Below are positions 1 through 64,000 of a stretch of DNA of 64,000 bases, piece after piece. The translations under genes and the position numbers were made by a program. Under the pieces are notes generated by a model. It worked only from the letters and a program-made list of their open reading frames with translations. It had not been told where the DNA came from and searched no databases. Source of the DNA: Sulfitobacter sp. DFL-14 (GTDB taxonomy: Bacteria; Pseudomonadota; Alphaproteobacteria; Rhodobacterales; Rhodobacteraceae); NCBI RefSeq assembly GCF_003335585.1, contig NZ_QBFD01000001.1, positions 1 through 64,000 of the forward strand, written 5' to 3'. Position 1 is the first letter of the stretch. Each line of letters begins with the position of its first letter.

Positions 1-123
1 CGCCCTGTTCAGTACGCTTCTTTCTGCAATTGCAACACGTTGTTTTTCCACAGAATCGGCGGGAAGCGGACGTTTGCTGCGTCAGGAAAGAAGGTCTGCG
101 AAGCGCTGGAAGCAGACATCGTT

Positions 124-237
124 TCATGTAGGGGCCACTACAGTGCACCCCTGTCGCATTAAACGCGACGCCACATCCCTTGCGACGCTTGCCTGCTGGG
201 CATAGGCAATGTCGAGTGAATCGGCAGGCATGGTCAT
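124..237 (-). CDS. Small ORF (37 aa) downstream of the PIN gene, possible gene remnant
   Basis: A 37-codon ORF begins 6 nt after the PIN toxin stop codon on the same strand, with an AGGGAAG ribosome-binding sequence just before its ATG. The residues DIAYAQQASVARDVASRLMR, followed by QGCTVVAP, resemble the first beta strand and helix of TIR-like or receiver-like folds. That is a visual impression only. It may be a real short cistron coupled to the toxin gene or the 5' remnant of a longer gene. Nothing recognisable follows it in positions 1-123. Confidence 0.3.
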   Translation of the reverse strand: MTMPADSLDIAYAQQASVARDVASRLMRQGCTVVAPT

Positions 238-243
238 GCTTCC

Positions 244-822
244 CTACAGGAATTCGATGTGCTCGCGTGCCTTCGCCGCGAGGCGAGGCATCCCTGCACG
301 GGTGAGGTCCAACAGGAACTCCGAGACATCCATCGGAGGTCTTTTCAGTCTGGTTCTGAGGGTGCGCAGTGCGCCAGTGGCTTCCATCGGGAACAGCTCG
401 AACGCATCGGCTAGAAACACATCCGGGTCCACGGTGATAATGTCGAACTCCTCAAGCACGTCCGCGGGGAAATCCTTATGGTTCTTTGTGACGATCACCT
501 GAGCTGAGGACTTGATGCCCGCCGCCAGAACGTGGCGGTCGTCCGGGTCTGGCAACTCCAAGCCAGCGATCAACGGCTTGTAGCCGGTGACGAAGCACTC
601 CTCGAATACTGTACCAATGACCCCCAACTGAGCCTTAACGCTCTCCACGGTTTCCGGCATGTCCTTGTTCACGTTCCGCGACCATTCGTCCATTATCTCG
701 TCTGTGAAACGCGCCCTGAAGATGCCCTGTATGGCAAATTCGAGCAGGACGTCCCGCATCCTGTATGGATACAGGACGCAGGCGTCGAGGACTGCGACGA
801 ATGGGTTCGCGATGTGGCTCAA
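244..822 (-). CDS. PIN-domain protein, probable toxin of a toxin-antitoxin pair
   Basis: A 192-aa PIN-fold protein, predicted to be a Mg-dependent ribonuclease. The acidic residues expected of the fold are visible: D13 in VLDACVLYP, D41/E42 in FTDEIMDEW, D92/D94/D95 in PDPDDRHVLAA and D117 in NHKDFP. The start is a TTG at 822, three bases after the stop of the upstream HTH gene, preceded by GGAAGC from the end of that gene, so translation is probably coupled. The pairing of an excisionase-type HTH protein with a PIN protein is a known toxin-antitoxin arrangement. Toxicity and the RNA target are inferred, not seen. Confidence 0.8.
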   Translation of the reverse strand: MSHIANPFVAVLDACVLYPYRMRDVLLEFAIQGIFRARFTDEIMDEWSRNVNKDMPETVESVKAQLGVIGTVFEECFVTGYKPLIAGLELPDPDDRHVLAAGIKSSAQVIVTKNHKDFPADVLEEFDIITVDPDVFLADAFELFPMEATGALRTLRTRLKRPPMDVSEFLLDLTRAGMPRLAAKAREHIEFL

Positions 823-825
823 TGG

Positions 826-1272
826 TTAGCTTCCTTTTGCCTCCGCCTCCTGTCCCATCTGAACGAGCTGCGCCATTGCGTCATGCTGCGCTTGGCTTCG
901 TCGTTGCCGATAGCCCATGAGGTCGGTCGTTTTGATGCGCCGGTGTGAACCGACAGTTTCGCATTCGATTTCGCCCCGCTTGATCAGCTTGATCAGGAAA
1001 GGGCGAGAAACGTTAAGCATGTCTGCTGCTTGCTGGGTCGTCAGCATTGCACCGGTGGGCACAAGGGTGACCATCTCGCCGTTGCTGATGTGACCCAGTA
1101 GCTCGATGAGCTGACGTCCAATCGTGGGCGCGATGGTGACAGGGCTGCCATCATGTCCGTTGATGACGATGCCGTCATCCATCTCCATCGCAATTGCAAG
1201 TGCGGTCGCGGCTTCAGCCGCGTTCCGAATTTCTTCCTTTGTTGGCAACCTTTTCTCAAGTGTCTGTTGCAT
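826..1272 (-). CDS. HTH (excisionase/MerR-like) DNA-binding protein, probable antitoxin
   Basis: A 148-aa protein with a C-terminal excisionase-type winged HTH at about residues 76-122 (LTTQQAADMLNVSRPFLIKL, then RRIKTTDLMGY). Its N-terminal 70 residues have no recognised domain and probably form the toxin-binding or dimerisation part. The ATG at 1272 is preceded by GGAGGG at good spacing. It is transcribed first in a two-gene unit with the PIN gene. The promoter region upstream carries 9-bp tandem repeats and a large palindrome, suggesting autoregulation. Confidence 0.78.
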   Translation of the reverse strand: MQQTLEKRLPTKEEIRNAAEAATALAIAMEMDDGIVINGHDGSPVTIAPTIGRQLIELLGHISNGEMVTLVPTGAMLTTQQAADMLNVSRPFLIKLIKRGEIECETVGSHRRIKTTDLMGYRQRRSQAQHDAMAQLVQMGQEAEAKGS

Positions 1273-1369
1273 GGAGGCCCTCCGCCTTACTCAAATCTGG
1301 GTTCTGCCGTCGTGCGATTACGGTCTTTACACGCGTTGTCCGCGCTTCTCGTATGGCTCCTATGTATCA

Positions 1370-1414
1370 TTCGAAACAATCGAAACAAGTGAAATAATCG
1401 AATCAAACGAAATA
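1370..1414. repeat. Five 9-bp tandem direct repeats (consensus NNCGAAACA)
   Basis: Five back-to-back 9-mers: TTCGAAACA, ATCGAAACA, AGTGAAATA, ATCGAATCA and AACGAAATA. A weak sixth (AGCGTAGCA, 1415-1423) leads directly into the palindrome at 1424. A spacing near one helical turn would place one protein on one DNA face. The array starts about 98 bp upstream of the HTH gene start, so an operator array for that antitoxin is the simplest reading. Confidence 0.75.
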
Positions 1415-1423
1415 AGCGTAGCA

Positions 1424-1462
1424 ACTGTCTTTGCGCGTACACACTGTACACGCAAAGACAGT
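1424..1462. promoter_or_regulatory. 39-bp palindrome, candidate operator next to the 9-bp repeats
   Basis: The left arm ACTGTCTTTGCGCGTACA (1424-1441) and right arm TGTACACGCAAAGACAGT (1445-1462) are reverse complements except for one position, separated by CAC. No T-run or A-run follows that would suggest a terminator. Its position upstream of the HTH gene and next to the repeats fits a transcription factor site. A recombinase binding site is an alternative. Confidence 0.65.
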
Positions 1463-1736
1463 ATGTGAGATTTCCGGGTCTGAACACCTAAGCGAGATTG
1501 GCAAGTTGCACTTGGCACAAGTGACGGCTTTGGGCTGATAGTGGTCATCTGCCGCGCCTAGTGCGAATGTCGGCTAAAGCCCGAAAGCAAACATTATAGC
1601 AGCAAGATCGAAGGCCGTCTTTTCCGCGCAACCCCCAAGATCGGCTGAGACATGTGGCGCTGCCCGTACTGGCACCCGGTGGGTTGCTTCAATTGAACTT
1701 CCGCGCTGCGATCCCTGAGGCCCCCTGCACCTGCGT

Positions 1737-4190
1737 TCAGAACCCCGCCCGCCATTTCGGTTTGTCCGACGGCGCCGGGGTGATCTGCGCAAGGCCGGAG
1801 GTTTCCATCAGCCGCGCGGCCTCTTCCGCCAGCAGGCGCTCTTCGGCCGCGCCCTGGACCGGGACGCGGCCCATTTCCAGGAACAGGGGGGCGGCCAGCG
1901 GCGTCACCCGGGACAGGCGGCGGTGGTCGATGCGGCCGCCGATGCGGGTCAGCATTTCTTCGATGCGGCCGAAATCCACCAAACCGCGCAGGGCCTCTTC
2001 GCGGGTGATCTGCAGCATCAGGTGGTCCGGGTCGTAGCGCATCAGCGTGTCATAGAGGATGTCGGAGGAAAACGTCGCCTGCCGCCCCGACTTGCGCGCC
2101 GAGGGCGTGTTGCGTTCGATCAGCCCCGCGATGGTGGCGGAGGCGCGGAAGGTGCGTTTCATCACCGCATTGCCTGCCAGCCAGGTCTCCAGCCCCGCGT
2201 GCAGGGCTGCGGGGTCGAAGAGCGGCGCGGGGTCCTTGAGCGCCTCCAGCCCCCAGATCAGCGTGGCGTAATCGGTGGCGACAAAGCCCAGGGGATGCAG
2301 GCCCAGTTCCTCCATCCGCTTGGTCAGCAAGAGGCCCAGGGTCTGCATCCCGTTGCGCCCGGCAAAGCCGTAGACGACCGTCTGTTCGCGCCCTTCATGG
2401 GGGAAGCTCTCGATCAGCAGGCGGCCCGGCTGCGGCAGCTGGCTGATCTCGCGCTGCAGATGCAGCCATTCGGCGGTGTGGCGTGGCAGGTCGGGCCAGT
2501 CGTCTTGCGTGAACATCTCCTGCACCCGGGCGGAAAGCTGCGTCGATGTGGCGAATTTGGTGCCCATGAAGGTGGCGATCTTTGGCTTTCTCGCCGCATC
2601 CCGGCTGACCTCCACCGTCATCTCGCGCAGGCCCTCGTATTTCACGATCTGCCCGCCGATCAGGAAGGTATCGCCGGGTGTCAGGCTGGCGGCAAATCCT
2701 TCCTCGATCTCGCCCAGCGGCTTGCCGCCCCGGTTGCGGCGCAGGCGGACCTTGAGCGTGTCGGTGTCCTGAATCGTGCCGATGTTCATGCGGATGCGCT
2801 GTGCCGCGCGGGGGTCGCGCAGCTGCCACAGCCCGTCGGGGCGCTGCAGCAGGCGTTGCCAGCGGTCATAGGCGCGCAGGGCATAGCCGCCCGTTGCGCA
2901 AAAGGCGAGGCACGCGTCGAAATCGGCGCGGGACAGGGCCGAATAGGCCCCGGCAGAGGTGATTTCGGCAAAAAGCGCCTCGGCGTCGAAGGGGCCGGCG
3001 CAGGCGGCGATCAGGATGTGCTGGCACAGCACGTCGCGCGGGCCGGGGCCGCGCGGGTCGCCGTCCAGCTCCCCCGCCAGCACCGCGTCGAGGGCAGCAA
3101 CACATTCCACCACTTCAAAGCGGTTGGCGGGCACCAGCAGCGCCTTGGAGGGGGCGTTGTAGCGGTGGTTGGCGCGGCCGATGCGCTGTACCAGACGTTT
3201 GACGTTCTTCGGTGCACCGATCTGGATCACCAGATCCACATCGCCCCAGTCGATCCCCAGATCCAGGCTCCCGGTGCAGACGATGGCGCGCAAGTCGCCA
3301 CGGACCATCGCCGCCTCCACCCGCTGACGCTGGTCGCGGTCGAGGCTGCCATGATGGATGCCGATGGGCAGGCTGTCGTCATTGGCGAGCCAGAGGTTGT
3401 GAAAGAAAATCTCGGCCTGAGCGCGGGTGTTGTGGAAGATCAGCGTGGTTCTGTGCCTGCGCACCTCCTCCAGCACCGCCGGGATGGCATAGGCCGCACC
3501 GCCGCCGGACCATGGTGGAGCCTCTTCGGTGCGCAGCATCCGGATGTCGGGGGCCGGGCCGGGATCGGCCAGCAGGATCTCGCAGGGGTCGGGGTGGCGG
3601 GCCATCAGATGGGCAATGGCGGCGGGGTCTTCCACCGTGGCGGAAAGGCCCACGCGCTTGAGATCGGGGCAGAGGGTCTGCAACCGCGCCAGTGCCAGCA
3701 TCAGCTGGTCGCCCCGCTTGCTTTCCGCGAGGGCATGGATTTCGTCGATCACCACCCGCTTGAGGCCGCGAAACATGCGCGGCGCATCCTCGTAGCTGAC
3801 CAGCAGGGCGAGGCTTTCCGGTGTGGTGAGGAAGATATTGGGCGGGTCGGCGCGCTGGCGGCGGCGGCGCGAGGATGGCGTGTCGCCGGTGCGTTCGTCG
3901 ATGGTGACGGGCAGCGACATCTCCTGCACCGGGGTGGTCAGGTTGCGTTTGATATCCGCCGCCAGCGCCTTGAGCGGCGAGACATAAAGCGTGTGCATCC
4001 CCTCGTGCTGCCCCCCCGCCAGGTCGATCAGCGTGGGCAGGAAACCCGACAGCGTCTTGCCCCCGCCGGTGGGCGCGATGAGCAGAAGGGCGGGGTCATC
4101 CGCGCGGTCCAGCATCGCCTGCTGGTGCGGGTGGATCGACCAGCCCTTGGCGGCGAACCAATCGGAGAAGAGGGGGGGCAGGGGGCGCAT
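1737..4190 (-). CDS. Ligase-associated DNA damage response DEXH-box helicase (Lhr-like)
   Basis: An 817-aa superfamily 2 helicase. Visible motifs are Walker A APTGGGKT (about 39-46), DEIH (149-152), SAT in LSATVE (183-185), and motifs of the second RecA domain (IVCTGSLDLGIDWGDVD, then QRIGRANHRY). A long C-terminal winged-helix region typical of Lhr-type proteins follows. In this family the gene usually sits with an ATP-dependent DNA ligase and a metallophosphoesterase for repair, but neither partner is next to it here. The ATG at 4190 is preferred over an upstream TTG at 4199; neither has a strong ribosome-binding site. Confidence 0.85.
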   Translation of the reverse strand: MRPLPPLFSDWFAAKGWSIHPHQQAMLDRADDPALLLIAPTGGGKTLSGFLPTLIDLAGGQHEGMHTLYVSPLKALAADIKRNLTTPVQEMSLPVTIDERTGDTPSSRRRRQRADPPNIFLTTPESLALLVSYEDAPRMFRGLKRVVIDEIHALAESKRGDQLMLALARLQTLCPDLKRVGLSATVEDPAAIAHLMARHPDPCEILLADPGPAPDIRMLRTEEAPPWSGGGAAYAIPAVLEEVRRHRTTLIFHNTRAQAEIFFHNLWLANDDSLPIGIHHGSLDRDQRQRVEAAMVRGDLRAIVCTGSLDLGIDWGDVDLVIQIGAPKNVKRLVQRIGRANHRYNAPSKALLVPANRFEVVECVAALDAVLAGELDGDPRGPGPRDVLCQHILIAACAGPFDAEALFAEITSAGAYSALSRADFDACLAFCATGGYALRAYDRWQRLLQRPDGLWQLRDPRAAQRIRMNIGTIQDTDTLKVRLRRNRGGKPLGEIEEGFAASLTPGDTFLIGGQIVKYEGLREMTVEVSRDAARKPKIATFMGTKFATSTQLSARVQEMFTQDDWPDLPRHTAEWLHLQREISQLPQPGRLLIESFPHEGREQTVVYGFAGRNGMQTLGLLLTKRMEELGLHPLGFVATDYATLIWGLEALKDPAPLFDPAALHAGLETWLAGNAVMKRTFRASATIAGLIERNTPSARKSGRQATFSSDILYDTLMRYDPDHLMLQITREEALRGLVDFGRIEEMLTRIGGRIDHRRLSRVTPLAAPLFLEMGRVPVQGAAEERLLAEEAARLMETSGLAQITPAPSDKPKWRAGF

Positions 4191-4215
4191 GTCGGGCAAG
4201 GTAGCATGGGACAGA

Positions 4216-4266
4216 CCGGGGGCCAGCCCCCGGACCCCCGGGAATATTTGGGGCCAAAAAGAAATG
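4216..4266. repeat. GC hairpin followed by an ATATTTGGGGCC box, Rhodobacterales-type intergenic repeat
   Basis: CCGGGGG (4216-4222) and CCCCCGG (4227-4233) form a perfect 7-bp stem with a CCAG loop, followed by ACCCCCGGGAATATTTGGGG and an A-rich tail. Elements of this shape are scattered between genes in Rhodobacteraceae. It separates the helicase gene from the tad-linked ATPase and may act as a terminator for the latter. The remaining spacer (4267-4456) shows nothing else. Confidence 0.45.
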
Positions 4267-4456
4267 GATTACAGCGTTTCGCGTTTAGCAGGAGGCAGTT
4301 CTTGTCATCTGAGCGTTGAAATTTCTGATTTTGGGCAGCGTCAGGTAACGATAACGCTTTTTGAATGCGGGTAGTGGCGTGGAAAACAGCGCCTGATTTC
4401 CGTAAACCCCTGGTGAACCAGGTGCCGTTCGCGTCAGCCGGTCAGATTGGGTGCAT

Positions 4457-5764
4457 CTACTTCACGATATGTTCGTCCTTGACGAACATATTGGCCCAGG
4501 CGCGGTCGATCAGATCGGGGCTCATCTGGTAAGGGATGCCTTCGAATTCGCAGATCGCGATCATCTGGTCGATCAGAAAGATTGGCTGGTAGTTTGCATA
4601 GATGTTGTCGATCGTCGGGTATTTCACCTTGAGCAGGTGCACCAGCGTCGCCTCGTCCAGCGGCATGCCGCGTTTCTTGGCGACCATGGCAAAGATCTTG
4701 AGGAAGTTCTGCTGGTTCGGGCCGTCGATCTTGATCTTGAAGAAGATGCGGCGCAGGGCAGCCTGGTCAAAGATCTCGTTCGGATGGAAGTTGGTGGAGA
4801 AGATCACCAGCGTGTCGAAGGGAACTTCGAACTTTTCGCCCGATTGCAGGGCGAGGATGTCCTTGCTCTCTTCCAGCGGCACGATCCAGCGGTTGACGAT
4901 GCTTTGCGGCGATTCCTTTTGCCGGCCAAGGTCGTCGACAATGAAGATGCCGCCGGTGGATTTCAGCTGCAGCGGCGCCTGATAGGTGCGCGCGGTGGGG
5001 TTGTAGACCAGATCGAGCATGTCGAGCGACAGCTCGCCCCCGGTGATCACTGTGGGCCGTTCGCAGCAGACATAGCGCATGTCATAGCGGGTGACACGGC
5101 GCAGCGAGGTCGGGTCCTGCACTTCATCCTCGGCCTTGGAATGGACAATAGGATCATAGACCGTGATCACCTGGCTGGCGTATTCGATGGCGCGCGGCAC
5201 ATAGACCCTGTCGCCGAGCGCGTCGCGGATGCCGTTGGAGATCGAGGATTTGCCGTTGCCGGGCGGCCCGTACATCAGGATCGAACGGCCTGCGCCGACG
5301 GCGGGGCCGAGGTGGTCGAGCAGGCTGTCAGGCAGCACCAGGTGGCCCATGGCACCGGTCAGCTGTTCGCGGGTGATCTGCAGGTTGCGCACCGACTGGC
5401 GTTTGACCTGTTCGCGGTAGACATCCAGCGGCACCGGCATCGGGCCGAAGTATTCCGACTGCGCCAGCGCGTCCAGCGCGCGGGCCTTGCCTGCGTCTGT
5501 CAGCTGGTAGCCCATTTCGTTGCCGTTCTGGGCATTCAGCGTGCCCGTCGCCTCCAGCAGGCGCTGGGTGCGGGCCATGTCCACCAGTTCCTGGGTCACC
5601 GGGATCGGCAGGCAGATGGCAGCCGAGAGTTCGCTGACAAGCTCGACGTTCTTGCGGAAGATCGTCTTGAGCAGGATGTCCCGCATCATCACGATCGGCA
5701 ATTTCATGTCTTCAAGCCGCTTCGGCGGCGGCGGGGCCATGACGGCGGTGGTCTGCATGTTCAC
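4457..5764 (-). CDS. AAA-family ATPase linked to the tad locus
   Basis: A 435-aa protein with a winged-helix-like N-terminal region and one AAA module: Walker A GPPGNGKS (about 166-173) and Walker B IFIVDD (273-278), followed by an arginine-rich segment AALRRIFFKIKIDG. The role is not known. Similar ATPases occur beside prepilin peptidase genes in related genomes, and this one lies 66 bp downstream of cpaA in the same direction, so a part in pilus biogenesis is plausible. The start is a GTG at 5764 with AGGAG upstream; an ATG two codons later is possible. Confidence 0.75.
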   Translation of the reverse strand: MNMQTTAVMAPPPPKRLEDMKLPIVMMRDILLKTIFRKNVELVSELSAAICLPIPVTQELVDMARTQRLLEATGTLNAQNGNEMGYQLTDAGKARALDALAQSEYFGPMPVPLDVYREQVKRQSVRNLQITREQLTGAMGHLVLPDSLLDHLGPAVGAGRSILMYGPPGNGKSSISNGIRDALGDRVYVPRAIEYASQVITVYDPIVHSKAEDEVQDPTSLRRVTRYDMRYVCCERPTVITGGELSLDMLDLVYNPTARTYQAPLQLKSTGGIFIVDDLGRQKESPQSIVNRWIVPLEESKDILALQSGEKFEVPFDTLVIFSTNFHPNEIFDQAALRRIFFKIKIDGPNQQNFLKIFAMVAKKRGMPLDEATLVHLLKVKYPTIDNIYANYQPIFLIDQMIAICEFEGIPYQMSPDLIDRAWANMFVKDEHIVK

Positions 5765-5830
5765 GGTGCGGCTCCTGTCGGGCGGGGCGTTGCTGCTCAG
5801 ACGGGGTTTAACGGCGGATTATGGCGTTTA

Positions 5831-6325
5831 TCAGGCGCCATAGAGGGCACCCAGGATCAGATAGATGGCCAAAGTGGGGCCAAGGGCCAGGCCCATGGGG
5901 AATTTCTTGGTCTGCTCCCAGCTGACCCATTCCGGGGCCATCCGGCGCAGGGGGGAATATTTGGCCCCCTTGTGGGCCACGACAGCCGCCAGAAGGGTCA
6001 CCATGAACAGCGACATCAGCAGCCGCAGGTCACCCAATGCGATGTAAGGCGCGGCGGCCGCGGCGAATTTGGCATCGCCCGCGCCCAGGACCCCGGCCGC
6101 GTTCAGGACCACACCCACTGCCAGCACAATCAGCAGCGCTGCTAGCCGCCACAGGTAGACGTCGAAAGGCAACAGGAAGAAACCCAGCACGACAAAGATC
6201 AGGGCCAGCAGGATGACAGCCTTGTTGGTGATCTTCATCAGCGCCATGTCGGTATAGGCGACGTAAAGACAGATCGGCAGGACAAAGGGCAGGAACCACA
6301 ATGCGACTGTGGCGCTGATCGTCAA
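5831..6325 (-). CDS. cpaA: Prepilin peptidase CpaA/TadV
   Basis: A 164-aa inner membrane aspartic protease of the TadV class, which removes the leader of Flp pilins. Several hydrophobic segments are visible. The two catalytic aspartates expected of the family are D26 (in AYTDMAL) and D84 (in the GAGDAKF motif). The start is chosen as TTG at 6325, with GGAAAG from the upstream gene's last codons as ribosome-binding site. Longer frames upstream would overlap the TPR gene by about 100 bp. It is followed by the AAA ATPase and preceded by two TadD-like genes. Confidence 0.85.
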   Translation of the reverse strand: MTISATVALWFLPFVLPICLYVAYTDMALMKITNKAVILLALIFVVLGFFLLPFDVYLWRLAALLIVLAVGVVLNAAGVLGAGDAKFAAAAAPYIALGDLRLLMSLFMVTLLAAVVAHKGAKYSPLRRMAPEWVSWEQTKKFPMGLALGPTLAIYLILGALYGA

Positions 6326-6329
6326 GAGA

Positions 6330-7178
6330 CTAGCTTTCCAAAGCGCGCAGCGATCGCACGGCGGCCTCGAAATGCTGCGGATGGGTGTCAATGGCTTCGC
6401 GCAACAGCCCTTTGCCGGTTTCCACATCGCCTTTCTTGATCGCGGACAATGCCATGGTGTGCAGCAGTTGCGCGCGCTCTGTCTGGTCCATCGGGATCAC
6501 GGGCAGGGTGTAGTCGCGCTGTGCGGCGCGGGCCAGGATCAGGTTGTTCTTGGCGGTGAACAGGGTGGTGTCCTGACGCACGGCTTCAGAGAACAGCCGC
6601 TCCGCCTCGGCATAGTCGCCGCGGGTCAGTTTTGAATAGCCCCAGTTGTTCATGACGGCACCCGGCGTGGTGGTCAGCCCGACCGCGATCTCGTAAAAGC
6701 TGTCGGCCTTCTTCCATTCCTGCTTGCTGTCGGCGACCAGCGCCTCAAGCCTGTAGCGCTTGAATGTTTCATGGGTGGGCGGCACGCCATCGAGGATTTT
6801 TTCCGCCTTGGCCCAGTCGCCCGCGCGGATCAGCGCATCGGCATATTCGACGCTGTCGTCGCTGGTGGCGCCCTTCATCTTGGTCACCTTGGACCAGGCG
6901 ACGGCGCCCTCTGTCACGCGTTTTGCCCGGATCAGCGAGGATGCGAGGCCGCGCTGGTGGCTGATGTCATCGGGTTTCTCGGCGGTGGCGCGTGCGAAAT
7001 AGGTCACCGCCTCGTTCGGGTCCGCAACCGTCAGCATCACATCGGAAAGATTGCTCTCGTCGACCACGTTGACGTCCTTGAAGGCCCGTTCGACAGTGGC
7101 GTTTGCGTCTTTTTCACCGCAGCCTGCAACAGCGGTCACGCCTGCGATGCAGACGGCCAAAAGAATAGGGTGGCGCAT
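6330..7178 (-). CDS. tadD: TadD-like TPR lipoprotein
   Basis: A 282-aa protein with a lipoprotein signal ending in TAVAGC (Cys20), so probably anchored in the outer membrane or facing the periplasm. The body is built of tetratricopeptide repeats (for example NWGYSKLTRGDYAEAERLF). TadD proteins act like pilotins or scaffolds in assembly of the tad secretin. It lies directly between the other tadD gene and cpaA in the tad operon. The presence of two TadD-type genes in tandem suggests a duplication. Confidence 0.8.
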   Translation of the reverse strand: MRHPILLAVCIAGVTAVAGCGEKDANATVERAFKDVNVVDESNLSDVMLTVADPNEAVTYFARATAEKPDDISHQRGLASSLIRAKRVTEGAVAWSKVTKMKGATSDDSVEYADALIRAGDWAKAEKILDGVPPTHETFKRYRLEALVADSKQEWKKADSFYEIAVGLTTTPGAVMNNWGYSKLTRGDYAEAERLFSEAVRQDTTLFTAKNNLILARAAQRDYTLPVIPMDQTERAQLLHTMALSAIKKGDVETGKGLLREAIDTHPQHFEAAVRSLRALES

Positions 7179-7217
7179 GTTTGCGTCCTTTTCTGCTCTA
7201 CCTCGATGCTCGTGTCG

Positions 7218-7799
7218 TTAAAGAGGGGCTGTGATCAGAAAATCACCGCCGCCCCGGCGCACCAGCTTATAATCGTTGTCGTCAAGTTCTACGTTATCAG
7301 AATTTTGCGATTTGGCGAGTGCCAAGCGAAGATTGTCGCGGATTGCGTCACTTTGGCCATTGTCGAGCGCATAGGCCTTTTTGAAGATCTGCTCGGCCTC
7401 GACGGTCTTGCCCCGTTCCATCAGGACAACGCCCAGATTGTTCCAGACTTCGGGCTGGCTGCCATCTTCCTTCACGGCGCGGCGCAGCAGGGTTTCGGCC
7501 TGTCCCAGACGGCCAAGCCCGAGGTTGGCGGAACCGAGACCCGACAGCACTTCGCCGTTGAGCCCCTGGTCGAGTGCTGCACGGTTGAAGGATTTGATGG
7601 CCAGTTCGTATTGCCCGGCGGCAATCAGGCGGTGGCCGACTTCGACACCGTCAACCGCCTCTGCCCGCTGGTCGACGCCGGGGGCATAGACCTGTTCGGG
7701 TTTCGACGCAGAAAAGCCGCCCGGTGAACAGGCGGCCAATCCAAGGATCGTGGTCAGGGCAAGGGCACGGATAAATCCGCGCCCGTGTCGTGGTGTCAT
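7218..7799 (-). CDS. tadD: TadD-like TPR lipoprotein (first copy after tadC)
   Basis: A 193-aa lipoprotein with signal peptide and lipobox LAAC (Cys24), followed by TPR repeats (ELAIKSFNRAALDQG; NNLGVVLMERGKTVEAEQIF). Its ATG overlaps the tadC stop codon as TAATG, so the two are translationally coupled. By family it is a periplasmic or outer-membrane assembly factor for the Tad secretin. It resembles the next gene in architecture, but the two are not close copies. Confidence 0.82.
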   Translation of the reverse strand: MTPRHGRGFIRALALTTILGLAACSPGGFSASKPEQVYAPGVDQRAEAVDGVEVGHRLIAAGQYELAIKSFNRAALDQGLNGEVLSGLGSANLGLGRLGQAETLLRRAVKEDGSQPEVWNNLGVVLMERGKTVEAEQIFKKAYALDNGQSDAIRDNLRLALAKSQNSDNVELDDNDYKLVRRGGGDFLITAPL

Positions 7800-8785
7800 T
7801 ATTCCGCCAGTCCACCCATATTGCCAAGTTGCGTGATGCCATGGACCGAAGGACCCACAAGAATGATCAGCAGCGGCGGCACCGTGAGCATCATTGTGGC
7901 AAGGGTCATCTTGGTTGGCAACTTGTTTGCGGCCTCTTCCGCACGCATCACGCGTTTATCCCGCATTTCCGCGGCATAGACCCGTAGCGCGTCCGAGATC
8001 GACGTCCCGAAGGCGGCCGACTGCACCAGCACGGTCACAAAAGAAGACACGTCCTGCACGCCGCAGCGTTCGCCCATGTCATTCAGCACCGAGATCTTGT
8101 CCTTGCCGGCCTTCATTTCGTAGGCGACGATCTGGAATTCCTCGGACAGGGCGCGGTAGGAGGCACGCAATTCCGCGCTGACGCGGACGATACATTGGTC
8201 GAGCGACTGGCCGGCCTCGACGCAGACCAGCATCATGTCGAGCGCGTCGGGGAAACCACGGGTGATTTCCTCCTTGCGGGCCTCGACGCGGCGCGTCACC
8301 CAGTATTTCGGCAGGAAGTATCCCAATGCGCCGGGCATCAGGGTGTAGATCATTGTCTTTTGCGTGCTCATGCCTTCGCCACCGCCCAGCACACCGGTGT
8401 AGAAGATGCCCGCAGCCATGCCGAGCAGCCCCAGCGCCATCTGCGCGAAGTAAAAGATGCGCACCGCGTCGCGCGACTGATATCCGGCCTGGCGCAGCAT
8501 GAGCTGTTTGGCGGAGAGTTCGGCAACATCCTCGGGTTCGAGGAATTTGGCGAATTTCTGCAATTGAGCGTTCTGGTCGGCCTGGCGCAGCCTGGCGTTC
8601 TGGTCTGCCTTGCCGGGGTTCGCCGCGTTGCGCTTGAGCTTGGTCAGCGGGTCCTCGGGCTGGCGCATGTACATGATGGCGGCTGTGGCCACCATGACAA
8701 AGCCCACGACACCAGCGATGATGATCAACCCCATCGGGCCGAGGGTCCGGGTGACCTGATCGTTGATCTGTAAAAGGATATCCAT
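7799..8785 (-). CDS. tadC: Tad inner-membrane platform protein TadC
   Basis: A 328-aa type II secretion F-domain protein. An N-terminal membrane segment (MGLIIIAGVVGFVMVATAAI) is followed by a cytoplasmic stretch, the T2SSF domain (ALDMMLVCVEAGQSLDQCIV) and a C-terminal membrane segment. With TadB it forms the inner membrane platform on which the CpaF ATPase works. The gene follows tadB after 9 bp and overlaps tadD. Confidence 0.9.
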   Translation of the reverse strand: MDILLQINDQVTRTLGPMGLIIIAGVVGFVMVATAAIMYMRQPEDPLTKLKRNAANPGKADQNARLRQADQNAQLQKFAKFLEPEDVAELSAKQLMLRQAGYQSRDAVRIFYFAQMALGLLGMAAGIFYTGVLGGGEGMSTQKTMIYTLMPGALGYFLPKYWVTRRVEARKEEITRGFPDALDMMLVCVEAGQSLDQCIVRVSAELRASYRALSEEFQIVAYEMKAGKDKISVLNDMGERCGVQDVSSFVTVLVQSAAFGTSISDALRVYAAEMRDKRVMRAEEAANKLPTKMTLATMMLTVPPLLIILVGPSVHGITQLGNMGGLAE

Positions 8786-8794
8786 GTCTCTGCC

Positions 8795-9757
8795 TTACAC
8801 TTTGATGTCGGTGAGAATGCGCATCACAAAGAGGTTCATCGCCAGGAAGATACCCACGAGGAAACAGGCGGGAATGAACAGGGCGTGGTCGCGCACTTCG
8901 TCATAGTAATGCGGGTCGGAGACGTTGATCACGATCAGCGCCACGATGGGGAAGGCGGACAGGAACTTGCCGGACCATTTCGCCTCTGCCGTGATCGCCT
9001 TGACCCGGCGGAACAGGCGGAAGCGGGCGCGGATCACCTTGGCCAGACCGGCGAGAATCTCGGCCAGGTTACCACCTGATTGCTGCTGGATCGTCACGGC
9101 CACGGCGAGAAAGCGCAGATCCTGCATGTCCAGCCGTTCGGCCATGTCTTTCAGCGCTTCGCCCACGTCGCGGCCATAGGCGGATTCATCGGCGATCACC
9201 CCGAATTCGGAAGCCAGCGGATCCTGGATCTCCTTTGAAACAATGGAAATGGCGTTGGAGAACGGATGCCCCACCCGAAGCGAGCGCACCATCAGCTCCA
9301 CCGCATCGGGCAGCTGTTCCTCGATCATGCCCATGCGTTTGTTCGCCTTGGCCGATATCCAGAAATAGACGCCGCCGACGCCGATCCCGACCGACAGAAG
9401 GGCGCGCACCGGCGCGTCGGTTTCGGTGCCCACGGTCAGCGCCATGAAGGCCGCGGCAGAGACCCCGGCCATGATCATCAAAAGCTGCTTGGGCGTAAAG
9501 GCGATGGCCGCCTTTTGTGCCTTGATCGACAGCAGCGAATACAGCGGGATGGTCTTGGCATCCATGTGCTGCTGCATTTCCTTGCGCAGCTTGTCCAGCA
9601 CCTCCTCGCGGCGGGTGCCTTTTTCCAGCATCTCAAGGCGGCGGTTCACGCGGCTGTTGAGGCTGATGGATTTGCCAAAGGCGACAAGGTAAAGGCCTTC
9701 GACCAGCACCAGAACACCGATGAAGATCAGGCCGTAGATGATTGGTTCGGCGCTCAT
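8795..9757 (-). CDS. tadB: Tad inner-membrane platform protein TadB
   Basis: A 320-aa protein with a T2SSF domain (AVELMVRSLRVGHPFSNAI) and hydrophobic segments at the N-terminus (IIYGLIFIGVLVLVEGLYLV), the middle and the C-terminus. It is the partner of TadC in the pilus platform. It lies between cpaF and tadC, in the canonical tad order. Confidence 0.9.
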   Translation of the reverse strand: MSAEPIIYGLIFIGVLVLVEGLYLVAFGKSISLNSRVNRRLEMLEKGTRREEVLDKLRKEMQQHMDAKTIPLYSLLSIKAQKAAIAFTPKQLLMIMAGVSAAAFMALTVGTETDAPVRALLSVGIGVGGVYFWISAKANKRMGMIEEQLPDAVELMVRSLRVGHPFSNAISIVSKEIQDPLASEFGVIADESAYGRDVGEALKDMAERLDMQDLRFLAVAVTIQQQSGGNLAEILAGLAKVIRARFRLFRRVKAITAEAKWSGKFLSAFPIVALIVINVSDPHYYDEVRDHALFIPACFLVGIFLAMNLFVMRILTDIKV

Positions 9758-9831
9758 TGCACAAATTCCTTACAGGGCGGATGCATTCTTGTGACGCGGC
9801 CCGGCGGGCCGGAGGTTTCCTGGGGTACGGT

Positions 9832-11265
9832 CTATTGGGCCGCAATCGGTTCATAGATGGACGAGGGCAGGTCATAGCCCCACATGCGGAAGCGTTCCGC
9901 ATAGTGGCTGCGCACCCCGGTGGCGGTGAAATGGCCAATGATCTTGTTGTCGGGTGTCAGGCCCACGCGCTGATAGCGGAAGATTTCCTGCATGGAGATG
10001 ACATCGCCCTCCATACCCGTGATCTCGGTGATCGAAGTCATGCGGCGCGAACCGTCCTGCAGGCGGCTGGCCTGCACGATCAGGTTCACAGCCGAGGAGA
10101 TCTGGCTGCGCACGGCTTTCAGCGGCATTTCGATCCCGGCCATGGCGATCATGTTCTCCAGACGGGACACACCGTCGCGGGCGGAGTTGGCGTGGATCGT
10201 CGTCATCGACCCGTCGTGGCCGGTGTTCATGGCCTGCAACATGTCGATGACTTCCTCGCCACGTGTCTCGCCCACGATGATCCGGTCAGGACGCATCCGC
10301 AGGGCGTTTTTCAGACAGTCGCGGGGGGAAACCTCGCCCTTGCCTTCGACGTTGGCGGGGCGGCTTTCCATCCGGCCCACATGGGTCTGTTGCAGCTGAA
10401 GTTCCGCCGTATCCTCGATGGTCAGGATACGTTCGGCGTTGTCGATAAAGGATGACAGGGCGTTCAGCGTCGTGGTTTTGCCCGAACCGGTACCGCCCGA
10501 CACGATGATGTTCAGGCGGGTCGCCACGGCGGCTTGCAGATATGCGGCCATTTCCTCGGTGAAGGCACCGAAATTCACCAGATCGTCGATCGCCAGCTTG
10601 TCTTTCTTGAACTTACGGATGGAGACAAGGCTGCCGTCCACCGCAACCGGCGGCACCATCGCGTTGAAGCGCGAGCCATCCTGCAGACGGGCGTCCACAT
10701 AGGGGTTGGATTCATCCACCCGGCGGCCCACCGCGCTGACGATCTTGTCGATGATGCGCAGCAGGTGTTTTTCGTCCTTGAAGGTAATATCGGTCAGCTG
10801 CAGCTTGCCGTCGCGTTCGACGAAAATCTGCTGCGGGCCGTTCACCAGGATATCGTTGACCGTATCGTCCTTGAGCAGGGTTTCCAGCGGACCAAGGCCC
10901 GTCACCTCGTCAAAGAGTTCGGAGTTCAGTGTCATCCGGTCTTCGCGGTTCAGAACGATGCTTTTCTCGGACAGAATCTCCGCCGAGATCGCGTTGATTT
11001 CCTGACGCAGGTCGGCTTCGCTTGCATGTTCCAGCGCCGCCAGGTTCAGGTTGTCCAGCAGGGCGCGGTGAAGTTCGAGCTTGATCTCGCCCATCCGCTG
11101 CTTGCGCTTCACATCCTTGTCGATGGGTGCGGCTGCGGCGGGTTGTGCGGCCTTGCGCACCACCGTTTTGGCCGCATGGGCGGCGGGTGGCGGTGCGAGG
11201 TCAACCACCGCTGCCGGTTTGCGGGCCGCTGCGGTCTCTGGCGTCTTCTTGTATTTCGAAAACAT
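9832..11265 (-). CDS. cpaF: Tad pilus assembly ATPase CpaF/TadA
   Basis: A 477-aa secretion ATPase of the VirB11/GspE family that powers Flp pilus extension and retraction. Motifs: Walker A GGTGSGKT (about 257-264), Asp box around [10 protein letters not shown] (281-290), and Walker B/His-box region with VGETRGEE (331-338). The first 60 residues are low-complexity, rich in Ala, Pro and Lys. The gene lies 23 bp downstream of cpaE and 74 bp upstream of tadB. Confidence 0.93.
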
Positions 11266-11288
11266 GGCAGGCTCTTTCAGTTCGGGGA

Positions 11289-12530
11289 TCAGGCCGCTTC
11301 GGCCTGGTCGCCTTTCAAGTGATGGATTGAGGCGGCAAGCTTGGCGATTTCGCGGCGCAGCGGGCTTTTCGGCGCGGAATTGGCAAGCGGCAGGCCGTGG
11401 TCATTGGCCTGCGTGATCGGCTTGCCCCCGTCCGGCAGTTGCACGTCGATGGAGATGCTCAGCGATTCCGCCATCCGCTTGACGCGGCTCTTGCCGTTCA
11501 GGTCCGTGAACTTGGGCGCGCGGTTCAGCACATAGCGCAGCTTTTCAACCGGCAGATCCTCGGATTGCAGCGCGCGCTTGAACCGCAGCGTGTTCTGCGC
11601 CGACCGCATGTCGAGTTCGAGCATGGCAAAATAGACATGCGCCTGGTTGAGAACGGTTTCAGACCATTGCACCAGCGTCGAAGGCATGTCGATCACCACA
11701 TAATCGAACTGGCTGCGCGCGATGCTCAGCACACGTTCGATGTCTTCGGAGCCCAGCAGGTCCAGCGGCAGCATATCCGTGGGGGCGGTCAGCACGTTCA
11801 GCTTGTCATCATAGGTCAGCATCGCCTGACCGAAAATTTCGTCGTCCATGGCTTCGGTGTCAGACAGCATCTCATAGACGGCCTCGCGGCGCGGCAGGTC
11901 GAGGAAGGTCGCAACGGAACCGTACTGGAAATCGAGATCCAGCAGGCACACGGAGGGCGCGTTTTTCTTGTCGGCAGTCGCCAGTTCCCATGCCAGGTTC
12001 ACCGCCATGGTGGTGCTGCCGGTGCCACCGGCAAGACCATGTACCACGATCACCGCGCCATTCTTGTTGGCACCTGCACGCAGGCTGGGTCCGCTGGCTT
12101 CGACGTGCTGCTGGACCGCCTGGTCGACCATGCGCACGCGGTTGATGGCCTGTGCCAACTCGCCTTCGGGCAGGGGATAGGGGACAAATTCATCCGCGCC
12201 CTGCCGCAGCAGGCTGTGCAGCGCGGCGGGGGTGACATCCTCTGCGATCAGAATGACCTTGATGTCGTGGGCCTTGGCCTGGCTGATGATCTGGGTCATC
12301 AGCACCAGGTTGTCCTCGTCCTCCTGGTCCATCGCCAGGGCGATGAATTCCATCGCATTGGCTTCGGGCTGGTTGAAAAAGGCAAGTGCCTCGGCAAACC
12401 CGAGATCGCCCCAGCTTTCGCCCATGGAATCTTCCATGTCCTCGATCAAAAGATCGAAGTTCTGCACGTCACGGCTGACGGTACAGGCAACAATCGGCGC
12501 TGTTTCCGGTTGGGGCATTACACTACTCAT
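11289..12530 (-). CDS. cpaE: Pilus assembly/localisation protein CpaE/TadZ (ParA-like)
   Basis: A 413-aa protein with an N-terminal receiver-like domain (about 10-135) and a C-terminal ParA/MinD-like domain. TadZ proteins place the pilus apparatus in the cell. The P-loop region reads GLAGGTGSTT (165-174), so both lysines of the usual KGGxGK[ST] signature are absent. Other ParA-type landmarks remain (LLDLDFQYG; YVVIDMPSTL). It has a 286-bp leader of its own after the ompA-like terminator, so it probably starts a second transcript of the tad locus. Confidence 0.88.
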   Translation of the reverse strand: MSSVMPQPETAPIVACTVSRDVQNFDLLIEDMEDSMGESWGDLGFAEALAFFNQPEANAMEFIALAMDQEDEDNLVLMTQIISQAKAHDIKVILIAEDVTPAALHSLLRQGADEFVPYPLPEGELAQAINRVRMVDQAVQQHVEASGPSLRAGANKNGAVIVVHGLAGGTGSTTMAVNLAWELATADKKNAPSVCLLDLDFQYGSVATFLDLPRREAVYEMLSDTEAMDDEIFGQAMLTYDDKLNVLTAPTDMLPLDLLGSEDIERVLSIARSQFDYVVIDMPSTLVQWSETVLNQAHVYFAMLELDMRSAQNTLRFKRALQSEDLPVEKLRYVLNRAPKFTDLNGKSRVKRMAESLSISIDVQLPDGGKPITQANDHGLPLANSAPKSPLRREIAKLAASIHHLKGDQAEAA

Positions 12531-12689
12531 AGCCTTTATCCTCTACTCACAAGGGCTTGGCGGCTGGAGCTGCTGCAGGTTCAATGCAGTTTCGATCCCG
12601 CGCGGTCACCCATGTCTGGCATTCTGCACAGACACATCTGTCCTCTTGCGTGAATATCGCGGCAAACTTGGGCGAGATTGGGGCCAAAA

Positions 12690-12749
12690 CGGTCTGATTG
12701 TTGGATATGTTGAAACGATCAGGCGCTGCGGTTGAGATTGATCAGACCG
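12690..12749. promoter_or_regulatory. Spaced 9-bp inverted repeat upstream of cpaE
   Basis: CGGTCTGAT (12690-12698) and ATCAGACCG (12741-12749) are exact reverse complements separated by 42 bp in the cpaE leader (12531-12816). This could be a looped operator or an RNA stem. Nothing else structured was seen in the leader apart from the ompA terminator. Confidence 0.35.
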
Positions 12750-12788
12750 CTCCGTTGGGGTCAAAAAGGCAGGGGACGGGCAAGAAGA

Positions 12789-12806
12789 AGGGGCCAATGG
12801 CCCCCT
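12789..12806 (-). terminator. Terminator after the ompA-like gene
   Basis: GGGGCC (12790-12795), loop AAT, GGCCCC (12799-12804). Read on the minus strand it is followed by CTTCTTCTT, a weak pyrimidine tract. It lies 11 bp after the stop of the OmpA-like gene and would separate it from cpaE. Confidence 0.55.
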
Positions 12807-12816
12807 GATGTCCGGT

Positions 12817-13497
12817 TTACTGGCCGCCGACCCCTGCGGTCAGCGTCTCGCTCAGCTGACTGGGGGGCACACCGCTTGCGACGTAGTCGCGATAGATGAT
12901 CTGCGCGTATTTGCCATCCAGAACGGTGGGGTGGCGTTCCACAAAGCCGCTGACCTCGGTCACGGTACGGCGGTTCTTGCGCTCGCGGCCCTGTGTCACG
13001 ATCAGGGGCTGGGTTTCACCAAAGGACACCACAGCTTCGAGACGGCTGCGGCTGATGCCCAGTGTCGACAGATAGCTGACGACGGCATTGGCGCGGCGCA
13101 GGCCAAGACCCTTGTTGTAGCGGTTCGATCCCACCGCGTCGGTGTGACCGTAGACGCGGAAGCGGATTTCCGGGAACTGGCGAATCCAGCCGGCCTGCTG
13201 GCGCAGGATCGCTTGGGCGTTGCCATCCAGCTGCGATGAATTGAAATCGAAGTTCACGACGGATGTCACTTCGTTGGCAAAGCGGTTCGCCAGATCGAAG
13301 GTATATTGCCGCTCGCCCGTCATCACCAACCGGTTGTTCAGCGTCGCATTGCCAAAGTAGCCGGTATCGGCCAGCGCGCCCGCCTCGCTGTAGAACTGGG
13401 TATAGACCGGATCGGAACTGGGCGCGCAGCCCAGAAGGGCGGCCAGAGCTGCCGAAGCAGCGGTTACTTTGAGTTTCATGGCCAGCATTGGTGTCAT
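12817..13497 (-). CDS. OmpA-family lipoprotein of the tad locus
   Basis: A 226-aa protein whose lipoprotein signal ends in LAALLGC, with a C-terminal OmpA peptidoglycan-binding domain (NFDFNSSQLDGNAQAI; YGHTDAVGSNRYNKGLGLRR). In alphaproteobacterial tad loci such a protein sits where CpaD occurs and may link the secretin to peptidoglycan. The start at 13497 is the first ATG after the cpaC stop; in-frame ATGs at 13488 and 13479 are equally possible and none has a strong ribosome-binding site. Longer frames run into cpaC. Confidence 0.82.
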   Translation of the reverse strand: MTPMLAMKLKVTAASAALAALLGCAPSSDPVYTQFYSEAGALADTGYFGNATLNNRLVMTGERQYTFDLANRFANEVTSVVNFDFNSSQLDGNAQAILRQQAGWIRQFPEIRFRVYGHTDAVGSNRYNKGLGLRRANAVVSYLSTLGISRSRLEAVVSFGETQPLIVTQGRERKNRRTVTEVSGFVERHPTVLDGKYAQIIYRDYVASGVPPSQLSETLTAGVGGQ

Positions 13498-13501
13498 CTG
13501 T

Positions 13502-14938
13502 TCAGTCCAGTACATAACCATATGACCCGCCAAAGTCCTGTTTGGCAACCTCGCCGGCGGCACCCTTGCTCGGGGCGCGTGTGCCTTCTGCGGTGCGGCC
13601 ATAAAGGAACAGGTCCTTCTCGGTCGGCGGCTTGATCCGGTCGGTGGGCAGCGCAAGCGCTTCGCCACGGGTCGGTGTGACCAGATGCGCGGTCACGATG
13701 ATGACAAGTTCGGTCTGGCTGCGCTGATAATCCGCGGAGCGGAAGAGGGCGCCCAGGACCGGTACATCGCCGATCCACGGCAACTGCCGGGAATTGTCGG
13801 TAAAGTCGTCGGTCAGAAGCCCTGCGATGGCAAAGCTTTCACCGTCGCGCATTTCAACCGTGCTGGAGGTCTCGCGCCGGGTGAAGGCGGCAATCGAGAT
13901 GCCGTTGCCCAGTTCGAGGCTGTTGGTCGGGTCGATGGCGGAAACCGCCGCCTTGAGTTCGAGGTTGATCAGATCCTTGTCGACCACGCGGGGGATAAAT
14001 ACCAGTTCGACGCCAAAAGGCTTGAATTCGACCGAGATCCGGTTGTCGGTCTGCGCCACGGGGACGGGATATTCGCCACCGGCGAGGAATTTTGCCTCCT
14101 GCCCGGAAAGTGCGACCAGGTTCGGCTCTGCCAGGAACCGGACAACACCTTTTTCTTCCAATGCTTCCAACAGGATACCAACTTGTGTCGATCCTGCGTT
14201 GAAGCCGAAGAGGACGGCGCCCGCGTTCTGGTTGGAGGGGGGAATGTTGCCACCGAGCGAGCCTGTGACGCCGCCAGAGGTATTTGTCGTTCCGGTTCCG
14301 CCGTTGATCCCGGTGCCACCGATGGCCCCGTTCAGCGCCAGCGATGTGCCGAGCGATTTGGAAACGTTGCGCTGCATTTCGGCAAAGCGCACTTTCATCA
14401 TCACCTGCTGGATACCACCGACGCTCATCAGGTTGGACACCCGTTCGGGGGCGTAGCGCTCCGCGAGGTCCAGCGCGCGTTGAAGGCGCTGGGTGGAAGA
14501 GACGATGCCCGACAACACGATGCCGTCATTGGCGGTGCGTACTTCAATATTCTCGCCGGGCATGATCTGCCGCAGGCGTTCCTTGAATTCCGACACATCC
14601 GCCGCGACGCGCACATCGACGTTGGTGATCAGCTGGCCGCTTGCGTCAAGCAGTGTCAGCGTGGTCAGACCCGGCGATTTGCCCAGCACATAGATGGTGC
14701 GATCGGAGAGCGATGAAATATCCGCGATACCAGGGTTGGCGATGCTGAGCTCGGCAAAGGGGATATCGCTTTCCACCACCACCGCACGGTTCATCGGCAC
14801 GTTCAGCGCCGCGTTCGTGCCACGTTTCATCACCCGCAGCGTATCCGCCCGGGCGGTCAAGGGAGCGAGCACTGCGACAGGCGCAGCGGTCAGTGTCAGG
14901 CCCAATAGAGCCGCTTTCAGAAATCTGTCGATTTTCAT
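13502..14938 (-). CDS. cpaC: Tad outer-membrane secretin CpaC/RcpA
   Basis: A 478-aa type II/III secretin with a signal peptide (residues 1 to about 32, ending LTARA), an N-terminal BON/pilotin-type domain region (SVDLAERY-like helix, RVAADVSEFKERL) and the secretin domain (KFLAGGEYPVPV, then VELVFIPRVV and TDDFTDNSRQLPWIGDVPVL). It forms the pilus exit channel. ATG 14938 is preferred because AAGGCAGG precedes it; a GTG at 14959 is an alternative. A Gly/Thr-rich segment around the middle (NGGTGTTNTSGGVTG) is typical of a flexible secretin loop. Confidence 0.9.
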   Translation of the reverse strand: MKIDRFLKAALLGLTLTAAPVAVLAPLTARADTLRVMKRGTNAALNVPMNRAVVVESDIPFAELSIANPGIADISSLSDRTIYVLGKSPGLTTLTLLDASGQLITNVDVRVAADVSEFKERLRQIMPGENIEVRTANDGIVLSGIVSSTQRLQRALDLAERYAPERVSNLMSVGGIQQVMMKVRFAEMQRNVSKSLGTSLALNGAIGGTGINGGTGTTNTSGGVTGSLGGNIPPSNQNAGAVLFGFNAGSTQVGILLEALEEKGVVRFLAEPNLVALSGQEAKFLAGGEYPVPVAQTDNRISVEFKPFGVELVFIPRVVDKDLINLELKAAVSAIDPTNSLELGNGISIAAFTRRETSSTVEMRDGESFAIAGLLTDDFTDNSRQLPWIGDVPVLGALFRSADYQRSQTELVIIVTAHLVTPTRGEALALPTDRIKPPTEKDLFLYGRTAEGTRAPSKGAAGEVAKQDFGGSYGYVLD

Positions 14939-15086
14939 GTGACCTGCCTTTTTGATCACGCCTCAATGTAGGGTCTTTTCGCCCGTCGTTTGAAACACTC
15001 TGCGTCAGTTTCGATTTTATTGCAAGAATCAAGGTGTTCGGCTGGTTTTCTTATGTGGACAAATAGCAACATAATGTAGAATAAAA

Positions 15087-15112
15087 CCGGCGCCGCATCA
15101 CTGCGGCGCCGG
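15087..15112 (-). terminator. Strong intrinsic terminator after cpaB
   Basis: CCGGCGCCGCA (15087-15097) and TGCGGCGCCGG (15102-15112) form a perfect 11-bp stem with a 4-nt loop. On the minus strand it is followed by TTTTATTC. It lies 44 bp after the cpaB stop, so cpaB is separated from cpaC, which must have its own promoter in 14939-15086. Confidence 0.85.
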
Positions 15113-15156
15113 GTCAAGCGATTGGTTTCCAACGACCTTGATGGCCTTGGAGCTGA

Positions 15157-16014
15157 TCAGTTGGTGCAGGGGATCGGCAGTTCGACCACTTCAGCACCAC
15201 GCCGTGTGCGGATGGTGCAGACCTTTTCCTTGGCAGCTTCGACCTTGATCTCGTCGGCGGCGATGCCAAGCAGCGAGCGTTGGTCCACTTCGATGGCAGA
15301 GGCCACCGTGTCATCTTCGGCACCCACCAGCGACAGTGAGAGGTTCCCGGTCGATTGCGCCTGGGCAAGCCCGGCAACCTGCTGCGGGCTGACGGCAACG
15401 GTGACGGTGCGGGCGATGGTCGCCTCGCTCAGCTCGCCACCGGCAGATTGGTCCACCGCGATCAATTGCACACCGGCCTCGATCAGCTTGGTGACTTCGG
15501 TGCTTGGTGTGTCGCGGTTGATGCTGACGCGGCCTGTCCAATAGACATCGACCTTGTCGCCCGGACGCAGGAAGCCCGAAACGCCGCTGGATACGTCAAC
15601 CTTGATGGTAAACGCGCGTTTGCCGCGTTCCAGCCGCGAGGTCAGACCGGTATCTTCACCAGGTGCAGTCACCTTGAGCGCCATGATTGCTTCGTCTTTC
15701 TCCATGGCGCGCAGGACAACGCGGGGTTCATCCGTATTTTCGGGGAAGAGGGCCGCATGATCTGTAAAGGCCCCTTCGGGGATGGCATTCTCGGGCCATG
15801 CAACTTCGCGCACGTCCTCCGGGGTCAGCCGTTGCCCGTATTTCAGGGGGCCTTCGGCCACAAAGACCGAAACCGTGGGCACAACCTGGGACAAGGCTTC
15901 CTGAGCGCGCGCATTCGCCAGTTGGTATTGCGCGATCCGATCCTTGGCCAGATATACCGCCCCGCCGGCAAGCGCGATGCCCACCAAAAGGACCAGTCCA
16001 AATACCATCCGCAT
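15157..16014 (-). CDS. cpaB: Flp pilus assembly protein CpaB/RcpC
   Basis: A 285-aa protein with an N-terminal membrane anchor (VFGLVLLVGIALAGGAVYLA), a SAF domain (about 48-115, VSVFVAEGPLKYGQRLTPED) and the RcpC/CpaB domain (LRPGDKVDVYWTG). It is a periplasmic component that works with the secretin. It lies 203 bp downstream of a pilin gene and is followed by a strong terminator. Confidence 0.88.
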   Translation of the reverse strand: MRMVFGLVLLVGIALAGGAVYLAKDRIAQYQLANARAQEALSQVVPTVSVFVAEGPLKYGQRLTPEDVREVAWPENAIPEGAFTDHAALFPENTDEPRVVLRAMEKDEAIMALKVTAPGEDTGLTSRLERGKRAFTIKVDVSSGVSGFLRPGDKVDVYWTGRVSINRDTPSTEVTKLIEAGVQLIAVDQSAGGELSEATIARTVTVAVSPQQVAGLAQAQSTGNLSLSLVGAEDDTVASAIEVDQRSLLGIAADEIKVEAAKEKVCTIRTRRGAEVVELPIPCTN

Positions 16015-16179
16015 GTTATCACCTCTTGCTCATTCGTGCCGGGATTGCCCGACGCCTCTTTGTCAACATCCAGCGTAGCAGCTGAATATGACGAAACTTC
16101 GCCTCTTCGGTGGAAAGGATAGGGCGCCCGCCGCCGCGACGCTGACAGGGTCAGGATCATCGGAGTAGAGCGCCCGAAA

Positions 16180-16199
16180 GGCCGACCCGGAGGCCGGCC
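16180..16199 (-). terminator. Candidate terminator after the second Flp pilin
   Basis: GGCCGACC (16180-16187) and GGCCGGCC (16192-16199) pair with one G-T wobble around a CGGA loop. On the minus strand the stem is followed by TTTC. It lies 18 bp after the pilin stop codon. Confidence 0.5.
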
Positions 16200-16217
16200 C
16201 GTCAAGTCAGTTTGTGG

Positions 16218-16400
16218 TCAGTTCCCGACCAATCGATTGCCCAGCCAGGTGCCGGTGCCATCGCCCACGCTTTCTGCGCCGTTGTGGATCGCCACGACAA
16301 TTACAACCGCCAGTGAGACGACTGCAGCAGTCAGGACAACCCAATCCACCGTGACTGCGCCACGTTCGGATTTTCGGAATTGCTTCAGTTTGCGCAACAT
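16218..16400 (-). CDS. flp: Flp-family type IVb pilin (copy 2)
   Basis: A 60-aa prepilin. A short basic leader MLRKLKQFRKSERG is cleaved before AVTVDWVVLTA, followed by a hydrophobic helix and a short polar tail ending GNRLVGN. Position +5 after the cleavage glycine is Asp and the next residue Trp, in place of the Glu-Tyr of the classic Flp motif. The ATG at 16400 has AGAGGAG at good spacing. It shares the helix start with the other pilin but the tail differs. Confidence 0.88.
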   Translation of the reverse strand: MLRKLKQFRKSERGAVTVDWVVLTAAVVSLAVVIVVAIHNGAESVGDGTGTWLGNRLVGN

Positions 16401-16452
16401 GGTTGTGCTCCTCTTAAAGAGGGTTGACCCGATCGTCCGACCGGGACGAAAA

Positions 16453-16487
16453 CGGGGCCGCAGTCTGATCATCAGAGTGCGGCCCCG
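16453..16487 (-). terminator. Intrinsic terminator between the two pilin genes
   Basis: A long hairpin with arms CGGGGCCGCAGTCTGAT and ATCAGAGTGCGGCCCCG that pair except for one mismatch. On the minus strand it is followed by TTTTCGTCC. It sits 24 bp after the stop of the first pilin gene and probably lets the first pilin be made in excess over downstream genes. Confidence 0.75.
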
Positions 16488-16511
16488 CAATTTCACACCA
16501 TCAGGTGAGAA

Positions 16512-16697
16512 TTAGTTGGTGCCGGGTGTACGGTTGTCCAGGTATGTCGCTGTACGGTCGGTCAGGCCGGAAGCACCGGTCTGGATCGAGGAGTAGGCTG
16601 CGACGGCCAGGCCAACAACGGCGGCGGTCAGCACGACCCAGTCAACAGTCACGGCGCCGGATTCGTCAGATTTGAAGTTTGCGAAGAAGTTCATCAT
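16512..16697 (-). CDS. flp: Flp-family type IVb pilin (copy 1)
   Basis: A 61-aa prepilin starting MMNFFANFKSDESG, cleaved before AVTVDWVVLTA, with a hydrophobic helix and a polar tail (SSIQTGASGLTDRTATYLDN). The ribosome-binding site GGAGGGA before the ATG at 16697 is the strongest in the locus, and the gene is first in line, so it is probably the major pilin. It is the substrate of CpaA and is exported through CpaF-TadBC-CpaC. Confidence 0.9.
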   Translation of the reverse strand: MMNFFANFKSDESGAVTVDWVVLTAAVVGLAVAAYSSIQTGASGLTDRTATYLDNRTPGTN

Positions 16698-17091
16698 GGT
16701 TTGTCCCTCCAAGGATCAAGTTTAAGGTTACACCCTGCCGTCCGTTGGTGGCGCCGTTCTCTCAGTTGAGCGCCTGTCCGACTTGGTATGACGCTATATA
16801 GCTGTCTGATTGGGGCATGAATTTGGCGGCAAATGTGACTTTTTGGTTTTTTCGCCTGTCTCTGGCCAAATAATTTACAAGCATATGTTATCAAACGAAA
16901 TTTCCCACGATACACGTGTGGGTTTAGTTAAATTCGAAAGATCTTGGGGTGAATTATGGCGAAATTGCCGCAATTCCTGCCTCGATTTAGGGGTTTTGGC
17001 AGGGCGCGCGGCGCGATTTACTGGTTTCGACAGTGATTTTGTGGGAAGCTGTCTGAAAATCGAGCCGATAAACAAACAACGGCAGGCAGGC
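16698..17091. promoter_or_regulatory. Divergent intergenic region between the major pilin and the transglycosylase
   Basis: 394 bases without a credible gene and AT-richer than its neighbours. It must hold the promoter of the pilin operon; a GCTATATAGC palindrome at 16793-16802 could overlap its -10 element. A CCCAC...GTGGG pair near 16907-16925 and the TTAGTTAAATT stretch near 16925 are other possible regulator contacts. No complete CtrA site (TTAA-N7-TTAA) was found. Confidence 0.4.
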
Positions 17092-17916
17092 ATGTATCGT
17101 ATTCTGGCAATCGCGCTCTTTTCGGGCGCCATGGTGGCGGCACCGCTATGGGCGGAAAGCGCGCGTCCCTTTGCCGATTTCAGCGCCAAGAGGATCAAGG
17201 CCCCCAAACCGGGAAGCCGGCCGCGGATCGGCATCCAGATCGACCCGGCGGTTCAGGCCGCAGCGCTGAAGCCCAGGGTCGGCCCCGACGTGGTGGCGCA
17301 GCCGTCAGGGGCCATCACGCCCAGGGAACCTGGTCAATATGACTGGTTCTGGGAAAAGGTATCGCCGAATATTGCGCAATCCGGTCCGGGACGTCTGGAA
17401 ACCGCGATGGCAACGCTGGCGGGCGCGGCGGACCGCGTCAACAGCCCCCGCCTGCAGCAGATGCAGGATATCGCCAAGGTCAACGGCATCGACATCCTGC
17501 GTTCCACCATCGGGACGCAGGTCTCGCCCGCGCTGGTGCTGGCGGTGATCACCGTGGAATCCGCCGGAAAACCCGATGCCGTCAGCCGGGCCGGTGCGCA
17601 GGGGCTGATGCAGCTGATGCCGGCCACGGCGGAACGGTTCGGGGTGACGGACAGCCTGGCGTCTTCCCAGAACATCACCGGCGGGGTGAAATACCTGAAT
17701 TGGCTGATGGACGAATTTGACCGCGACCCGATCCTGGTGCTGGCAGGGTATAATGCCGGAGAGGGCTCGGTGCGCAAACACGCAGGTGTCCCGCCCTTTG
17801 CCGAAACGCGCGACTACGTGCCCAAGGTGCTGGCGGCCTTCCAGGTGGCCAAGGGGTTGTGCAAGACCCCGCCCGAGCTGATCTCGGACGGCTGTGTATT
17901 TGCCGCGATGAACTGA
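17092..17916 (+). CDS. Lytic murein transglycosylase (SLT family)
   Basis: A 274-aa secreted protein. The signal peptide MYRILAIALFSGAMVAAPLW is followed by a proline-rich linker and a C-terminal SLT domain with the catalytic Glu in VESAGKPDA, then GAQGLMQLMPAT and AGYNAGEGSV. It cleaves peptidoglycan, and its position facing the tad genes suggests local wall opening for the pilus. The start at 17092 is chosen because the signal peptide begins there; an upstream in-frame extension to 16810 has no family features. Confidence 0.87.
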   Translation: MYRILAIALFSGAMVAAPLWAESARPFADFSAKRIKAPKPGSRPRIGIQIDPAVQAAALKPRVGPDVVAQPSGAITPREPGQYDWFWEKVSPNIAQSGPGRLETAMATLAGAADRVNSPRLQQMQDIAKVNGIDILRSTIGTQVSPALVLAVITVESAGKPDAVSRAGAQGLMQLMPATAERFGVTDSLASSQNITGGVKYLNWLMDEFDRDPILVLAGYNAGEGSVRKHAGVPPFAETRDYVPKVLAAFQVAKGLCKTPPELISDGCVFAAMN

Positions 17917-17928
17917 GTGGCAAGAAGC

Positions 17929-17970
17929 GGAGTTTTTGAAAACTCCGGCCCGATCTTTTTGAAAAGATCG
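17929..17970. terminator. Twin hairpins, copy 1 (bidirectional terminator-like repeat)
   Basis: GGAGTTTTTGAAAACTCC (17929-17946) and CGATCTTTTTGAAAAGATCG (17951-17970) are two near-perfect hairpins four bases apart. They sit 12 bp after the transglycosylase stop. The same 43-bp block recurs at 18072-18114 with a single difference. Confidence 0.75.
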
Positions 17971-18060
17971 CGACACCCGGGCTTGCAGACATCGAAAGCC
18001 TCCGCCAGTCACGGATGTTTTCGCCGCCCGCCGCTCACGAGAGGGCAGAGCGGCATGGTC
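17971..18060 (-). pseudogene. Decayed duplicate of the GNAT gene's 3' end
   Basis: By eye, about 64 of 90 positions align with 18115-18203, which covers the last 25 codons of the intact GNAT gene and its trailer. The stop codon TCA has become GCA here. It lies directly between the two twin-hairpin copies, so the whole unit (gene tail plus hairpins) exists twice in tandem with a period of 144 bp. Confidence 0.6.
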
Positions 18061-18072
18061 AGCGGGAGAAAC

Positions 18073-18114
18073 GGAGTTTTTGAAAACTCCGGTCCGATCT
18101 TTTTGAAAAGATCG
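18073..18114. terminator. Twin hairpins, copy 2 (terminator-like repeat after the GNAT gene)
   Basis: GGAGTTTTTGAAAACTCC (18073-18090) and CGATCTTTTTGAAAAGATCG (18095-18114), lying 13 bp past the stop of the minus-strand GNAT gene. With internal T- and A-runs they could stop transcription from either side, suiting the convergent transglycosylase and GNAT-scoAB genes. Confidence 0.75.
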
Positions 18115-18127
18115 TGCAACCCAGCCT

Positions 18128-18412
18128 TCAGACGTTGAAGGCGTCCGCCCATTCCGGATGTTTCCGCCGCATCGCGTTGACGAAGGGGCAGAGCGGCACG
18201 ATCTTGAAACCCTCCGCACGCGCATCCTCGACCAGCCGTGTCACCAGTTTCAGACCGGCACCGGTGCCTTTCAGGGCTTCCGGTACGCCGGTGTGGTCCG
18301 CGATCACCTGGGTTTCACCTAGGCGCGAATAGGTCAGCTCAGCCTCGTGACCGTCCTGGGTCAGGACATAGCGGCCCTTGCTGCCGCTGACCTCGCGGGT
18401 GATCTCAGACAA
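18128..18412 (-). CDS. Small GNAT-like N-acetyltransferase (YjdJ type)
   Basis: A 94-aa protein of the short GCN5-related family: TGVPEALKGTGAGLKLVTRL is the acetyl-CoA loop and helix, and PLCPFVNAMRRKHPEW is the conserved C-terminal motif. The substrate is unknown. The start is a TTG at 18412 overlapping the end of scoB, with GAGG upstream; the frame further upstream lies inside scoB. Its 3' end and terminator are duplicated downstream. Confidence 0.75.
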   Translation of the reverse strand: MSEITREVSGSKGRYVLTQDGHEAELTYSRLGETQVIADHTGVPEALKGTGAGLKLVTRLVEDARAEGFKIVPLCPFVNAMRRKHPEWADAFNV

Positions 18413-19028
18413 TCGTCGCCTCGGTCGCTGCGCGCAACTCTTCCTCGGTGACGCCATCTGCGCATTCGACAATTCTCAAACCGCCTTCGACCACGTCCAG
18501 CACACCAAGGTTGGTGATGATCCGGTCCACCACGGCCTTGCCGGTCAGCGGCAGGCTGCATTCCCTGAGCACCTTGCTTTCACCGGCCTTGTTCTGGTGG
18601 TCCATCACGACAATGACCTTGCCAACCCCTGCGACAAGGTCCATCGCACCGCCCATGCCCTTGACCAGCTTGCCCGGGATCATCCAGTTCGCCAGATCGC
18701 CGTTTTCGGCCACTTCCATGGCCCCCAGGATCGCCGCGGCAATCTTGCCACCGCGGATCATGCCGAAACTCATGGCGCTGTCGAAATAGGAGGTGCGGGA
18801 AAGTTCGGTGATGGTCTGCTTGCCTGCATTGATCAGGTCGGGGTCCTCATCGCCCTCAAGGGGGAAGGGGCCCATGCCCAGCATGCCATTCTCGGATTGC
18901 AGGGTGATGTCCTTGTCACCGACATAATTGGCCACCAGCGTCGGAATCCCGATGCCAAGGTTCACATACATGCCGTCTTCCAGCTCTTGTGCCGCGCGTG
19001 CGGCCATCTGATTGCGATCCCAGCCCAT
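18405..19028 (-). CDS. scoB: 3-oxoacid CoA-transferase subunit B
   Basis: A 207-aa beta subunit of the family I CoA transferases that move CoA between succinyl-CoA and 3-oxoacids such as acetoacetate. The catalytic glutamate is in SENGMLGMGP, and the GIGIPTLVANYV and GAMDLVAGVGKVIVVMDH segments are typical. It overlaps scoA by one base and the GNAT gene by eight. Substrate preference (acetoacetate or 3-oxoadipate) cannot be fixed, but no aromatic catabolism genes are nearby. Confidence 0.9.
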   Translation of the reverse strand: MGWDRNQMAARAAQELEDGMYVNLGIGIPTLVANYVGDKDITLQSENGMLGMGPFPLEGDEDPDLINAGKQTITELSRTSYFDSAMSFGMIRGGKIAAAILGAMEVAENGDLANWMIPGKLVKGMGGAMDLVAGVGKVIVVMDHQNKAGESKVLRECSLPLTGKAVVDRIITNLGVLDVVEGGLRIVECADGVTEEELRAATEATIV

Positions 19029-19732
19029 TATGCTTCCTCCCGCTTGCGCGTGGTGCGCTGTTCGATGCGTTTCTCGTGGGTGCCCTGGACGATCCGGTGC
19101 ACATAGATGCCCGGCAGGTGGATCGCGTCGGGGTCAAGCGACCCGCGCGGCACGATTTCCTCGACCTCTGCGATGCAGACCTTGCCGCACATGGCGGCAG
19201 GCGGGTTGAAGTTGCGCGCGGTCTTGCGGAACATCAGGTTACCGGTGTCGTCGGCCTTCCAGGCCTTGACGATGCTGAGGTCGGCAAAAATGCCCTCTTC
19301 AAGGATGTAATCCTCGCCGTTGAACTGTTTGACTTCCTTGCCCTCGGCGATCTGGGTGCCGACACCGGTCTTGGTGTAGAAACCGGGGATGCCGCAGCCG
19401 CCCGCGCGCATCCGTTCGGCCAGAGTGCCTTGCGGGTTGAACTCAAGTTCCAGCTCACCGGACAGATACTGGCGCATGAATTCCGCGTTCTCGCCCACGT
19501 AGGAGGAGATCATCTTTTTCACCTGCCGGGTCTGCAGCAGGATGCCGATGCCAAAATCGTCCACGCCCGCGTTGTTGGATGCAAAGGTCAGGTTCTTGGC
19601 ACCATTCTCCTTGATCGCCTGCAACAGCAATTCCGGAATGCCGCAGAGGCCAAAGCCCCCGGCGGCGATCAGCATGCCATCTGACAGAACGCCTTCCAGC
19701 GCCTCTGTGGCGGTTGCGTAGATTTTGTTCAT
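19028..19732 (-). CDS. scoA: 3-oxoacid CoA-transferase subunit A
   Basis: A 234-aa alpha subunit, the usual family length. Landmarks: AAGGFGLCGIPELL (CoA-binding GGFG loop), FASNNAGVDDFGIG and AGGCGIPGFYTKTG. The start at 19732 gives the standard MNKIYATATEAL N-terminus, with AGGGG upstream; the longer frame upstream adds unrelated sequence. It is the first gene of scoA-scoB-GNAT. Confidence 0.9.
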   Translation of the reverse strand: MNKIYATATEALEGVLSDGMLIAAGGFGLCGIPELLLQAIKENGAKNLTFASNNAGVDDFGIGILLQTRQVKKMISSYVGENAEFMRQYLSGELELEFNPQGTLAERMRAGGCGIPGFYTKTGVGTQIAEGKEVKQFNGEDYILEEGIFADLSIVKAWKADDTGNLMFRKTARNFNPPAAMCGKVCIAEVEEIVPRGSLDPDAIHLPGIYVHRIVQGTHEKRIEQRTTRKREEA

Positions 19733-19826
19733 TCTGCATGATCCCCTGTCGCTATGGTCAGAAGAACTTGTGACGCCGCGTCGCGGCAAAGTCAATTCAT
19801 GCAGGGGGGGCGCGCCGGCCGGCGGA

Positions 19827-20387
19827 TTACACGATACGCACCTGTGTGCCGATCGGGGCGATCTGGTACAGGGCTTCGATCATGTGGTTGTAAAGCCCGA
19901 TGCAGCCGTCAGAGCTTTGCCGCCCGATCTTGCGCGTGTCATGGGTGCCGTGGATCAGATAGGCGGGCCAGCTCAGGTACATGGCATGGGTCCCCAGCGG
20001 ATTGTCGGGGCCGGGGGGCATGTATTTCAGCTCCGGGTCGCGTTCGATCATGCTGGGTGTCGGGGTCCAGTCGGGACCGACGCGCTTGCGCACGATCTTT
20101 GTATACCCGCGCTTGGTCAGCTCGTCGCTGCGGGGCACGGAGGTGGGATAGACATTGTAGGTCTTTCCGTCGCCGCTCCAGAAATGCAGCGCGCGGCTGG
20201 TGGTGTCGGCAACGATGGCGGCCTTGCCCAGGGTGTCAAAGTGATCCTGCCAGCGTTGCGAGACAAAGCTGGTCGCATTGCGCCGCACCGGGTTGAGGTC
20301 ACCGGGGTCTGCCCGCAGGACAGTCGGGGCAAACAATGTTGCCGTTGCCCCGATGATGAAACCGCGCTTGCTCAGATGCTCTGTCAT
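19827..20387 (-). CDS. L,D-transpeptidase (YkuD family)
   Basis: A 186-aa exported enzyme. The N-terminus KRGFIIGATATLFAPTVLRA looks like a Tat- or Sec-type signal. The YkuD active site is HGTHDTRKIGRQSSDGCIGL, with Cys and His catalytic. It forms 3-3 crosslinks or attaches proteins to peptidoglycan. ATG 20387 has AAGG upstream and places the signal at the N-terminus. Confidence 0.88.
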   Translation of the reverse strand: MTEHLSKRGFIIGATATLFAPTVLRADPGDLNPVRRNATSFVSQRWQDHFDTLGKAAIVADTTSRALHFWSGDGKTYNVYPTSVPRSDELTKRGYTKIVRKRVGPDWTPTPSMIERDPELKYMPPGPDNPLGTHAMYLSWPAYLIHGTHDTRKIGRQSSDGCIGLYNHMIEALYQIAPIGTQVRIV

Positions 20388-20483
20388 TGGTCTGCCTTTC
20401 GCCTGAAGTTTTGCCGCTGGTCTGGCAAGCTTCGGGGGCAGGTTCAAATCACAAGTCTTTGATCAGCGGTCATTTTGTCGCAG

Positions 20484-23075
20484 TCAGGCTTTCTTGACAG
20501 CGGGTTTTTTGGGGGCGGCCTTCTTTTTCGCAGCCGGTTTTTTCTTTGCCACGGGTTTTTTCTTGCCGGATTTGGCCGCGCGTTCGTCGATCAGGGTGAT
20601 CGCCTGCGCCATGGTCAGATCTTCGGGGGCGATCGTGTCGGGAATCGTCGCATTGATCTTTTCCCACTTCACGTATGGCCCGTATTTGCCCTTCATCACG
20701 TTGACGGCACCGCCCGCTTCCGGATGCTCACCCAGCTCGCGCAGCGGTTTCGCGGCCTGTCCGCGCCCGCCCCGGCTGGCGACTTTCTCGGCCAGCAGCT
20801 GCACCGCGCGGTTCATGCCGACGGTAAAGACCTCTTCGATGTTTTCCAGGTTGGCATTGGTGCCGCCCCGGTGCGAGGTGCTTTCCGCGTGTTTGAGGTA
20901 GGGGCCATAGCGCCCGATGTTGGACCAGACCATCACGCCATCCTCGGGGTGCGGACCAATCTCGCGCGGCAGCGACAGCAGCATCAGCGCACGTTCAAGC
21001 TCCAGCTCCTCCGGCGGCCATTCCTTGGGGATCGACTGACGCGGCGGCTTCTTGTTCTCTTCCGTCACCTCGCCGCGCTGGACATAAGGCCCGAAGCGGC
21101 CCTTGAAGACGCGGATCTCCTCGCCCTGATCGGTGCCCAAAAGCTTGCCATCGGGGGGGATGGCGCTGGCCTCGGCTTCCGGGTCAGGCGGGCCGAAGGG
21201 GCGCGTATAGCGACATTCAGGATAGTTGGAGCAGCCGATGAACGCCCCGCCGGACCGCGCGGTGCGCATCGAAAGCCGGCCAGCACCGCAATGCGGGCAC
21301 AGCCGCGGATCGCTGCCGTCTTCGGTGGGCGGGAACAGATGCGGTTCCAGAACCTCGTTGATCTTTTCCAGCACCTCGGTGATGCGCAGCTCGGAAGTTT
21401 CCGCAATCGCGGCGGAAAAGTCGCGCCAGAACCGGCCCAGCACATCCTTGTAGTTCGCATCGGCTGCAGAGACCTTGTCGAGCTGGTCTTCGAGATCGGC
21501 GGTGAAATCATAACCGATGTAGCGGCGGAAGTAGTTTTCCAGAAAGGCGGTGACCAGACGGCCCTTGTCCTCGGGGATCAGGCGCTGGCCCTCGCGGCGC
21601 ACATATTCACGGTCCTGGATCGTGGTGACGATGCTGGCATAGGTGGAAGGGCGGCCGATGCCCAGTTCTTCCATCCGCTTGACCAGCGTCGCCTCGGTAT
21701 AGCGCGGCGGGGGCTGGGTGAAATGCTGTTCGGGCGTGACGGCGCGCTTGTCCATCTTGTCGCCTTCGCTGATCTGGGGCAGGCGCTTGTCGTCCTCGTC
21801 CACCACGTCATCGCGGCCCTCTTCATAGACGCGCAGAAACCCGTCAAAGAGCACGACCTGACCTGTGGCGCGCAGGCCGACCTGACTGTCCTTGCTGCCG
21901 ACCTCGACCGTGGTCCGCTCCATCCGGGCGCTGGCCATCTGGCAGGCAAGGGTGCGTTTCCAGATCAGATCGTAGAGCTTGGCCTGGTCCGATTCGAGCT
22001 TGAGCGAGGCCGCATCACGGGTCATGTCCGTGGGCCGGATGCATTCATGTGCTTCCTGTGCGTTCTTCGCCTTGTTCTTGTAGATGCGCGGCTCACCGGG
22101 GACATAATCGGCGCCGAATCGTTCCTTGATCGCGTCGCGCGCCATGGTCACGGCCTCGGGCGCCATGTCGATGCCATCGGTCCGCATATAGGTAATGTGC
22201 CCCGCTTCATAAAGGCGTTGCGCGGTGCTCATGGTCTGGCGCGCGCCCATGCCGAACTTGCGGCTGGCCTCCTGCTGCAGGGTCGAGGTCATGAATGGGG
22301 CGGATGGGTTGCGTGTGGCCGGTTTCGCCTCGACGCTGGTGACGGAGAGGTCGCGGCTGGTGATCGCCTGCACGGCCATTTCGGCCCTGGTGCCATCGGA
22401 AAGGTCGAATTTTTCCAGCTTGTCGCCCGCCAGCGTGACCAGCCGGGCCTCGAATTCCTGACCACGTGGTGTCGCCAGCAGCGCCTTGACGGTCCAGTAT
22501 TCGCGGGCGCGGAAGGCTTCGATCTCCATCTCGCGCTCGACGATCAGGCGCAGCGTGACCGATTGCACCCGGCCTGCCGATTTCGCGCCGGGCAACTTGC
22601 GCCACAGCACCGGAGAGAGGTTGAACCCCACCAGATAATCCAGCGCGCGGCGGGCCAGATAGGCCTCCACCAGCGGCATGTCGACCTGGCGCGGGTTTTT
22701 CATCGCTTCGGTCACCGCGGCCTTGGTGATCGCGTTGAACACCACGCGGCTGACCGGCGTGTCCTTCTTGATCGACTTGCGGGCGGTCAGCGTCTCTTGC
22801 AGGTGCCAGCTGATCGCCTCGCCCTCGCGGTCGGGGTCGGTTGCGAGGATCAGTTCGTTGTCGTTCTTCAGCGCGTCGGCGATGGCCTTGACATGTTTCT
22901 TGCTGTCGCTGGCGACTTCCCATTTCATGTCGAAATCATGCTCGGTGTCGACAGACCCGTCCTTGGGCGGCAGGTCGCGGACGTGGCCGTAAGAGGCAAG
23001 AACGGTGTAATTGTCCCCCAGATACTTGTTGATCGTTTTGGCCTTGGCAGGAGATTCGACAACAACAACTGGCAT
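20484..23075 (-). CDS. topA: DNA topoisomerase I
   Basis: An 863-aa type IA topoisomerase that relaxes negative supercoils. It begins with the Toprim domain (VVVVESPAKAKTINKYLG; DPDREGEAISWHL). The active-site tyrosine is in ITYMRTDG, followed by C-terminal zinc-ribbon repeats (CPHCGAGRL...GCSNYPEC) and a Lys/Ala/Pro-rich DNA-binding tail. ATG 23075 gives the conserved MPVVVVESPAKAK start. It lies downstream of dprA, a common neighbour. Confidence 0.95.
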   Translation of the reverse strand: MPVVVVESPAKAKTINKYLGDNYTVLASYGHVRDLPPKDGSVDTEHDFDMKWEVASDSKKHVKAIADALKNDNELILATDPDREGEAISWHLQETLTARKSIKKDTPVSRVVFNAITKAAVTEAMKNPRQVDMPLVEAYLARRALDYLVGFNLSPVLWRKLPGAKSAGRVQSVTLRLIVEREMEIEAFRAREYWTVKALLATPRGQEFEARLVTLAGDKLEKFDLSDGTRAEMAVQAITSRDLSVTSVEAKPATRNPSAPFMTSTLQQEASRKFGMGARQTMSTAQRLYEAGHITYMRTDGIDMAPEAVTMARDAIKERFGADYVPGEPRIYKNKAKNAQEAHECIRPTDMTRDAASLKLESDQAKLYDLIWKRTLACQMASARMERTTVEVGSKDSQVGLRATGQVVLFDGFLRVYEEGRDDVVDEDDKRLPQISEGDKMDKRAVTPEQHFTQPPPRYTEATLVKRMEELGIGRPSTYASIVTTIQDREYVRREGQRLIPEDKGRLVTAFLENYFRRYIGYDFTADLEDQLDKVSAADANYKDVLGRFWRDFSAAIAETSELRITEVLEKINEVLEPHLFPPTEDGSDPRLCPHCGAGRLSMRTARSGGAFIGCSNYPECRYTRPFGPPDPEAEASAIPPDGKLLGTDQGEEIRVFKGRFGPYVQRGEVTEENKKPPRQSIPKEWPPEELELERALMLLSLPREIGPHPEDGVMVWSNIGRYGPYLKHAESTSHRGGTNANLENIEEVFTVGMNRAVQLLAEKVASRGGRGQAAKPLRELGEHPEAGGAVNVMKGKYGPYVKWEKINATIPDTIAPEDLTMAQAITLIDERAAKSGKKKPVAKKKPAAKKKAAPKKPAVKKA

Positions 23076-23381
23076 GAATTCAGTACCTTGATAATAAAAG
23101 CGGGCGCGTTCGTGCGTTGTGTCATGTGGGATGGCGGGGTGGATTGTCAATGCGCCTCAGTCCGACAGGCCGATCCCCGAAGGCAGCGGGAGGGGCTGAT
23201 CGCGGCGGTCAGCATGGCGGACAGGCAGCTCTGCCAGCGATGCGATGCGCGCGGCAAACTGCGGCCCTGGCCGCTTTGCTCGCCCCCTGGTCCGATGCGG
23301 CAAGGCACAGCGGATGAGGGCCGCCATTCCCGACCGCCACCTTGTTTCATCTGCCGCCTTGCGAGGCGGATCGGGCGATGG
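23076..23381. other. Spacer between dprA and topA
   Basis: 306 bases. CCGCCT-TGCG-AGGCGG at 23354-23369 could be a weak terminator hairpin for dprA, but it lacks a T-run. Short open frames on both strands have no ribosome-binding site or family features. No RNA gene or other structure was seen. The topA promoter presumably lies in 23080-23200. Confidence 0.5.
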
Positions 23382-24554
23382 TCAAACCACTCTGGTCAGC
23401 AGGCCGCCGGGTTGTCGCGCGATTTGCCCGTCAAGTTCGAGGTCGACAAGCGCCGGTGCGACCTGCGCCGGTGCGGCTTTCAGATCGCGGATCAACTGGT
23501 CTTCGGCAAGGGGCGACGGGCCAAGACGTGACAGGATCTGCTGGTGCAGGCGCGCGGCGTCTTTCAGGCTGTGCCGGGGCGGCGGCGCCGAGGCGGGCGC
23601 GCGCAGGCCCGAGAGGTTTTCGGCAGTGCCCGGCACCGTGCCATTGAACGGGGTCCTTTCCGACAGGGCATCCAGGACATCCACCGCGGACCGCACCAGC
23701 ATCGCCCCGTCGCGGATCAGCATGTTGCAGCCCGCCGCACGCGCATCCAGCGGATGACCCGGCACCGCCAGCACCTCGCGGCCTTGGTCAAGCGCATCGC
23801 GCGCGGTGATCAGGCTGCCGGATTTCGCGGCGGCCTCCACCACCACCGTGGCGCGCGACAGGCCCGATATGATGCGATTGCGGCTGGGAAAGTGGCGCGC
23901 CATCGGTTGGAGGCCAAAGGGCTGTTCGGAAAGCCGCAACCCGCGGCGGCCAATGTCGCGGGCCAGTTCGGCGTTTTCCGCAGGATAGATCACGTCGACG
24001 CCGCCTGCCTGCACGGCGATCGTTCCGCTGTCCAATGCGCCCAGATGGGCGGCGGCATCGACCCCGCGCGCGAGGCCGGAGACCACGACATATCCCGCGG
24101 CACCAAGATCATGCGCCAAGGCGCGCGCCATCCTTGTGCCCAGCGACGATGCATTGCGCGCGCCCACCAGGGAAACCATGGGCCGCGACAGCAGCGCCGG
24201 ATCGCCCAGACACCACAGAAAGGGCGGCGCATCCGCAAGTTCCGCCAGTTGTTCGGGGTAGGGAGATTCCCCCAGTGCCAGCAATTGCGCCCCCGCAGCA
24301 CGGGCGGTTTTCAATTCAGCGAGAATCACGCCCTCGGGGCAGGGGGTATAGCTGGAAACGCCTGCGGCGCGCGCCACCTCCGGCAGCGCGGCCAGCGCGT
24401 TCTGCGCAGTGCCGTATTCAGTCAGCAGTCGTTTATACGTCGCTATTCCGACCCGGCGCGAGCGCAACAGACGGAGCCGGGCAAGCTGTTCGTCTTCCGG
24501 GGTGGGTGGGAGTGGGGGGTGAGTGGAAGAAGGATGTTGGTCCTTGTCAGTCAT
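23382..24554 (-). CDS. dprA: DNA processing protein DprA
   Basis: A 390-aa Smf/DprA protein that loads RecA onto incoming single-stranded DNA during transformation. The Rossmann-like core is seen in SLVGARNASSLGTRMARALA, VVSGLARGVDAAAHLGALD, PAENAELARDI and SEQPFG, with FPSRNRIISGLS and GSLITARDALDQGREVLAVPG further on. The last 70 residues form a winged-helix region. The Pro-rich N-terminus is variable. Confidence 0.93.
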   Translation of the reverse strand: MTDKDQHPSSTHPPLPPTPEDEQLARLRLLRSRRVGIATYKRLLTEYGTAQNALAALPEVARAAGVSSYTPCPEGVILAELKTARAAGAQLLALGESPYPEQLAELADAPPFLWCLGDPALLSRPMVSLVGARNASSLGTRMARALAHDLGAAGYVVVSGLARGVDAAAHLGALDSGTIAVQAGGVDVIYPAENAELARDIGRRGLRLSEQPFGLQPMARHFPSRNRIISGLSRATVVVEAAAKSGSLITARDALDQGREVLAVPGHPLDARAAGCNMLIRDGAMLVRSAVDVLDALSERTPFNGTVPGTAENLSGLRAPASAPPPRHSLKDAARLHQQILSRLGPSPLAEDQLIRDLKAAPAQVAPALVDLELDGQIARQPGGLLTRVV

Positions 24555-24692
24555 CCCGTGTCTCCGTCCGTTGCAGAATCAGGTATAGGACAGCGCGGTT
24601 AACAGGGCGTGAATCAACTGCTGCCGTTTTGGCACAAACTGCCTGCCTGACGGCAAGGGTCGGTATACCATGAAGGCAACGGCAGCGCCGGT

Positions 24693-26114
24693 TCAGGTGG
24701 CGGAACCGCCCACCGTCAGCCCGCCGATCATCAGCGTCGGCTGGCCCACGCCCACCGGCACCCACTGGCCCTGCTTGCCGCAATTGCCCATGCCGGGGTC
24801 AAGGCTGGGGTCATTGCCGATGGCCCTGATCTGTTTCAGCGCGGTGGCCCCGTCGCCGATCAGCGTCGCCCCCTTGACCGGTGCGCCGACCACGCCGTTC
24901 TGAACCCGGTAGGCCTCGGTGCAGGAGAACACGAACTTGCCATTGGTGATATCGACCTGACCGCCACCGAATCCCACCGCATAGATGCCATCGCGCAGAT
25001 CCGCCACGATATCGCCGGGGGCTGCATCGCCGCCCAGCATATAGGTGTTGGTCATGCGCGGCATGGGAATATGCGCAAAGGATTCGCGCCGCCCGTTGCC
25101 GGTGCTCTTGACCCCCATCAGCCGCGCATTCTGCCGGTCCTGCATGTAACCCACCAGCCGCCCGTCCTCGATCAGCACGTTCCTGGCCGAGGGCGTGCCC
25201 TCGTCATCGACGCTGATCGACCCGCGCCGGTCCGGGATCGTCCCGTCGTCCAGCACCGTGACCCCGGGGGCGGCGATCTGCTGGCCCATCAGTCCGGCAA
25301 AGGCTGACGATCCCTTGCGGTTGAAATCGCCCTCCAGCCCGTGGCCAATGGCCTCGTGCAGCAGGATACCGGGCCAGCCGGGGCCCAGCACCACATCCAT
25401 CACACCTGCGGGGGCAGGCACGGCATCAAGGTTGACCACCGCGACGCGCAGCGCCTCGCGCGCCTTGGCCTGCCAGTCTTCGGGGGCCAGCATGCCATCC
25501 AGCCCGATCCGCCCGCCGCCGCCTGCCGTGCCGCTTTCGCGGCGGCCGTTCTGTTCGACGATGACCGAGACATTCACCCGCGTCATCGGGCGCACATCCC
25601 TGACGGAGGTGCCTTCCGGTCGGAGAATCTCGATTTCCTGCAGCGAGGCCGAAATGCTGGCGCTGACCTGCACCACCCGGCTGTCCAGATCGCGGGCAAA
25701 GGCGTCGATCTCGCGCAGGGTCTGGATCTTGACGGGAAAGGCGGCCCCGGCGATCGGATCCTCGTCCGTATAGAGCTTGCGGTTGGTCCCCTCCGGCGCA
25801 TCGGCCCAGGTGCCGCCGCCATCTGCCACGGCCAGGCGCGCAGTCTCGCAGGCGCGTTCCAAAGCGGCATGGGAGACTTCGGTGGAATGGGCGTAACCCG
25901 CCACCTCGCCGCGCACCGCGCGCAATCCGAACCCTTCGGAGGCATCATAGCTTGCCGTCTTGAGCCGCCCGTCATCGAACATCAGCCCCTCGGACCGGCG
26001 CCGTTCAAAGAACAGCTCGCCATCATCGGCACCAGCAACGGCCTCGCGCAGGGTTTTCAGGGCCGCATCGCGGTCCAGCAGGTCGTTGAAGGGGGAAAAG
26101 GGGGTGCTGCTCAT
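24693..26114 (-). CDS. tldD: Metalloprotease TldD
   Basis: A 473-aa TldD/PmbA-family zinc protease. The metal motif HEAIGHGLEGDF lies near residue 253. In other bacteria TldD with TldE matures peptide toxins and removes N-terminal tags; no tldE is in the window. ATG 26114 has CAGGACA upstream. Its promoter shares the 180-bp region 26115-26294 with the divergent cox genes. Confidence 0.92.
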   Translation of the reverse strand: MSSTPFSPFNDLLDRDAALKTLREAVAGADDGELFFERRRSEGLMFDDGRLKTASYDASEGFGLRAVRGEVAGYAHSTEVSHAALERACETARLAVADGGGTWADAPEGTNRKLYTDEDPIAGAAFPVKIQTLREIDAFARDLDSRVVQVSASISASLQEIEILRPEGTSVRDVRPMTRVNVSVIVEQNGRRESGTAGGGGRIGLDGMLAPEDWQAKAREALRVAVVNLDAVPAPAGVMDVVLGPGWPGILLHEAIGHGLEGDFNRKGSSAFAGLMGQQIAAPGVTVLDDGTIPDRRGSISVDDEGTPSARNVLIEDGRLVGYMQDRQNARLMGVKSTGNGRRESFAHIPMPRMTNTYMLGGDAAPGDIVADLRDGIYAVGFGGGQVDITNGKFVFSCTEAYRVQNGVVGAPVKGATLIGDGATALKQIRAIGNDPSLDPGMGNCGKQGQWVPVGVGQPTLMIGGLTVGGSAT

Positions 26115-26294
26115 GAAATTGTCCTGAATTGGTGCCACAAAATGCGCATCGCGTCTGTTTGCCGCAATCGAAGTGGCTTTATCTTGAGGATAGAATATGA
26201 TTGTAAGCACCCAGATTACAACGGGGCGGGCAGGGATCATCTGCTTCTTCCGGCGAAACCGTAGCCAAACATGGTCACAAGATCAGGACGACTT

Positions 26295-27221
26295 ATGAAA
26301 AAACTTCTCTCTCTTAGCGCGCTCTTGGCAGGCCTCGGGGCCATGCCGGTACTGGCCCAGGACAATCTGCGCATTGATGGGCTTGAGGTCATTGGTACGC
26401 CCGTGGATGGCAAAATGGGCTTTCAGCCCGCTGTGACACGGCTGGCGCAGGATATTCATGATCTCGACTGGCTGATCCTTGTGATCATCACCGTGATCAC
26501 GCTGTTCGTGACGGGCCTGATCCTTTGGGTTGTTGTGCGCTACAGCAAGAAGCGGAATCCGAACCCGTCTTCCTTTACCCATAATACGCCTGTTGAAATC
26601 GCCTGGACCGTCGGTCCGATCGTGATTCTGGTGCTGATCGGCGCCTATTCGCTGCCGATCCTGTTCCGCCAGCAGGAAATTCCCGAAGCCGACATCACCA
26701 TCAAGGCGACCGGCAACCAGTGGTACTGGTCCTATGAATATGTGGACGAAGGTTTCGGCTTTGACAGCTACATGATCGGCGCGCCTGCCACCCTGACCGC
26801 CGAGGACGAAGCCGCAGGTGCCATCGCCAACACCCTGGACGATGTCATGGTGGCCAAGCTTGAAGCCGCCGGTTATTCGCGTGACGAATGGCTGCTGGCG
26901 ACAGATACCGCTGTTGTCGTGCCGGTGGGCAAGACCATCGTGATGCAGGTCACCGGCTCTGACGTGATCCACGCCTGGACTGTTCCGGCCTTTGGCGTGA
27001 AGCAGGACGCGGTGCCGGGCCGTCTGGCCGAACTCTGGTTCAGCGCGGAGCGTGAAGGTGTCTATTTCGGCCAGTGTTCCGAACTTTGCGGCCAGGCCCA
27101 TGCCTATATGCCGATCACTGTCAAAGTGGTGTCCGAAGCCGCCTATGCCGACTGGCTGGGCAAGGCCAAGGAGGAATACGCCGGTATTCCCCAGACGCTG
27201 ACAGTCGCTTCGGCTGACTGA
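26295..27221 (+). CDS. coxB: Cytochrome c oxidase subunit II
   Basis: A 308-aa subunit carrying the CuA centre. Signal peptide [21 protein letters not shown]; two membrane helices ([20 protein letters not shown] and [20 protein letters not shown]); CuA ligands in [14 protein letters not shown] with an upstream His in [10 protein letters not shown]. It accepts electrons from cytochrome c in the aa3-type oxidase. AGGACGACTT precedes the ATG at 26295. The catalytic subunit coxA is absent, as is usual for this cluster in the family. Confidence 0.95.
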
Positions 27222-27228
27222 TCCTCGC

Positions 27229-27304
27229 GGCGCGGTGTCCGTCACCGCGCCCGACCTGCAGGCCCAAGTGGCCTGCAGTGATTGTATGGTGGATGCTGTC
27301 CACC
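27229..27304 (+). repeat. Three consecutive perfect hairpins between coxB and ctaB
   Basis: Hairpin 1: GGCGCGGTG (27229-27237), loop TCCGT, CACCGCGCC. Hairpin 2: CTGCAGGCC (27256-27264), loop CAAGT, GGCCTGCAG. Hairpin 3: GGTGGA (27288-27293), loop TGCTG, TCCACC. All pair perfectly with 5-nt loops. None is followed by a T-run, so they look more like mRNA stability or processing elements than full terminators. Confidence 0.75.
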
Positions 27305-27327
27305 CTGTTGCCAGCTAAAGGTGTCCC

Positions 27328-28263
27328 ATGACCGACGTCAGCCAAACGCCAGCCTTGGAAAACGAAGCGGAACTGGGTGATTACTTTGCCCTGTTGAAGC
27401 CGCGCGTGATGCAACTGGTGGTCTTCACGGCCCTGGTTGGCATGCTGGCCGCACCGGTGTCGGTGCATCCGGTGATCGGTTTCGCCTCCATCCTCTTTGT
27501 GGCCATTGGCGCGGGGGCGTCGGGTGCGCTGAACATGTGGTGGGATGCGGACATTGACTCGGTGATGCGCCGCACGGCCAAGCGGCCCATTCCGGCAGGC
27601 AAGGTGCAACCGGGCGAGGCGCTGGCGCTGGGCGTGGGGCTTTCGTTCCTCTCTGTCATGATGCTGGGCCTCTCCGCGAATCTTCTGGCAGCGGGCATGC
27701 TGCTGTTCACCATCTTTTTCTATGCCGTCGTCTATTCCATGTGGCTCAAGCGTGCGACGCCGCAGAACATCGTGATCGGCGGCGCGGCGGGGGCCTTTCC
27801 GCCGGTAATCGGCTGGATCATCGCAACCGGCAGTTTCTCGGTCGAGGCCTGGCTGATGTTCGCGCTGATCTTCATGTGGACTCCGCCGCATTTCTGGGCG
27901 CTGGCGCTGTTCATGCGGTCCGATTATGACGATGCGAATGTGCCGATGCTGACCGTGACCCACGGCCGCCCGGCCACACGCCGTCACATCATGGCCTATA
28001 CCGTGCTGCTTGCGCTGCTGGCTGTCGGCACCGGCTTTACCGCCATCGGCGGCTATATCTATCTGACCGTATCGGTGGTGCTGAACCTGCTGTTCCTGAT
28101 CGGCGCATGGCGCATCTGGCAGCGGGACGAGGCAGCGGCCGAAGCGGACAATTATATGGTGGAGCGCAAGTTCTTCCTTCTGTCACTGTATTACCTGTTC
28201 CTGCACTTCAGCGCGATCCTGGTCGAGGCGACGCTGCGGACCTGGGGCATGGGAGGCTGGTAA
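27328..28263 (+). CDS. ctaB: Protoheme IX farnesyltransferase (heme O synthase)
   Basis: A 311-aa UbiA-family membrane enzyme that adds farnesyl to heme B to give heme O, the first step to heme A for the oxidase. The prenyl-diphosphate motif N69-x3-D73-x3-D77 is seen in NMWWDADIDSVM, and a second Asp-rich loop in MRSDYDDANVPML. Several membrane helices are visible. Its stop overlaps the next gene as TAATG. Confidence 0.94.
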   Translation: MTDVSQTPALENEAELGDYFALLKPRVMQLVVFTALVGMLAAPVSVHPVIGFASILFVAIGAGASGALNMWWDADIDSVMRRTAKRPIPAGKVQPGEALALGVGLSFLSVMMLGLSANLLAAGMLLFTIFFYAVVYSMWLKRATPQNIVIGGAAGAFPPVIGWIIATGSFSVEAWLMFALIFMWTPPHFWALALFMRSDYDDANVPMLTVTHGRPATRRHIMAYTVLLALLAVGTGFTAIGGYIYLTVSVVLNLLFLIGAWRIWQRDEAAAEADNYMVERKFFLLSLYYLFLHFSAILVEATLRTWGMGGW

Positions 28264-28448
28264 TGGCCATTCGCGCAGAGCATGAGATTCACACCAGACG
28301 CAAGGGCCGCAACGTCGGCGTCGGCCTGATGCTGGGCGGCTTCGTGGTGCTGGTCATGGTGCTGACCTTTGTCAAGATTACCCAGACCGATTTCACCCGC
28401 GCGCCGGGAACAGCCAATCCGCCCGCCGCCGTTGGGGGGCAGGACTGA
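28263..28448 (+). CDS. Small single-pass membrane protein of the cox cluster
   Basis: A 61-aa protein: a charged N-terminus (IRAEHEIHTRRKGRN), one hydrophobic helix (VGVGLMLGGFVVLVMVLTFV) and a short periplasmic tail. It overlaps ctaB (TAATG) and ctaG (TGATG), so it is almost certainly translated. Small proteins at this position occur in related oxidase clusters and may be an assembly factor or minor subunit. The function is not established. Confidence 0.8.
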   Translation: MAIRAEHEIHTRRKGRNVGVGLMLGGFVVLVMVLTFVKITQTDFTRAPGTANPPAAVGGQD

Positions 28449-29023
28449 TGGCAATTACCGGCCCGCAGAAGACAGTTCTTCAAACCGTTTCTGTTGTCGT
28501 CCTCATGGGCGGGCTGGCCTGGGCCTCCGTGCCTTTCTATGACTGGTTCTGCCGGGTCACCGGCTTTGGCGGCGTGCCGCAGGTCGTGGGCGGCGGCGGT
28601 GACAATATCCTCGACCAGACCATCAAGGTCCGCTTCGACGGCAACCTCAACAGCGGCATGCCCTGGAGCTTCAAGCCGGTGGAGCGCGAGATGGAAGTGC
28701 GCATCGGCGAGACCGCCCTTGCCTTCTACGAGGCGCATAATCCCACGGATCGGCCCATTGCCGGGCAGGCCAGCTATAACGTGACGCCCTATTCTGCGGG
28801 GGCGTTCTTCGACAAGATCGACTGTTTCTGCTTCACCGAACAGGTTCTCGCCCCCGGTGAGACCGTGCAGATGCCGGTCAGCTTCTATGTCGATCCCGAA
28901 ATCGTCAATGACAGGGATGGCAAGTATGTACACACCATCACCCTGTCATATACATTCTACGAAATTGATCTGCCCGAGGGCTATGCCGCCCTTGATGCAG
29001 AGACAGCAACAGACCTGAATTAA
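28448..29023 (+). CDS. ctaG: Cytochrome c oxidase copper assembly protein CtaG/Cox11
   Basis: A 191-aa membrane-anchored periplasmic protein that delivers copper to the CuB site of subunit I. One N-terminal helix ([19 protein letters not shown]) is followed by a beta domain with the copper-binding CFCF motif (Cys126, Cys128) and [11 protein letters not shown]. It sits between the 61-aa gene and coxC. Confidence 0.93.
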
Positions 29024-29042
29024 TCAAGAGGGACCCCGGCAC

Positions 29043-29855
29043 ATGGCCCATGCTAAGAACCACGACTACCATATTCTCGCCCCGTCCAGCTGGCCGCTGA
29101 TCGGCGCGATCAGCGGCTTTGCCATGCTGCTCGGCGCTGTCCTGTGGATGCATGACGTGACACCGTTCCTGTTCTGGGGCGGCTTTGTGGGCGTGCTTTA
29201 TGTGATGTTCGCCTGGTGGAAAGACGTCGTCGCAGAAAGCCACATCGGCGATCATACTCCGGTCGTGCGCATCGGCCTGCGCTATGGCTTCATCCTGTTC
29301 ATCATGTCCGAGGTGATGTTCTTTGTCGCCTGGTTCTGGACCTTCTTCAAACAGGCCCTCTACCCGATGAACGAATACGTGGGCTCGGAATACGTGCCGC
29401 CGGTCTTCGACCCGGTGAACGCCTTCCACCTGCCGCTGATCAACACGCTGATCCTGCTGCTGTCGGGCTGCGCGGTGACATGGGCACACCATGCGCTGGT
29501 GCACGAGAACAACCGCAAGGACCTGGTCAGCGGGCTGGCAATCTCCATCGTGCTGGGCATCGCCTTTACCGCGCTGCAGGCCTATGAATACGGCGAGCTG
29601 CTTTTGCATCATGAATGGACCTTTGGCGGCGACGCGTTCTTTTCCGCCTTCTTCATGGCCACCGGTTTCCACGGCGCACATGTGATCATCGGCACCGTGT
29701 TCCTGACGGTTTGCCTGATCCGCGCCATGCGGGGTGATTTCACACCCGAAAAGCACGTCGGTTTCGAGGCCGCTGCCTGGTACTGGCACTTCGTGGACGT
29801 CGTCTGGCTGTTCCTGTTCTTTGCCGTCTACATCTGGGGCGTGCCTGCGGGCTGA
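29043..29855 (+). CDS. coxC: Cytochrome c oxidase subunit III
   Basis: A 270-aa membrane subunit with seven predicted helices. Landmarks: [39 protein letters not shown] and the C-terminal [15 protein letters not shown]. It stabilises the catalytic core. It is followed by a strong terminator, so the promoter of surf1 and downstream genes may be separate. Confidence 0.95.
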
Positions 29856-29900
29856 TCCTTCGCGCGGGGTTGCATCCGCCGCCCCGTCGCCTAAAACCCC

Positions 29901-29930
29901 AAAGCGCGCGATCCGCTTCGCGCGCTTTTT
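29901..29930 (+). terminator. Intrinsic terminator after coxC
   Basis: AAAGCGCGCG (29901-29910) and CGCGCGCTTT (29919-29928) form a perfect 10-bp stem with an 8-nt loop, running into a T5 tract. It lies 46 bp after the coxC stop. Confidence 0.85.
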
Positions 29931-29951
29931 CGTTGCAACACGGACCCCTGC

Positions 29952-30623
29952 ATGAGCCGCGCGCTTTTTGTCATCCTCATCGGTCTCGGCGGTGCCGCCA
30001 TCCTGATCAGCCTCGGCGTCTGGCAGGTGCAGCGCCTGACCTGGAAACAGGGCATCCTGGCCGAGATCAATGGCAGGATCGAGGCGCCCGCCGTCCCCCT
30101 GCCGGAGCAGCCCGACCCAAAAGAGGCGGCCTATCTGCCCGTCAAGGTTACCGGAAGCTTTGAAGGGCAGACCCTGCGCGTACTTGTCTCGCAGAAAGAT
30201 CAGGGCGCGGGCTACCGTTTGATCACCGCGTTGAACACCGGAAATCGTCGGGTGCTGGTGGATCGCGGTTACATCCCCAATGAGGCGGTTGCACCCCCGC
30301 TGCCGGACGGCCCGGTGACAATCACCGGCAACCTGCAATGGCCGCAGGAGACCGACAGTTTCACACCCGCCCCGGACATTGACGGCAACATCTGGTTCGC
30401 CCGCGATGTCACCGCCATGTCACAGCTCTTGCAAAGCGAACCGGTGCTGGTGGTTGCGCGCGCCCTGTCGTATGACGCGGCACCGGTGTCGCCCTTGCCC
30501 GTGGACACGTCGCGTATCCCGAACGATCATCTGCAATATGCCATTACATGGTTTTCGCTGGCGGCAATCTGGGCCGCCATGTCCCTCTATTTCCTGCGCC
30601 GCCGTGCCAAAACCGAAAGCTGA
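29952..30623 (+). CDS. surf1: SURF1 family oxidase assembly protein
   Basis: A 223-aa protein with one helix at each end (FVILIGLGGAAILISLGVWQ; QYAITWFSLAAIWAAMSLYF) around a periplasmic domain containing VLVDRGYIPNEA. It helps place heme A into subunit I. It follows the coxC terminator and is followed by thrC after 4 bp. Confidence 0.9.
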   Translation: MSRALFVILIGLGGAAILISLGVWQVQRLTWKQGILAEINGRIEAPAVPLPEQPDPKEAAYLPVKVTGSFEGQTLRVLVSQKDQGAGYRLITALNTGNRRVLVDRGYIPNEAVAPPLPDGPVTITGNLQWPQETDSFTPAPDIDGNIWFARDVTAMSQLLQSEPVLVVARALSYDAAPVSPLPVDTSRIPNDHLQYAITWFSLAAIWAAMSLYFLRRRAKTES

Positions 30624-30627
30624 ACCC

Positions 30628-32016
30628 ATGCGCTATATCTCCACACGGGGCCAGGCCCCCGCGCTGACCTTTGAAGAGGCGATGCTGACCGGGCTGGCGC
30701 GCGACGGCGGTCTCTATGTGCCAGAAGTGATTCCGACCCTGACCTCCGACCAGATCGCGGCGCTGCATGGCAAAAGTTATGAGGAAACGGCCTTTGCCGT
30801 CATGCGCCCCTTTATCGGAGATACCTTCAGCGACGACGCTTTCCGCGCCATCATCGACCGTGCCTATGCCGGGTTCAGCCATGGCGCCCGCGCGCCGCTG
30901 GTGCAGCTGGCCCCCGGCCATTTCCTGCTGGAGCTGTTTCACGGCCCGACTCTGGCGTTCAAGGATTTCGCCATGCAGATGATCGGCCAGATGTTCCAGG
31001 CGGCGCTTGCCCGCCGGGGCGACCGGGTGACCATCGTCGGCGCGACCTCGGGCGATACCGGATCGGCGGCGATCGAGGCGTTTCGGGGGTTGAGCAACGT
31101 GGATGTCTTCATCCTCTACCCGCATGGCCGGGTCAGCGACGTGCAGCGCCGCCAGATGACCACGCCGTCGGAATCCAACGTGCATGCGCTGGCCGTCGAT
31201 GGCGATTTCGACGATTGTCAGGCCCGGCTGAAGGATATGTTCAACGATTTCGAGTTCCGCGACAGTGTAAAGCTGGCGGGCGTCAATTCGATCAACTGGG
31301 GCCGGGTGCTGGCACAGGTGGTCTATTACTTCTCTGCCGCTGTCAGCCTCGGCGCGCCTGAGCGCGAGGTCAGCTTTACCGTGCCCACAGGCAATTTCGG
31401 TGACATCTTCGCAGGCTATATCGCCAAGCGGATGGGCCTGCCGATCCGCGACCTGGTTGTGGCCACCAACCAGAACGACATCCTGGACCGCTGCCTGAAG
31501 GGGCAGGGGTATCACAAGTCCTCTGTGCATCCCTCGATCAGCCCTTCGATGGACATTCAGGTCTCCTCGAACTTCGAACGCGCGCTGTTTGATGCCTACG
31601 GGCGCGACGGCAACGCGGTGGGGCAACTGATGGCCGAGCTGGGGCAGGGCGGTTTCGACGTGAGCCAGGGCGCGATGCAGGCCCTGCAGGCCATTTATCG
31701 CTCGGGCCGCGCCTCGGAAGAGGAGACCTCCGCCACCATCACAAGCGCCCGTGAAACCATGGGCGAGTTGCTCTGTCCGCATTCCGCCGTGGGGGTCAAG
31801 GTCGCCGAGGAACATCGTGACGCGACCACCCCAATGGTCACACTGGCCACGGCACATCCGGCGAAATTCCCCGATGCGGTCGAGGCTGCCACCGGACTGC
31901 GCCCTGACCTGCCGCCGCATATGGCGGACCTTTTTGACCGGCCGGAGCGTTTCACACGCATCGACAACGATCTCGGTGCCCTGAAAAAACATATCAAGGA
32001 AAATCTTTCCGCATGA
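30628..32016 (+). CDS. thrC: Threonine synthase
   Basis: A 462-aa PLP enzyme that converts phosphohomoserine to threonine. The cofactor lysine is K112 in FHGPTLAFKDFAMQ; the phosphate loop is GATSGDTGSAAIEAF. The start MRYISTRGQAP is the conserved one. It overlaps the M16 peptidase gene as ATGA, an arrangement common in this group. Confidence 0.94.
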   Translation: MRYISTRGQAPALTFEEAMLTGLARDGGLYVPEVIPTLTSDQIAALHGKSYEETAFAVMRPFIGDTFSDDAFRAIIDRAYAGFSHGARAPLVQLAPGHFLLELFHGPTLAFKDFAMQMIGQMFQAALARRGDRVTIVGATSGDTGSAAIEAFRGLSNVDVFILYPHGRVSDVQRRQMTTPSESNVHALAVDGDFDDCQARLKDMFNDFEFRDSVKLAGVNSINWGRVLAQVVYYFSAAVSLGAPEREVSFTVPTGNFGDIFAGYIAKRMGLPIRDLVVATNQNDILDRCLKGQGYHKSSVHPSISPSMDIQVSSNFERALFDAYGRDGNAVGQLMAELGQGGFDVSQGAMQALQAIYRSGRASEEETSATITSARETMGELLCPHSAVGVKVAEEHRDATTPMVTLATAHPAKFPDAVEAATGLRPDLPPHMADLFDRPERFTRIDNDLGALKKHIKENLSA

Positions 32017-33275
32017 GCCTGAACCAGACCCGCCTGCCCAATGGCTTTCGCATCGTGACCGAACATATGCCGGGGCTTGCCTCGGCCTCCGTCGGGGTGT
32101 GGGTGACTGCGGGCGGACGCCACGAGACGCCGCAACAGAACGGCATCGCACATTTCCTTGAACATATGGCGTTCAAGGGCACGGCCAGACGCAGCTCGCT
32201 CCAGATTGCCGAGGCGATCGAGGATGTGGGCGGCTATATCAACGCCTATACCTCGCGCGAGGTGACGGCCTATTACGTGCGGGTGCTGGAAAACGACGTG
32301 GCGCTGGGGCTGGACGTGATTGCCGACATCCTGCGCAACCCGGTGCTGGACCCCAGGGAGATCGAGGTCGAGCGCGGCGTGATCCTGCAGGAAATCGGGC
32401 AGGCGCTGGATACCCCCGATGACGTGATTTTCGACTGGCTGCAGGAAGAAGCCTATCCTGACCAGCCGCTGGGACGCACCATTCTTGGGCCGACCGAACG
32501 GGTGTCGAATTTCAACCGTCAGGACCTGCAGGGTTTCATTGCCGATCACTACGGCCCCGACCAGATGATCCTTGCCGCCGCCGGTGCCGTGAACCACGAC
32601 GAGATCGTGAAACTGGCAGAGACCCTGTTTGGCGACATGCAGGCCAAGCCGATGTTCCAGATGCAGAACGCCACCTTCCGGGGCGGCGAGACCCGGCAGG
32701 TCAAGGCACTGGAGCAGGCCCATTTCGCGCTGGGATTCGAATCGCCCGGCTACCGTGCCGACGATATCTACGTGGCGCAGATTTATGCCTCCGCGCTGGG
32801 CGGCGGCATGTCGAGCCGCCTGTTCCAGGAAGTCCGCGAGAACCGCGGGCTGTGCTATACGATCTTTGCCCAGGCCGGGGCCTATGCCGACACCGGCATG
32901 ACCACGATCTATGCGGGCACATCTGCCGCGCAACTGCCGGAGTTGGCCGGGATCACCATTGACGAAATGAAGCGTGCCGCCAGTGACATGTCGCCGGCCG
33001 AGGTTGCCCGCGCCCGCGCACAGATGAAAGCGGGCCTGCTGATGGGGCTGGAAAGCCCCTCCAACAGGGCCGAACGGCTGGCGCGGCTGATCCAGATATG
33101 GGACCGCATCCCGCCCCTGTCCGAGACCATCGAGAAAATCGACGCCGTGACCACCGGTGATGTGCGCGACCTGGCGCAACATATGGCAGAGATTTCGCCG
33201 GCGGCACTGGCGCTCTACGGCCCGGTGGAGAACGCGCCGACGCTGGATGCGTTACAGGCCCGACGCGCTGCCTGA
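32013..33275 (+). CDS. M16 family zinc peptidase (processing peptidase-like)
   Basis: A 420-aa protein with the inverted zinc motif HFLEH (47-51) in a typical MAFKGT context and a second-domain segment GLCYTIFAQAGAYADTG. It is related to the mitochondrial processing peptidase beta subunit. Its bacterial substrate is unknown. It overlaps both thrC and the following GNAT gene. Confidence 0.9.
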   Translation: MSLNQTRLPNGFRIVTEHMPGLASASVGVWVTAGGRHETPQQNGIAHFLEHMAFKGTARRSSLQIAEAIEDVGGYINAYTSREVTAYYVRVLENDVALGLDVIADILRNPVLDPREIEVERGVILQEIGQALDTPDDVIFDWLQEEAYPDQPLGRTILGPTERVSNFNRQDLQGFIADHYGPDQMILAAAGAVNHDEIVKLAETLFGDMQAKPMFQMQNATFRGGETRQVKALEQAHFALGFESPGYRADDIYVAQIYASALGGGMSSRLFQEVRENRGLCYTIFAQAGAYADTGMTTIYAGTSAAQLPELAGITIDEMKRAASDMSPAEVARARAQMKAGLLMGLESPSNRAERLARLIQIWDRIPPLSETIEKIDAVTTGDVRDLAQHMAEISPAALALYGPVENAPTLDALQARRAA

Positions 33276-33859
33276 TGCTGTTGGTCAAACGGAAAATACG
33301 CATCGAAACAGAGAGGCTGACCCTGCGTCCGCCGCAACATGCCGATTTCCGCGACTGGACCAGCCTGAGGATCAGAAGCCGCGATTACCTGACCAAATGG
33401 GAACCGGCCTGGGCCGAAGACCACCTGACGCGCAAGGCCTTTACCAACCGGGTCTACTGGGCGCAGCGGTCGGTGAATTCCGGCACCGCCATGCCGCTGT
33501 TCCTGATCCGGCGCGAGGATCGGACTCTGGTGGGGGCGATCACGCTGGACAACGTGCGCCGGGGCCCCGCGCAATCGGCCACGCTGGGCTATTGGACCGG
33601 CGAAACCTTTGCCAGGCATGGCTATATGCGCGAGGCGATAGAGGCGATGGTGCATCACGCCTTTACCCGCATGGACCTGAGCCGGATCGAGGCGGCCTGC
33701 CTGCCCGAAAACGGCCCCTCGCGCGGGTTGCTGGAAAAGACCGGTTTCAAATACGAGGGCGTCGCGCAGAGCTATCTGCAAATCGACGGGCGCTGGCGGA
33801 CACATGTCCTCTATGCCGCGCTGCGCGGTGACCGGCGGGGCAAATCAGAAGCGGGATAG
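33275..33859 (+). CDS. GNAT N-acetyltransferase (RimJ/RimL-like)
   Basis: A 194-aa protein. ETERLTLRPPQHADF is the usual start of RimJ-type enzymes, and GYWTGETFARHGYMREAIEAM and EAACLPENGPSRGLLEKTGF are the acetyl-CoA and C-terminal motifs. It may acetylate a ribosomal protein N-terminus, but the substrate cannot be told. It overlaps the M16 gene by one base. Confidence 0.87.
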   Translation: MLLVKRKIRIETERLTLRPPQHADFRDWTSLRIRSRDYLTKWEPAWAEDHLTRKAFTNRVYWAQRSVNSGTAMPLFLIRREDRTLVGAITLDNVRRGPAQSATLGYWTGETFARHGYMREAIEAMVHHAFTRMDLSRIEAACLPENGPSRGLLEKTGFKYEGVAQSYLQIDGRWRTHVLYAALRGDRRGKSEAG

Positions 33860-33925
33860 GGCTTGGACCGCGCGGAGCCGATACCTCAATGTCACCGGCC
33901 CGGTACAAGCCGCCCCCCGCGCGTT

Positions 33926-34393
33926 CTAATGCGCAGTTGCCGTTCGCGCCTGCGCCTCTACCGACAACAGGGCGTCGCTGAGGGTTTCGGCCTGGGTGAT
34001 CGCATAAAGGCTGTAGGCAACGCGCCAGTCCGGGCCATCCCGGCGTTCCAGCCACGAATAGGTCTGGTAGGGGGGCTGTAGCAATTCCTCGCCCCGATAG
34101 ATGCGCGCCTCGTGCAGGGATTCGACCAGGTTCTTGCTTTTGAACTTGGCCTCCAAGCAATGCCGGACCACCCGGGTCACGCCGCGTTCGCGGTAGTTGG
34201 CGCGCACGGCGCGGAAGATCTGGTGCAGTGTTTCCCTGTCGGTCACAAAACGGCGCCCCTCGATGGTTTCGAGATGCTGGGGCAGGATGAAACAGGGCGC
34301 AAATGCGTCGAAGTCGCCGCTCATCAATGCGACGCCGGTGCGACGCAGAAGATATTCGGCTATGTCACTTGCCTTTTCGAACTCGGTGGACAC
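33926..34393 (-). CDS. NTF2/SnoaL-like protein of unknown function
   Basis: A 155-aa protein whose helix-beta layout (FEKASDIAEYLLRRTGVALM; then beta-rich YQTYSWLERRDGPDWRVAYS) resembles the NTF2-like fold. No catalytic residues are recognised. The start is set at a GTG (34393) because GGAGGGA lies nine bases upstream; the longer ATG frame lacks this. It stands alone, facing the GNAT gene. Confidence 0.65.
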   Translation of the reverse strand: MSTEFEKASDIAEYLLRRTGVALMSGDFDAFAPCFILPQHLETIEGRRFVTDRETLHQIFRAVRANYRERGVTRVVRHCLEAKFKSKNLVESLHEARIYRGEELLQPPYQTYSWLERRDGPDWRVAYSLYAITQAETLSDALLSVEAQARTATAH

Positions 34394-34593
34394 GGGGGCA
34401 ATCCCTCCTTGGACATTGGCGAAACTGGTACCAAACGCGCAACCGCCGTCCCCTGGATCGCGCGCGAACAATTACGTCGGGGTGATCATACACGGAATTC
34501 CCCGAACGCGATGACGAAACAATCACACAACAATGGCGATTCTATGGAATCAGACAGGTTTCGCCCGGATTTTTCGCGGCATGCCCTGCTTAC

Positions 34594-34691
34594 AGCGTCC
34601 CGCCTTTAACCTGATACATTCGGTATCGCCGATGTCCCGAGAGCGCGAAGCGCGGCAGGGTATCGGCGATTCAAGTTTGAGGCGGGGCGCT
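34594..34691. repeat. Nested palindromic element, copy A
   Basis: A three-level inverted repeat. Outer arms AGCGTCCCGCCT (34594-34605) and AGGCGGGGCGCT (34680-34691) pair with one G-T wobble. Middle arms are ATCGCCGAT (34625-34633) and ATCGGCGAT (34662-34670). The inner hairpin is GCGC-GAA-GCGC (34643-34653). It begins just past the stop of the minus-strand SHMT-like gene. The core recurs at 37013-37061. Confidence 0.7.
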
Positions 34692-36032
34692 TTAGGCAGA
34701 ATTTTGCCCTCCCGCATTACCGCCCACGAAATGCAGCCTGTCAAAGGTTGCCCGAAACGCGCGCACCTCCTCTGCCATGCCGACGGGGTCGTTTGACCGC
34801 AGCGCGCGCGCAATCATGGAGGCGAGCGTCTTGGCATCCTTCACGCCCACACCCCAGCGCACCAATTCGGGTGTGCCGATGCGCAGCCCGTTCATATCAC
34901 CCGGCACCTCCGCGATCGGCAGCCCGATGCCACAGGCCAGGAACCCGGCCTTGCGCAGCGTCTTTGACGCGGTCTGGCCGCCGCCGAAAGCCTCGGCCTC
35001 GACCGCGAACTGATGCGACCGGGTAAAGCCGCGCGCCTTGCCGAACACCGTCAGCCCTTCGGCGTCCAGGGCTTCGGCCAGCGCCTGCGCCACCGCAATC
35101 ATTTCAGCAGCATAGGCGGCCCCGTAATCCACCCAGTCCAGAAGGGTCAGGGCCAGGGCCGCCGATTTGGCCGCATCGAAATTCGCGGTCATGCCGGGAA
35201 AGGCGATGGCGTCCAGCCGTTCGGCAATGGCCGCGTCGTCGGTCACGATCAATCCGCCAGCCGGTCCGCCAAGGCTCTTGTAGGTGCTCATCGTCATCAG
35301 ATGCGCACCCTCTTTCAGGGGATTGCGCCAGGCGCGCCCGGCGATGATCCCGCATTGATGCGCCGCATCGAACAGCACTTTCGCGCCGACCTCATCTGCG
35401 ATGGCGCGCACCTGCGCCACGGGATGTTCAAAGAGGTTCAGCGAGGCCCCGACGGTGATCAGCTTGGGGCGGACCTCATGGGCCAGCCTGCGCAGCTGGT
35501 CGATGTCCAGCGAATAGCCGTCAGCGTCAACCGGTGCGGGCACGGTCCTGAGCCCGTAAAGCCCGGCGCAACCGGCCGCATGATGCGTCACATGCCCCCC
35601 GACAGAGGCAGGCGGCGCAATGATCGTATCCCCCGGCTGACACAGCGCCATGAAGCCGTAAAGGTTCCCCAAGGCACCGGAAGGAACGCGGATTTCGGCA
35701 TAGGCCGCATCAAAAACCTGTGCGGCAAGTTCGGCGGCAATGACTTCGATCTCTTCGATGGCCTCAAGCCCCATTTCGTACTTGTCGCCGGGATAACCCA
35801 GCGAGGGCCGGGTGCCGATGCCACTGGCAAGTGCTGCTTCGGCGCGGGGTGACATGACGTTGGTGGCAGGGTTCAGGTTGAAACAGGCGCGTTCGTGAAT
35901 GTCCCGGTTCTGCGCGATCAGCGCGTCAATCCGCGTTGCGGTCTGGCCGGTATCGGCGGCAGCGGTCTGGGTGGCAACCCGCTGGACAAGGGCTTCGCTG
36001 GCGGCAGGCACCCAGTTTCTTTTGGCAAGCAT
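34692..36032 (-). CDS. Serine hydroxymethyltransferase-like PLP enzyme
   Basis: A 446-aa fold-type I PLP protein of the SHMT family. The N-terminal part RACFNLNPATNVMSPRAEAA and LGYPGDKYEMGLEAIEEIE align with SHMT. VLFDAAHQCGIIAG holds the cofactor Asp-x-x-His, and the lysine is in MSTYKSLGGPAGG, where true GlyA has THKTLRGPRGG. These changes and the isolated position suggest a paralog acting on another amino acid rather than housekeeping GlyA. ATG 36032 gives the family-length protein. It is divergent from the MBL gene. Confidence 0.75.
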   Translation of the reverse strand: MLAKRNWVPAASEALVQRVATQTAAADTGQTATRIDALIAQNRDIHERACFNLNPATNVMSPRAEAALASGIGTRPSLGYPGDKYEMGLEAIEEIEVIAAELAAQVFDAAYAEIRVPSGALGNLYGFMALCQPGDTIIAPPASVGGHVTHHAAGCAGLYGLRTVPAPVDADGYSLDIDQLRRLAHEVRPKLITVGASLNLFEHPVAQVRAIADEVGAKVLFDAAHQCGIIAGRAWRNPLKEGAHLMTMSTYKSLGGPAGGLIVTDDAAIAERLDAIAFPGMTANFDAAKSAALALTLLDWVDYGAAYAAEMIAVAQALAEALDAEGLTVFGKARGFTRSHQFAVEAEAFGGGQTASKTLRKAGFLACGIGLPIAEVPGDMNGLRIGTPELVRWGVGVKDAKTLASMIARALRSNDPVGMAEEVRAFRATFDRLHFVGGNAGGQNSA

Positions 36033-36155
36033 CTCAGGTCTTTCTGCTGTTTTTCGGGCAGCATGCATCGTCGCAGCGGGATTTGGCAAACCGCATTGTT
36101 CAAACCGCTCGAATTATCGAAGGCGCGTGTTAGTTTAATCGGCAGGGGGTCTGCC

Positions 36156-36983
36156 ATGTTGCCTCGTTTTTTCACCTTGATCCTTGCCGCGCTGGCGCTG
36201 CCCGTCGCCGTCTCGGCGCAGGACCGCACGCCAAGCCATTGCATTGCCCTGGCGGATGCCACGCCGGGCATTGCGCATGTGATCCCCGCCAACCTGCCCG
36301 ATGTGGCGCCCGAAACGGTGCACCTGCATTACATCGCCCATGCCTCCTTTCTGATCCGCAGCCACGGCGGGCTGAACATGGTGACGGATTACACGGGCTT
36401 TACCGGGACACTGCCGCTGATCCCGGATGTGGTCACCATGAACCACGCCCACGACAGTCACTGGACCCCCTTTCCCGACCCGGCGATTCCCCATGCGCTG
36501 CCCGGCTGGGGCCTGTTCGGTGAAGGCATCGACCACGAGGTCGACCTGGGTGAAGTGCTGATCCGCAATGTATCCACCGACATCCGCTCGCAGTTTTCCG
36601 AGGTGGAGCCGGAGGGCAATTCGATCTTCGTCTTCGAGATGGCAGGCCTGTGCATCGGCCACCTGGGCCATCTGCACCACGCACCGACCGAGGCGCAATA
36701 TGCCGCGCTGGGCCGGATCGACGTGCTGATGGCCCCGGTCGATGGCGGATACACCCTGCCGCTGCCGGTGATGATGCAGGTGATCCGGCGGCTCAAATCC
36801 TCCATCGTGATCCCCATGCACTGGTTTTCAGGCTATGCGCTGGATGCCTTCCTGCTGGGCATGTCGGATGAATTCCAGGTGGTGGAGCTGGAAAGCGCCA
36901 ACCTCAGCGTGTCAATCGACCGGCTGCCGTCGCGGCCCACGATCATGGTGCTGAACCCCTCCTACATCAACGTCGCGCGATAA
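36156..36983 (+). CDS. Exported MBL-fold protein (UlaG-like)
   Basis: A 275-aa protein with a Sec signal (MLPRFFTLILAALALPVAVSA) and a degenerate metallo-beta-lactamase fold: HYIAHASFLIRSHGG, VTMNHAHDSHWT (metal histidines), GHLGHLHH and IPMHWFSGYALD. The substrate is unknown. The start at 36156 has a GGGGG ribosome-binding site. The gene is divergent from the SHMT-like gene (123-bp gap) and is followed three bases later by the nested palindrome. Confidence 0.78.
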   Translation: MLPRFFTLILAALALPVAVSAQDRTPSHCIALADATPGIAHVIPANLPDVAPETVHLHYIAHASFLIRSHGGLNMVTDYTGFTGTLPLIPDVVTMNHAHDSHWTPFPDPAIPHALPGWGLFGEGIDHEVDLGEVLIRNVSTDIRSQFSEVEPEGNSIFVFEMAGLCIGHLGHLHHAPTEAQYAALGRIDVLMAPVDGGYTLPLPVMMQVIRRLKSSIVIPMHWFSGYALDAFLLGMSDEFQVVELESANLSVSIDRLPSRPTIMVLNPSYINVAR

Positions 36984-36986
36984 AGT

Positions 36987-37079
36987 GTTTCCGGTTTTCC
37001 TTGAAACAAGGGCATCGCCGATGTCCCGGGAGCGCCGAAGGCGTGGCAGGGTATAGGCGTTTCAACAGGAACTGGAAAC
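36987..37079. repeat. Nested palindromic element, copy B
   Basis: Shares the core of copy A (ATCGCCGATGTCCCGGGAGC at 37014 onward). The inner hairpin is GCGCC-GAA-GGCGT (37032-37044), one pair longer than in copy A. Outer arms GTTTCCGGTTTTCCTTGAAA (from 36987) and TTTCAACAGGAACTGGAAAC (to 37079) pair at about three quarters of positions and are unrelated in sequence to those of copy A. It starts three bases after the MBL stop codon. Confidence 0.68.
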
Positions 37080-37123
37080 GCTATTGGGCTTGCATCCGGC
37101 GCAGCGAGGGCTGATCAAGTGGC

Positions 37124-38545
37124 ATGCTGAACCCTGCCGATAAAGATTTCGAAGCCCTCCTGCTGGACCATTTGCCTGCCGAAGTCCTGCGCCCCGTCGA
37201 ACCGCGCTATGCCGAAGAGCCGCGGGGCTATTACAAGGGCCTCATCGGCCTGCTGGCCCTGCCGCGCACGGTCGAGGAGGTCTCCACCCTGATCCGCTGC
37301 GCCAATGCGGCGCGTGTCGGCGTGATCCCCTATGGCGGCGGCACCGGGCTGGTTGCGGGGCAGGTGATCCCCGACGGGCCCGCGCCGATGGTCCTGTCGC
37401 TGGAACGGATGAACGCGGTGCGCGAGGTCTATGCCGACGAAAACGTGCTGGTGGCCGAGGCGGGTGTGATCCTGGCCGATGTGCAGGCGGCCGCACATGC
37501 GGCGGACCGGCTGTTCCCGCTGTCACTGGCCGCCGAAGGGTCGGCGCGGATCGGGGGCAACCTTGCCACCAATGCCGGCGGCACCGGGGTGCTGCGCTAT
37601 GGCAATACCCGTGACCTCTGCCTGGGGCTGGAGGCGGTGTTGCCTGACGGGCAGATCTGGCACGGGCTGACCCGGCTGCGCAAGAACAACACCGGCTACG
37701 ATCTGCGCAACCTGCTGATCGGGGCGGAGGGGACCCTGGGGGTGATCACCGCCGCCGCCTTCAAACTCTTTGCGCAGTCAGAGCAGACCGGCACGGCGCT
37801 GCTGATTGTGCCATCACCCCGCGCGGCGCTTGAGCTGCTCTCGCTGGGGCGCAGCCAGCTGGGTGAGGCCATCAGCGCCTTCGAGCTGATGAACCGTCAG
37901 GGGTTCGACTTCCTGACCGAGGTGCTGCCGCATGTGCGCCAGCCTTTTGCCACGCCGCCGGAATGGTGCGTGCTGATCGAACTGGGCCTGAACGGCGGCC
38001 TGGATGCCGCCGAAGCGATGGAAACGCTGCTTGTGGCGGCGCTGGAGGCGGGGCTGGTCACCGATGGGCTGATTGCACAAAATGCCCAGCAGGCTGCGGA
38101 TTTCTGGGCCGTTCGGGAACAATTGCCAGAGGCCAACCGCATCATCGGCGCGGTATCAAGCCATGACATCTCCGTCCCGCTGCGCGCCTTGCCCGATTTC
38201 ATCGAAGCGGGGGCAAAGCGCATCGCCGATCTGGGTGACTTCCGCATCAACTGCTTCGGGCATCTGGGGGACGGCAACCTGCATTACAATGTTTTCCCCG
38301 CAAAAGGAAAATCCCGCGACGCCTACAGCAGTCAACGCGACCAGGTGCAGCGGTCCGTTCACGACCTGGTTCATGAGGTCGGCGGATCTTTCAGTGCGGA
38401 ACATGGCGTCGGGCGGCTCAAGGTCGGGGAGCTGGAGCGTTACGGCGACCCCGCGAAACTCTCTGCGATGCGGGCGATCAAGGCGGCGCTGGACCCCAGG
38501 GGCATCATGAACCCGGGCGCTGTGCTGCGGATGAGGGCATCGTGA
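37124..38545 (+). CDS. FAD-linked 2-hydroxyacid dehydrogenase (GlcD/D2HGDH-like)
   Basis: A 473-aa flavoprotein. The FAD-binding PCMH domain is seen in PYGGGTGLVAGQVIP and GSARIGGNLATNAGG. The C-terminal catalytic domain has NCFGHLGDGNLHYNVF and SAEHGVGRLK, which hold the metal and substrate residues. It probably oxidises a D-2-hydroxyacid such as 2-hydroxyglutarate or lactate. No glcE or glcF follows, so a one-polypeptide dehydrogenase is more likely than glycolate oxidase. Confidence 0.85.
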   Translation: MLNPADKDFEALLLDHLPAEVLRPVEPRYAEEPRGYYKGLIGLLALPRTVEEVSTLIRCANAARVGVIPYGGGTGLVAGQVIPDGPAPMVLSLERMNAVREVYADENVLVAEAGVILADVQAAAHAADRLFPLSLAAEGSARIGGNLATNAGGTGVLRYGNTRDLCLGLEAVLPDGQIWHGLTRLRKNNTGYDLRNLLIGAEGTLGVITAAAFKLFAQSEQTGTALLIVPSPRAALELLSLGRSQLGEAISAFELMNRQGFDFLTEVLPHVRQPFATPPEWCVLIELGLNGGLDAAEAMETLLVAALEAGLVTDGLIAQNAQQAADFWAVREQLPEANRIIGAVSSHDISVPLRALPDFIEAGAKRIADLGDFRINCFGHLGDGNLHYNVFPAKGKSRDAYSSQRDQVQRSVHDLVHEVGGSFSAEHGVGRLKVGELERYGDPAKLSAMRAIKAALDPRGIMNPGAVLRMRAS

Positions 38546-38705
38546 CGCAGGCATGTTTCACCGCTGGCAACAGCGGCAGTCACCACGCCTGCTGACGGTC
38601 GCCGCAGCCGCTGCCAGGATCAATGCTACGGACTTAACTTCCGTCCCGTTTGGCGCAACCGCCCCACAAGCGCGCCTCTCGGCATCCGCGAAACGGTGCC
38701 CAATT

Positions 38706-39236
38706 CTAGTGGCCGCCAAAGGCGCAAAGGGCATGCACTTCCATCCCCATGGCTTCCAGCTTCTTGCGGCCGCCCAACTCCGGCAGATCTATGATGAAGG
38801 CGGTCGACACGATCTCGCCGCCCAGCCGCTCGATCAGCTTGATGCCTGCCTCGGCGGTGCCGCCGGTTGCCAACAGGTCGTCGACCACCAGCACTTTTTC
38901 ACCCGCCTGGATGGCATCATCGTGGATCTCCACAATCGCCTCGCCGTATTCCAGCTTGTACTCCTGGCTGATCGTGGTGCCGGGCAGCTTGCCCTTCTTG
39001 CGGATCGGCACGAAACCGACGCTGAGCTGATGCGCAATGGCACCGCCCAGGATGAAGCCCCGCGCCTCCAGCCCCACCACCTTGTCGATGTCGATCCCCG
39101 CATAGGGGTGCAGCATCTGGTCGATGGCCATGCGGAACCCGCGCGGGTCGGCGAAGAGCGTGGTCACATCGCGGAACATGATCCCCTCATGGGGGAAATC
39201 GACGATGGTGCGGATGTAGTCTTCGACGCGCTTCAT
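38706..39236 (-). CDS. apt: Adenine phosphoribosyltransferase
   Basis: A 176-aa enzyme converting adenine and PRPP to AMP. It starts [20 protein letters not shown], with the PRPP loop [16 protein letters not shown]. Its ATG overlaps the stop of the LysE gene (ATGA), so the longer open frame upstream is an artefact. Together with mtnP, two genes upstream on the same strand, it forms an adenine salvage route from methylthioadenosine. Confidence 0.93.
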
Positions 39237-39862
39237 GCGGTGGCCTTTCTCAGCGTTGCGGTCAGAACGCCCATGCCGATCAGGGCGGTGCCCCCGGCGC
39301 GGGTGATCCAGGTCAGGATGGCGGGGCGCGCGATGACGCGGCGCAGCCGGTCCGCCAGCAGGGCATAGGCCAGCGCGTTCAGCGCGGCCAGCCCCACGAA
39401 TGTGCCGGTGAGGATCGCGAATTGCGGCAAAAGCGCCGCATCGGTCCTGACGAACTGCGGCACGAAGGCGATAAAGAAGGCGATGCCCTTGGGGTTCAAT
39501 GCGGTGACCGCCGCCGCATGGCGAAACACCCCTGATGCGCCGATATCGGCACTTCCCGGCACATCCAGTCCCGCGGCGGGGGCGGAACGGATCAGCCGGA
39601 TCCCCAGCCAGACCAGATAGGCGGCACCCACCCACTTCAGCAGAGTGAAGAGGGTGGCCGAGGCCAGCACAAGCGTCCCCAACCCGGCAAGCGATGCGCT
39701 CATCGCAACAAGATCGCCAAGCGCCACGCCGGCGGCCGAGGCCAGCGCCACCGCGCGCCCCTTGCTGAGCGCATAGCTCAGAACAAGCAAGACGGTAGGT
39801 CCGGGGATCAGCAGCAGCGCGGTGGAGGCCGCCACGAATGTCAGCCAAAGGTCGAATGTCAT
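39233..39862 (-). CDS. LysE/RhtB family amino acid exporter
   Basis: A 209-aa inner membrane protein with about six helices. [16 protein letters not shown] near the N-terminus and [16 protein letters not shown] in the middle are family signatures. It exports amino acids or their derivatives; the substrate is unknown. It lies between mtnP and apt and is coupled to apt by a 4-bp overlap. Confidence 0.88.
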
Positions 39863-39909
39863 GAATGGGCTCCCTTCTCCGTTTCAACCAGCAAAGACAG
39901 GATCGCAAA

Positions 39910-39947
39910 GGGGCTGCAACCCCCTGTTTTCATTGTTCCCAAAATAC
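39910..39947 (-). repeat. GC hairpin with an ATTTTGGGAACAATGAAA box
   Basis: GGGG-CTGCAA-CCCC (39910-39923) lies next to TTTTCATTGTTCCCAAAATA (39927-39946). Read on the minus strand the box is TATTTTGGGAACAATGAAAA, nearly the same as 51645-51663 on the plus strand. It lies in the spacer between mtnP and the LysE gene. Confidence 0.5.
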
Positions 39948-39997
39948 ACAAAAGCAACATCTGCCGCGCAGGCATTCATCCGCGATTGCCGCTCAGC

Positions 39998-40870
39998 TCA
40001 CAACATGCGCCCCGCAACCGCGTCCAGCTTTGCCAGCACTTTCGGGTCGCGGGCGTCCGGTTGCGTTATCATCGCGAATTCCAGCGCCCGGTCACACCCA
40101 TGCGGACAGGGCGCACGGTCCGCCCCCAGCAGTCCGGGCAGGCGTCCGACCATGTCACGGGCCTTGTCGGCATTGCCCGTCAGGGTGGCGATGATCCGGG
40201 TCACATCCACCTCCCCGTGGTCGGGATGCCAGCTGTCGTAATCGGTGATCATCGCGACGGAGGCATAGCAAAGCTCCGCCTCCCGGGCGAGCTTGGCCTC
40301 AGGCATGTTGGTCATGCCGATCACATCCGCGCCCCAGCTTTCGCGGTACATCTTCGATTCCGCCAGCGTGGAGAATTGCGGCCCCTCCATCGCCAGATAG
40401 GTGCCGCCGCGATGCACCTTTATGCCGCTGTGCCGCGCGGCGGTCTCACAGGCGTCGCCCAGGCGCGGGCAGGTGGGATGCGCCACGCTGACATGCGCCA
40501 CGCAACCGGGCCCGAAGAAGGATTTCTCCCGCGCGAAGGTGCGGTCGATGAACTGGTCCACAATCACGAAATCACCCGGCGCCATTTCCTCGCGAAAGGA
40601 CCCCACGGCGGATACGCTGATGACATCGGTACAGCCCAGCCGCTTGAGCGCGTCGATATTGGCGCGGTAGGGCACGGAGCCGGGCGTATGCACATGCCCC
40701 CGCCCGTGACGCGGCAGGAAGGCCATCGACACGCCGTCCAGCCTGCCGGTCAGGATCGCGTCCGACGGCGCGCCCCAGGGCGTTTCCACCTGCGTCCATT
40801 CGGCCCCTTCCAACCCGTCGATGTCGTAAATGCCGGAGCCGCCGATCACGGCTATCCTGGTCGAAATCAT
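39998..40870 (-). CDS. mtnP: S-methyl-5'-thioadenosine phosphorylase
   Basis: A 290-aa member of the purine nucleoside phosphorylase family 2 that cleaves methylthioadenosine to adenine and methylthioribose-1-phosphate. Landmarks: RIAVIGGSGIYDIDG, AFLPRHGRGH, YLAMEGPQFST and GMTNMPEAKLAREAE. ATG 40870 matches the family start. Adenine produced here can be used by Apt from the same cluster. Confidence 0.93.
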   Translation of the reverse strand: MISTRIAVIGGSGIYDIDGLEGAEWTQVETPWGAPSDAILTGRLDGVSMAFLPRHGRGHVHTPGSVPYRANIDALKRLGCTDVISVSAVGSFREEMAPGDFVIVDQFIDRTFAREKSFFGPGCVAHVSVAHPTCPRLGDACETAARHSGIKVHRGGTYLAMEGPQFSTLAESKMYRESWGADVIGMTNMPEAKLAREAELCYASVAMITDYDSWHPDHGEVDVTRIIATLTGNADKARDMVGRLPGLLGADRAPCPHGCDRALEFAMITQPDARDPKVLAKLDAVAGRML

Positions 40871-41034
40871 GGGCCTGTACCCCGTGCTGGCTAGGTTCAA
40901 CTGTGCGCAGGACCACACAGAATGTGCCAGGGTTCAAGCCCAAACCGGTGCAACCTTGACAAGAGCAGCGCCAGAACCGTTTATCAACAGAAAGTTAAGC
41001 CGTCCCGCAATGAGGGCGGACCTGAGGTAGATGC

Positions 41035-42171
41035 ATGTTTTACGCCCCCGCTGACAGCGATGCGCGCTCCGATTGGGGCGTTGTGTGTACCTGTCGTGAA
41101 CCGACCCAACTGGTCGTCGCCTGGGCCGCGCATTACGTGGCGCTGGGCGCGGCGGAGGTGCGCATCTTCCTCGATCAGCCGCAACCGCAGCTGGAATCCC
41201 TGCTGGCAAAAATCCCACAGGTCATTGTGACAGTCTGCACGCATAAGTATTGGCGTCAAACCCTGAACAAGCCGCGCCCGGACATCGTGGAATACCGACA
41301 GCTGGTCAACGCGTTTGAGGCCTACAAGGACACGAAACTGTCTTGGCTTGCGCATTTTGACGCGGATGAATTCCTGCATTCTGACGTCCCGATCGAGGAC
41401 ATCCTGCTAGCCCAGCCGCGCGAGATCGACTTTGTCGTGGTGGAACCGCGCGAGCGCGCTTTTGTCGAGGGTCAGCCGCAGGAGGGTCTTTTTGATGGCG
41501 TTTTTCGCCAGCCCACGCCGCAGAACTGGGGCCAGGCCCCGTTCCTGTTTGGCAAGGCCTTGCGGTTCCTCCGCCAGGGCGTTCTGGGGTATCCCCATGG
41601 CAAAAGTTTCACGCGCACGGGCCAGCCGATGGTGCCCGGCATCCACACACCGCGCCGCCCCGCCAGCCACCGCGGCCTGAAACTGCGCGGCTGGGCCGTG
41701 CAGCGCGCGCGCCTGCTGCATTTCGACGGGCTGACCGCGTTGCATTGGTCGTCCAAGCTGCTGCGCGCCGCGGCCACCGGGGGGCACCATCAGTTCACCA
41801 AGAAGGCGGCACGCGACAGCCACCGCGCCAAGCAGATCGTGCATATGCGCAAGCTGGAAAATTCGCTGCAGCAGGCCTGGAACATGCACCAGATGCTGAA
41901 GGTGGTGCCGGTGGACCAGCTGGGGCGATTGAAAACGCTGGCCTTGATCGAAGACTACAACATTGATCCCGCCCGCGACATCGACGCCCTTGGGCTGGGC
42001 GTTGCGATTGACCTCAGCCGGGCCGCCTTTGACGAGGCGCTGACCCGCAACACTGAGGACTTTGCCCGATGGCTGCCCGAATGGGAACGCCTGACCCATG
42101 CCGCGGACAGCGCCGGATCGGTACAAGACAAGCGCAGCATACACAAAAAGGCCGCAAAAGCCTCACGGTGA
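41035..42171 (+). CDS. Glycosyltransferase family 2-like protein
   Basis: A 378-aa cytoplasmic protein. The N-terminal half is GT-A-like: WGVVCTCREPTQLVVAWAAH starts the nucleotide-sugar fold, and HFDADEFL carries the DxD motif near residue 108. The C-terminal half is basic and helical. It resembles glycosyltransferases of the DUF4422/GT92-type group found singly in this family. The acceptor is unknown. GAGGTAG precedes the ATG. Confidence 0.75.
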   Translation: MFYAPADSDARSDWGVVCTCREPTQLVVAWAAHYVALGAAEVRIFLDQPQPQLESLLAKIPQVIVTVCTHKYWRQTLNKPRPDIVEYRQLVNAFEAYKDTKLSWLAHFDADEFLHSDVPIEDILLAQPREIDFVVVEPRERAFVEGQPQEGLFDGVFRQPTPQNWGQAPFLFGKALRFLRQGVLGYPHGKSFTRTGQPMVPGIHTPRRPASHRGLKLRGWAVQRARLLHFDGLTALHWSSKLLRAAATGGHHQFTKKAARDSHRAKQIVHMRKLENSLQQAWNMHQMLKVVPVDQLGRLKTLALIEDYNIDPARDIDALGLGVAIDLSRAAFDEALTRNTEDFARWLPEWERLTHAADSAGSVQDKRSIHKKAAKASR

Positions 42172-42287
42172 CCGGACACATCGGGCGATCCCGCCTTTCC
42201 ATCCCGGCCATTCTCCATTAGGGGGGCGGCAACACGGCCTGCCATGCCGGGCCACTTTCCCAACGCCCCTGCAAAGGATGCCTCACC

Positions 42288-43946
42288 GTGCGCGCCACGC
42301 TTCACGCCTTCACCAAAAACCTCGATGTTACCGATCTGCGTTGGATGCCGGGCGAACGGTTCTCTGCCGGGCGTCTGCGGATCGAACTGCTGTCCGGCCT
42401 GACCGTCGCACTGGCTCTGGTGCCGGAGGCGGTGGCCTTTGCCTTTGTCGCGGGGGTGCATCCGCTGGTGGGGCTTTACGCCGCTTTCCTCGTGGGGCTG
42501 ATCACTGCGCTGATCGGCGGGCGGCCCGGCATGATCTCGGGCGCAACCGGTGCGCTGGCCGTTGTCATGGTGGCGCTGGTGGCCCAGCACGGGGTGGAAT
42601 ACCTTTTTGCCACCGTGGTGCTGATGGGGCTGATCCAGATTTTCGCAGGCGTCATGCAATGGGGCAAGTTCATCCGCCTGGTGCCGCATCCGGTGATGCT
42701 GGGCTTTGTCAACGGGCTGGCCATCGTCATTTTCCTGGCTCAGATGAGCCAGTTCAAGGTGCCGGGCACGATGGTGGACACAGGCCACGGCATGGGTGGC
42801 GGCGAATGGCTGTCCGGCCAGCCGCTGTATCTGATGCTGGCGCTGGTCGCCGCGACCATGGCGATCATCTGGGTCACGCCGCGCGTGACCAAGCTGATCC
42901 CGGCGCCGCTGGCGGGGATTGGCGTTATCGCGGTGGTGGTCATCGCGACCGGCATGAATGTGCCGCGCGTGGGCGATCTTGCCTCGATCGAGGGGGGCTT
43001 CCCGTCGTTCCATCTGCCCTTTGGCGAGGGGATGGGCCTTTACGGCACGGCGCTGGCTCCAATGACGCTTGAAACACTTTATATCATCGCACCTTACGCG
43101 GTGATCCTGGCGGCCATCGGGTTGATCGAGAGCCTGCTGACGCTGAACCTTGTGGGCGACATGACAGGCACGCGGGGCGGTGCGAGCCAGGAATGCATCG
43201 CACAGGGGGTGGCGAACACGGTCACCGGTTTCTTCGGCGGCATGGGCGGCTGTGCGATGATCGGTCAGTCGATGATCAACGTGAAATCAGGCGGGCGCAC
43301 GCGTGTCGCGGGCATCGCCGCTGCGGTCTTCCTGCTGCTCTTTATCCTTGTCGGCTCGTCTTTGATCGAACAGATCCCGCTGGCGGCTCTGGTGGGTGTG
43401 ATGTTCATGGTGGTGATCGGGACCTTCGCCTGGAACTCCCTGACCATCCTGCGCAAGGTGCCCCTGATGGATGCCTTCGTGATCCTGCTGGTGACAGTGG
43501 TCACGGTCTACAAGGACCTTGCGGTTGCCGTGGTTGTCGGCGTCATCGTCTCGGCGCTGGCCTATGCCTGGAACAACGCCCGCCGCATCCATGCCAAGAA
43601 ATACGAGACACCGGAAGGTGCCAAGGTCTATCAGGTGCAAGGCCCGCTGTTCTTTGGCTCTGCCGAGGGGTTTGCCGAGCTTTTCGACGTGGCGAATGAC
43701 CCCTCGCGGGTGATCGTGGATTTTGCCGACAGCCGCGTGGTGGATCAATCCGCCCTTCAGGCGATCGAGGCGATGGCGGTGAAATACGAGACTGCGGGCA
43801 AGGTGCTGGAACTGCGCCACCTCAGCCGCGACTGCCACCGCCTGCTGACCAAGGCGGGGCACCTTGTTGTGGACAGCGACGATGACCCCGAATACGAGCT
43901 TGCGGTCAATTATCAGGTCCGCACGGGTATTCTGGGCGGTCACTGA
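42288..43946 (+). CDS. SulP family anion transporter with STAS domain
   Basis: A 552-aa membrane protein. LRIELLSGLTVALALVPEAV is the SulP signature, with 10-12 hydrophobic helices and a C-terminal STAS domain from about residue 430 (KVYQVQGPLFFGSAEGFAEL; DFADSRVVDQSALQAIE). It may carry sulfate or bicarbonate; no carbonic anhydrase or sulfate gene adjoins. The start is a GTG at 42288. Confidence 0.9.
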   Translation: MRATLHAFTKNLDVTDLRWMPGERFSAGRLRIELLSGLTVALALVPEAVAFAFVAGVHPLVGLYAAFLVGLITALIGGRPGMISGATGALAVVMVALVAQHGVEYLFATVVLMGLIQIFAGVMQWGKFIRLVPHPVMLGFVNGLAIVIFLAQMSQFKVPGTMVDTGHGMGGGEWLSGQPLYLMLALVAATMAIIWVTPRVTKLIPAPLAGIGVIAVVVIATGMNVPRVGDLASIEGGFPSFHLPFGEGMGLYGTALAPMTLETLYIIAPYAVILAAIGLIESLLTLNLVGDMTGTRGGASQECIAQGVANTVTGFFGGMGGCAMIGQSMINVKSGGRTRVAGIAAAVFLLLFILVGSSLIEQIPLAALVGVMFMVVIGTFAWNSLTILRKVPLMDAFVILLVTVVTVYKDLAVAVVVGVIVSALAYAWNNARRIHAKKYETPEGAKVYQVQGPLFFGSAEGFAELFDVANDPSRVIVDFADSRVVDQSALQAIEAMAVKYETAGKVLELRHLSRDCHRLLTKAGHLVVDSDDDPEYELAVNYQVRTGILGGH

Positions 43947-44000
43947 GGCATCAACGGGCTGGTGCGGACGGAAGGTTCATGTTCCTCCGTCCGCCACCGG

Positions 44001-45074
44001 TTACTTGCGGTTATCTTTTACAATGCCGCGCACCATCTTGCCAAAGGCGCGGTCCTTGGCCCGACGCTGTGAGAGCGTTGCCGAATTGAACGCGTCTTCC
44101 GCCAGCAGCTTGCGCCAGCGCGCCAGCCGGTCGCTGTCGATCTCTCCGGTCTCCAGTCCGGCACGCACGGCACAGCCCGGTTCCGTATCATGCGCGCAAT
44201 CGTTGAACTTGCAGGAGGCCGCCAGCGTGGCCAGATCGGCAAAGGTTTCCTCCAACCCGGCCGAAGCATCGGTCAGCTGCAGCTCGCGCATGCCGGGCGT
44301 ATCCAGCACGGCACAGCCTGCGCCGGTGATGTGCAACTGCCGGTGCGAGGTGGTATGCCGCCCCCTTGCGTCGTCCTCGCGAATGCCCTGCGTGGCCGCC
44401 TGTGCCGTCTCCGACAGGGCGTTGGTGAGTGTGGATTTCCCCACGCCGGAAGAGCCAAGGAAGGCCACGGTCTGTCCCGGTTTGCACCAGGGCGCCAGCG
44501 TGCCGCGCGCCTCGTCGCCCCGCGCATCCAGCGACAGGACCGTGATCCGGTCGGAAATGCTGCGCGCATCGGCAAGATAAGGGGCCGGATCGTCGCTCAG
44601 GTCAGCCTTTGTCAGCAGGATCACCGGCGTGATCTGCGTCTCCATCGCCAGGGCCACATAGCGTTCCAGCCGGGCCAGATTGAAATCGGCGTTGCAGGAG
44701 GTGACGATGAATGCCGTGTCGATATTGGCGCCGATCAGCTGCTCTTTGCGGTCATGCCCTGCCGCACGCCTTTTGATCAGGCTCTTGCGGTCCAGCACCC
44801 GGCTGCGCTGCGGATGATCGGCGTCAAAGAGCAGCCAGTCGCCCACGGTCGCCTCCGGCCCCGGCGGGATCTCGGTGGCAAGGCCGTCGCCCAGGACCCG
44901 AAGGCCGGAACGCTGGACTTCCACCACCCGGCAGGGCGGCGTCGCGGTCATTTCGTCGACATCGGTTTGCTGGGCAAAGAAGTTTTGCCAGCCCAGTCGG
45001 CTGAGGAGGGAGAGTTCTTGTCGCGGAAGGCCGGATTTGTTCGGGCCGAGAAATTGGGAATAGTCCCGTGTCAT
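44001..45074 (-). CDS. rsgA: Ribosome small-subunit GTPase RsgA
   Basis: A 357-aa circularly permuted GTPase that acts in 30S maturation. An N-terminal OB domain is followed by the permuted G motifs: LLTKADLS (G4), FLGSSGVGKSTLTNAL (G1) and LDTPGMRE (G3). A zinc knuckle CKFNDCAHDTEPGC follows. ATG 45074 is used; a GTG one codon earlier is also possible. The 229-bp spacer to the flavin reductase gene shows nothing of note. Confidence 0.92.
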   Translation of the reverse strand: MTRDYSQFLGPNKSGLPRQELSLLSRLGWQNFFAQQTDVDEMTATPPCRVVEVQRSGLRVLGDGLATEIPPGPEATVGDWLLFDADHPQRSRVLDRKSLIKRRAAGHDRKEQLIGANIDTAFIVTSCNADFNLARLERYVALAMETQITPVILLTKADLSDDPAPYLADARSISDRITVLSLDARGDEARGTLAPWCKPGQTVAFLGSSGVGKSTLTNALSETAQAATQGIREDDARGRHTTSHRQLHITGAGCAVLDTPGMRELQLTDASAGLEETFADLATLAASCKFNDCAHDTEPGCAVRAGLETGEIDSDRLARWRKLLAEDAFNSATLSQRRAKDRAFGKMVRGIVKDNRK

Positions 45075-45303
45075 CACTGTGATCTTTCATGTCGTACCGG
45101 CCATTGCCGGTTGGTAAGTTCTGGTGTTCCAGGCACATCTGAAGCGTCCCGCGCTGCTGCGCAGGACCGGATGGTCAGGGTGTGCATCGGGGTGGCGCGC
45201 TGCCGACCCACATTACCGGGACATGAAACCTCCATTCTGGCTGGAGACAGGATAGGCGCGATCCGCAGCGCGATCAAGCGCGCAGGGATCGCATCGGGCG
45301 GCG

Positions 45304-45909
45304 TCAATCGTCCGGACGGGCCAGTTCGAACACCTCGCGCACGGCGGTGTATTCGCGGTATCCCATCCGGCTGAGCGGGATATATGTCGCGCTTTCGAAT
45401 TTGCCGTCCACCAGGCAGTCGTCACGCAGGTGGATGCCGGTGACTTCGCCCAGCACGACGAAGTTGTTCTTGCCCACCAGCGGCACGATCTGCGTCAGGC
45501 GGCATTCAAGTGCTGCGGGCGCATTGGCCACGCGGGGGCAGTCGATTGTCTTGCATTCGGTCTTTTCGATGCCCGCATGGGCAAATTCGTCCACATTGCG
45601 CGGCAGCATCTCGGAAGAGGCGTTCATCGCGTCACGGTCGGCCAGACCGACGACATTGACGCAGAACACACCGGTTTCGCGAATATTGGCCACGTTGTCC
45701 TTGGTATCGCCAGCGTCCTCTTTTGTCCCGGTCGAGGAGAACATCACCTGGGGCGGGACATAGGCCGCGCCGTTGAAGAAGGAATAGGGTGCCAGGTTGT
45801 CGTTTCCGTCCTTGCCCCGGGTCGAGATCCAGCCGATGGGCCGTGGCGTGATAAGGGCGTTGAACGGGTTGTGTGGCAGGCCATGGCCGTCTTCGGGGCG
45901 GTAGAACAT
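45304..45909 (-). CDS. Flavin reductase-like FMN-binding protein
   Basis: A 201-aa split-barrel flavin protein (FMN-binding domain, DIM6/NTAB type). PHNPFNALITPRPIGWISTR and NLAPYSFFNGAAYVPP are the family's opening motifs, and VVGLADRDAMNASSEML follows. It may reduce flavin for a partner enzyme that is not in the window. ATG 45909 gives the common MFY start, with TGGAG upstream; ATGs at 45921, 45936 and 45948 are alternatives. Confidence 0.83.
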   Translation of the reverse strand: MFYRPEDGHGLPHNPFNALITPRPIGWISTRGKDGNDNLAPYSFFNGAAYVPPQVMFSSTGTKEDAGDTKDNVANIRETGVFCVNVVGLADRDAMNASSEMLPRNVDEFAHAGIEKTECKTIDCPRVANAPAALECRLTQIVPLVGKNNFVVLGEVTGIHLRDDCLVDGKFESATYIPLSRMGYREYTAVREVFELARPDD

Positions 45910-45989
45910 CAGGTACTCCATGATCGTTTGCCCCATGGCTATCCGCATGTTAGGGGCTTTGCCACCGCAAACCTAGAACGGCCGCCCAC

Positions 45990-46478
45990 TTGTACCAGTT
46001 CAGACCCGAAACACCGGACGACCATTGGGAGGTCGAAGCACTTTATGACACCTGTTTCGCGCCGGGGCGCGAGGCCCTGTCTTCCTATCGCCTGCGCGAT
46101 GGTGTGCGCCCGGTGCCGGGTCTCAGTCGGCTGGCGCGGGATGAAGGTGGCATTCTGGCCGGGGCGATCCGCTATTGGCCGGTGCATATCGGCACATTCG
46201 ATGCGCTCTTGCTTGGTCCCGTTGCGGTGCACCCGACCCGTCAGGGCGAAGGGCTGGGGCGTGATCTGATCGAGGACAGCCTGTCGCTGGCCGCGCCGCT
46301 GGGCTGGGACCGCGTGATGCTGGTCGGCGATGCGCCTTATTACGGGCGCTTCGGCTTTGTGCGGCTGGACGATGTGGTGATGCCGCCGCCGACAAACCCC
46401 GACCGCGTGCTGGGCCGGGCGCTTGTCCCCGGTGCCTGGGACGGGGTCCGGGGCAATGTCACCCGCTGGGTGGATTGA
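45990..46478 (+). CDS. GNAT N-acetyltransferase (YhbS-like)
   Basis: A 162-aa protein: LLLGPVAVHPTRQGEGLGRDLI is the acetyl-CoA loop and VMLVGDAPYYGRFGF the C-terminal motif of YhbS-type acetyltransferases. The substrate is unknown. The start is a TTG at 45990, since an in-frame stop lies at 45951-45953 and no ATG is available near the N-terminal motif. Confidence 0.85.
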   Translation: MYQFRPETPDDHWEVEALYDTCFAPGREALSSYRLRDGVRPVPGLSRLARDEGGILAGAIRYWPVHIGTFDALLLGPVAVHPTRQGEGLGRDLIEDSLSLAAPLGWDRVMLVGDAPYYGRFGFVRLDDVVMPPPTNPDRVLGRALVPGAWDGVRGNVTRWVD

Positions 46479-46523
46479 AAAGCAGGCCCGCCTGACCCAC
46501 ATTGAGGGGATGGAGGACTGCGC

Positions 46524-47291
46524 ATGGACATCAAGACCAATCTGCCTGCCACGATAGATGTTGATGCTGAACTTGACCGTCTGGCAAAACGCTATCGCGC
46601 CGCCAACGGGCTGGGAATGAATGTGCTCAACCTGATTGGTGGCAGTGCGGAGAATCTGCTGGACCGCCTGCCAAAGGCGCTGCGCACGAACCTTGAACGT
46701 GCAACGCTCAGCGCCCTGCAACAGGCGATGAAGGCGGCCCATTCCAGCCGCAGCGTCGTGCCGGATCAGAAAAACTGGCTCAACCAGGCGGTCTCTGCCG
46801 CGATGGGGGCGGCGGGCGGTGCGGGCGGTTTGCCCACGGCACTTGCCGAACTGCCGGTTACGACGACGCTGCTGCTGCGGGTGATCCAGGGGGTTGCTGT
46901 CGAACATGGTTTCGACCCCGGCGCGCAGAATGTGCAGTTCGATTGCGTGCAGGTCTTTGCCGCCGCCGGGCCCTTGTCGGGGGATGACGGCGCCGACCTG
47001 GGTTTTCTTGCCGCCCGGATGACGCTGACGGGCAAGGCGGTGCAGGCGGTGGTCCACCGTGTCGCGCCAAAGCTTGCGATTGTCATGGGGCAGAAACTGG
47101 CCGCCCAGACTGTACCGGTGCTGGGCGCGGTGGCAGGGGCGGCGACGAATTACGCCTATACCAGCTATTACCAGGAAATTGCCCATGTGCATTTCGGGCT
47201 GCGCAAACTTTCCATTGACGCTGATGTCCCCCATGCGGAGCTGCTCAAGGGGCTGGAAGCGCGCATGACACGCACGCCGGTCAAGACCTGA
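46524..47291 (+). CDS. EcsC family protein
   Basis: A 255-aa protein with the EcsC domain: a helical N-terminal part, then GGAGGLPTALAELPVTTTLL and a hydrophobic segment (VPVLGAVAGAATNYAYTSYY) near the C-terminus. EcsC was named from a Bacillus ABC transporter operon, but its function is unclear and no such operon is here. GGGGATGGAGG precedes the ATG. Confidence 0.82.
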   Translation: MDIKTNLPATIDVDAELDRLAKRYRAANGLGMNVLNLIGGSAENLLDRLPKALRTNLERATLSALQQAMKAAHSSRSVVPDQKNWLNQAVSAAMGAAGGAGGLPTALAELPVTTTLLLRVIQGVAVEHGFDPGAQNVQFDCVQVFAAAGPLSGDDGADLGFLAARMTLTGKAVQAVVHRVAPKLAIVMGQKLAAQTVPVLGAVAGAATNYAYTSYYQEIAHVHFGLRKLSIDADVPHAELLKGLEARMTRTPVKT

Positions 47292-47293
47292 GC

Positions 47294-48382
47294 CTAACGC
47301 CCGATGCTGCCCGGTGCCACGGTGGTGGCTTTCAGGATGGCATAGCAGGACATGCCGGGCACCAGTTCCATTTCCCGCACGGCGCGGGCGGTGACGCGCG
47401 CCAGCAAGCGGTCGCGCCCCGCGCGCAGCCCGATGGCGGCACCCGGCCCGTCGCCGGGATGCACGCTGTCGATCACCACCGGCAGGACATTGACCGAAGA
47501 CAGCCCTTCGGGCCGTTCCCGCGACAGGATGACATCCTGCGCCAGCACCCGCAGCCGCACCCGCGCACCAACGGCGGCCTGCACACCGGGCAGTTCCAGC
47601 ACACCCGCGTCGATCCGCAGCGTCGACAGGCCATCTTCGGCATGGGCCGTGATCTCGGCCTCGATGACCGCCCCCGCTTCGCGGACCCCAAGCAGCGGCA
47701 CCGCGGCGGGGTCGGCCATGACATCGTAAAGCGGGCCCTGGGCGCGCACCTGTCCGTCCTGCAGCAACACAAGCGTATCGGCCAGCCGCGCGACCTCGTC
47801 CACCGCATGGCTGACATAGAGGATCGGCAGCTTCAGCGGCCCGTCACGCAGCCGTTCCAGATAGGGCAGGATCTCTTGCTTGCGTGGCCCGTCCAGGCTG
47901 GCCAGCGGTTCATCCATCAGCAACATGCGCGGATGGCTGAGCAGGGCACGCCCCAGCGCCACGCGCTGCTTCTCTCCCCCCGACAGGGTCGCGGGGGCGC
48001 GGTGCAGCAGGTCGGACAGACCCAGAAGGGCGACCACATCATCAAATCCCGCGCCGGTCGCACCGGCGGGGCGGAACCGCGCCCCGAACATCAGGTTTCC
48101 GCGTGCATCCATATGCGGAAACAGCCGCGCATCCTGGAACACCACCCCAAGCCGCCGCGCGGCAGGCGGCACAAAAAGCCCGGATTGCGCATCGAACAGG
48201 CGTGTGCCGCCGATGGCCACATGGCCAGCTTCGGGCCGCAACAGGCCCGCGACGGCATTGATGACAGTGCTCTTGCCCGCGCCGGAACGGCCAAAGAGGG
48301 CGGTGATCCCCGGACCGGCCTTGCAGGCCACATCCAGCGTGAAATCGGCAAATCGGTGCCGGATGTGCAGATCAAGCGTCAT
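47294..48382 (-). CDS. modC: Molybdate ABC transporter ATP-binding protein
   Basis: A 362-aa ATPase: Walker A FGRSGAGKST (about residues 31-40), signature LSGGEKQRVALGRAL, Walker B MLLMDEPLASLD. The C-terminal third is the TOBE domain that binds molybdate (DVILSRERPEGLSSVNVLPV). It energises ModB and overlaps modB by 4 bp. Confidence 0.93.
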   Translation of the reverse strand: MTLDLHIRHRFADFTLDVACKAGPGITALFGRSGAGKSTVINAVAGLLRPEAGHVAIGGTRLFDAQSGLFVPPAARRLGVVFQDARLFPHMDARGNLMFGARFRPAGATGAGFDDVVALLGLSDLLHRAPATLSGGEKQRVALGRALLSHPRMLLMDEPLASLDGPRKQEILPYLERLRDGPLKLPILYVSHAVDEVARLADTLVLLQDGQVRAQGPLYDVMADPAAVPLLGVREAGAVIEAEITAHAEDGLSTLRIDAGVLELPGVQAAVGARVRLRVLAQDVILSRERPEGLSSVNVLPVVIDSVHPGDGPGAAIGLRAGRDRLLARVTARAVREMELVPGMSCYAILKATTVAPGSIGR

Positions 48383-49068
48383 GTGCCCGCGATCCTCGCC
48401 GCCACCCGGCGCGCCAGCGCTTCGGACAGGACCACGGCCCCCAGCGCCACGACGCAGGCCATGATCACCATCGCGACCGCCTGGCTTTCACCCCCCGGAA
48501 TCTGAAGCGCGGACCAGATCGCGCTGGGCAGGGTCTGGGTCTGGCCGGGGATATTCGCGACAAAGGTGATCGTGGCGCCGAACTCGCCCATCGCCTTGGC
48601 AAAGCCCATCACCGAACCGGCCAGGATTCCCGGCAGAATCAGCGGCAGGGTGACACGGGCAAAGATTGCATGGCGCGGTGCGCCCAATGTGGCGGCGGCC
48701 TGCTCCAGCCTGGGGTCCACCGCCTCGATCGCAAGGCGCATGGCACGCACCATCAGCGGAAAACCCATGACGATGGCCGCCAGCACCGCGCCGGTCCAGT
48801 GAAAGGCCAGCGTCAGCCCCAGCGGCTCCAGCAGTCGCCCCAGCGGGCCGGTGCGGCCAAAGGCCATCAGCAGCAGGTACCCCGTGACCACCGGCGGCAA
48901 GACCAGCGGCAGATGCACAAGCGCATTCAGCGCGGATTTGCCCCAGAAGTCACGCCGCGCCAGCAGCCATGCCACCCAGAGCGCCAGCGGCATGGCCAGA
49001 ACCGTGGCCCAGCAGCCCACCCAGAGCGACAGGCGCAGGGCCTCCCATGCGGCGGCATCCAGGTTCAC
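48379..49068 (-). CDS. modB: Molybdate ABC transporter permease
   Basis: A 229-aa membrane protein with five or more helices. The loop contacting ModC is EAVDPRLEQAAATLGAPRHA, and VSMGFAKAMGEFGATI-like sequence (GSVMGFAKAMGEFGATITFV) is the ModB signature. It overlaps modA and modC by 4 bp each. Confidence 0.93.
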   Translation of the reverse strand: MNLDAAAWEALRLSLWVGCWATVLAMPLALWVAWLLARRDFWGKSALNALVHLPLVLPPVVTGYLLLMAFGRTGPLGRLLEPLGLTLAFHWTGAVLAAIVMGFPLMVRAMRLAIEAVDPRLEQAAATLGAPRHAIFARVTLPLILPGILAGSVMGFAKAMGEFGATITFVANIPGQTQTLPSAIWSALQIPGGESQAVAMVIMACVVALGAVVLSEALARRVAARIAGT

Positions 49069-49784
49069 GGCGCGCGAAACCCGTGCCGGGCAAAGACCGC
49101 GCGCCCCTGCGGGCTGACCAGCAGGTCGAGAAAGGGTGCCCCCGCCGCGTTCAGCGGCGCCGCCGGATAAAGGATCGGGCCCGTAAGCTGCGCGGGCACC
49201 TCGTAAAGCACCGATACCCCGGGTTCCGCCGCCGCATCCGTGGCATAGACGATGCCCAGCGGTGTTTCGCCCCTTGCCACCAATGCCAGGGCCGCACGTA
49301 CATTGTCGGTTTCAGCCAGATGGGCGCTGAGATCTTCCCACAAACCGGCTGCACGCAGCCAGGTCTGGGCATAGGCGCCGGCCGGGACCGCGTCGCGCTG
49401 ACCCATGGCCAGCCGGTTGCCCTGCAATCGCGCGACAAGGTCTTCGGGGCCGTCAAGCGGGGCGGCTCCGGCCGGGCCGATCACCACCAGGGCATTGCGG
49501 GCCACGATGGCGGGATTGGTCGCGCCCGCGACGCCTTGTTCCGCCAGCCAGTCCATCCAGAGCGGGCTGGCCAGCATGATCACATCCGCCGGAGCCCCCG
49601 CCGCGACCTGCCGCGCCATGGTGCCGGAGCCGCCGAAAGACAGGATCACCTCGTCCTGCGACAGCGCTGCGACATCTTCCAGCACACCGCGCAGGGAGGC
49701 AGCGGCAAAGACCGTGATTCGCTCCGCCAGCGCGGGGCCGGAGAGCAGCAGAAACAGACAGAGAAGAGGCATCAGGCGGATCAT
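49065..49784 (-). CDS. modA: Molybdate-binding periplasmic protein
   Basis: A 239-aa binding protein. Signal peptide MIRLMPLLCLFLLLSGPALA, then ERITVFAAASLRGVLEDVA, the usual ModA start; the oxyanion contact residues are expected in VILSFGGSGTMARQV. First gene of modABC. No modE is present and no clear molybdate operator was seen in the 113-bp divergent gap to the NUDIX gene. Confidence 0.9.
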   Translation of the reverse strand: MIRLMPLLCLFLLLSGPALAERITVFAAASLRGVLEDVAALSQDEVILSFGGSGTMARQVAAGAPADVIMLASPLWMDWLAEQGVAGATNPAIVARNALVVIGPAGAAPLDGPEDLVARLQGNRLAMGQRDAVPAGAYAQTWLRAAGLWEDLSAHLAETDNVRAALALVARGETPLGIVYATDAAAEPGVSVLYEVPAQLTGPILYPAAPLNAAGAPFLDLLVSPQGRAVFARHGFRAP

Positions 49785-49897
49785 CAGCCGCACTATCGAC
49801 GAAGGGTCGGGGGCGCACAAGTCCTGCCCATTGGTTGTGGCCTTTGCCGGATGATTGCTTATACTTGGATTGCAGGCAGGATGTATTGGCAGGATCC

Positions 49898-50389
49898 GTG
49901 AAAGAGTTGAAGATCAAGCAACTCCCGATTTCGCTCTATGGTGCGCGAAAGGATGAGATGCGGACCCAGTTCGCGGCGCTTTGTTATCGCATCCGGCGTG
50001 GCAAGGTGCAGGTTTTGCTGGTCACGTCGCGCGGCTCAAAGCGCTGGATCGTGCCGAAAGGCTGGCCCATGGATGCAAAGACACCTGCCGCCTCTGCCCT
50101 GCAGGAAGCCTGGGAGGAAGCGGGGGTTACCGGCCGGGCCGATGACCGCTGCCTGGGCGTCTTTACCTATGCCAAGGAGGTCGGACAGATCAGCGATGTG
50201 CCCTGCCTTGCCATGCTCTTTCCGGTCGCTGTCAAATCGCTGTCCAAGCAGTTTCCCGAAAGCGACCAGCGCCGCCGCACCTGGGTCTCGCGCAAGAAGG
50301 CGGCGCGCATGGTATCGGAGCCGGAACTGGCCCGGCTGATTCTGGATTTCGACCCCCGCCTGGTGTCGGGGTCCAAAGAAGTTTCTTGA
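49898..50389 (+). CDS. NUDIX hydrolase with a variant NUDIX box
   Basis: A 163-aa protein. The box reads GWPMDAKTPAASALQEAWEE followed by AGV, so the first Glu is Lys and the Arg is Gln compared with GX5EX7REUXEEXGU, while the metal-binding E-x-x-E-E part is kept. It resembles alphaproteobacterial DIPP-like enzymes acting on dinucleoside or inositol polyphosphates. The GTG at 49898 has GCAGGA upstream; a TTG at 49835 would add an unlikely N-terminus. Confidence 0.83.
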   Translation: MKELKIKQLPISLYGARKDEMRTQFAALCYRIRRGKVQVLLVTSRGSKRWIVPKGWPMDAKTPAASALQEAWEEAGVTGRADDRCLGVFTYAKEVGQISDVPCLAMLFPVAVKSLSKQFPESDQRRRTWVSRKKAARMVSEPELARLILDFDPRLVSGSKEVS

Positions 50390-50449
50390 CGCGCCTGTGG
50401 CGCGCACCCATCTCAATAGAAACAGGATTTCAGGAGACGACCTGCGGCC

Positions 50450-50905
50450 ATGATCAGCTACACCCTCAAATGCAAGGCGGGCCACAGCTTTGACAGCTGG
50501 TTCCAGTCGGCTGCGGCATTCGAAAAGCTGGTGGCAGCACGTCAGGTGACCTGCGTGGAATGCGGATCGCACGAGGTGACCAAGGCGGTGATGGCGCCGC
50601 GCCTGTCGAAAGGGCCGCAAACATCTGAAACCGACCAACAGGCGCCGGAGGCGGATGACACGCCGATGCTGAGCGTGCCGAGCACCGAAGTGCAGCAGGC
50701 GCTGGCGGAACTGCGCCGCAAGGTGGAAGCAAATTCGGACTATGTCGGGGAGCGGTTCACCCAGGAGGCGCGGGCAATGCATCTGGGTGAAAAGCCGACA
50801 CGTTCGATCTATGGGGAGGCGCGGCTGGATCAGGCCCGCAGCCTGATTGAAGACGGTGTGCCGCTGATGCCACTGCCGTTCCGACCGAAACAGAAACTCA
50901 GCTGA
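50450..50905 (+). CDS. DUF1178 family zinc-ribbon protein
   Basis: A 151-aa protein with an N-terminal zinc ribbon (YTLKCKAGHSFDSWFQSA, then TCVECGSHEVTKAVMAPRL) and a helical C-terminus (ALAELRRKVEANSDYVG; ARAMHLGEKPTRSIYGEA). It is a conserved alphaproteobacterial family of unknown function, often next to the NUDIX gene as here. Confidence 0.85.
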   Translation: MISYTLKCKAGHSFDSWFQSAAAFEKLVAARQVTCVECGSHEVTKAVMAPRLSKGPQTSETDQQAPEADDTPMLSVPSTEVQQALAELRRKVEANSDYVGERFTQEARAMHLGEKPTRSIYGEARLDQARSLIEDGVPLMPLPFRPKQKLS

Positions 50906-50915
50906 GAGGCCGCTC

Positions 50916-51560
50916 GTGACAATTCTGATTACCGGTGCCACCCGGGGCATCGGCGCAGGCCTTGCCGCGCATTACCGGGCAGAGGGTAAAGAGGTGATCG
51001 GCACCGGCCGGTCGGTCACGGCGCAGATCCAGCTGGATGTCACCCGCCCGCAAAGCCATGTGGCCATGGCGCAGGCCCTGGGCGAGACGGCGATCGACCT
51101 GCTGGTCTGCAATGCGGGTGTCTATCTGGACAAGGGGGCCGATCTGGATACCGGCTATGGTGCCGATCTCTGGGCGCAGAGCTTTGCCACCAATGTGACC
51201 GGTGTCTTTCTGACGGTTCAGGCGCTGTTGCCGCACCTGCGCCGGGCGGAGGGGGCGAAACTGGCGATCATCGCCTCGCAGATGGGCTCCACCACCCGCG
51301 CGCCGGGGGGCAGCTATATCTACCGCGCCTCCAAGGCGGCGGCGCTGAACCTGGGGCGCAACCTGGCAACGGATCTTGCGCGAGAGGGGATTGCGGTGGG
51401 CATCTATCATCCCGGCTGGGTGCAGACCGACATGGGCGGTGCGGCAGCCGAGATTACCACGCAGGACGCGGTGCGCGGGCTGGCCGCGCGTTTTGCCGCG
51501 CTCAGCCTTGAGACAACCGGATGTTTCGAGACATGGGACGGCCGCGCGCACGCCTTCTGA
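50916..51560 (+). CDS. SDR family oxidoreductase
   Basis: A 214-aa short-chain dehydrogenase: TGATRGIGAGLA is the NAD(P)-binding loop, NAG occurs in LLVCNAGVYLD, and the catalytic triad is Ser (SQMGSTTRAPGG), Tyr and Lys (YIYRASKAA). The substrate is unknown. The start is a GTG at 50916, with GAGAGG upstream. Confidence 0.88.
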   Translation: MTILITGATRGIGAGLAAHYRAEGKEVIGTGRSVTAQIQLDVTRPQSHVAMAQALGETAIDLLVCNAGVYLDKGADLDTGYGADLWAQSFATNVTGVFLTVQALLPHLRRAEGAKLAIIASQMGSTTRAPGGSYIYRASKAAALNLGRNLATDLAREGIAVGIYHPGWVQTDMGGAAAEITTQDAVRGLAARFAALSLETTGCFETWDGRAHAF

Positions 51561-51571
51561 TGGGAAAATGA

Positions 51572-51663
51572 GCGGCTGCGCCGCATTCGATTCATGAATT
51601 TGGGTTCCCCAAATTGCTGCGAGGCGCTGCCTCGCGCTCCGGTGCATTTTTGGAACAATGAAA
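51572..51663 (+). repeat. Three hairpins and an ATTTTTGGAACAATGAAA box between the SDR gene and lysC
   Basis: GCGGC-TGC-GCCGC (51572-51584), AATTTGGG-TTC-CCCAAATT (51597-51615) and GCGAGGC-GCT-GCCTCGC (51619-51635) are perfect stems with 3-nt loops, followed by CATTTTTGGAACAATGAAA (51645-51663). The box matches 39927-39947 in opposite orientation. The element follows the SDR stop by 11 bp and could terminate that transcript. Confidence 0.6.
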
Positions 51664-51730
51664 GGGGCGCAGGCTTGCAGTGGGCTGCGCTTGCGCGTAA
51701 ACCCCGCCGGGATTGAAAGGCGGGGGTGAT

Positions 51731-52969
51731 ATGCCTGTTTTGGTGATGAAATTCGGCGGTACGTCGGTGGCGACCCTCGACCGGATCAGACGCGCGGCCA
51801 AGCGTGTGGGCGTGGAAGTGGCCAAGGGCTATGATGTGATCGTCATCGTATCGGCCATGTCGGGCAAGACCAACGAGCTGGTCGGCTGGGTGAACGAGAC
51901 CTCGCCGCTTTATGATGCGCGTGAATATGATGCGGTTGTGTCCAGCGGCGAGAATGTCACCGCAGGTCTGATGGCGCTGACCCTGCAGGAGATGGATGTG
52001 CCGGCGCGGTCCTGGCAGGGCTGGCAGGTGCCGGTGCGCACCACCTCGGCCCATTCCGCCGCGCGGATCGAGGAGATCCCGTCTGCGAATATCCGCGCCA
52101 AGTTTGCCGAAGGCATGAAGGTCGCCGTGGTGGCGGGTTTCCAGGGGGTCAGCCCGGAGGGCCGGATCACCACGCTGGGCCGGGGCGGCTCTGACACCAC
52201 CGCCGTCGCATTTGCCGCCGCTTTTGAAGCGGAGCGCTGTGATATCTATACGGATGTTGACGGGGTCTATACCACTGATCCGCGGGTGTCCTCCAAGGCA
52301 CGCAAGCTGGACCGCATCGCTTTCGAAGAGATGCTGGAACTGGCCAGTCTTGGGGCCAAAGTCCTGCAGACCCGGTCGGTGGAACTGGCCATGCGCTACA
52401 AGGTCAAGCTGCGGGTCCTGTCGAGTTTCGAGGAACAATCCGACGATGCGGGAACGCTCGTTTGCGATGAGGAGGAAATCATGGAAAGCAATGTGGTCGC
52501 AGGGGTCGCGTTTTCGCGCGATGAGGCAAAGATGACGATGGTCTCGGTCGCGGACCGTCCCGGCATCGCCGCCACGATCTTTACCGCGCTGAGCGATGCG
52601 GGGGTCAACGTGGACATGATCGTGCAGAACATCGCGGAAGAGGGGCGCACGGATATGACATGGTCCTGCCCGGTGGATCAGGTCAAACGCGCCGAGCGCG
52701 CCATTGCCGGCGCCAAGGAAAGCGGCGTGATCAACTTCCAGGAACTGATCGCCGACGAGGATGTGGCGAAGGTATCTGTGGTGGGCATCGGCATGCGCAG
52801 CCACACCGGCGTTGCGGCCAAGATGTTCCAGGTGCTGCGCGACGAGGGGATCAACATCAAGGTGATCACCACCTCCGAGATCAAGATCTCGGTCCTGATC
52901 GACCGCAAGTACATGGAACTGGCGGTCCAGGCGCTGCATGATGCCTTTGAGCTGGACAAGGCGGCCTGA
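51731..52969 (+). CDS. lysC: Aspartate kinase
   Basis: A 412-aa enzyme of the first step to lysine, methionine and threonine. MPVLVMKFGGTSVATLDRIR holds the KFGGTSV motif, GRGGSDTTAVAFAAAFEAE is the aspartate-binding part, and two ACT domains follow (about residues 265-410) for feedback control. ATG 51731 gives the standard N-terminus. thrC of the same pathway is 20 kb away. Confidence 0.94.
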   Translation: MPVLVMKFGGTSVATLDRIRRAAKRVGVEVAKGYDVIVIVSAMSGKTNELVGWVNETSPLYDAREYDAVVSSGENVTAGLMALTLQEMDVPARSWQGWQVPVRTTSAHSAARIEEIPSANIRAKFAEGMKVAVVAGFQGVSPEGRITTLGRGGSDTTAVAFAAAFEAERCDIYTDVDGVYTTDPRVSSKARKLDRIAFEEMLELASLGAKVLQTRSVELAMRYKVKLRVLSSFEEQSDDAGTLVCDEEEIMESNVVAGVAFSRDEAKMTMVSVADRPGIAATIFTALSDAGVNVDMIVQNIAEEGRTDMTWSCPVDQVKRAERAIAGAKESGVINFQELIADEDVAKVSVVGIGMRSHTGVAAKMFQVLRDEGINIKVITTSEIKISVLIDRKYMELAVQALHDAFELDKAA

Positions 52970-52986
52970 GCCTTTGGGCATGTTCA

Positions 52987-53013
52987 TCACGGCAGCCTGA
53001 CCGCGTGCCGTGA
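52987..53013. repeat. Hairpin after lysC
   Basis: TCACGGCA (52987-52994) and TGCCGTGA (53006-53013) pair perfectly around an 11-nt loop. A second stem (CCATGGCGCG with CGCGCCGTGG, one wobble) follows. No T-run is seen, so terminator activity is uncertain. Both lie in the 173-bp gap between lysC and ptsP. Confidence 0.45.
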
Positions 53014-53142
53014 AATTGGGCAGCCATGGCGCGCGCGCGGCTGTGACCGCGCCGTGGATACACGCTGAGGTGGACAGTCAGGCACTTTCCGTTTTCTGTG
53101 GACTATGCTCTAAGCCGGAAAAGCAAAGGGGGGCGTGTCAGC

Positions 53143-55389
53143 ATGGCAGAGCGTTTTGAAAGCGAAAGCCGCAAGCTGCTGGGGCGTCTGCGCGATGCCA
53201 TGGCATCCGATGATGCGGGCCAGGCGCGTCTGAACAAGATCACCCATCTGATTGCGACCTCCATGGGCTGCGAAGTCTGTTCCATCTACTTGTTCCGGGA
53301 TGAGGAAACCCTTGAGCTTTGCGCGACAGAGGGGCTCAAGGCGGAAGCGGTGCATGAGACCCGGATGCGGATGGGCGAGGGGCTTGTCGGCCGTGTGGCC
53401 AAGCGCAAGCAGGTGATCAACACGCCGGATGCGCCGCAAGCGCCGGGTTTCCGTTTCATGCCGGAAACGGGTGAGGAAATCTATTCCAGCTTCCTCGGCG
53501 TGCCGATTCAGCGGCTGGGGGAGACCCTTGGCGTTCTGGTGGCGCAGTCCAAGCAGGCGCGGGAGTTTTCGGCCGACGAAGTCTATGCGCTGGAAGTGGT
53601 TGCCATGGTGCTGGCCGAGATGACCGAGCTTGGCGCATTTGTGGGCGAGGGGGCGGCAATGTCTGCCCGTCACTCCCAGCCGGTGCTGCTGCGCGGTACG
53701 GTGGGGCAGGAAGGCGTCGCCGAAGGCCATGTCTGGCTGCATGAACCGCGTGTGGTGGTCTCCAACCCGATCGCGGACGACCCGGTGCTGGAAGAACAAC
53801 GCCTGATCGATGCCGTGGACCAGCTGCGCATCGGTGTGGACCAGATGCTGGCCATGGCGGGGGGCGACAAGGATCAGACCCAGGTGCTGGAAGCCTACCG
53901 CATGTTTGCCAATTCCAAGGGCTGGATGCGGCGGATGTGCGAAGACATCCAGAGCGGGCTGTCCGCCGAAGCGGCGGTGGAAAAGGAACAATCGCTGGCG
54001 CGCTCCCGCATGGGGCAGGCCACGGATGGCTATCTGCGCGAGCGGCTGAGCGACCTGGATGACCTGTCCAACCGGCTGCTGCGCATCCTGACCGGGCAGG
54101 GCCATGACACCGGGGCGGAATTGCCTGCGGACCCGATCCTGGTTGCGCGGAACATCGGCCCGGCGGAACTGCTGGAATATGGCCGCTCGCTGCGCGGGAT
54201 CGTGCTGGAGAATGGCTCTGTCGGGTCGCATGCGGCGATCGTCGCGCGGGCGCTGGCGATTCCGCTGGTGGTGCATGCCGGCCGGATCACCAATGATGCG
54301 CTGAACGGCGATCACATCATGGTGGATGGCGAGCAGGGCGTCGTGCACCTGCGGCCCGATGAAAGCGTGGCTTCGGCGTTTCGCGACAAGATTGCGATGC
54401 AGGCGGCGGCGCAGGAAAGATATGCCTCGATCCTGGACCTGCCCGCGCAGGCGAAATGCGGTGCCGTGGTGTCGTTGCACATGAATGCGGGGCTTATGGC
54501 GGATCTGCCCTCGCTCACCTCTTCGGGGGCAGAGGGGGTGGGGCTGTTCCGCACCGAGCTGCAGTTTCTGGTGCGCAACCAGATGCCCAAGCGGATGGAA
54601 CTTGCGGCCCTCTATTCACGGGTGCTGGACGCGGCTCATGGCAAGCGGGTGGTGTTCCGGACCCTCGATATCGGGTCGGACAAGGTGCTGCCCTATATGA
54701 AGCCCAACGATGAGCCGAACCCGGCGCTGGGCTGGCGCGCGATCCGGGTCGGTCTGGACAAGCCGGGTGTGATGCGGATGCAGCTGCAGGCGCTGATCCG
54801 GGCGGCGAACGGGCGGCCTTTGACGGTGATGTTTCCCTTTGTCGCGCAGTTCGAGGAATTCCGTGCCGCCCGTGCCGAGATGGACAAGACATTGGCCCGC
54901 GAGGAACGGCTGGGCCATGTGCTGCCCTCCAAGATCGAAGTGGGCGCCATGCTGGAAACCCCAAGCCTTGCCTTTGCGCCGAAGAAATTCTTTGAAGAGG
55001 TGGAGTTTCTGTCGATTGGCGGCAATGACCTCAAACAGTTCTTTTTTGCCGCTGACCGGGAGAACGAGCGCGTGCGCCGTCGTTATGACACGCTGAACCT
55101 GAGCTTTCTGAATTTCCTGGAAGGCATTGTCGAACGATGCCGGGAAACCGGGACAGATGTGTCATTCTGCGGCGAGGATGCGGGGCGGCCTGTAGAAGCG
55201 GTATGTTTCGCGGCCATCGGGCTGCGGTCGCTGTCCATGCGGCCAGCCTCCATCGGGCCGGTCAAGAGCCTGCTGCGGCGCTGCAATCTGGATGAGGTGC
55301 GTGCGATCATCGAAAAGGCGCGCGATCAGGGGGACATGTCGGTGCGTCCGGCGGTGATGGAATATCTGCGCGCCCAGCATTCGGCGTGA
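53143..55389 (+). CDS. ptsP: Phosphoenolpyruvate-protein phosphotransferase PtsP (EI-Ntr)
   Basis: A 748-aa first enzyme of the nitrogen phosphotransferase system, passing phosphate from PEP to NPr. An N-terminal GAF domain (about 20-165, GCEVCSIYLFRDEETLELCA) is followed by the EI N-domain, the phospho-His loop GSVGSHAAIVARALAIP and the C-terminal PEP-binding barrel (GLFRTELQFL; FCGEDAGRP with the active Cys). The GAF domain probably senses a nitrogen signal. ATG 53143 follows a GGGGGG stretch. It lies next to lysC, as in many relatives. Confidence 0.94.
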   Translation: MAERFESESRKLLGRLRDAMASDDAGQARLNKITHLIATSMGCEVCSIYLFRDEETLELCATEGLKAEAVHETRMRMGEGLVGRVAKRKQVINTPDAPQAPGFRFMPETGEEIYSSFLGVPIQRLGETLGVLVAQSKQAREFSADEVYALEVVAMVLAEMTELGAFVGEGAAMSARHSQPVLLRGTVGQEGVAEGHVWLHEPRVVVSNPIADDPVLEEQRLIDAVDQLRIGVDQMLAMAGGDKDQTQVLEAYRMFANSKGWMRRMCEDIQSGLSAEAAVEKEQSLARSRMGQATDGYLRERLSDLDDLSNRLLRILTGQGHDTGAELPADPILVARNIGPAELLEYGRSLRGIVLENGSVGSHAAIVARALAIPLVVHAGRITNDALNGDHIMVDGEQGVVHLRPDESVASAFRDKIAMQAAAQERYASILDLPAQAKCGAVVSLHMNAGLMADLPSLTSSGAEGVGLFRTELQFLVRNQMPKRMELAALYSRVLDAAHGKRVVFRTLDIGSDKVLPYMKPNDEPNPALGWRAIRVGLDKPGVMRMQLQALIRAANGRPLTVMFPFVAQFEEFRAARAEMDKTLAREERLGHVLPSKIEVGAMLETPSLAFAPKKFFEEVEFLSIGGNDLKQFFFAADRENERVRRRYDTLNLSFLNFLEGIVERCRETGTDVSFCGEDAGRPVEAVCFAAIGLRSLSMRPASIGPVKSLLRRCNLDEVRAIIEKARDQGDMSVRPAVMEYLRAQHSA

Positions 55390-56034
55390 TCAGATCTGCA
55401 ACCTGACGACATGGCCCGGGGCATGGGCAAGCCTGACCCGGGTGATCCGGCCCGCCTCGCTGAAGGTCTCGCGGTAGAGGACCAGGAGCGGCGTGGCCTC
55501 TTCGCATTCCAGATGGCGGGCGTCGAATGCCGTCGCGCCCTCTGACATGTAGGACATGTTGCCGTGGTCGAAGGGGGCGTTCTGGACCAGCCATTCGTTC
55601 GCGGAAAGAATGGTGAAATCGGCAGAGCCCGCCGCAGGTAGATGGGTCAGGTCAATCTCGCGGTCTTCGATGCCATAGGGGGCGCCATCGGCCTGGTGCA
55701 GTGTCTGCAGGCTGAGCAGGGAGCCCGCAACTTTCCGCATTAGCAGGCGGTGGCCATAGGTTTTTCCCAATGCCTCGACCTCCTTGCGCAGGACCGCGAC
55801 GGACATTTGCGCCCGTCTCAGCGGCGACAGCGCGACCCTGGTGCCGGCACGCCTGCGGCGTTCCAGCCAGCCGTCATCGGCCAGCGCCTGAAGCGCCCGG
55901 TTGACCGTGGCACGGGCGCAGCCGAATTCTCGGGCCAGGGCAACCTCACCGGGGATCAGCCCGCCGGGGGGCCATTCGCGGTTCTGGATGCGGCGCAGGA
56001 CTTCGGCCTGTACCTCTTGCCAGCCGGTGCTCAC
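55390..56034 (-). CDS. hutC: Histidine utilisation repressor HutC (GntR family)
   Basis: A 214-aa repressor. The N-terminal winged HTH (ILRRIQNREWPPGGLIPGEV-like; FGCARATVNRALQALADDG, about residues 10-72) is followed by a UTRA ligand-binding domain, which binds urocanate in this family. It is coupled to hutF by an ATGA overlap. The 16-bp palindrome in the hutF-hutI gap is the likely operator. Confidence 0.92.
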   Translation of the reverse strand: MSTGWQEVQAEVLRRIQNREWPPGGLIPGEVALAREFGCARATVNRALQALADDGWLERRRRAGTRVALSPLRRAQMSVAVLRKEVEALGKTYGHRLLMRKVAGSLLSLQTLHQADGAPYGIEDREIDLTHLPAAGSADFTILSANEWLVQNAPFDHGNMSYMSEGATAFDARHLECEEATPLLVLYRETFSEAGRITRVRLAHAPGHVVRLQI

Positions 56035-57389
56035 ATCGCATCCTCAAGCCGCCGCAGGGTGGCGCGGTAGGCTGCGGTGATCGCATCGCGGGCGACATGG
56101 GTGCCGTCCCTGACCACATGGCGCCCGGCGGCCCAGACATCGCTGACGGCGGCGTCGGTGCCTGCGAAAATCCATGTGTCCAGAAGCTGATCGCCCCTGC
56201 GTCCGATGAAATCCGTGGCGTCACCGCCAAGGGCCACAAGATCGGCCCAGTGCCCTGGCGCAATCCGGCCAGCATCGCGCCCGGCAGCCTGCGCCCCGCC
56301 CGCACAGGCCATGTCGTAAAGGACGCGCCCGGTGGACTGGTCCGGCGTTGCCAGGACCGCGCGGTTCTGCGTGACAAGGCGCTGCGAATATTCCAGCGTC
56401 CGCAGCTCCTCTTTCAATGAAATCAGTATGTTGCTGTCTGATCCGATGCCAAGGGTGCCGCCCGCGTCGGCCCATTCGACGGCGTTGAAGATACCATCCC
56501 CCAGTGAGCTTTCCGTGAGCGGGCAAAGCCCGGCGACAGCACCCGATTGCGCCAGGCCGCGGGTCTCGGTTCTGGTCATCTGGGTGCAGTGGATCAGGCA
56601 CCAGCGCGGCCCGAGGTCGAGGTGATCAAGCGCCCAGGTCACCGGGCGCGCGCCATAGGCAGCCTTGACCTCCTCCACCTCGGCCTTCTGTTCGGCCAGG
56701 TGCATGTGCAGCGGCCCCTTGTACTGCTGCAGATGGCGCAGCGCATCGGGTGTCACGGCCCGCAGGGAATGCGGTGCCACACCCAGCCGCGCATCCTCGG
56801 CGAGCCCTGCCACCGCCTGTTCTGCACCCGCCATGATCTGCATGTAGCCATCCATGTCATTGCCGAACCGCACCTGACCGGGTGCCAGCGCCCGGCCATC
56901 GACACCGCCCTGCATGTACATCACCGGCAGCAGCGTCAGGCCGATTCCGGTCTGATCGGCGGCGGCGCAGATGCGTTGGGCCATCTCGGCGCGGGCATCA
57001 TAGGGGCGGCCACCGGGCCGGTGATGCAGGTAATGAAATTCGGCCACGGCGGCGAAACCGGCCTCCAGCATCTCCATCTGCACCTGCGCGGTGATCGCCT
57101 GCACGTCGTCCGGTGTCAGCTTGTCGAGGAAGCGGAACATCAGCTGCCGCCAGGTCCAGAAACTGTCCGTCTTTTCCGCGCCGCGCTGCTCGGTCAGCCC
57201 TGCCATGGCGCGCTGGAAGGCGTGACTGTGCAGGTTTGTGGGGGCAGGCAACAGGATGTCGACGCTTGAGCGGGCCTCCTGCTGAACCCCGGTAACAAGG
57301 TCGGTGATGCGCCCGCCCTCAAGATAGAGCGTCACATTGCTGGCCCAGCCATCGGGCAAAAGCGCCGTTTTCGCAAAGATGCTGTTCAT
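56031..57389 (-). CDS. hutF: Formimidoylglutamate deiminase
   Basis: A 452-aa amidohydrolase that converts N-formimidoylglutamate to N-formylglutamate plus ammonia. Metal ligands are in PTNLHSHAFQRAMAG, the HMHLAEQKAEV and IHCTQMT segments, and LGIGSDSNILIS. ATG 57389 gives the family start MNSIFAKTALLPDGW. The presence of HutF with HutG shows the five-step pathway. First gene of hutF-hutC. Confidence 0.93.
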   Translation of the reverse strand: MNSIFAKTALLPDGWASNVTLYLEGGRITDLVTGVQQEARSSVDILLPAPTNLHSHAFQRAMAGLTEQRGAEKTDSFWTWRQLMFRFLDKLTPDDVQAITAQVQMEMLEAGFAAVAEFHYLHHRPGGRPYDARAEMAQRICAAADQTGIGLTLLPVMYMQGGVDGRALAPGQVRFGNDMDGYMQIMAGAEQAVAGLAEDARLGVAPHSLRAVTPDALRHLQQYKGPLHMHLAEQKAEVEEVKAAYGARPVTWALDHLDLGPRWCLIHCTQMTRTETRGLAQSGAVAGLCPLTESSLGDGIFNAVEWADAGGTLGIGSDSNILISLKEELRTLEYSQRLVTQNRAVLATPDQSTGRVLYDMACAGGAQAAGRDAGRIAPGHWADLVALGGDATDFIGRRGDQLLDTWIFAGTDAAVSDVWAAGRHVVRDGTHVARDAITAAYRATLRRLEDAM

Positions 57390-57424
57390 GGTCTGCCCTC
57401 TTGACGACTCGGGGTGGGGTATGA

Positions 57425-57440
57425 ATATGTCTATACATAT
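57425..57440. promoter_or_regulatory. HutC-type operator in the hutF-hutI gap
   Basis: ATATGT-CTAT-ACATAT is a perfect 6-bp inverted repeat with the TGTCTATACA core typical of GntR/HutC sites. It lies midway in the 78-bp gap between the divergent hutF and hutI starts, where one repressor dimer could block both promoters. Confidence 0.75.
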
Positions 57441-57467
57441 TGAACAACCATTCCGTGAGGTCAACCC

Positions 57468-58658
57468 ATGCAGCAGGTGCTCTGCAACGCGAGAATCGCA
57501 ACAATGGACGGGGCAGGCTATGGGCTGGTGGAGAATGGCGCGGTGGTGCTGGACGCTGGCCGGATTGCTTGGGTCGGGGCCGATCTGCCCGAAGCCTACG
57601 CCGATCTGCCCCGGCAGGATCTGCAGGGCAGGCTGGTGACACCCGGTCTGATCGACTGTCACACCCATATCGTACATGGTGGCAACCGCGCAGCGGAATT
57701 CGAGATGCGGCTGAAGGGGGCCAGCTATGCCGAAGTGGCACAGGCGGGTGGCGGCATCGTCTCCACCATGGCGGCAACACGCGCGGCGGGCCAGGACGCG
57801 CTGATCGCTTCGGCCCTGCCGCGTCTGGACAGTCTGATCGCCGAAGGGGCCTGCGTGGTCGAGGTCAAGTCAGGCTATGGGCTGGACCTGGAGACAGAGT
57901 TGACCATGCTGCGCGCCGCCCGCGCCCTGGGCCGGCTGCGCCCGGTTCGGATCATCACCAGTTTCCTTGGCGCCCATGCGGTGCCGAAAGATTTCGACGC
58001 GGGGCCGGACGCCTATATCGACGAAGTCTGTATCCCCGCCCTGCGCGCCGCGCATGACGAAGGACTGGTGGACGCTGTTGACGGTTTTTGCGAGGGGATC
58101 GCCTTTGACCCCGGTCAGATCGCCCGCGTCTTTGACGTGGCACGCCACCTCGGGTTGCCCGTGAAACTGCATGCAGAGCAGCTTTCCCACCTTGGCGGCG
58201 CGCGGATGGCTGCCCGGTATGCTGCGCTGTCGGCGGATCACCTGGAATATGCCGATGCGGCGGATGCCCGCGCCATGGCAGAGGCAGGCACCGTGGCCGT
58301 CCTGCTGCCCGGTGCCTTTTACACCCTGCGAGAGCCGCAGGCCCCGCCTGTGGAAGCTTTCCGCGCCGCCGGAACCCGGATCGCCCTGGCCACCGACTGC
58401 AACCCCGGATCATCGCCGCTGACGTCATTGCTGTTGGCGATGAACATGGGCTGCACGCTGTTCGGCCTTACCCCGGAAGAGGCTCTGCGCGGGGTGACGG
58501 CGCATGCCGCCGCGGCGCTGGGCCTGACGGATTGCGGGCGCATCGCGGCGGGCCTGCGTGCGGACCTCTGCGTCTGGGATGTGCAGCATCCGGCGGAACT
58601 GGCCTATCGCATCGGCTTCAACCCCCTGCATCAACGCTATTTCGGAGGTGTCTCATGA
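57468..58658 (+). CDS. hutI: Imidazolonepropionase
   Basis: A 396-aa amidohydrolase opening the imidazolone ring to formimidoylglutamate. The metal motif is in [35 protein letters not shown] and [13 protein letters not shown] carry further ligands. The start at 57468 follows GTGAGG. It overlaps hutH by 4 bp. Confidence 0.95.
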
Positions 58659-60160
58659 TCCTGAACCCCGGTCAGGTCAGCCTGAAAACGCTGGAGCGCA
58701 TCTGGCGCGGCGATGATCCCGTGACGCTGGATGTGGCCGCGAAACCGCAGGTCGTGCGCGCCGCGGCGCTGGTGGCAGAGGCCGCAGCGGAGGCCGCGCC
58801 GGTCTATGGCGTCAACACAGGTTTCGGCAAGCTGGCCAGCCGCAAGATCGCGCCCGAAGACACCGAAACCCTGCAACGCAACCTGATCCTGAGCCATTGT
58901 TGCGGTGTGGGAACGGCGCTGGGCGCGCCGCTGACCCGGCTGATGATGGCGCTCAAGCTCAACTCGCTGGGGCGGGGCGCCTCTGGCGTGCGCTGGGAGA
59001 TCTGCGCCCTGCTGGAGGGCATGCTGAACGCGGGCGTGATGCCGGTGATCCCCTCGCAGGGCTCTGTCGGCGCCTCGGGCGATCTGGCCCCGCTGGCGCA
59101 TATGGCGGCGGTGATGATCGGCGCGGGGCGCGCGGTTTATGACGGGCAGGAAATGTCCGGTGCCACGGCGCTGGAACGGGCCGGTCTGACGCCCGTTGTG
59201 CTGGGGCCGAAGGAAGGGCTGGCACTGATCAACGGCACGCAGTTTTCGACCGCCTGCGCCTTGGCGGGCCTGTTCGAGGCACAGAACGCCGTGCGCAATG
59301 CCATGGTTATTGCGGCGCTCAGCACCGATGCGATCATGGGGTCCACCGCGCCGCTGCTTGCCGAAATCCACAGCCTGCGTGGCCACAGCGGCCAGATCGA
59401 GGTCGCCGCAGAGATGCGCGCGCTGATGGAGGGCTCCGAGATTCGCGACAGCCACCGCGAAGGCGACACCCGAGTGCAGGATCCCTATTGCATCCGGTGC
59501 CAGCCACAGGTGCTGGGTGCCGCGCAGGATGTGATCGGACAGGCCGCCCAGACGCTGGAGATCGAGGCGAATGCCGTCACCGATAACCCGCTGGTGCTGG
59601 TGGAGCAGGGGCTGATCGTCTCGGGCGGGAACTTTCACGCCGAACCTGTTGGTTTCGCGGCGGATATGCTCGCGCTTGCACTGGCAGAGATTGGCGCGAT
59701 CGGGCAGCGGCGCGTGGCGCTGATGGTCGACCCGACCCTCAGCCACGATCTGCCGCCCTTCCTGACGCCCAATCCCGGCCTGAACTCCGGTTTCATGATC
59801 GCCGAGGTGACCACGGCGGCGCTGATGAGCGAGAACAAGCACCTTGCCAACCCTTGCGTGACCGACAGCACGCCGACCTCTGCCAATCAGGAGGACCACG
59901 TGAGCATGGCCGCGCATGGGGCCTACAGGCTGGCACGGATGGTGGATAATCTTTACGTGATTCAAGCAGTTGAGGCGATGTGCGCGGCCCAGGGGATCGA
60001 GGCGCGTGCGCCGCTTGCGACAGCGCCCCGGTTGCAAAGGGCCATCGCCTGTTTGCGCAGGGTGGTGCCGACACTGGCGCAGGACCGCTACCTTGCCCCG
60101 GATATCGAAGCTGCGACCGCACTGGTGCGCAGCGGTGCATTGGTGGAGGCCGCGACATGA
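58655..60160 (+). CDS. hutH: Histidine ammonia-lyase
   Basis: A 501-aa lyase that removes ammonia from histidine to give urocanate. The MIO cofactor forms from Ala-Ser-Gly in [15 protein letters not shown], and [15 protein letters not shown] and [11 protein letters not shown] are other family motifs. The true start is the ATG at 58655 with GGAGG upstream; it overlaps hutI and hutG as ATGA. Confidence 0.95.
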
Positions 60161-60951
60161 TCGAAGTGGTTCAGGGCAGCCTGCCCATCGTGCTGGGCCT
60201 GCCGCACACCGGCACCGAGGTGCCGCCGGACATCTGGGAGGGGCTGAACGAAACCGGCCGTGCGCTGGCCGATACTGACTGGCATATCGACCGGCTGTAC
60301 AACGGCCTCGGGCTGGATGTCAGCGCAGTGCGCACAGCGATCCATCGCTACGTGATCGACGTGAACCGCAGCCCCGAGGACAATTCACTTTATCCCGGTT
60401 TGAATACCACGGGCCTTTGTCCGCTGACGGATTTTGACGGCAAGGTGATCCACCTGGAAGGTGCCGCACCCGACGCAGCAGAGATCGCGCGAAGGAAAGA
60501 GGCCTACCACAGGCCCTATCATGACGCCTTATCCACAGAACTGGCGCGGGTGAAGGCAAAGCACGGCGTAGTTCTCTTGTACGATTGCCACTCTATCCGG
60601 TCTGTTATCCCCTATCTTTTTGAGGATTCCCTGCCAGATCTGAACATCGGGACAAATTCATCCCAAAGTTGTTCACCGATCATGGAAAGGGCCATCCATA
60701 CCCGGTGCAGGGCCGCGCAGGACTATAGAACGGCGCTTAACGCGCGCTTCAAAGGCGGCTGGACCACCCGACACTACGGAAAACCAACCGAAAACCAGCA
60801 TGCGGTGCAGATGGAACTGGCCCAATCCACCTATATGGACGAGCGCCCGCCCTGGCATTGGCGCGCCGACAAGGCAGAGCGGCTCAGACCGGTGCTTTAC
60901 CGTATTCTCAATGACTTGATCGAACTTCTTAACGAAAGGCCACTGCGATGA
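60157..60951 (+). CDS. hutG: N-formylglutamate deformylase
   Basis: A 264-aa zinc hydrolase of the FGase family that splits N-formylglutamate into glutamate and formate, the last step of the pathway. Landmarks: [35 protein letters not shown] and [16 protein letters not shown]. It overlaps both hutH and hutU by 4 bp. Confidence 0.92.
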
Positions 60952-62618
60952 CCGACCCCCGTCACAACATCCGCGACGTCTATCCTGCCACCGGAACCGA
61001 GATCACCGCCAAGAGCTGGCTGACCGAAGCGCCGCTGCGGATGCTGATGAACAACCTGCACCCGGATGTCGCTGAAAATCCACATGAATTGGTGGTTTAC
61101 GGTGGCATCGGACGCGCGGCGCGCACCTGGGCGGATTTCGACCAGATTGTCGCCTCTCTGACCGCGCTGGAGGCGGATGAAACCCTTCTGGTGCAGTCAG
61201 GAAAGCCTGTGGGCGTGTTCAAAACCCATGAAAACGCGCCCAGGGTGTTGATTGCAAACAGTAATCTGGTGCCGCACTGGGCCAATTGGGATCACTTCAA
61301 CGAATTGGACAAGCGCGGGCTGGCGATGTACGGCCAGATGACTGCCGGATCCTGGATTTATATTGGAACACAAGGGATTGTGCAGGGAACCTACGAGACT
61401 TTTGTCGAGGCGGGGCGCCAGCATTATGACGGCAACCTCACAGGAAAATGGATACTGACAGCGGGTTTGGGCGGCATGGGCGGCGCGCAGCCCCTCGCGG
61501 CCGTGATGGCGGGCGCCTGTTGCCTGGCCGTCGAATGCAACCCCGACAGCATCGCCTTCCGGCTCCGCACCGGCTACCTTGATGAACGCGCCGAAACGCT
61601 GGACGAGGCCCTGGCGATGATCGCGGCGTGGACCGCGAAGGGCGAGGCGAAATCGGTCGGCCTGCTGGGCAATGCAGCGGATGTCTTTCCCGAACTGGTC
61701 AGGCGCGGGGTACGCCCCGATATCGTGACCGACCAAACCAGCGCACATGATCCGCTGAACGGCTACCTGCCGCAGGGCTGGGGACTGGCCGAATGGCGCG
61801 CCAGGCGTGAAACAGATCCGAAGGCGGTGGAAAAGGCCGCGCGGGCCTCGATGAAGGTTCATGTCGCCGCGATGGTCGACTTCTGGAACGCCGGCGTGCC
61901 GACGCTGGACTACGGCAACAACATCCGCCAGGTGGCGCTGGAAGAGGGGCTTGAGAACGCCTTTGCCTTTCCCGGCTTTGTACCGGCCTATATCCGTCCC
62001 CTGTTCTGCCGGGGCGTGGGCCCGTTCCGGTGGTGCGCGCTGTCGGGCGACCCGGAGGACATCTACAAGACCGATGCCAAGGTAAAGGAGCTGATCCCCG
62101 ACGACCCGCATCTGCACAAATGGCTCGACATGGCGCGGGAACGGATCAGCTTTCAGGGCCTGCCTGCGCGCATCTGCTGGGTTGGCCTGGGCCTGCGGGA
62201 CAAGCTGGGCCTTGCCTTCAATGAGATGGTCCGCACCGGAGAGCTGAAGGCTCCCATCGTCATCGGGCGCGATCACCTCGATTCCGGCTCTGTCGCGAGC
62301 CCGAACCGGGAAACGGAGGCGATGAAGGATGGCTCCGACGCCGTCAGCGACTGGCCGTTGCTGAACGCGCTGCTGAACACGGCCAGCGGCGCGACCTGGG
62401 TGTCATTGCACCACGGCGGCGGCGTTGGCATGGGGTTTTCCCAGCATTCCGGCATGGTGATCTGCTGCGACGGCACCCCCGAGGCCGACCAGCGTATCGC
62501 GCGTGTGTTGTGGAACGACCCCGCGACCGGGGTGATGCGCCATGCGGATGCAGGTTATGAAACAGCGCTGGATTGCGCCCGCGAACACGGGCTGAACCTG
62601 CCGGGGATTCTGCGCTGA
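60948..62618 (+). CDS. hutU: Urocanate hydratase
   Basis: A 556-aa NAD-dependent enzyme turning urocanate into imidazolonepropionate. It starts [20 protein letters not shown]; the NAD loop is [35 protein letters not shown] and [20 protein letters not shown] are conserved family segments. Last gene of hutIHGU, followed by a strong hairpin. Confidence 0.95.
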
Positions 62619-62624
62619 CGGCAA

Positions 62625-62660
62625 GGCGGCGTGCGTGAGCAAAGCTCACGACACCCCGCC
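62625..62660 (+). terminator. Long hairpin after the hut operon
   Basis: GGCGGCGTGCGTGAGC, loop AAA, GCTCACGACACCCCGCC form a stem of about 15 pairs with a bulge and one mismatch; its apical 7-bp part (62634-62650) is perfect. It sits 7 bp after the hutU stop. It lacks a long T-run, so it may be a weak or Rho-assisted terminator. Confidence 0.6.
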
Positions 62661-62807
62661 CGCCGTCCCGACAAAACGGCTTTCCTGTGATTTGGACGAT
62701 ACCTGCCTGAAAACCTGTCGGCACAAGGGTTACGAGGAGGTGTCCGGTGACGGTCTGGGCAAACTGAACGCGGCCCGTGTCAACGCCGGGATGGACGGGC
62801 ACAAGTT

Positions 62808-63644
62808 CTAGTCGAACCGGGCTTGAAAGCTCGTCGGCGTCAGGGTGACATGGTGATCCAGCGGGGGGCGGAGCTCGAAAGCTCTTGGCCCCCGCGCGTT
62901 GTTGTAAATCCTGAAGAGATGCCAGATATCCCTGTTCTCATCCGCCACACGCAGTTCATTTTGTGAGATATGGAACGGTGTGCGATCCCAGCCATTTGTC
63001 GTTTTGACCTCAAGCAGGCGAGGGGTGCCGTCAGGCGTGAAGCTGGAAATGTCGTAGCCCGCGCCGTCGCCCTGAACATCACTGGTCCACTCCACTTTGT
63101 CAGCGAGGTCGTTTCTTCCTGCATCCCTGAGGGTGGCGCGTTCATGGGCCAGGGCACGTTCTTCGCCCAGCCGTCCGAGCGCGCGATTGCGTTCATCGCG
63201 CCCGGCAGCGTCAAAACGTTGCGCCGTGGCGGTCAATTTCTTCAGACCGCGGGGTGGCGGTTCGTTGCGCATGTGCGGCGGGGTGACAAGTTCAATCGTA
63301 TCAGTGGAATATATCGCCTGAGGTTCCGCGAAACCGGAAAGCGGCATGATGCCACGGTTTGAAGTCAGCCACCGCGCGACCGCGTCCTCCAGTGACGTCT
63401 GGTAGTGCGCATTGGGTGCGTATCCGGGGAGCCAGATTTCTCCGGCACCCATAAGCACGCCACTGATGTTCATGTGCTTCCGCTCGATCGACGTTTCGGT
63501 GCGCTCGTTGATCTCCTTGATCTGCGCTAGCAGCGCGCGTCTGTGTTGAGACTTGTTGGGAGTGGCGCCGGAGAGAACCATACGGAACATGGCGAAGTAG
63601 TCCGCCACGATCAGGTCGTTCTCTTCGTCAGTCCAGTCCACCAT
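62808..63644 (-). CDS. DUF3883 domain protein (predicted restriction-like nuclease fold)
   Basis: A 278-aa protein. The N-terminal part (WTDEENDLIVADYFAMF; RALLAQIKEINERTETSIER) resembles the helical region seen with HNH or DUF3883 proteins of accessory regions. The C-terminal DUF3883 domain has GDGAGYDISSFTPDGTPRLL followed by EVKTT, giving the D...E-x-K pattern of PD-(D/E)xK nucleases. Such proteins are often found in defence or mobile regions. It lies 126 bp from a tRNA-Cys fragment. Activity and target are unknown. Confidence 0.78.
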   Translation of the reverse strand: MVDWTDEENDLIVADYFAMFRMVLSGATPNKSQHRRALLAQIKEINERTETSIERKHMNISGVLMGAGEIWLPGYAPNAHYQTSLEDAVARWLTSNRGIMPLSGFAEPQAIYSTDTIELVTPPHMRNEPPPRGLKKLTATAQRFDAAGRDERNRALGRLGEERALAHERATLRDAGRNDLADKVEWTSDVQGDGAGYDISSFTPDGTPRLLEVKTTNGWDRTPFHISQNELRVADENRDIWHLFRIYNNARGPRAFELRPPLDHHVTLTPTSFQARFD

Positions 63645-63769
63645 ATCAAGACCTTAGCCCCGGTGATAGAAGCTGTCACGCAGAGAGGCGAGTTTCATGG
63701 CAACCGTAAACCGCACCAGTATCCGCGCTGACTAGGCAGCGTAAAAAGCGTCTGCGTTGTCGAGGAGAT

Positions 63770-63813
63770 TGGAGGCGAGTACCGGAATCGAACCGGTGTA
63801 CACGGATTTGCAA
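63770..63813 (-). other. tRNA-Cys 3' fragment, probable attachment-site scar
   Basis: Read on the minus strand it gives the anticodon loop with GCA (63811-63809), the 3' side of the anticodon stem, a T-arm ACCGG-TTCGATT-CCGGT, the 3' acceptor strand, discriminator T and an encoded CCA, all as in tRNA-Cys. The match stops at the 5' edge of the anticodon loop: the next bases cannot pair to form the anticodon stem, and no D-arm follows. Integrases that use tRNA genes leave exactly such a 3' copy at the far end of their element. Confidence 0.8.
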
Positions 63814-63886
63814 GAGTATCTAAGAGACTGTTTTGAATTGATAAAGTGTTTAGATTGCCGTCGAGAATCGGAGGAACATATCAAGA

Positions 63887-64000
63887 ATGTTTAGACGTGG
63901 AAGGGTTGTCGCGCGAAGTGGTGCAAACGAGAGCAGAGCAACGCCATCCGTCAATGAAAAGACGACTTCTCGGCGCCCGTTGTCGGCCCTAAGCCGACAT
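63887..64000 (+). CDS. Possible partial CDS running off the window
   Basis: An open frame of 38 codons from an ATG preceded by GGAGGA, continuing to the window end. The product begins MFRRGRVVARSGANESRATP and is basic; no domain is recognised. A perfect 7-bp inverted repeat (TGTCGGC...GCCGACA, 63981-63999) lies inside it, so it may not be a gene. Composition here differs from the core genome to the left. Confidence 0.25.
   Translation, partial: MFRRGRVVARSGANESRATPSVNEKTTSRRPLSALSRH

What the first reader, a model, noticed from the sequence alone, without database searches (positions are those of the whole stretch)
63770..63813. tRNA-Cys 3' end without a 5' half marks one border of an integrative element
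The fragment holds anticodon loop (GCA), T-arm, acceptor 3' strand and CCA, and ends abruptly where the 5' anticodon stem should begin. tRNA-targeting tyrosine integrases leave the intact tRNA at one border and only this 3' repeat at the other. From the orientation the element should lie to the right (above 63813) and native chromosome to the left. That would put DUF3883 just outside the element or in a neighbouring older insertion.
Basis: partly seen in the sequence, partly recalled or inferred. Interest (0 to 1): 0.65.

Follow-up and report, generated by a model that had tools for sequence, protein, structure and literature searches.

The report
Mini defence island at tRNA-Cys
The orphan tRNA-Cys tail marks the edge of a small mobile DNA element that carries a two-gene anti-virus system and belongs to a family of marine-bacterial elements of similar size that carry different, mostly defence-like, cargo.

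Summary
An intact tRNA-Cys(GCA) lies 5.5 kb to the right on the same contig (69296-69369). Between them sit a tyrosine integrase, a 57-aa ORF and a SIR2-HerA pair matching anti-phage models. The closest relative compared (G007) lacks the insert at this site; DUF3883 lies outside it. The repeat is not exact: 38 of 44 bases match, the differences being three compensatory T-stem pairs. Relatives of the integrase lie beside tRNA-Cys or its 3' half in 40 of 43 fetched loci. Of 22 elements with both ends, 21 are 4.9-5.9 kb (elements much over 10 kb could not be seen). The 21 analysed in detail share the small ORF, the integrase and TCTAAACA-type repeats at the ends but differ in cargo; 14 of 21 strongly match defence models. 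Two elements of the window's genus share an 87-98% identical backbone with unrelated cargo. Integrase-only defence islands are a known class; my searches found no description of this family. How it moves is unknown. Against simple crossover in the anticodon loop: G007 carries the intact gene's T-stem, not the fragment's.

The parts
63770..63813 (-). attR: displaced 3' half of tRNA-Cys(GCA), T-stem ACCGG/CCGGT, ending in CCA
   Evidence: sequence; single copy in the genome; 38/44 to the intact gene
63814..64000 (.). right end of the integrative element as far as the window reaches, including the attR arm. The rest lies beyond the window on the same contig (C1, same numbering), all on the minus strand: HerA-like ATPase 64085-65893, SIR2-like protein 65895-67142, tyrosine integrase 67426-68433, 57-aa ORF 68426-68599, left-arm repeats 69228-69247, intact tRNA-Cys(GCA) = attL 69296-69369
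   Evidence: absent from empty-site relative G007; GC falls from 0.61 to 0.43-0.47; conserved right end in the 21 elements aligned; parts beyond the window: HerA PADLOC E 7.1e-165, SIR2 E 2.1e-57, integrase Pfam E 4.8e-19, 57-aa ORF, repeats, tRNA
63847..63854 (-). putative arm-type site TCTAAACA (inner, right arm)
   Evidence: one of only four copies in the first 82 kb of the contig, all at the element ends
63888..63895 (-). putative arm-type site TCTAAACA (outer, right arm), within GTCTAAACATTC-N4-TATGTTC-like block
62808..63644 (-). DUF3883/NOV_C gene (PADLOC candidate PDC-S36), flanking DNA outside the element
   Evidence: 65% identical homologue beside tRNA-Cys at the same place in element-free G007

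Best explanation
The fragment is the attR of a 5.5-kb integrative element inserted into the tRNA-Cys(GCA) gene by its own tyrosine integrase. The element consists of a mobility platform (att core, two TCTAAACA repeats on each side, a 57-aa ORF overlapping the integrase, and the integrase) plus one exchangeable cargo, here a SIR2-HerA anti-phage pair. Shown by sequence: both borders, the empty site in a relative, the conserved platform and the changing cargo in relatives. Inferred: the integrase binds core and arm sites and crosses over in the anticodon-loop region near TTGCAAA, so that the element's own 3' half restores the tRNA; the 57-aa ORF helps integration or excision; SIR2-HerA protects the host by an NAD-depleting abortive response (general knowledge of such pairs, not tested here). 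No transfer gene was recognised, so the element probably moves in a helper's particle or as DNA taken up by the cell.
For: Intact tRNA-Cys at the predicted place and orientation with an integrase between the repeats. Empty site in G007. TCTAAACA occurs four times in the first 82 kb of the contig, all at the element ends; in 21 elements 69 exact copies fall in 6.0 kb of arm windows against 0.09 expected, and 3 elsewhere in 232 kb. Integrase relatives: 32 of 43 loci beside an intact tRNA-Cys and 8 more beside its 3' half. The 57-aa ORF is in 21 of 21 elements. GC is below the rest of the locus in 21 of 21. PADLOC SIR2 and HerA matches. Backbone shared with G040 at 87-98% but cargo unrelated. Anticodon-centred sites restored by an element-borne fragment are a standard island class (passages of PMC4383910).
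Against: The two repeats differ in three T-stem pairs. With a crossover in the anticodon loop the fragment's allele (ACCGG) should be the pre-insertion one, yet the element-free relative G007 has AGGAG. The link between T-stem allele and occupancy in the genus is weak (Fisher p 0.02 as scored, 0.08 after reclassifying two genomes). Exact TCTAAACA is missing on the right side in 3 of 21 elements and single on the left in 3. Excision, transfer and defence were not observed. 7 of 21 elements have no strong PADLOC match.
Confidence: 0.92

Rival explanations
1. Same element, other crossover: strand exchange lies at the 3' end of the tRNA (T-stem/acceptor junction or beyond), so the intact gene is wholly chromosomal and the fragment's T-arm belongs to the element. 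(Compatible with the rest of the best explanation.)
For: The element-free sister G007 has the same AGGAG allele as the intact gene of G000; both elements with this backbone (G000, G040) have an ACCGG fragment. T-stem/junction sites are about as common as anticodon sites (PMC4383910 passages).
Against: In the 21 right ends aligned, identity to the tRNA starts at the same base in the anticodon loop and runs to CCA (my search pattern began at GCAAATCC, which favours such ends), and a 3'-end crossover gives no reason for that. The AGGAG/ACCGG allele changes at least 6 times on the genus tree, 8 most parsimoniously, with a single ACGAG intermediate among those loci, which suits block replacement.
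Confidence: 0.2
2. The fragment is a decayed pseudogene or duplication remnant, not an att site.
For: Stray partial copies do occur, e.g. a perfect 3' half 1.1 Mb from the tRNA in G014.
Against: Perfectly paired T-arm, correct orientation, integrase, arm repeats and an empty site in a relative.
Confidence: 0.02
3. The element is a fixed relic that keeps its defence gene pair but no longer moves. (Compatible with the best explanation of its origin.)
For: The two repeats differ at six bases; no transfer genes recognised.
Against: The integrase ORF and arm repeats are intact; the related element in G040 has the same backbone with different cargo; the sister G007 lacks it.
Confidence: 0.25
4. DUF3883 and SIR2-HerA form one larger island and 63770 is an internal border.
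For: DUF3883 is itself a defence candidate (PDC-S36) and part of it differs from that of G007; G014 has the hut genes near tRNA-Cys without a DUF3883 match in the stretch fetched.
Against: No third tRNA-Cys remnant to the left; DUF3883 sits beside tRNA-Cys in element-free G007 and just outside the fragment in G057.
Confidence: 0.06

Closest known systems
tRNA-gene genomic islands with tyrosine integrase (Islander class, PMC4383910; passages seen)
   Same: Regenerated tRNA at one end, displaced 3' fragment at the other, integrase inside, tandem arrays; fragment starting in the anticodon loop
   Different: Here a narrow size range in the elements seen, one tRNA-Cys target, and T-stem alleles that differ between the two ends in G000 and G040
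Integrase-only defence islands of E. coli (PMC10121019; passages seen)
   Same: Integrase plus defence genes, no other mobility genes known, mode of transfer unclear
   Different: Other hosts; here one integrase family with a conserved small ORF, conserved end repeats and similar length
PICMI satellites of Vibrionaceae (PMC10803314; passages seen)
   Same: Marine, about 6 kb, few genes, a small gene overlapping int (iolg, needed for excision there)
   Different: No alpA or primase match here; target is tRNA-Cys, not fis; no helper known
tmRNA islands moved by jumbo phages (PMC12595487; abstract, outline and one section seen)
   Same: Integrase, direct repeats, phage-defence cargo, no genes for autonomous transfer
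   Different: Those range from under 20 kb to over 70 kb and often carry alpA, RadC and others
P4/P2 defence hotspots (PMC9122126; passages seen)
   Same: High-turnover slot of about 1-5 kb with different defence systems between conserved genes
   Different: Here the slot makes up most of the element; no phage or satellite structural genes recognised

Membership tests
tRNA-targeting integrative island | Intact tRNA at one border, 3' fragment at the other, correct orientation | tested here: met
tRNA-targeting integrative island | Tyrosine integrase between the borders | tested here: met
   Pfam and PHROGs
tRNA-targeting integrative island | Empty site in a relative | tested here: met
   G007
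tRNA-targeting integrative island | Excision and circularisation | not testable with these tools
   needs PCR or long reads
SIR2-HerA defence system | Adjacent SIR2-like and HerA genes | tested here: met
   PADLOC E 2.1e-57 and 7.1e-165, genes 1 bp apart as listed
SIR2-HerA defence system | Protects against phage | not testable with these tools
   needs plaque assays
PICMI phage satellite | Integration at fis | tested here: not met
   target is tRNA-Cys
PICMI phage satellite | alpA and primase genes | tested here: not met
   no Pfam match among the four main ORFs or ten small ORFs of the element; PHROGs likewise gave no alpA or primase match
Phage satellite in general | Induction and packaging by a helper phage | not testable with these tools
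   no helper known; best-ranked integrase hit in 50,697 phage records is 36.7% identical
Integrase-only defence island | Integrase plus defence genes, no other mobility genes recognised | tested here: met

The most novel reading that the evidence does not exclude
A dedicated family of minimal hitch-hiking elements in Roseobacter-group bacteria: a mobility platform of about 2 kb that swaps single defence systems in a slot of about 3 kb, held near 5.5 kb by a packaging limit (helper capsid, concatemer unit or particle), and rewriting the T-arm of the host's tRNA-Cys each time it integrates.
Probability: 0.3. Interest if true: 0.75.

Novelty: new variant of a known kind. Interest (0 to 1): 0.5.

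Why it matters
Integrase-only defence islands are a recognised class whose mobility is unexplained (PMC10121019 passages). This family offers one integrase type, one target, exact ends, conserved end repeats and about 20 natural cargo variants, so mobility, size limits and cargo exchange become testable. Cargo of unassigned function between the fixed ends is a source of defence-gene candidates.

Tried and rejected
Considered and rejected: a chance tRNA-like match; a third, older tRNA-Cys border left of DUF3883 (none above chance in the window); a PICMI-type satellite (no alpA or primase match, target not fis). My prediction that the nearest element-free relative would carry the fragment's ACCGG T-stem failed: G007 has AGGAG. 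The outermost fragments of tandem arrays did not settle the crossover model: G040's array runs AGGAG, ACCGG, AGGAG, ACTGG. The allele-occupancy test is weak. A packaging limit set by Rhodobacterales gene transfer agents does not fit simply: RcGTA carries about 4 kb (PMC6854486 passages), less than one element; a look for sizes in PMC7947584 found none. All hits of the integrase in the phage and plasmid collections are below 60% identity. The 57-aa ORF model (mean pLDDT 79.7, pTM 0.55) is a helix and hairpin, which does not look like an Xis winged helix; no fold search was run on it.

Denominators. Of 43 integrase loci fetched, 20 gave both ends with this integrase; with G000 and G040 that makes 22. 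Seven loci had 8 kb or more of cargo side but no second end, 15 are cut by contig ends, and L156 has a fragment with a one-base insertion about 6.9 kb from a second one, which my pattern did not pair. L141's pair was dropped because its integrase is 37% identical. L136 was dropped from the detailed set of 21 because its left end is cut. 39 of 44 cargo ORFs of 150 aa or more in the other 20 elements of that set were given to PADLOC. PADLOC matches of generic ATPases (PARIS, Septu, HEC-01) cross-react, so system names there are best-hit labels. The tree used 43 of 55 flanks of the genus, those with PCMT adjacent. In some searches my fragment pattern had the wrong spacing; one search is the corrected run.

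Full report
Observation. The minus strand of 63770-63813 is the 3' half of a tRNA-Cys, from the anticodon loop to CCA, with a fully paired T-arm. No complete tRNA is in the window, and the sequence, with up to 3 mismatches allowed, occurs once in the genome.

The other border. The window is bases 1-64000 of contig C1 (104,507 bases). An intact tRNA-Cys(GCA) lies at 69296-69369 on the same strand. The 44-base repeat matches at 38 positions; the six differences form three compensatory T-stem pairs. The distance between repeats is 5,526 bp. GC falls from about 0.61 left of the border to 0.43-0.47 over 64001-67000.

Content. Between the borders lie, all on the minus strand of contig C1, a HerA-like ATPase (64085-65893), a SIR2-like protein (65895-67142), a tyrosine integrase (67426-68433) and a 57-aa ORF (68426-68599). 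PADLOC models give E 7.1e-165 for HerA and 2.1e-57 for SIR2. The integrase has the usual R, K, HxxR and Y positions by eye (motif recalled, not computed). Ten further small ORFs match nothing in Pfam or PHROGs. I recognised no transfer, capsid, alpA or primase gene; the HerA ORF has weak matches to FtsK-like, coupling-protein and terminase models, as HerA-type ATPases do.

Empty site. G007 is the closest relative among the loci compared (PCMT 92%, hutU 98%; sister on the flank tree). Its DNA aligns with G000 through the tRNA and then with the DNA left of 63770, through DUF3883 into hutU. This confirms the insertion and places DUF3883 outside it. DUF3883 is itself a candidate defence gene (PDC-S36, E 6.3e-105).

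The family. A scan of genome contigs with the integrase gave 39 loci and a scan of viral contigs gave 4; the genome records are named as Roseobacter-group genera, Rhodobacteraceae or Alphaproteobacteria. An intact tRNA-Cys is next to the integrase in 32 of 43 and a tRNA-Cys 3' half alone in 8 more; in the other 3 the integrase lies within about 0.4 kb of a contig end. Contigs of Sulfitobacter records match G020 and G036 by length, so I call the window's genus Sulfitobacter. Twenty-two elements had both ends: 21 are 4,927-5,877 bp and one is 7,953 bp. The range partly reflects the 10-kb flank: 7 further loci had 8 kb or more of cargo side and no second end.

Platform. In 21 elements aligned, TCTAAACA repeats sit at near-identical positions from both ends: 69 exact copies in 6.0 kb of arm windows against 0.09 expected, and 3 elsewhere in 232 kb. 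Every element has at least one exact copy on the left and 18 of 21 on the right; the rest have variants. In G000 the only four copies in the first 82 kb of the contig are these. Such repeats on both sides of a core look like the arm-type sites of lambda-like integrases (general knowledge; binding not tested). The 57-aa ORF is in 21 of 21, at 49% identity or more, directly upstream of or overlapping the integrase start. The integrase module occurs in either orientation.

Cargo. By PADLOC, 14 of 21 elements have a cargo match at E below 1e-10: SIR2-HerA twice, Septu, PARIS twice, Olokun, Dsr1, a UG5-nitrilase reverse transcriptase, a type IIG enzyme, NsnA/PD-T4-2, HEC-01, HEC-06/Orf5, PDC-S06 and PDC-S73. 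Four have weak matches only (L133, L150, L152, L153). Three have none: L128, L130 (LysR, DUF481, SNase by Pfam, so perhaps not defence) and L162, which has a NACHT domain by Pfam. The G000 and G040 elements are 87-98% identical in backbone but have unrelated cargo, which points directly to cargo exchange. Conversely G000 and L166 share SIR2-HerA cargo (66% in DNA) on backbones whose integrases are 76% identical.

T-stem alleles. In this genus the 5' half of tRNA-Cys hardly varies, but the T-stem is mostly AGGAG or ACCGG. The allele changes at least 6 times on a flank tree. Outside the genus AGGAG is rare: by my count of the list, 8 of 392 genomes, in a search that allowed 3 mismatches to the AGGAG gene. 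A likely reason is that integration replaces the T-arm, but G007 speaks against the simplest form of this, and the allele-occupancy association is weak. I leave the direction open.

Literature. Islander (PMC4383910) describes the border signature and anticodon-centred sites (passages). E. coli integrase-only defence islands (PMC10121019, passages), PICMIs (PMC10803314, passages), tmRNA islands (PMC12595487, abstract, outline and one section) and P4/P2 hotspots (PMC9122126, passages) are the nearest kinds. A 2026 paper on Sulfitobacter mobile elements (PMC13386836, passages) centres on plasmids and in the passages seen does not mention this family. None of the titles and abstract starts listed by searches names it; those lists were capped and the library holds open-licence papers only.

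Verdict. The element is a member of a known class and of a tidy family that I could not find described. The constant platform, similar size and changing, mostly defence-like cargo are the interesting part; mobility and function remain inferred.

Noticed in passing
window 62808-63644: DUF3883 gene: its 3' part and hutU are 91% identical in DNA to G007, but about 390 bp further towards its N-terminus do not align, which suggests exchange of part of a defence candidate.
   Followed up: partly
Sulfitobacter-genus genomes: 22 of 62 genomes carry two or more tRNA-Cys 3' halves; G040 and G035 have arrays of four and three with alternating T-stem alleles. tRNA-Cys is an integration hotspot for several integrase types.
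   Followed up: partly
L129, L130, L131, L150, L152: Five elements share a related protein of about 210-225 aa (125 aa in L131); the L130 and L152 copies match staphylococcal nuclease domains; its role is unknown.
   Followed up: no
L141, L146, L149, L156, L161, L167, L168: Integrase relatives next to a tRNA-Cys 3' half whose 5' side is not tRNA, hinting at tandem or secondary integration sites.
   Followed up: no
G014 C1:2470411: A perfect 44-base tRNA-Cys 3' half lies 1.1 Mb from the tRNA and on the other strand, perhaps through an inversion or a secondary insertion.
   Followed up: no
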